Shown here: positions 1 through 18,778 of the stretch, piece after piece
Position numbering within the stretch: position 1 is the stretch's first letter
How the letters are laid out: each line of letters opens with the position of its first letter
From: Nitrospinae bacterium RIFCSPLOWO2_12_FULL_45_22
GTDB lineage: Bacteria; 2-12-FULL-45-22
Assembly: GCA_001803565.1 (NCBI GenBank)
Contig: MHDQ01000122.1
Span: 1 to 18,778 of the forward strand
Length of the DNA: 18,778 nucleotides
Direction: 5' to 3'
Made by a program: the position numbers and the translations under genes
Notes under the pieces: generated by a model
The model's input: only the letters and a program-made list of their open reading frames with translations
Databases searched by the model: none
Told to the model about the DNA's origin: nothing

Positions 1-1
1 C

Positions 2-649
2 CAGGAACTCTTTCTTATCCTAAGCGAAAATAGGCCCCTAAAAGTTATCCAGCGCATGTCTGATTTTGACCTCTTAAGGTCTATTTATCCTAAAATAACT
101 TTTTCTCGAGAATTGCAAACCCTACTTGCCCAAGTAGAAGATTCTTTGAAGTGGTATCATAGTTTAACCCGGGGAGATAAGCTCGAGGAATGGTTCATAT
201 ACCTCTTAGCCCTGGTGAATGACTTAAATGAAAGCGATATAGAAGCACTAAGGAAACGATTAGCGCTACCAATCAATCATGCCCGGAAGGCGCTGGAAGA
301 CAAGGAGCAAGCCGAGAGAACGCACCAGAGTTTAAGAACCAGGTCGGGTCTAAGACCTAGCCAACTAGTAGATGCCCTTAGTACACTTTCCCCGGAAGCC
401 TTAGTATTCCTCAGGGCTAAAGCCCTTGATGATCTCATCAGGAAGCAGATCACTCTCTATCTAACCACATATAAAGAGATAAAACCACGGGTTACCGGCA
501 AAGACTTGATTACTTTGGGCATAAAGCCCGGACCCCAGTTCCGTCACATATTGCATAAAATCCGGGAATTAAAGCTGGACGGCCTCTTAAACGGAAAAAG
601 TGACGAGATTGAATATATAAAAGAGTGGCAAAATTTTTACCACGTATGA
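2..649 (+). CDS. tRNA nucleotidyltransferase (CCA/poly(A) polymerase family), 3' part only
   Basis: This is the C-terminal part of a class II tRNA nucleotidyltransferase, the family that adds or repairs the 3' CCA (or its A) of tRNA. The reading frame is open to the left window edge, so the internal ATG at 56 is not the real start; the frame from base 2 already reads as family sequence (ELFLILSENRPLKVIQRM). What remains is the helical tRNA-binding part, ending in the typical tail ITGKDL-like TGKDLITLGIKPGPQFRHIL followed by a helix rich in Leu and Lys. The catalytic head with its GxS and DxD motifs is outside the window, so CCA-adding cannot be told from A-adding. The stop codon lies inside the left arm of an inverted repeat. 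Family assignment is fairly secure; the exact specificity is not. Confidence 0.82.
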   Translation, partial: QELFLILSENRPLKVIQRMSDFDLLRSIYPKITFSRELQTLLAQVEDSLKWYHSLTRGDKLEEWFIYLLALVNDLNESDIEALRKRLALPINHARKALEDKEQAERTHQSLRTRSGLRPSQLVDALSTLSPEALVFLRAKALDDLIRKQITLYLTTYKEIKPRVTGKDLITLGIKPGPQFRHILHKIRELKLDGLLNGKSDEIEYIKEWQNFYHV

Positions 650-818
650 ACACAGATAGACACAGATGTAAAAGTATTCGTTTCAATGCAAAATGCAAAA
701 TTAGCAATTAGCATTTCAAAATCATTTCCCCCTATTGTTAATTGCTAATTTTTCATTGCTAATTTTGCAATGAAATAAAATGCTGTATTAATCAGTGTTC
801 ATCCGTGTTCATCCGTGG
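640..818. repeat. Intergenic compound inverted repeat between tRNA nucleotidyltransferase and M50 protease genes
   Basis: The outer arms are 640-669 and 791-818. The right arm carries GTTCATCC twice, and the left arm reads as its diverged reverse complement (ATGAACACAGAT, then ACACAGATG). Inner arms around 681-715 and 738-775 form a second AT-rich imperfect hairpin built on AATTAGCAATT and its complement. The stop codon of the upstream gene (647-649) and a GTG once usable as a protease start (815) both lie inside the outer arms. Elements of this kind recur between genes in many anaerobe genomes (recollection, not checked). Confidence 0.7.
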
Positions 819-838
819 CAAATATTGGTTATATACAA

Positions 839-1519
839 ATGGATTTTAGTCCCCTAATACAAAAGATATCTATTATAGCCCTACCAATAATAGTGGGTGT
901 AATATTTCACGAAATAGCCCATGGATGGGTAGCTTACAAATTTGGCGACCCTACGGCCAAAGAACAGGGCCGCCTATCCATCAACCCTTTAGTACATATT
1001 GACCTGTTCGGTACCATTATCATGCCCCTGATCCTTATCTTCTCTCAAACTGGCATGATATTTGGCTACGCAAAACCTGTCCCGGTAAATTTCAGCAACC
1101 TGCGTGAGCCTAAAAAGAATATGGTATGGGTAGCCGCTGCGGGCCCAGTAACTAATATCCTCCTGGCCTTTTTGAGTGGTATAATCTTTCGCCTCATAGT
1201 GCTTATGAACCCTTATTATTTTTCCTGGAGTCCAGTATTATTCGACCCCTTACTGTTAATGTTGAGATATAGTGTCCGCCTTAATTTGGTATTGGCTGTT
1301 ATAAACCTGATCCCTATCCCACCAGTGGATGGGGGGAGGATCTTGACCGGACTACTGCCCTCTAGACAGGCCCTGGCGTATAGTAAGATCGAACCGTTTG
1401 GCCTATTAATCCTGGTGATGTTGATATTTTTTGATCCATTGGGGGTCTTTAGTGGGCTCGTATGGCCTATAATTAGCCTCCTAGATGCACTATTTTTGGG
1501 TTATAGATTTTCTGCCTGA
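839..1519 (+). CDS. Site-2 protease family intramembrane metalloprotease (peptidase M50)
   Basis: This is an integral-membrane zinc protease of the M50 (site-2 protease) family. The zinc motif HEIAH is at residues 24-28, numbered from ATG 839. The second conserved motif, PIPPVDGGRIL, has its zinc-binding Asp near residue 164, inside a later membrane segment. Several hydrophobic helices cover most of the 226 residues, and there is no PDZ domain, so it is the short type (YwhC/Rv-like), not RseP. The open frame can also start at GTG 815, but that codon sits inside the repeat arm and has no Shine-Dalgarno site. ATG 839 is preferred, although it too lacks a clear one. The stop TGA overlaps a possible ileS start, pointing to one transcript with ileS. 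The physiological substrate cannot be told. Confidence 0.88.
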   Translation: MDFSPLIQKISIIALPIIVGVIFHEIAHGWVAYKFGDPTAKEQGRLSINPLVHIDLFGTIIMPLILIFSQTGMIFGYAKPVPVNFSNLREPKKNMVWVAAAGPVTNILLAFLSGIIFRLIVLMNPYYFSWSPVLFDPLLLMLRYSVRLNLVLAVINLIPIPPVDGGRILTGLLPSRQALAYSKIEPFGLLILVMLIFFDPLGVFSGLVWPIISLLDALFLGYRFSA

Positions 1520-1520
1520 T

Positions 1521-1525
1521 GGAGG
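1521..1525 (+). promoter_or_regulatory. Ribosome binding site of ileS
   Basis: GGAGG stands five bases before ATG 1531. It overlaps the alternative ATG at 1519, which itself has no Shine-Dalgarno site, so it sets the ileS start at 1531, four codons inside the longest open frame. Confidence 0.75.
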
Positions 1526-1530
1526 ATTTA

Positions 1531-4347
1531 ATGGAGATCGAAGGTATTAAGGATTTTAAAGAAACTTTAAACCTCCCTAAGACTGACTTTCCTATGCGGG
1601 CTAATCTGCCTCAGAAAGAGCCGGAGATATTAGCAAAATGGGAAAAAGAGAGTATCTATTATCAACTCAGACAAATACTGGCCCAATGCCCTAAATATAT
1701 CCTGCATGATGGGCCACCCTATGCCAATGGCCACATACATATGGGCCATGCCCTGAACAAGATACTGAAGGATATCATTGTCAAGGTGAAGGCTATGGAG
1801 GGGTATAATGCAGTCTATGTCCCGGGATGGGATTGCCACGGCCTGCCTATTGAACAACAGATAGGATTGCAATTAGAAGAAAAGAAAAGAGATATCCCGA
1901 AGAACGAGATCAGGCGCCTCTGCCGAGAATTTGCTGCGAAATATATAGATATTCAACGCGAGGAATTCAAACGCCTTGGTATTCTGGCCGATTGGGAGAG
2001 GCCTTATCTGACTATGAACTACAAATATCAGGCTGATATTATCCGTCAGTTAGGGATATTTATGGCCAAAGGGAATTTATATAAAGGACTGAAACCGGTC
2101 CATTGGTGCCCCTCCTGCCAGACCGCCTTAGCAGAAGCTGAGGTAGAATACGAGAGTCATAAGTCTCCCTCTATCTATGTCAGGTTCCCTTTGAAAGATG
2201 AATTGGGAGATAAATTCCCGGCCTTGAAGGGAAAACCAGTATCAGTGGTTATCTGGACTACTACCCCCTGGACCCTCCCGGCTAACCTGGCTATCGCTCT
2301 ACATCCTGATTACGAATATGTAGCAGTAGAGTGGCAAGGAGAGGTCATGATAATAGCCAAAGAATTATTGGCCCCGGTAATGAATATTTTTGCTGCCCGG
2401 GATTATCAGATACTGGCTTCCTTCAAAGGATCTGTCCTGGAAGGATTAAAGTGTCAACATCCCCTCTTTCCCCGGGAATCTTTACTTATAACGGGTGAGC
2501 ACGTAACACTTGATCAAGGGACTGGCTGTGTCCATACGGCCCCAGGCCATGGGTTGGAAGATTACGAAATCGGCATTAGATATGGTCTCGAGGTATATGC
2601 CCCGGTGGATGAGCGGGGTTATTTTGTCGAATCATTACCGCAATTTGGAGGTATGAAGGTCTTTGAAGCTAATGCTGCTATTAACCGGACCCTGCAGCAA
2701 AACGGTTATCTGGTACTAGAAGAAACCTTAATCCATTCTTATCCCCATTGCTGGCGCTGTAAAAACCCCATTATTTTCCGGGCAACACCTCAGTGGTTTA
2801 TCTCTATGGAAAATAATGGATTACGTCAGGCGGCTCTAGAAGAGATCGAAAAGGTACAATGGATACCCGCCTGGGGCCAGGCCCGCATCTATAGTATGGT
2901 AGAAAATCGGCCAGATTGGTGCATATCCCGGCAGAGGGCCTGGGGAGTCCCTATAACGGTAGTATACTGCCTGGCCTGTCAGCATGCCCTGGCATCAAAA
3001 GAATTAGCAGACTATGTAGCAGACCTGGTAGAAAAACATGGGGCAGATATCTGGTTTGAGAAGTCTACGGAAGAGCTATTGCCGCCTGGTACCAGTTGCC
3101 CCAGGTGTGGTGGCAAGGACTTTACCAAAGAGGATGATATCCTTGATGTCTGGTTTGATTCCGGGGCAAGCCATGCGGCGGTATTAACCCAGAGAGATGA
3201 TCTGGTCTGGCCGGCAGATATGTACCTCGAAGGGAGCGACCAGCATCGCGGTTGGTTCCAGAGCTCGCTGCTGATAGCGGTTGGGACCAGGGGTGCGGCC
3301 CCTTACCGGACAGTCCTTACCCATGGCTATGTGGTAGATGGTGAAGGGAAAAAGATGTCAAAATCGTTAGGCAATGTTATTGCCCCCCAGGATATTATAG
3401 AAAAATATGGCGCCGAGATCCTTAGACTATGGGTCTCTTCGGAAAATTATCGGGAAGATATCCGCATCTCGCCCCAGATACTGCAGCGGTTGGTGGAGGC
3501 CTATCGCCGCATAAGGAACACCTGCCGCTTCATCTTGGGCAACCTATACGACTTTGATCCACAGCTCCATCATATTCCCGATCAGCGACTCCCAGAACTG
3601 GATAGATTAATCCTGCATCGGTTGCAGAAGCTAATAGAAAAGGTGCGTAGATCTTATCAGGAGCATGAATACCACGTATTTTATCATGCCTTCCATAATT
3701 TCTGTACCGTGGACCTTAGTGCCTTTTATCTGGATACTATTAAGGATAGATTATATACCTTCAGGGCTGGCTCAGAAGAGCGGCGTGCCGCCCAGAATAC
3801 CCTCTGGGAGATTATCCTGGCCCTGGTTAGTCTTATGGCCCCGGTACTTAGCTTCACAGCCGAAGAAGTATGGCAATACTTAGTCGGTAGGAGCCAACGA
3901 GAAACCAGCGTCCACCTTACCAGGCTCCCTCAGATAAATCCCGAGCTTGTTTATGAGGAACTGGCGAGCCGTTGGGAAAAAATCTTAGAGGTCCGGAGTG
4001 AAGTAACCAGGGCATTAGAGGTGGTTCGCAAAGAGAAAAAAATCGGTAACTCTTTAGAAGCCCGAGTTGATCTTTTTCTAACTACAGACTTATACCAGCT
4101 TATGGAAGATTATGCCTCAGAGCTGGCTACCATTTTTATTGTCTCAGATGCCCATATCCATCCAACCCCAGCCCCACCAGCTAATCCCAATCTCTTCACC
4201 AGCCAGGATATCCTGGGATTGTCTATCCTGGTCTCCCCAGCCCCGGGCCAGAAATGCGAACGCTGCTGGATATATAGTGAAACTGTAGGATTGAATAAAA
4301 CATATCCCACTATTTGCCATCGCTGCGTGGGTTGCCTGGAAATTTAG
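1531..4347 (+). CDS. ileS: Isoleucyl-tRNA synthetase
   Basis: This class I aminoacyl-tRNA synthetase charges tRNA-Ile in the cytoplasm. It is 938 residues from ATG 1531, the usual bacterial length. The HIGH signature is HMGH at residues 70-73, preceded by DGPPYANGHI. KMSKS is at 608-612 in GKKMSKSLGN. The editing domain is intact, with WTTTPWTLPANLA and GTGCVHTAPGHG. An internal cysteine pair (HWCPSC) and a C-terminal zinc finger (CERCW, then CHRCVGC near residues 905-938) mark the bacterial type with a zinc-binding tail. It lies between the M50 protease and lspA. The start overlaps the end of the protease gene region and lspA follows after three bases, a classical ileS-lspA arrangement. Nothing looks broken. 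Confidence 0.98.
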   Translation: MEIEGIKDFKETLNLPKTDFPMRANLPQKEPEILAKWEKESIYYQLRQILAQCPKYILHDGPPYANGHIHMGHALNKILKDIIVKVKAMEGYNAVYVPGWDCHGLPIEQQIGLQLEEKKRDIPKNEIRRLCREFAAKYIDIQREEFKRLGILADWERPYLTMNYKYQADIIRQLGIFMAKGNLYKGLKPVHWCPSCQTALAEAEVEYESHKSPSIYVRFPLKDELGDKFPALKGKPVSVVIWTTTPWTLPANLAIALHPDYEYVAVEWQGEVMIIAKELLAPVMNIFAARDYQILASFKGSVLEGLKCQHPLFPRESLLITGEHVTLDQGTGCVHTAPGHGLEDYEIGIRYGLEVYAPVDERGYFVESLPQFGGMKVFEANAAINRTLQQNGYLVLEETLIHSYPHCWRCKNPIIFRATPQWFISMENNGLRQAALEEIEKVQWIPAWGQARIYSMVENRPDWCISRQRAWGVPITVVYCLACQHALASKELADYVADLVEKHGADIWFEKSTEELLPPGTSCPRCGGKDFTKEDDILDVWFDSGASHAAVLTQRDDLVWPADMYLEGSDQHRGWFQSSLLIAVGTRGAAPYRTVLTHGYVVDGEGKKMSKSLGNVIAPQDIIEKYGAEILRLWVSSENYREDIRISPQILQRLVEAYRRIRNTCRFILGNLYDFDPQLHHIPDQRLPELDRLILHRLQKLIEKVRRSYQEHEYHVFYHAFHNFCTVDLSAFYLDTIKDRLYTFRAGSEERRAAQNTLWEIILALVSLMAPVLSFTAEEVWQYLVGRSQRETSVHLTRLPQINPELVYEELASRWEKILEVRSEVTRALEVVRKEKKIGNSLEARVDLFLTTDLYQLMEDYASELATIFIVSDAHIHPTPAPPANPNLFTSQDILGLSILVSPAPGQKCERCWIYSETVGLNKTYPTICHRCVGCLEI

Positions 4348-4350
4348 ACG

Positions 4351-4827
4351 GTGAACCGGATAATTTTTCTAATCATTTCCTTAGCCATGATTCTATTATT
4401 GGATCAAGCCAGCAAGCTCTATATAGCAAAGAATATCCCCCTCTATTACTCGATTGAAGTGGTGCCCAATCTCTTTAATATCACTCACATAAGGAATACC
4501 GGCGTAGCCTTTGGTCTGTTTGCGGGCGAGAAGACGATGCTAACTACCCTTTTCTTTTTGACAATATCCGGGATAGCAATAGGGGTTATTAGCTATTTTT
4601 ATTATATATCATCTTACAAAAACATTCTCACTCGGGTAGCCTTAGCCTTAGTACTGGGCGGTGCTATAGGAAATCTGATTGACCGGATACGGTTCCAGGA
4701 AGTAATTGATTTTATTGATCTTCACTGGTACCATTACCACTGGCCCGCCTTTAATATCGCTGATTCTTGCATTACTATTGGCCTTGGTCTCTTTATCCTG
4801 GAAACCCTGATAACAAAGAGGACTTAG
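4351..4827 (+). CDS. lspA: Lipoprotein signal peptidase (signal peptidase II)
   Basis: This integral-membrane aspartyl protease removes signal peptides from diacylglyceryl-modified prolipoproteins. It has 158 residues with four hydrophobic segments. The catalytic aspartates are D111 in GNLIDR and D138 in FNIADS, and the family motif NTGVAFGLF is at about 49-57. The start is GTG at 4351, three bases after the ileS stop; no better start exists, because the N-terminal DQASK motif must be kept. Together with lgt just downstream it forms the first two steps of bacterial lipoprotein maturation, although the two genes are separated by a repeat-filled gap. Confidence 0.96.
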   Translation: MNRIIFLIISLAMILLLDQASKLYIAKNIPLYYSIEVVPNLFNITHIRNTGVAFGLFAGEKTMLTTLFFLTISGIAIGVISYFYYISSYKNILTRVALALVLGGAIGNLIDRIRFQEVIDFIDLHWYHYHWPAFNIADSCITIGLGLFILETLITKRT

Positions 4828-4964
4828 AAATTCTAAATACTAAATTCGAAATCCTAAACAAATTCCAAGGAGCAAAAGCCAAAATTCAAAACAGCTTTGG
4901 TCACTTGAACATTTGAATTTTGATATTGTTTAGAATTTAGGGTTTCGAATTTTGGCTTTGTTAA
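4828..4964. repeat. AT-rich inverted repeat filling the lspA-lgt gap
   Basis: The left arm (about 4829-4862, with TAAATTCGAAATCCTAAAC) and the right arm (about 4924-4950, with GTTTAGAATTTAGGGTTTCG) are imperfect reverse complements. AAAGCCAAAATTC near 4875 pairs with GAATTTTGGCTTT near 4947-4959. The whole gap can fold into a long AT-rich hairpin ending just before the lgt start. It looks like a dispersed intergenic element. No T-run of a classical terminator follows the stem. Confidence 0.6.
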
Positions 4965-4968
4965 TAAT

Positions 4969-5748
4969 ATGCACCCAATCTTATTTAAATTAGGCCCAAT
5001 AACTATCTATACCTATGGGTTGTTTATTGCCCTGGCCTTTTTGGCTAGTATATATTTAGCGGCTCGTTCGGCAAAGAGAGAAGGGATTGACTCCCAGAAG
5101 ATTATAGATCTATCCTTTTATCTTATGCTGGCTGCTATTATCGGCTCTCGCCTACTCTATGTCTTGCTAAATTTCAAATATTATTTATCTGCCCCTGGGG
5201 CTATATGGCAGATATGGGAAGGGGGTCTGGTCTTTTATGGTGGGTTGATAGCTGCGGCTGCTGTGAGTTTTATTTATATCAGAAAAAAAGGCCTTAATCT
5301 GTGGCAGATCACAGACATTTTTGCCCCCTCCCTTGCCCTGGGTCAGGCTATAGGACGCTGGGGGTGTTTTTTTGCTGGCTGCTGTTATGGCAAGCCCACT
5401 GATCTGCCATGGGCAATAACCTTCCATGATCCCGCCAGCCTTGCCCCTCTCGGCATACCTTTGCATCCCACCCAACTCTACTCTTCTCTAAAGGATTTAA
5501 TTATTTTTGCCATCCTTATTCTACTGCAGAAACGGAAGAAGTTTCATGGGCAGTTATTCTGGGCTTATGTCTTATTTTATGCGGTACTCAGGTTCATAGT
5601 AGAATTTTTCCGGGGCGACCCCCGCGGTTTTCTCCCAGGTGAATTACTATCTACTGCTCAGGTTATAGGAATAGCATTATTTCTCCTGGCAATAGTAATG
5701 CTCCGGAGGCTAAGATTCAAAGAACGGACCAATAATTCAATAGTATAG
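4969..5748 (+). CDS. lgt: Prolipoprotein diacylglyceryl transferase
   Basis: This integral-membrane enzyme transfers diacylglycerol from phosphatidylglycerol to the lipobox cysteine of prolipoproteins, the step before LspA. It is 259 residues with about seven hydrophobic segments. The family features are EGGLVFYGGLI at about 84-94, the signature GRWGCFFAGCCYGKPT at 129-144, HPTQLYSS, and the arginine-containing EFFRGDPRG. The signature carries Cys (GCF, GCCYG) where E. coli has GNFING; this variant is common in anaerobes and need not mean loss of function. The start ATG lies directly at the end of the preceding inverted repeat with no obvious Shine-Dalgarno site. The gene is separate from lspA by 141 bases but in the same direction. 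Confidence 0.95.
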   Translation: MHPILFKLGPITIYTYGLFIALAFLASIYLAARSAKREGIDSQKIIDLSFYLMLAAIIGSRLLYVLLNFKYYLSAPGAIWQIWEGGLVFYGGLIAAAAVSFIYIRKKGLNLWQITDIFAPSLALGQAIGRWGCFFAGCCYGKPTDLPWAITFHDPASLAPLGIPLHPTQLYSSLKDLIIFAILILLQKRKKFHGQLFWAYVLFYAVLRFIVEFFRGDPRGFLPGELLSTAQVIGIALFLLAIVMLRRLRFKERTNNSIV

Positions 5749-5783
5749 GAATTTTCATTTTAATAATGCGGTTTTGGGGTAGT

Positions 5784-5801
5784 CGCAGGCTTTAGCCTGC
5801 G
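5784..5801. repeat. Short palindromic hairpin downstream of lgt
   Basis: CGCAGGC-TTTA-GCCTGCG forms a perfect 7-base stem with a 4-base loop. It lacks a following T-run, so it is more likely a REP-like dispersed palindrome than a rho-independent terminator, though it could still stop or protect the lgt transcript. Confidence 0.6.
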
Positions 5802-5867
5802 CTAATTTAAAGTAACCGTAACCGTTCACCGCAGAGCATGCCGAGAACCTTGTAGTTTTATTTTTGA

Positions 5868-6833
5868 GGATTCACAATTCCATACACGGCCATAGCCATA
5901 GAAAGAGAAAGCCATCCCGTAGTTATTCACACCCACAAGGCCAATGAGATTGCCCGCTATCTTATAGAAAAAGGATCGGTACCGGGTCTTGAAGATGCAA
6001 AAGTACTCCAACAAGAGGTTACCAGAGGAATAAGTCGGTTTGACTTTCTCCTGGAAAAGGACATGAGGGGAATTATTCTTGAAGTTAAATCATGTACCCT
6101 CTTTAGCAGGAGGGTAGCCATGTTTCCCGATGCCGTAACGGTCAGGGGAAGAAGGCATATAGACGAACTCTCAAGACTTTCTGGGAGCGGGATCGCTGGC
6201 GCAATTTTATTTCTAATACAGTGGCCGTTTTCAGAGTTCTTTATGCCGGAGCATCATACAGACCTGGAATTTAGCAACACCCTTTGTAGAGCAAAGGAGA
6301 AAATAAAAATCTTTCCACTCTCCCTCTCTTGGAACAGAGACTTTTCTATAAACTTGTCCCAGGTAAGGATTCTGGATATACCCTGGAGTATCATTGAAAA
6401 AGAAGCTAAAGATAGGGGGAGTTACCTGCTTCTTCTCAGACTACCAGAGGAAACCACAGCCGATGTAGGTTCACTGGGAAAGGTACATTTCAGGAGCGGT
6501 TACTATATCTATATAGGCTCAGCCAAAAAAAATCTCTCCAAGCGCATAGAGAGACACAAAAGGTTGAGAAAGAAACTTTTCTGGCACATTGACCATTTAA
6601 GAGAAATTGCTGATTTTCATGTCGCCCTGCCCATACGCACACAAGATGCCCTTGAGTGTGAAATTGCCGCAGCCATAAAGAAAGTTGCAGAGTGGGAAAT
6701 AACCAGGTTTGGATCATCAGATTGTTCCTGTGATTCCCATCTTTTTGGAACTTTAAATGATCCACTTGCCTCGCCCCACTTTCACTCGATACTTCAATTC
6801 TACAGAATGGAAAGGCTCTTAAAGGATCTATAA
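5868..6833 (+). pseudogene. SfsA-type nuclease fused to a DUF123/GIY-YIG-like domain, N-terminus lost
   Basis: The frame opens after a TGA at 5865-5867 and reads SfsA-like sequence at once (PYTAIAIERES, HKANEIARYLIEKG). No ATG, GTG or TTG occurs before 6063. The PD-(D/E)xK-like residues expected in SfsA are present: Asp in SRFDFLLEK, then Glu and Lys in ILEVKSCTL, followed by AMFPDAVTVRGRRHIDEL. The first roughly 75 residues (the OB-like N-terminal domain of SfsA) are absent; in their place is repeat-like DNA (about 5820-5850). From about 6415 the protein continues into a second domain, GSYLLLLRL then GYYIYIGSAKKNL, with CSCDSHLFG near the end. That is the DUF123 domain, which resembles GIY-YIG nucleases. 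A shortened product from ATG 6063 is possible but would lack the catalytic Asp. It is most likely a dead or truncated gene. Confidence 0.75.
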
Positions 6834-6891
6834 ATCTTCTATTCGGTGGCGGAACGCCATCCGCACGAGTAATTTGTTATGCAAGAAATAA

Positions 6892-7105
6892 TTATACGTA
6901 TATCAGTTTGTTGCCTTTTGGTTCGGGGATTACATCGCCGAATTCCTTAGCTGTATCCATCCACAATTGAATCGCTTCCTTAGCATTTTTCAATGCCTCT
7001 TCCGGAGTACCGCCATGTGCCATACAGCCGGGAAGTTCAGGCACTTCTGCTATAAATACCTCATCTTTCACTGCTCCAGTAAATTATAATCTCATATTTA
7101 TACAT
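6892..7105 (-). pseudogene. hicB: HicB-type antitoxin, disrupted by a one-base frameshift
   Basis: Read on the minus strand from ATG 7105, the frame gives 13 residues typical of a HicB start (MYKYEIIIYWSSE) and then hits TGA. One frame over, the rest of the protein follows without a break: DEVFIAEVPELPGCMAHGG, then a helix (PEEALKNAKEAIQLW) and the stop at 6892. One extra A in the AAA run at about 7066-7068 accounts for the shift; without it the gene would encode 70 residues, the normal HicB size. The start overlaps the end of hicA by 8 bases, the usual translationally coupled hicAB layout. Known HicB proteins bind and neutralise HicA and repress the operon. The shift could be a real mutation or a sequencing or assembly error in a homopolymer. 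Confidence 0.82.
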
Positions 7106-7325
7106 TAATTTCCCCTCCAAGTTTATATCTTAGAATAACATTTCTTACTTGTTTCACTTGATATGGTTTTGTCTTATCCTTGTCTTTCTGTAAATTAATC
7201 TTTTCAACTATACCCTCTTTTCGAAAAATATGATGGCTGCTTCTTATCCGTTCTTCAAAGCCTAAGTTTTTCAGCAAGTTGCATAAGTCCTCGAAATGAA
7301 TATTTGCATCGGTGGGGATCATCAT
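7098..7325 (-). CDS. hicA: HicA-type toxin, probably N-terminally truncated
   Basis: HicA toxins are small mRNA-cleaving proteins with a double-stranded RNA-binding fold. Here 75 residues contain the family core: FEDLCNLLKNLGFEERIRSS, the catalytic-type His in SSHHIF, EKINLQKD and KPYQVKQVRNVIL. The sequence from TDANIHFEDL onward fits the longer hicA subfamily, in which about 15-20 further residues normally precede it. Here those are replaced by MMIP, and the frame is closed by a TAG just upstream. The break coincides with the end of an S24 repressor remnant on the other strand, so the toxin start was probably lost in a rearrangement. Two of the usual glycine positions also differ (SSHH instead of GSHH). 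With hicB frameshifted as well, the pair is probably inactive. Confidence 0.78.
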   Translation of the reverse strand: MMIPTDANIHFEDLCNLLKNLGFEERIRSSHHIFRKEGIVEKINLQKDKDKTKPYQVKQVRNVILRYKLGGEINV

Positions 7326-7520
7326 TATTAATCCCTACCTGAAACCAGAGCATAATGATTATGTGGCGATTTCTAATGATGAGGGAGAGGCAACTTTCAA
7401 GCAACTCAAAAAGTATGGCAGAAAAATAGAATCAAAATTAAGCCAATACTCGGCAAAAGACGGATTCGCCCAACAAAGGATTTCCATGGTTGTAGAAATT
7501 TACGTTGATACATTACTTTT
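7312..7520 (+). pseudogene. Remnant of an S24/LexA-like repressor peptidase
   Basis: The frame from 7312 reads GIIIINPYLKPEHNDYVAI, then NDEGEATFKQLKKYGRK. This is the pattern around the catalytic lysine of S24 peptidases (LexA, UmuD and CI-like repressors); K of ATFKQL would be that lysine. The serine-containing GDSM segment and the whole DNA-binding half are missing on the left. After about 7425 the family-like sequence continues in the next frame (IKIKPILGKRRIRPTKDF) and then returns to the first frame (MVVEIYVD, about 7486-7509), so at least two indels are implied. The left end abuts the truncated hicA on the opposite strand. I see no intact protein here. Identification rests on short motifs and is moderate. 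Confidence 0.5.
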
Positions 7521-7771
7521 CCTCCTTTCATCCTGGCAAGTGCCAATTCCACCTCATTCTTTTTGGGGTTGCCGAAGTTGCAAAGACAATCCCGACTAAT
7601 CGTAGCTAAGTCGGCAACCCCGTATTCAGGAAAAGCGTCAGACATCCCTCCCGTAGACGAATTATCTTTGACCAAATAGGGAATCTTCTATCACAAAAAG
7701 AGTCTCATCGCCACATCTGGTAAGTTGAATAGCTTCAGGCTAAACCCGGTACATTACGATATGGGTCAGCC
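7521..7771. other. Stretch without a recognised gene; contains an 11-base inverted repeat
   Basis: GGGGTTGCCGA at 7565-7575 and its exact complement TCGGCAACCCC at 7611-7621 can pair across a 35-base loop. A short minus-strand open frame covers this area but matches nothing I recognise and has no Shine-Dalgarno site before a plausible start. No terminator T-run was seen downstream of the EPAH gene, which ends at 7772. Confidence 0.45.
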
Positions 7772-8482
7772 TTAACGATTCTCCTCGGGACCTTCCGGGC
7801 ACATGCCTTTCTCCATTCGGAAGAAATGTGCTGGTTCCTTTACTTCAGGCCGTACCGGTTTACGGAGGGTTTCCCGGACAAAGGCCACCCGGTCCACAAG
7901 ACGCAACTCCGGATACACCCGGTCGATCGCCTCAATCAGCACCAAATCCTCAACGGCGATGGCTATTCCTGGATCGAACCAGTGCGCTGGCTCTTGCCAT
8001 TCCCACCCCTGTTTCAGCGCTTTACCTCCGATTCCGACCACTGACTTAGGTCGAATGTCGGTCGCGAGTCTCTCCCTGACGAAATGGGCCGGCTCCATCC
8101 AGTCCGTCCGCAGCTTCAAATGAAGTGCATCGAACCAGATTAAGTACAGATTGTAGTTTCCCGCCGCGACCTTCCATGGGTCCGGCATTGGTCCAAATAC
8201 TTTGGATAGTTCCTTATCAAAAAGCGTGTCTTTGAGGTGTTCCGCCCCCATGCAAATACACTTATGTACACCCTTGTCTCCCACCTCTAACACGACTGGC
8301 ACGGTGGTAGTTACCACAAACCCTATCTGCCGTGATACCTGGTCGAATGCGTTGTCTATCTTTACCTGATATTTCTCACGGATGCGGGTGTATATGGTAA
8401 TCAGGTCATCGTGCAGTTTTACGACCGCCGGATGCGCTGGTTCCACCCAATCGCGTATGCGAGCAAATGTTTTTCCGTCCAT
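7772..8482 (-). CDS. Uncharacterised protein with four EPAH motifs
   Basis: I do not recognise a named family. The 236-residue protein has no signal peptide or membrane segment. Its striking feature is the tetrapeptide EPAH four times, at residues 14-17, 130-133, 164-167 and 216-219. Three copies are preceded by an aromatic pair or single Trp (DWVEPAH, DWMEPAH, EWQEPAH) and three are followed by an aromatic (HF, HW, HF). The four copies use different synonymous codons, so the peptide rather than the DNA is conserved. Between copies 1 and 2 lies a compact-looking region with C75-x-C77 and DPWKVAAGNYNLYLIWFDAL. The start is secure: AAGGAGGTG stands four bases before ATG 8482. It is the last gene of a minus-strand, GC-richer group after the B12/radical SAM gene. 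It could be a substrate of that enzyme, a structural scaffold, or a metal-binding protein; none is shown. Confidence 0.8.
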   Translation of the reverse strand: MDGKTFARIRDWVEPAHPAVVKLHDDLITIYTRIREKYQVKIDNAFDQVSRQIGFVVTTTVPVVLEVGDKGVHKCICMGAEHLKDTLFDKELSKVFGPMPDPWKVAAGNYNLYLIWFDALHLKLRTDWMEPAHFVRERLATDIRPKSVVGIGGKALKQGWEWQEPAHWFDPGIAIAVEDLVLIEAIDRVYPELRLVDRVAFVRETLRKPVRPEVKEPAHFFRMEKGMCPEGPEENR

Positions 8483-8486
8483 AGTG

Positions 8487-8495
8487 CACCTCCTT
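8487..8495 (-). promoter_or_regulatory. Ribosome binding site of the EPAH protein gene
   Basis: AAGGAGGTG (minus strand) is a near-complete Shine-Dalgarno sequence, four bases upstream of ATG 8482. It implies that this gene is translated efficiently and independently of the gene upstream. Confidence 0.75.
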
Positions 8496-8576
8496 ATATA
8501 ATTATGTGGTGTAAAAGACTCAACCTTCTTTTTACTTGTTACTTATGAATTAGACCTTCAGCAATTTTTGGTCGTG

Positions 8577-8592
8577 GGAAAAAAGCTTTTTA
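8577..8592. repeat. A/T palindrome upstream of the EPAH gene
   Basis: AAAAAGCTTTTT is a perfect 12-base palindrome (about 8580-8591), flanked on the minus strand by a GTGTG-rich stretch and CCCACG. On either strand it ends in a T-run, so it could act as a weak terminator between the radical SAM gene and the EPAH gene, but the stem is short and AT-only. Confidence 0.3.
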
Positions 8593-8630
8593 CACACCCC
8601 TTCTTCCCCTCTTTTTAGATGGGAACCGCT

Positions 8631-8748
8631 ATAATCTCCCTTCTATCTATCGTTCGACTGAGCGTTCGTCTGAGACCTCGGCGTGAGCTCGGTCGAACGC
8701 TCACGCCGAAGACTCACGACGAAGTCAAGAGGGGCAGAGGGGGAGTTA
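8631..8748. repeat. Large imperfect inverted repeat between the radical SAM and EPAH genes
   Basis: The core is a perfect 10-base stem, CGGCGTGAGC (8679-8688) with GCTCACGCCG (8699-8708), around a 10-base loop. The pairing continues outward imperfectly through GTCTGAGACC / AGACTCACGAC to ATAATCTCCC at 8631 and GGGAGTTAT at about 8741-8748. The element fills much of the 327-base gap and has no coding content. Its size and imperfect arms suggest a MITE-like or other dispersed element rather than a simple terminator. Confidence 0.6.
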
Positions 8749-8809
8749 TCTACCCTTATACTTCACCGAAACTTAACAAAGAAACTTTCCTGCGCAGGGA
8801 AATAGTGTT

Positions 8810-10588
8810 TCACCTCCTTTCATCTTTTTGTTCAGCCAATCGGTTTTTAAACACGTGATACGGGATTGGCGCGGGCGCCACTCCCAGCAAGTCTGTGTCT
8901 TCCATCCATTCGGAATCTGGCGTCATAAACTCCAAATTCTCCAGACTCTCTAGGCCGTAATAAGGCTTAGGTTTGCAGCTCAGGAAGGGCAGCGCTCCGG
9001 TATTTGACACGAACCTCGACACCCTGGCATCCTGGCCACGATGATCGTACGTATTGCTCAACCTGCGCAGAATACGCTCGCCCTGGGCATGTAAGCCTCT
9101 GCTCCTTTCGTCAACGCGTTCTCTCATCTCGCGCGCAAAACCACGGACCATGACATGATCGTTCGGGTTTGCTGTTGCCACAAAGTCGTAGATCTGGCAG
9201 AGGCACTCGTAGGTATCCAGGTTGGTCTGCTTGATGAAGTTGCGCACTGATGCGCGCAATGTCTGTGTCAGTACTTCCGGATGGAACCGACGCAGCAGTT
9301 GGAAGTAGAAATCCACCTGCATGTTGAAATAGTGCAGTCCGAAATCGCTGAAATTACGATCAAAGAAGGCGTAGTTAGCGATTTGGTGAAATGCCTCAGA
9401 GCGCGGGTCTTTAAGCCGGTAATCGAATCCAAAGTAGTCACCAAGCAGCCGGCCTTCAGCCCTCAGTTTCGCCTCTAACCCAGTACCTGGGTAAGCCTCT
9501 GCACGGCAGAAGTTGAATGGATTCTCGATGTGCCGTTCGATAAAGCGTAAATTGACCAGGATATCATTCAAAACTGTGTCGGGTTCGAACATGAGTAAAT
9601 TATAGGCGAGGTGCACATCGAAGTCATTGAGAATGCGCAGTGCGTTCAGTATCTGGTCGAGGGTGCATTTGCGGTTCAGGTTACGCAGCCCATTCTCATG
9701 TGCGTTTTCCACCCCCAGGAATACACGAAACAATCCCAGGCCATCCAGCACCCGGATCGAGTCATAGGTAATGCTATCAGGCCGCGCCTTGACTGCTATG
9801 GCGATCCCTTCGATTCCCTCTTGCTTCAATCCGTCTCTCAGTTCCTCGAAGCGGCGAAGCGCCTTCTCTGGTCTTGGGAGAAAGAAGTTGTCATCCTGAA
9901 AATTAAAGATCCGGACACCGTAGCGAAAGTAGAGTTCCTTCATCTCTGCCACGATGTTCTCCACGCTTCTCACCCGAAACTTCTTCCCACCTCCCCTTTC
10001 ATACCAGGCATTAATGCTGCAAAAAGCACAGTTGCGCCAGCATCCCCGGCTGGTCAGGATGCTCGCAATGGGCTTATCGAAATATTCGTGGAATGTTAAT
10101 CGTTTGGGAAACGGTAATGCGTCTAGATTATCCTGATTGCCAGTTGAAATGTTGGTTGTTACTGATCCATCAGATTTTCGATAGCAAAGGCCGTGTACCC
10201 TGGATAGATCTTCAAGATGATCAGCCAACATACTAACGATATGTTCGCCTTCACCCAGGCAGACCGAATCAAATGCGGGAAAATCCCGGAGCAGATGTTC
10301 TGAGTTGAATGAGGCGAAGGGACCACCTGCCGTCAAATGACCATGAAAACCACCTTCCCGGAGCGCCTGCGCCAGGTAACAGAACTCTCGTGCGCGACCT
10401 GTGAACATCATAGACAAACCGATGATCTGTGGGGAGAAGGCGATCACCTGCTTTAGTGCCTGTGAGATGTCATACTCCGAGTTGAATGGGACGATTTCCA
10501 CCTGGTGTTCTTTGTATTCTAGTGCAGAGGCTATGTAACGCAGGCCGAGGTTTTCTTCCAACTCTGCACCTACCAATGCAACTTTCAT
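8810..10588 (-). CDS. B12-binding-like radical SAM protein
   Basis: This is a radical SAM enzyme of the cobalamin-binding class, 592 residues. The 4Fe-4S motif is C183-x3-C187-x2-C190 in GCWRNCAFC. The N-terminal 140 residues have the alternating pattern of a B12-binding Rossmann-like domain (KVALVGAEL, IIGLSMMFTG, HLTAGGPFAS, DSVCLGEGE), but the cobalamin-ligating DxHxxG motif is not visible; ENLGLRYIAS stands in its place. After the barrel (FNFQDDNFF, FLGVENAHENGL, AYNLLMFEPDT) comes a long C-terminal part with no motif I recognise. ATG 10588 is chosen because AAGGAGGTGG precedes it; the longer open frame upstream reads unlike any protein and covers a hairpin. Family members act as methyltransferases, in RiPP maturation, or in other radical chemistry. 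The neighbours suggest a peptide or protein substrate, but that is inference. Confidence 0.88.
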   Translation of the reverse strand: MKVALVGAELEENLGLRYIASALEYKEHQVEIVPFNSEYDISQALKQVIAFSPQIIGLSMMFTGRAREFCYLAQALREGGFHGHLTAGGPFASFNSEHLLRDFPAFDSVCLGEGEHIVSMLADHLEDLSRVHGLCYRKSDGSVTTNISTGNQDNLDALPFPKRLTFHEYFDKPIASILTSRGCWRNCAFCSINAWYERGGGKKFRVRSVENIVAEMKELYFRYGVRIFNFQDDNFFLPRPEKALRRFEELRDGLKQEGIEGIAIAVKARPDSITYDSIRVLDGLGLFRVFLGVENAHENGLRNLNRKCTLDQILNALRILNDFDVHLAYNLLMFEPDTVLNDILVNLRFIERHIENPFNFCRAEAYPGTGLEAKLRAEGRLLGDYFGFDYRLKDPRSEAFHQIANYAFFDRNFSDFGLHYFNMQVDFYFQLLRRFHPEVLTQTLRASVRNFIKQTNLDTYECLCQIYDFVATANPNDHVMVRGFAREMRERVDERSRGLHAQGERILRRLSNTYDHRGQDARVSRFVSNTGALPFLSCKPKPYYGLESLENLEFMTPDSEWMEDTDLLGVAPAPIPYHVFKNRLAEQKDERR

Positions 10589-10591
10589 AAA

Positions 10592-10601
10592 CCACCTCCT
10601 T
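10592..10601 (-). promoter_or_regulatory. Ribosome binding site of the radical SAM gene
   Basis: AAGGAGGTGG on the minus strand, three bases before ATG 10588, fixes the start and rules out the 138-codon upstream extension of the open frame. Confidence 0.75.
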
Positions 10602-10634
10602 CTTAAATCTAATGAGTCGTTATACGATAACTTT

Positions 10635-10709
10635 GCCTTAGAAAATCTTTGAATGTTCCGCTTGAGGGACGCGACATAAAGCACCGCTCCCCTCAAGCAG
10701 TTGTTAGGC
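10635..10709. repeat. Hairpin resembling a degenerate attC site
   Basis: GCTTGAGGG (10660-10668) pairs perfectly with CCCTCAAGC (10690-10698). On the plus strand GTTAGGC (10703-10709) matches the GTTRRRY core of integron attC sites. GCCTTAG (10635-10641) stands where the inverse core RYYYAAC would be, but it does not match fully. The hairpin lies about 70 bases downstream of the stop of the 781-residue gene, where a cassette attC would be. No integron integrase is present in the window. It may equally be a simple terminator-like or dispersed hairpin. Confidence 0.35.
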
Positions 10710-10778
10710 AAAACCATCTCTACTCGTGTCTGACCCCATTTTCCACGAGCCGAGATGCCAAAACCGCAGCTAGACTTC

Positions 10779-13124
10779 CTATGAACTAGGTGGCTCCTCC
10801 AGACAGAACCCGATATCAACTGCGACGCAAAACGCAAACCCATGGCTGTCATAGTTGGTGCGGTCACACACCACCATGTGAATAACGTACCCGCAGGGGT
10901 CCATATCAGTCGTGTCCAGTCTCCAATAGCCCGATTCGCCTGTGGTAGGCACCGTCGGGAAGGAACGGCTAGTCGCGAAGGTATAAGTAATTCCTCCGTC
11001 ACCCGAGAGCATGACCGTGGCCCCGTGGGCTGGCCCGTCTGGGATGACGTCGAGGCTTACGCTCCCGAAGTGCTGGTTGACCAGGTCGCTCGTGCCAGGG
11101 TCATGGACCTCGTACGTACCGGTCAGGATGGTACCCACGGGAAACTTACCGCAGTCTATAGCCGGAATGGGGTTGCCGTTGAACGTAGCACCGGTGATGG
11201 TCAAGGTAACCGGGGCGTATGGCTGAAGTGCAATATTTGCCGCAGGGACTGACGATGGGGCGGTGTTGTCAACGCGCACCCTGATTACCTGCGCTCCTGG
11301 ATAGAGTGTAGGAGGACTGACATTCGGGTCTTTCGCCTCCATTCTGATCTCCCATTCGCCTTCCATCGAGGCGTTCGTCAGCCACCTGGCAAGTTTATCC
11401 ACCACCAGGAAGCGGGTGGAGGGAGCCGTGTGGTCTTCCAGGTATTCGTACCAGCCCTCGCCCAGGCCATCGCCATCGTCAGTGGCCGTGAGGTTGAGGT
11501 TAAATATTGTATCACCCGGCGATTCCTCTTGCTGCACTGCGCCTATGAATTTTGTGACGTCAACTTCTATCGTGTTGGTGAGCGGATGCCAGGTGTCAAT
11601 GCCGTCATCTTTTCGGACCAGGATTCTGTATTTCAGTGGTAAAGCCCCGCCGCCATAGGAATCTGGCAGGGTGCCTGCAATGCGTCCGGTGATGGTAATG
11701 CCGCCTCCAAATGGACTCAAGGTTACTGAGAAGGCGCCGATCTCCGCATCGCCGGTAGCCAGCCCGGTGGCTGGATCAATGTCATCAACTGCGATATCGC
11801 CAACGGTCTCGATAACCGGGCTACGTGCCACCGCTTTGCTAGGCCGCAATTGGATGAGGCATTCCTCGCGATTTCCCCAGACCGGAACATAGTTCGGGTT
11901 CGCGGGGGGCGGTGGGGTCTCCCAGGATAGAATGGCGCGTAGACGGACGATCTTCGGCCCAGCTTCACAGGGCACGAGATACTGGGAGAAGTCTTTCTTG
12001 AGAAAGACGGCATACTGGACATCCTCCGGCGGGATGGTCTGGAGGTCGTGGACCTGCGCGGTGGCTGTGCCCATATAGGTGAAGCCGCTGCCGTCGCCGA
12101 AGTCGATCCAGAAGGCCACGTACTCTGTTGACCCCTTGGCACATAGCCCGCCGGAATAGCCGGAAGACCTTTTGATCGTGAGCACTGCTTCTAGCAGGTC
12201 GCTTTGTGGGCGAAGACCGACGCATCTTAGCTCTTCATAGCTGGTGTCTCCGTCCGTTACGATCTGGAGTTTGCCGAAAAGCTCCGCGATTTCGCTCACG
12301 CTAAGTCCAAGGGACGCTAAAGGACTATCACCATTCGCTGTGACTAAGGCTGAGGTTACCGTCTTGGCCGTCAGGAGCGTCTGCGCCTCTGTGAAACCGA
12401 AGCGGTGAACCGGCACGCCCTTGTTCGCATAGAGCACCTTCTTCTGGGAAAGGCTTAGAGTCTCCAGCGTAAAAGGTTTAATTGTGATATTTGGGTCCAG
12501 GCCAGCAATGACGGGGCCGATTGGGTCCGGGATCTTGACCTGAAGGTCAACAAGCCCTTTTACCAGGTCACCCACGAAGAAAGAGTACTTGGGTTGAATC
12601 TGGACCTGGACGGTCAAGACATTCCCATAGACCGGCGGCCAGTTGGGTTGATTTGCCGGCGGCGGCGTGTCCCAGGAAAGGATGGCTCGCACCTTGACGA
12701 TGTTCTCGTTGGTGCAACGCTTCTTGAACGGGGTAAAGTCCTTCCTCACGGCGTAGCAGAGGGGCTTGCCGCCAGGGATGTTATGGACTCGCACACTGCT
12801 CAATCCCACATCGTGCCAGACACCGTTGTCATGTATGTCGACGTAGAACCGAACATACTCAAACGATCCTTGGCTGCAGATGTCGCCTCCGTATCCAAAC
12901 TCCTGCTTAAGGTGGAGCACAGCTTCCAGGCGGTTGGATGGAGGGTTTAGCCCCACACACATCAACTCTTCATAGGTCGTAACGCCTTGCTGAAGCTTGA
13001 CTGGCTTGTATGGACTCAACTCCAGGTTGCCGAAGTAGTTGGGGTTTTGTAGGATCAACGAACGGAACTGTGCCCGCTCTCGTTCTAATGTTGTTGTGTT
13101 TTCGGAATTTTCACAGGTTTTCAT
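10779..13124 (-). CDS. Uncharacterised 781-residue protein with a duplicated cysteine-containing domain
   Basis: No named family is recognised, and there is no signal peptide or membrane segment. After a short charged start comes FRSLILQNPNYFGNL (about 20-34). A domain of about 135 residues then occurs twice, at about 48-180 and 293-430. Both copies share TxYEELxCVGLxP, LEAVLxIK, GYxGxxC, GSxEYVxF, xVHD/N, VRAILSWxTPPP and PVxGN. Three cysteines align between copies (C56/C301, C83/C328, C137/C386), so they are conserved and may bind metal or form a cross-link. The C-terminal half (about 435-781) is rich in Gly, Thr, Pro and Val, looks all-beta, and includes VRVDNTAPSS typical of Ig-like repeat regions. 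AAGGAGGAG precedes ATG 13124. The gene begins directly after a group II intron fragment and is followed by the radical SAM gene. It could be a structural or surface-associated protein or a partner of that enzyme; its function is unknown. Confidence 0.8.
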   Translation of the reverse strand: MKTCENSENTTTLERERAQFRSLILQNPNYFGNLELSPYKPVKLQQGVTTYEELMCVGLNPPSNRLEAVLHLKQEFGYGGDICSQGSFEYVRFYVDIHDNGVWHDVGLSSVRVHNIPGGKPLCYAVRKDFTPFKKRCTNENIVKVRAILSWDTPPPANQPNWPPVYGNVLTVQVQIQPKYSFFVGDLVKGLVDLQVKIPDPIGPVIAGLDPNITIKPFTLETLSLSQKKVLYANKGVPVHRFGFTEAQTLLTAKTVTSALVTANGDSPLASLGLSVSEIAELFGKLQIVTDGDTSYEELRCVGLRPQSDLLEAVLTIKRSSGYSGGLCAKGSTEYVAFWIDFGDGSGFTYMGTATAQVHDLQTIPPEDVQYAVFLKKDFSQYLVPCEAGPKIVRLRAILSWETPPPPANPNYVPVWGNREECLIQLRPSKAVARSPVIETVGDIAVDDIDPATGLATGDAEIGAFSVTLSPFGGGITITGRIAGTLPDSYGGGALPLKYRILVRKDDGIDTWHPLTNTIEVDVTKFIGAVQQEESPGDTIFNLNLTATDDGDGLGEGWYEYLEDHTAPSTRFLVVDKLARWLTNASMEGEWEIRMEAKDPNVSPPTLYPGAQVIRVRVDNTAPSSVPAANIALQPYAPVTLTITGATFNGNPIPAIDCGKFPVGTILTGTYEVHDPGTSDLVNQHFGSVSLDVIPDGPAHGATVMLSGDGGITYTFATSRSFPTVPTTGESGYWRLDTTDMDPCGYVIHMVVCDRTNYDSHGFAFCVAVDIGFCLEEPPSS

Positions 13125-13144
13125 TACTATCTCCTCCTTGTTGA

Positions 13145-13699
13145 GATGATAAGGATGAGTCGAGTAGATCGGTTTCTCCCGATGCTACAGGTTGAGGTTT
13201 GTTTTCTCCGTTTTCTGCCTGGTTTCCCGGCAGTACCACAATATTTCAACCATACATCAGTTGGCCCCAACCCTTTCCCTCCCCCGGTATTACCCGGCCT
13301 CATTGGTAATATGGGTTGATCCGACTACCTATGCTCCGTCCTCTGGCCTCGTCTCCTCGGCTTCACGTACCCACATTGCTGCAGGAAAGCATAGGTCCTC
13401 CCAGGTTCCTGTGAAATCCCTTGGACAGCATGCCATGGACTATGACCCCGGTGGAGTATCCGCCATCTCACCTATATCGATGGCTTCGTTGCTGTCTTCC
13501 GTGTTCCTTAACCACGTCGACTCGCTCCACATCATAAGCATTTTCGGAACTGAATACCTTCACCCTTACGGCCTACTGCCTCCCTGTTTACGCTCCACCC
13601 ATACGATTACCCGTATAGATGCAAAACTCGGGACGGTCGGCTAACTTTATCAGGTTGGCTTCTCAACCAACTGAATCTCACAAGCTTGGCCTGGCGCAC
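13145..13699 (-). mobile_element. 5' part of a group II intron, reverse transcriptase and 3' domains missing
   Basis: The minus strand starts with GTGCG at 13699, the consensus 5' end of group II introns. It continues with landmarks I know from bacterial introns: GGTTGAGAAGCCAACCTG, GAGTTTTGCATCTATACGGG, GTAAACAGGGAGGCAGTAGG, ACTCCACCGGGGTCATAGTC, ATGGCATGCTGTCCAAGGGA, and near the end AAAACAAACCTCAACCTGTA and CTACTCGACTCATCCT. In such introns the maturase reading frame follows at this point. Here the 781-residue gene starts instead. No domain V (the conserved 34-base hairpin with a GNRA loop) was found downstream on this strand in the region examined by eye. The open frames on the plus strand here are shadows of this RNA. 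The fragment cannot splice as it stands. Confidence 0.75.
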
Positions 13700-13805
13700 T
13701 AAGGAATTGCTTTTTTGTTTAGGAAAGATTAACATAGCGATAAGGAAAATTGCAACCTTTTTTTCTAACGGATGTTCACCCCCTCTTATTTTACTAAGCT
13801 ATTGA
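13700..13805. other. Gap between intron fragment and transposase remnant
   Basis: No gene is seen in this short AT-rich stretch. It contains the 5' flank of the intron insertion point (minus strand) and, toward the right, the missing left part of the IS1634-type element. No terminal inverted repeat could be fixed. Confidence 0.4.
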
Positions 13806-15188
13806 AAATATAAGAAGGTTTTAGGACATAGCTTTGCCGGAAAGTTGGCTATATGGCAGATCATCGCACGAGTAATTGACCAGGGTTCCAGGCTTTCCGC
13901 TGTTCGGCTGGCACAAACACACGCAGCATGCGACCTATTAGAGATAACACGTGGATTTGATGAGAACGATCCCTACGACAATCTAAAATGGTTAGCCGAT
14001 AATCAGGAAAAAATCGAAGATAGTCTATTCCGATCAAGGCGTGGTAAAGATAAGCCACAAATATTCCTTTACGACGTAACAAGCAGTTATTTAGAGGGTG
14101 AAAGAAATTATTTTGCTGAGTACGGCTATCCACGCGACCAAAAAAAGGGGAAAAAACAAATAGTCATCGGATTATTATGTGATGAGTATGGTGCTCCAGT
14201 CTCTGCAGAGGTCTTTGCTGGTAATACACAGGATCCACAAACGTTTTGCTCGCAGGTTAAAAAAGTGGCAGATCGCTTTGGTTGTGAGAATGTAACATTT
14301 GTAGGTGACCGAGGGATGATTAAAAGCGCTCAGATAGATGCTCTACCAGAAGGTTTTCACTACATTACGGCAATAACCAAGCCACAGATACATACTTTAA
14401 TTACTCAAGGTCTCATTCAGATGGGGTTATTTGATGAGAAGATTTGTGAAATTGAGGATGACGGGGTGCGTTACATCCTGCGACGCAATCCATGTCGTGA
14501 AGATGAGATCGCCAAGACCCGCTTGTCAAAGCGTCAGTGTATTGAGAAATTTATTAGAGAGAAGAATCTCTACCTGGATGAACATCCGAGGGCTAAGGTA
14601 TCCGTAGCAATAAAAGAGGTGGAAGAGAAGATAAAACGTCTTAAAATTGACATCTGGTTGAAAGTTGAGGAGCAGAATAGGGTATTAAGTTTGAAGCAAG
14701 ATGATACCGCACTAAAAGAAGCATCCCTTCTGGATGGTTGCTACGTGATTAAGACTGATCTTCCTAAAGAGGCAGCAGATAAACAGATTATCCATGATCG
14801 TTATAAGGATTTAGCTTTAGTGGAACAAGCTTTTCGTAACTGCAAAACTGTGATTCTGGAAGTTCGGCCAGTGTTTGTGCGGACAGAGAAGAGTACTCGT
14901 GGTCATGTGTTAGTAGTGATGCTTGGATATATGATTGTACGGAGGCTCCATCAGGCCTGGGCCGGGTTTGATTTGACTGTTGAATAAGGTCTTAAAAAAT
15001 TATCAACTCTTTGTTCCATAGAAATGAAAGTCAAAAATAATAGTTCTTATTTGAAGATTCCTCGACCACGGAAGGAATCCAGGGAATTATTGAATGCATT
15101 AAATATTAGGATGCCTATAGTCTTGCCTCATCGGGAGGTGAATGTAGACACTAAGAAAAAATTGCCAAAGCAACGCAAACTCCTTTAA
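13806..15188 (+). pseudogene. IS1634-type (IS4 superfamily) transposase, truncated and with an in-frame stop
   Basis: This is a DDE transposase. The frame from TTG 13845 reads LAIWQIIARVIDQGSRLSAV, with Asp in FLYDVTSSYLEG (residue 77), Asp in FVGDRGMIKS (155) and Glu in LALVEQAFRNCKT (327), the Y-R-E region of the IS4 superfamily. The frame is open only back to a TGA at 13803-13805, and the usual N-terminal 130 or so residues of the family are absent. At 14985-14987 the frame hits TAA (DLTVE-stop). Beyond it the same frame continues for 66 more codons of family-like sequence (GLKKLSTLC, LKIPRPRKESRELL, LPHREVNVDTKKKLPK) to the natural stop at 15186-15188. A single G-to-T change (GAA to TAA) explains the break. 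The element is inactive by itself. Confidence 0.85.
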
Positions 15189-15204
15189 AAATAATGCCTT
15201 ATGA

Positions 15205-15750
15205 CCAAATCATACCTTATCTTTTGGGGTGAACAGGATGGCCATCTCTGGGGGCGAATGTACCTTAAACAGATTATGGCTGCTGCAATATGTGAGAGAG
15301 CTAAAGAGGCTAAACCCGGACCCTAATGCAAGGATTCATATAGATACTAATGGCTCTATCCTGACAAAGGATTATATAGACGAGCTGGTCGAAGCCGGCA
15401 TGACCGATATAGACCCAGACCTTAAGGGGTATTATCCGGAGACATTTATGCGGATAACCGCCATAGAAGATAAAGGACTTGTGGAGAGGTACTTGAATAC
15501 CGCATGGGATGCAGTTAGGTATCTGATTGATAAATATAAGGATAGGGTTTTCATTGGTATAGGGATACCGTACAATAAGGAACTTTTATCGGCTCAACAG
15601 ATAAATCCCAATTTTTTTTTTGCACTATCAAAAACATGGTCTACTTTATATATCAAACAAAACCAATGGGAAATAAAGTTTTGGCCTATTGACAATGCGC
15701 AGGTAATATTTGCTAACCCTTTGTTTTTATTAAGATTTTATGAATCTTAA
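15205..15750 (+). pseudogene. Radical SAM enzyme fragment, both ends missing
   Basis: The frame reads GVNRMAISGGECTLNRLWLL, then HIDTNGSILTKDYIDELVEAG and PDLKGYYPETFMRI, the pattern following the SAM-binding GGE motif in radical SAM activating-type enzymes. The N-terminal CxxxCxxC cluster motif is absent because the frame closes at a TGA (15202-15204), directly after the transposase remnant. After IGIGIPYNKELLS (about 15600) the sequence loses resemblance and runs through a ten-T tract into random-looking AT-rich sequence before stopping at 15750. A GTG at 15229 could start translation, but the product would lack the iron-sulfur cluster. It is best read as a gene broken by the neighbouring insertion plus a second loss at its 3' end. 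Confidence 0.72.
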
Positions 15751-15903
15751 AGTTTCTCAGCTACATAGCCAAAAAGCCTTAAAAATAAATCAGTTAGATG
15801 GTTTTTATCTGCACAGAGTCAATAGGTAATAAAGTTTTTACTTGTTCACCTTTGTCTTTATACCTGATCATTTTGCACATCCTAAAATCCTTTGGGATCT
15901 GAT

Positions 15904-17334
15904 CTAAGCCTTCTCATTAATCCTGGCCCGCAGATTCTGAGCCCGAATGCGGATTGAACGAGCGGCAATGGCTGAAAACGTCTTCCACGGTTCTTCGGAT
16001 GGACGAACCAACCCTAGGATTCGGCGGTGAAAGGGATTATCTTTCTCGCCAACATGTTTGGCCTCCTCAACCCCGACCGAATACCCTTCTGGGTTGGCTG
16101 CCTCGTTATACATTCGAAGCGAGGTTACATTTAGATCCTCATCGACCAGGACTATCGCACCGCCATAGAGTGGTTGGGCCTCCACGGTCTCCACCACCCA
16201 GCCACCGGTGTTATAGACATTTACCCATTGCGGATATCCTTTAAAATTCATATCTTCCTGAAAGGGTTTGTGGGTATGACCGAAAATAAAGGTAACATCA
16301 GGCGGCATATTTCCTTTCAGTTCATTCAGAATCTGCTGCCGCAAGGGCCCGTTCATATAAGCCCAAAGGCCTTTTTCGGCATCCTGGCTTAGTAGACGAG
16401 CTGTGTGGGTTCTCTCCCTCCCGGCAATCTTACCCGCCACCGCATTAAAAAGCCACTTTAGAAGCTTGGCCTCCATTGCGTCACCCCAGCCCGGAATATC
16501 ATATCTCTTTGCCATATTAGTAGCCAATGTGGAGAGGAGATTTTCAACCTGTTCCCAATCCTGCATTTTCTCATATATTAATTCGATATCCTGGCCGGCA
16601 TCTCCGGAACGTCCCATAGTCGACCAGAAAAAATCAATCCAGGCAAAATTTTCAGCCTCTATGTCCCAAACCTGTCTTGGCATTTCATGGTCAGGGAAAA
16701 GCAGAGTCCTCAGGGTGCTTATTAACTGATAGAGCGATTCGGTGAAATGACCATGATGAAAAATAAGGCACTTCTGGTTATCCTTTCCCAAAAGGCCAAA
16801 GTTAGGATAGGCTATGGGGATAATGGTATCCTTTAGATGAGGAAACCTTTGAACCAGTTTTGTCAAAAAGTAGGCCCGCACTGGATCGGGATCGTTCTCG
16901 ACAAACATATTTGTGGTATGCCAGGGAATATTCAAAGGCTTGCCCGGCTCAACCTTCGCCATGTAACCCACATACTGGGTCTCGCGGGCACTCTCCCAAA
17001 AATGATGGTCGTGATTACCCGGTATGTAAACAATCCTGTCAAAAAGCCCTTTTCCATGCGGCATAATCAATTCTATAAATCGTTCGAAGACCATGGCCGC
17101 CTGATTGTCCGTAGTCAAGGCCAGTTCGAGGATATCTCCATTTAGTATCAATATTGGCTTTTTCTTGTCCTCGTTCTTCGAGATAAGATATTCCAAACAC
17201 TCTACCAGTTGCTTCATTACCGGGCTCGGCTGCATTGGGTCGGGATCGGTACTGGCTGTTTTCAGATTGGTTAATAGACTATCTTCTTCACCCAGATGCA
17301 TATCTGATAAGCAGACATAACGTATATCAGGCAT
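15904..17334 (-). CDS. Calcineurin-type metallophosphoesterase
   Basis: This is a binuclear-metal phosphoesterase of 476 residues. All the metal and catalytic motifs are in order: D11 and H13 in SDMHLG, D67 in NGDILE, GNHDHH at 106-111, HHGH at 193-196 and GHTHKP at 352-357. The segment between HHGH and GHTH (about 200-345) is an unusually long, mostly helical insertion with many aromatic residues (FAWIDFFWSTMG). The tail after 400 is charged and basic at the end. There is no signal peptide. The start is secured by AGGAGGAGG just upstream of ATG 17334. It follows the 52-codon ORF by 57 bases in the same direction. The substrate (nucleotide, phospholipid or phosphoprotein) cannot be told. Confidence 0.9.
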   Translation of the reverse strand: MPDIRYVCLSDMHLGEEDSLLTNLKTASTDPDPMQPSPVMKQLVECLEYLISKNEDKKKPILILNGDILELALTTDNQAAMVFERFIELIMPHGKGLFDRIVYIPGNHDHHFWESARETQYVGYMAKVEPGKPLNIPWHTTNMFVENDPDPVRAYFLTKLVQRFPHLKDTIIPIAYPNFGLLGKDNQKCLIFHHGHFTESLYQLISTLRTLLFPDHEMPRQVWDIEAENFAWIDFFWSTMGRSGDAGQDIELIYEKMQDWEQVENLLSTLATNMAKRYDIPGWGDAMEAKLLKWLFNAVAGKIAGRERTHTARLLSQDAEKGLWAYMNGPLRQQILNELKGNMPPDVTFIFGHTHKPFQEDMNFKGYPQWVNVYNTGGWVVETVEAQPLYGGAIVLVDEDLNVTSLRMYNEAANPEGYSVGVEEAKHVGEKDNPFHRRILGLVRPSEEPWKTFSAIAARSIRIRAQNLRARINEKA

Positions 17335-17391
17335 ATTGCCACCTCCTCCTGAACAAAGCCATTCCTTTAATTAGTTGTCACCTTTAAACTT

Positions 17392-17550
17392 TCAGTCTTC
17401 ATCCTCCAATATCATGACACCCCGTAATCGAACTGTGAGAGGTTCAGCATCTGCAAAGATAGTACTTCCGTTAAAGAGATGATCTAACTTTTGCAAAGAA
17501 ACCGTGGGTGCAATACGGGTAGGAGAACCCCACCATGTTAGCATTGCCAT
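17392..17550 (-). CDS. Small uncharacterised protein, 52 residues
   Basis: This short frame starts at ATG 17550 with AAAGGAGG eight bases before it (minus strand) and ends at TGA 17392, just ahead of the metallophosphoesterase Shine-Dalgarno site. The product begins MAMLTWWGSP and ends LRGVMILEDED; it is mixed in composition, has no membrane segment, and its acidic tail is notable. No family is recognised. The good ribosome binding site and the position within a compact same-strand group argue for a real gene; its size leaves doubt. Confidence 0.6.
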   Translation of the reverse strand: MAMLTWWGSPTRIAPTVSLQKLDHLFNGSTIFADAEPLTVRLRGVMILEDED

Positions 17551-17685
17551 AGTTTGTCCTCCTTTATTAAACGAAGTTAAAAGGCCAAAAGTTGCGACAT
17601 GATCGTTCGTGGTACAATTATCAAAGATTTAAGAAGAAACTAATCTCCTCCATACGCCAAGGGCGTAGAAGGTGGAATTGAACAT
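17551..17685. other. Gap between SleB gene and small ORF, with a short hairpin
   Basis: TACGCC-AAG-GGCGTA (17653-17667) forms a 6-base stem just downstream of the SleB stop on the minus strand, without a T-run. The minus strand then carries GGAGGAGAT with no start codon at the right distance, possibly a relic. A promoter for the small ORF would lie here but none is convincing. Confidence 0.35.
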
Positions 17686-18129
17686 TCATCCCAAAAGATT
17701 CAAGAAAGTATGCCGTCCTATTACCACAGTAACCTTTCCCGTCCGGATGCCTTCTTCTGCCCATTTAGGAAGCTTCCCCCCTCGCTGCTTCCGGGCGGCT
17801 TCGACGTTTAGGTAGTGGTCAGCATTTTGCGTTACGTCCCCCAGTTCTCCGGCCAAAGCCTTCTGGGCAATACTCATCGCCCCCTTCCACCCGTCTGGGT
17901 CATCCTCTTTGGCCGTGAACACCTTTGCATAATTGGGATCCTTTGGCGAAGTCCAAGAAAATTGATTGGGCTTCAAGATGACAGCACTGATACCCTCAGC
18001 CATTCCTTTCTTGACCCGGTTCAGGATAACATTGCATACTCCTTGCTGCCCCTCCTCTGGCTCTCCCCGTGCCTCTGCCCACAAGCAGACAGCCAATAGG
18101 TCTTCTTGTGAAAAGTCTTTTAGGTTCAT
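17686..18129 (-). CDS. SleB/CwlJ-type cell wall hydrolase
   Basis: The 147-residue protein is the catalytic domain of the SleB/CwlJ peptidoglycan hydrolase family alone. WAEARGEPEEGQQGVCNVIL, with the family glutamate (E20 of AEARGEP), is at about 18-37. It is followed by NRVK, KPNQFSWT, an inner helix (WKGAMSIAQKALAGEL) and NADHYLN. There is no peptidoglycan-binding domain, spore-coat domain or signal peptide, so it would stay in the cytoplasm unless released, as for phage or prophage endolysin-like forms. In Gram-negative bacteria such proteins are not linked to spores. Start ATG 18129 has AAAGGGA upstream at a normal distance. It lies 95 bases after the patatin gene in the same direction. 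Confidence 0.85.
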   Translation of the reverse strand: MNLKDFSQEDLLAVCLWAEARGEPEEGQQGVCNVILNRVKKGMAEGISAVILKPNQFSWTSPKDPNYAKVFTAKEDDPDGWKGAMSIAQKALAGELGDVTQNADHYLNVEAARKQRGGKLPKWAEEGIRTGKVTVVIGRHTFLNLLG

Positions 18130-18224
18130 TTCTGCATCCCTTTCTTCGCATTTTGGGTTAAAAACTCTTGCCCCAGGGCATTCTGCGCACTTTCTTTGAA
18201 TGTTTATAAATGAACATCTAGAAA

Positions 18225-18778
18225 TTATAATGGGCGCGCATCAAGATATTCCTGCATAGCCTTCCGGCCTGCTCTAATCAGGGATTGCAGGCGGACATCA
18301 CTCATATCGAATTCAGTCGTGCCATACCCTTTTGCAGGGAGCCGACAAACCTCTTCTTTGTGGCCCTCCATAACAGGTTTATCATGGGCATTGGTCATAG
18401 TATTGGCAAGCCGCTTAATTCTCTGAATTGTCTTAAGCCGCATGACATTCTCCAACAATCCACCAGTAACCTTTTCTGTCCCTTTAGCCTCTTCTGCCTC
18501 ACCGGAATCAGCCACCGGCTTCATTTCGTCAATCAACAGCCCAAGGTTGGGCACGACATCAGGGTCCGTATCACCCATAATGGCCCTCACTTCTTCATCA
18601 TCTTTAGCTGTAATTAAATGTAAGGGAAAATTAGAAAGAACACCGCCATCAACTATCTCGTGTCCAGATATATCCTTACCCCGATGCCATCCCCACTCCG
18701 GCTTCCACCTTACCTCCTGCCAGACAAACGGGATACTCATGGACATCCGCACTGCCCAGGCAACCGGGCAATCCGGGG
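18225..18778 (-). CDS. Patatin-like phospholipase, C-terminal part (continues past the right edge)
   Basis: The minus-strand frame is open to the window edge, so the internal GTG at 18752 is not the start. It reads AWAVRMSMSIPFVWQEVRW, then HEIVDGGVLSNFPL, the region holding the catalytic Asp of the patatin Ser-Asp dyad (DGG). The N-terminal half with the GGxRG oxyanion loop and the GxSxG serine is outside the window, so catalytic completeness cannot be judged. The last 120 or so residues (after HLITAKDDEEV) are charged, partly helical and end in QEYLDARPL, a normal patatin tail. Patatins hydrolyse membrane lipids. It is the most upstream member, within the window, of the minus-strand group with SleB, the small ORF and the metallophosphoesterase. 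Confidence 0.88.
   Translation of the reverse strand, partial: PDCPVAWAVRMSMSIPFVWQEVRWKPEWGWHRGKDISGHEIVDGGVLSNFPLHLITAKDDEEVRAIMGDTDPDVVPNLGLLIDEMKPVADSGEAEEAKGTEKVTGGLLENVMRLKTIQRIKRLANTMTNAHDKPVMEGHKEEVCRLPAKGYGTTEFDMSDVRLQSLIRAGRKAMQEYLDARPL

Follow-up and report, generated by a model that had tools for sequence, protein, structure and literature searches.

An EPAH-repeat protein encoded beside a B12-binding radical SAM enzyme and its possible role as the motif-bearing substrate of that enzyme

What does a short peptide do when one protein carries it four times, each time in different codons? This question is raised by a gene of the window (the whole stretch of 18,778 nucleotides that was analysed), whose 236-residue product contains the tetrapeptide EPAH at four separate sites. 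The gene and its motif copies are as follows.

7772..8482, minus strand: EPAH-repeat protein, 236 aa; open reading frame with translation, 12 homologues, start, core and motifs conserved
8432..8443, minus strand: EPAH copy 1, residues 14-17 (RDWV-EPAH-P); invariant in 12/12 aligned members
8084..8095, minus strand: EPAH copy 2, residues 130-133 (TDWM-EPAH-F); invariant in 11 orthologues, EPVH in the most distant relative (L023)
7982..7993, minus strand: EPAH copy 3, residues 164-167 (WEWQ-EPAH-WF); invariant in 12/12
7826..7837, minus strand: EPAH copy 4, residues 216-219 (PEVK-EPAH-F); invariant in 11 orthologues, missing from L023
8488..8495, minus strand: Shine-Dalgarno-like AAGGAGGT, 5 nt ahead of the ATG of the EPAH gene; read from the sequence

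Motif copies, homologues and predicted structure

A sequence-only reading of this DNA had placed EPAH at these four sites with four different synonymous codings, and both residues and codons were recovered exactly. It had also described the flanks as Trp before and an aromatic residue after three of the copies. The aromatic residues are there (P, F, W and F follow copies 1 to 4), but Trp does not directly precede the motif and sits at position -2 in copies 1-3 (W-x-EPAH). From composition, 0.003 EPAH would be expected per such protein, and only 1 of 20,000 shuffles of the protein contained any tetrapeptide four times. The 12-mer coding for EPAH occurred 16 times in the whole 3.67-Mb genome, compared with 7 for the reversed control; no second multi-EPAH gene was found in that genome, the EPAH-repeat gene alone holding more than one copy. 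At the DNA level no repeat among the copies was detected beyond two pairs of 13-mers at 92%. Recent duplication as the source of the four copies was rejected on these grounds, the differing codons and the lack of a DNA-level repeat, in agreement with the earlier reading.

Thirteen family members of 225-274 aa were examined: the window gene and 12 homologues, eight from a search of the genome collection and four from profile searches (G448, G645, G532 and G1074). The homologues came from two genomes of the Brocadia order (Brocadia carolinensis and one other), from a Bryobacterales genome, and from members of Geoalkalibacter, Geomobilimonas, Desulfuromonadales, Syntrophobacterales and other Deltaproteobacteria. 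Few sampled genomes carry the family: 2 of 395 in the Geomobilimonas phylum, 4/141 and 4/136 in two orders, 2/62 in the Brocadia order and 1/250 in the class of the Bryobacterales genome, the starting genome being included in each count.

Alignment of the 11 clear orthologues demonstrated the invariance of the motif: 59 of the 236 window residues were invariant, and these included all 16 EPAH residues (hypergeometric P about 4e-11). Invariant residues occur in the core as well, for example W116, Y110, D43, F46 and D47. Between the window gene and its close relative in G645, only synonymous changes were present at all four copies. Selection on the peptide itself, as had been suggested, is thus well supported by the 16/16 invariant residues and by synonymous turnover within each copy.

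Copy number was not fixed. Orthologues carried four to six copies, some of them beyond the four core positions, and no member had fewer than four when EPVH was counted. Gain of copies is visible in the sequences as units such as RKLIPGVREPAHFR near the C-terminus (L004, L007, L008 and L020), as RPEVMEPAH twice and tandem cassettes such as RPEVMEPAHIRPEVMEPAHPS in L003, and as an added HWMEPAH in L005; the extra C-terminal copies look like duplicated units. In L023 the C-terminal copy has been lost, two copies (one of them EPVH) stand where copy 2 would be, and every motif copy is preceded by FRPPP (FRPPP-EPAH). The expectation that all four copies would be invariant among homologues therefore held in the 11 orthologues and failed in the divergent L023, where one position was lost and another gained. 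Free variation in motif number and position, which the earlier reading had named as evidence against a role for the motif, was not seen, since all 11 orthologues retain the four core positions. Judged from these alignments, number and flanks vary while the tetrapeptide and a minimum of four copies persist.

No family model in Pfam, NCBIfam, PHROG or PADLOC matched the EPAH protein, and no described family was found, as the sequence-only reading had supposed when it stated that it knew of no family defined by this motif. Neither an EPAH motif or repeat nor EPAH together with radical SAM was found in the literature searched, which included only a minority of subscription papers. Several matches were rejected as chance: one to PHROG (0.14), one to PADLOC Cmr6 (0.027), a Pfam match in one family member (0.046), and a PDB sequence match to influenza haemagglutinin HA2, which spans one long helix and beyond (E 0.009 with the single sequence, 0.5 with the profile). 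A viral-contig match (L010) was also discarded, being 50 residues inside a repetitive 2190-aa ORF without EPAH. The profile search of viral contigs gave no match to the EPAH protein and the plasmid search only matches at E 5-10.

An AlphaFold model, built with 12 sequences in the alignment, contained a confident core at residues 18-125 and 173-207, with a helix at 18-53, strands at 60-67, 73-78 and 108-115, and helices at 87-95, 117-125, 177-189 and 195-207. The pLDDT was below 50 at residues 1-15, 127-172 and 208-236, which from so shallow an alignment is a prediction and not proof of disorder. In this model the EPAH copies lie within the segments predicted disordered or at their edge, copy 1 (14-17) straddling it. 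For the core, no confident fold match was found in the PDB. The nearest folds were TolA/TonB C-terminal domains, with a Foldseek E of 0.57 at best and, by VIA-align, Z 4.7 and rmsd 3.2 over 84 residues, values inside the stated noise range of the tool.

Pairing with a B12-binding radical SAM enzyme

Directly upstream on the same strand lies a second gene.

8810..10588, minus strand: B12-binding radical SAM protein, 592 aa from MKVALVGAELEENLGLRY; Pfam domains and fold; upstream of all 13 EPAH genes

Its reading frame can be read from 11002, and the start was set where the homologues begin. The N-terminal B12-binding domain matched PF02310 at 9.3e-16 (58 bits, cut-off 32) and the Radical_SAM domain matched PF04055 at 7e-19; the cysteines of the CxxxCxxC motif (C183, C187 and C190) were invariant in 9 and in 15 aligned sequences. 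The predicted model had a pLDDT of 81.5, and Foldseek returned OxsB (E 1e-22) and MgmA (E 1e-19). Profile and predicted fold both matched OxsB, MgmA, TsrM, TokK and CysS; a helical part at 395-518 and a low-confidence tail are features of its own. With a B12-binding domain, CxxxCxxC and the fold of solved members, the neighbour is predicted from sequence and model to be a class B radical SAM enzyme.

Its substrate class is less easily read. OxsB, TsrM, TokK and CysS, class B enzymes with solved structures, were the best matches in sequence and fold, but they share only 14-18% identity with the window enzyme, act on small-molecule or free/carrier-bound substrates and have no EPAH-like partner. 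The highest NCBIfam scores were those of HpnR (94 bits) and HpnJ (91 bits), both hopanoid enzymes, and BchE (84 bits), all far under their cut-offs; no named NCBIfam equivalog scored above cut-off (HpnR 94 against 650 bits). The score was 87 bits for TIGR03975, the model of RiPP-maturing C-methyltransferases (cut-off 281.85), and 57 bits for the MgmA model (cut-off 360). A PADLOC PDC-M51A match (1.2e-10) was set aside as a generic radical SAM match, not evidence of phage defence. The cobalamin radical SAM enzymes also include some that are not methylases (PMC9692996).

Physical and genomic linkage of the two genes was established by gene order and co-occurrence. The enzyme gene (about 590 codons, MKVALIGAELEENLGLRY...) was upstream of the EPAH gene and on the same strand in 13/13 loci; in L008 a DUF900 hydrolase gene stands between them. 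One such enzyme was present per genome in the first eight genomes. Separate searches for the enzyme and for the EPAH protein recovered exactly the same 4 of 136 genomes, and in another set the same 2 of 395 genomes carried both at full length. Three weaker enzyme matches among the 395 genomes were other proteins that EPAH does not adjoin. Distant radical SAM relatives in G389, G059, G213, G269 and G768 were likewise excluded, matching only the first ~400 profile positions, and no EPAH protein was found beside them. Pairwise distances of the two proteins were strongly correlated (r=0.95; none of 10,000 permutations as high), a correlation that joint inheritance alone would also produce. Both the co-occurrence and the correlated distances would likewise follow if two genes that share some other task had been transferred together.

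The enzyme and EPAH genes were the only constant genes across the loci, other neighbours varying by lineage, and no conserved neighbour able to supply a small-molecule substrate was found at the loci examined. Exopolysaccharide-like genes, putative and read from gene ends, adjoin the pair in L040, L051 and L054, and L006 has a LuxR-type regulator upstream, similar ends being present in L008 and L009. In a few loci peptidases lie near the pair, and their three kinds are unrelated: C70/C39 in L002 (1638-2225), papain C1 with DUF900 in L008 (3679-7835) and a caspase in G645 (L041, 14707-15540). Their presence could reflect chance or a functional link. In the window, the gap between the two genes contains nested imperfect inverted repeats at 8659-8716 (18 nt at 89% and 16 nt at 88%), a possible hairpin by sequence.

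Possible roles of the EPAH motif

We propose that the EPAH protein is a dedicated protein partner of the upstream enzyme, most likely its substrate, and that EPAH is the motif bound and modified repeatedly; we give this reading about an even chance of being right. EPAH would be a short linear motif in flexible segments flanking a small folded core, so that each protein would offer the enzyme several sites to bind and modify. If the chemistry resembles that of class B radical SAM methylases, one of the residues E, P, A or H might be C-methylated or altered in another radical reaction. The modified protein might then offer a tuned metal- or partner-binding surface, which is a guess. The earlier reading had proposed a recognition or modification site, and that proposal has gained a concrete partner in the radical SAM enzyme always encoded alongside; that the enzyme acts on the EPAH protein, that EPAH is the site and what kind of chemistry is involved, we infer. 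To our knowledge, no residue of EPAH is a common target of cobalamin radical SAM enzymes.

Action of the enzyme on EPAH would explain why the tetrapeptide is fixed while its flanks, number and spacing drift, why the copies lie outside the fold, and why the two genes were found only together. The cassette-like extra copies and the FRPPP before every copy in L023 are what one would expect if a single enzyme reads the site. One observation that speaks against a protein substrate is that the best family scores of the enzyme belong to the lipid and small-molecule enzymes HpnR, HpnJ and BchE.

The closest precedents are the B12-binding radical SAM protein methylases MgmA and Mmp10, which act on methyl-coenzyme M reductase (PMC11796369, PMC8828468). 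MgmA methylates a protein Gln, and its cleft takes an extended linear peptide of the protein substrate, so that such chemistry exists in this enzyme class (PMC11796369). The fold of MgmA matches that predicted for the window enzyme. In contrast, methyl-coenzyme M reductase is methylated at single sites and not at copies of a repeated motif, the window contains no such reductase, and in sequence the window enzyme is far under the MgmA cut-off. METTL9 offers a likeness of logic, with no homology claimed: a short linear His motif (HxH), often repeated in its substrates, sets the modification site (PMC7873184), although that enzyme is eukaryotic and non-radical and carries out N-methylation.

A radical SAM enzyme with a linear-motif substrate is a known kind of system, and the present arrangement is a variation on it of which we found no description. 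The stronger statement, that this is a new modification system in which the enzyme modifies every EPAH copy in a dedicated folded partner, the two genes being inherited and transferred among distant lineages as a unit, we hold more tentatively, at somewhat less than even confidence. For most B12 radical SAM enzymes the substrate is not known and is difficult to predict. In the present case the genomes provide both an enzyme and its partner, and with them a probable recognition sequence, so that a motif of four residues becomes directly testable. If EPAH is modified, this would be repeated, motif-directed radical modification of a folded protein and not of an ordinary peptide natural product.

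Four other explanations were considered, and they rank roughly as follows. The first is docking, in which EPAH binds the enzyme or another partner multivalently and the chemistry takes place on the folded core or on another molecule. A short motif repeated in segments predicted disordered, constant while its flanks vary among the copies, would suit docking, and the folded core has invariant residues of its own. However, simple docking does not usually call for four identical copies whose positions stay the same from one major lineage to another, and the partner is putative; we regard docking as unlikely.

Second, the enzyme may act on a lipid, a tetrapyrrole or another small molecule, with the EPAH protein as scaffold, carrier or subunit. 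The top NCBIfam scores given above and the folded, conserved core of the EPAH protein are consistent with such a role. No further conserved biosynthetic gene accompanies the pair, however, and a carrier role leaves four invariant copies in flexible segments unexplained, which makes this explanation rather improbable.

The EPAH histidines might, third, be metal or cofactor ligands, the protein being a partner of the enzyme that binds or delivers a metal, for instance for the FeS cluster or the cobalamin. Among the first nine members no histidine was invariant apart from the four in EPAH, and the minimum of four copies fits such a site. Yet E, P and A show the same invariance as H, beyond what ligation alone requires, counts of five and six exist, and AlphaFold does not model the motif segments as ordered. 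We consider histidine ligation quite improbable.

Last, an unusually long multi-core RiPP precursor, from which modified EPAH pieces are excised, is very improbable: the tandem cassettes of L003, the weak match to TIGR03975 and the scattered peptidases would favour it, but a conserved folded core separates the copies, extra copies are few and the loci have no peptidase or exporter in common. This locus does resemble RiPP systems with radical SAM maturases (e.g. the TIGR03975 group), which place a modifying enzyme, found here in 13/13 loci, beside a gene with repeated short motifs. Their precursors are short leader-core peptides without a globular domain, whereas the partner here is a 225-274-aa protein (236 aa in the window) with a folded, conserved core; the enzyme is below the family cut-off, and the peptidases near the pair, confined to L002, L008 and L041, belong to different families.

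Surroundings and probable transfer of the block

A third gene of the window lies in a block with the pair.

10779..13124, minus strand: 781-aa protein without known family; part of the block common to G645; no Pfam, NCBIfam or confident PHROG match

Relatives of the 781-aa protein were upstream of the pair in both Brocadia-order loci and missing from the loci of other lineages, and by this comparison it is an optional neighbour. The protein contains the internal repeats TTYEELMCVGL and TSYEELRCVGL. The segment 7698-13139, comprising the EPAH gene, the enzyme gene and the 781-aa gene, shared 82-87% DNA identity with the Brocadia-order genome G645 (locus L041), the 781-aa gene itself reaching 87%. 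A further piece at 7516-7625 was 71% identical to G645, and the outer flanks were unrelated. The genome of the window has only the domain in common with nearly all genomes sampled as relatives. Because of the high DNA identity, the unrelated flanks and this taxonomic distance, the block has probably moved between distant lineages.

Other elements of the window were noted. A DDE transposase gene lies near the block at 13845-14987 (Pfam). A group II intron (Rfam RF02005, 108.8 bits, E 2e-30) lies just upstream of the 781-aa gene, at 13436-13663 on the minus strand. At 15229-15750 a 173-aa radical SAM fragment matched its Pfam profile only from position 48, the cluster-binding start being missing, and is likely a remnant. 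On the other side of the pair, a single ORF at 6063-6833 matched SfsA (residues 4-91) and DUF123 (residues 142-228), an apparent fusion.
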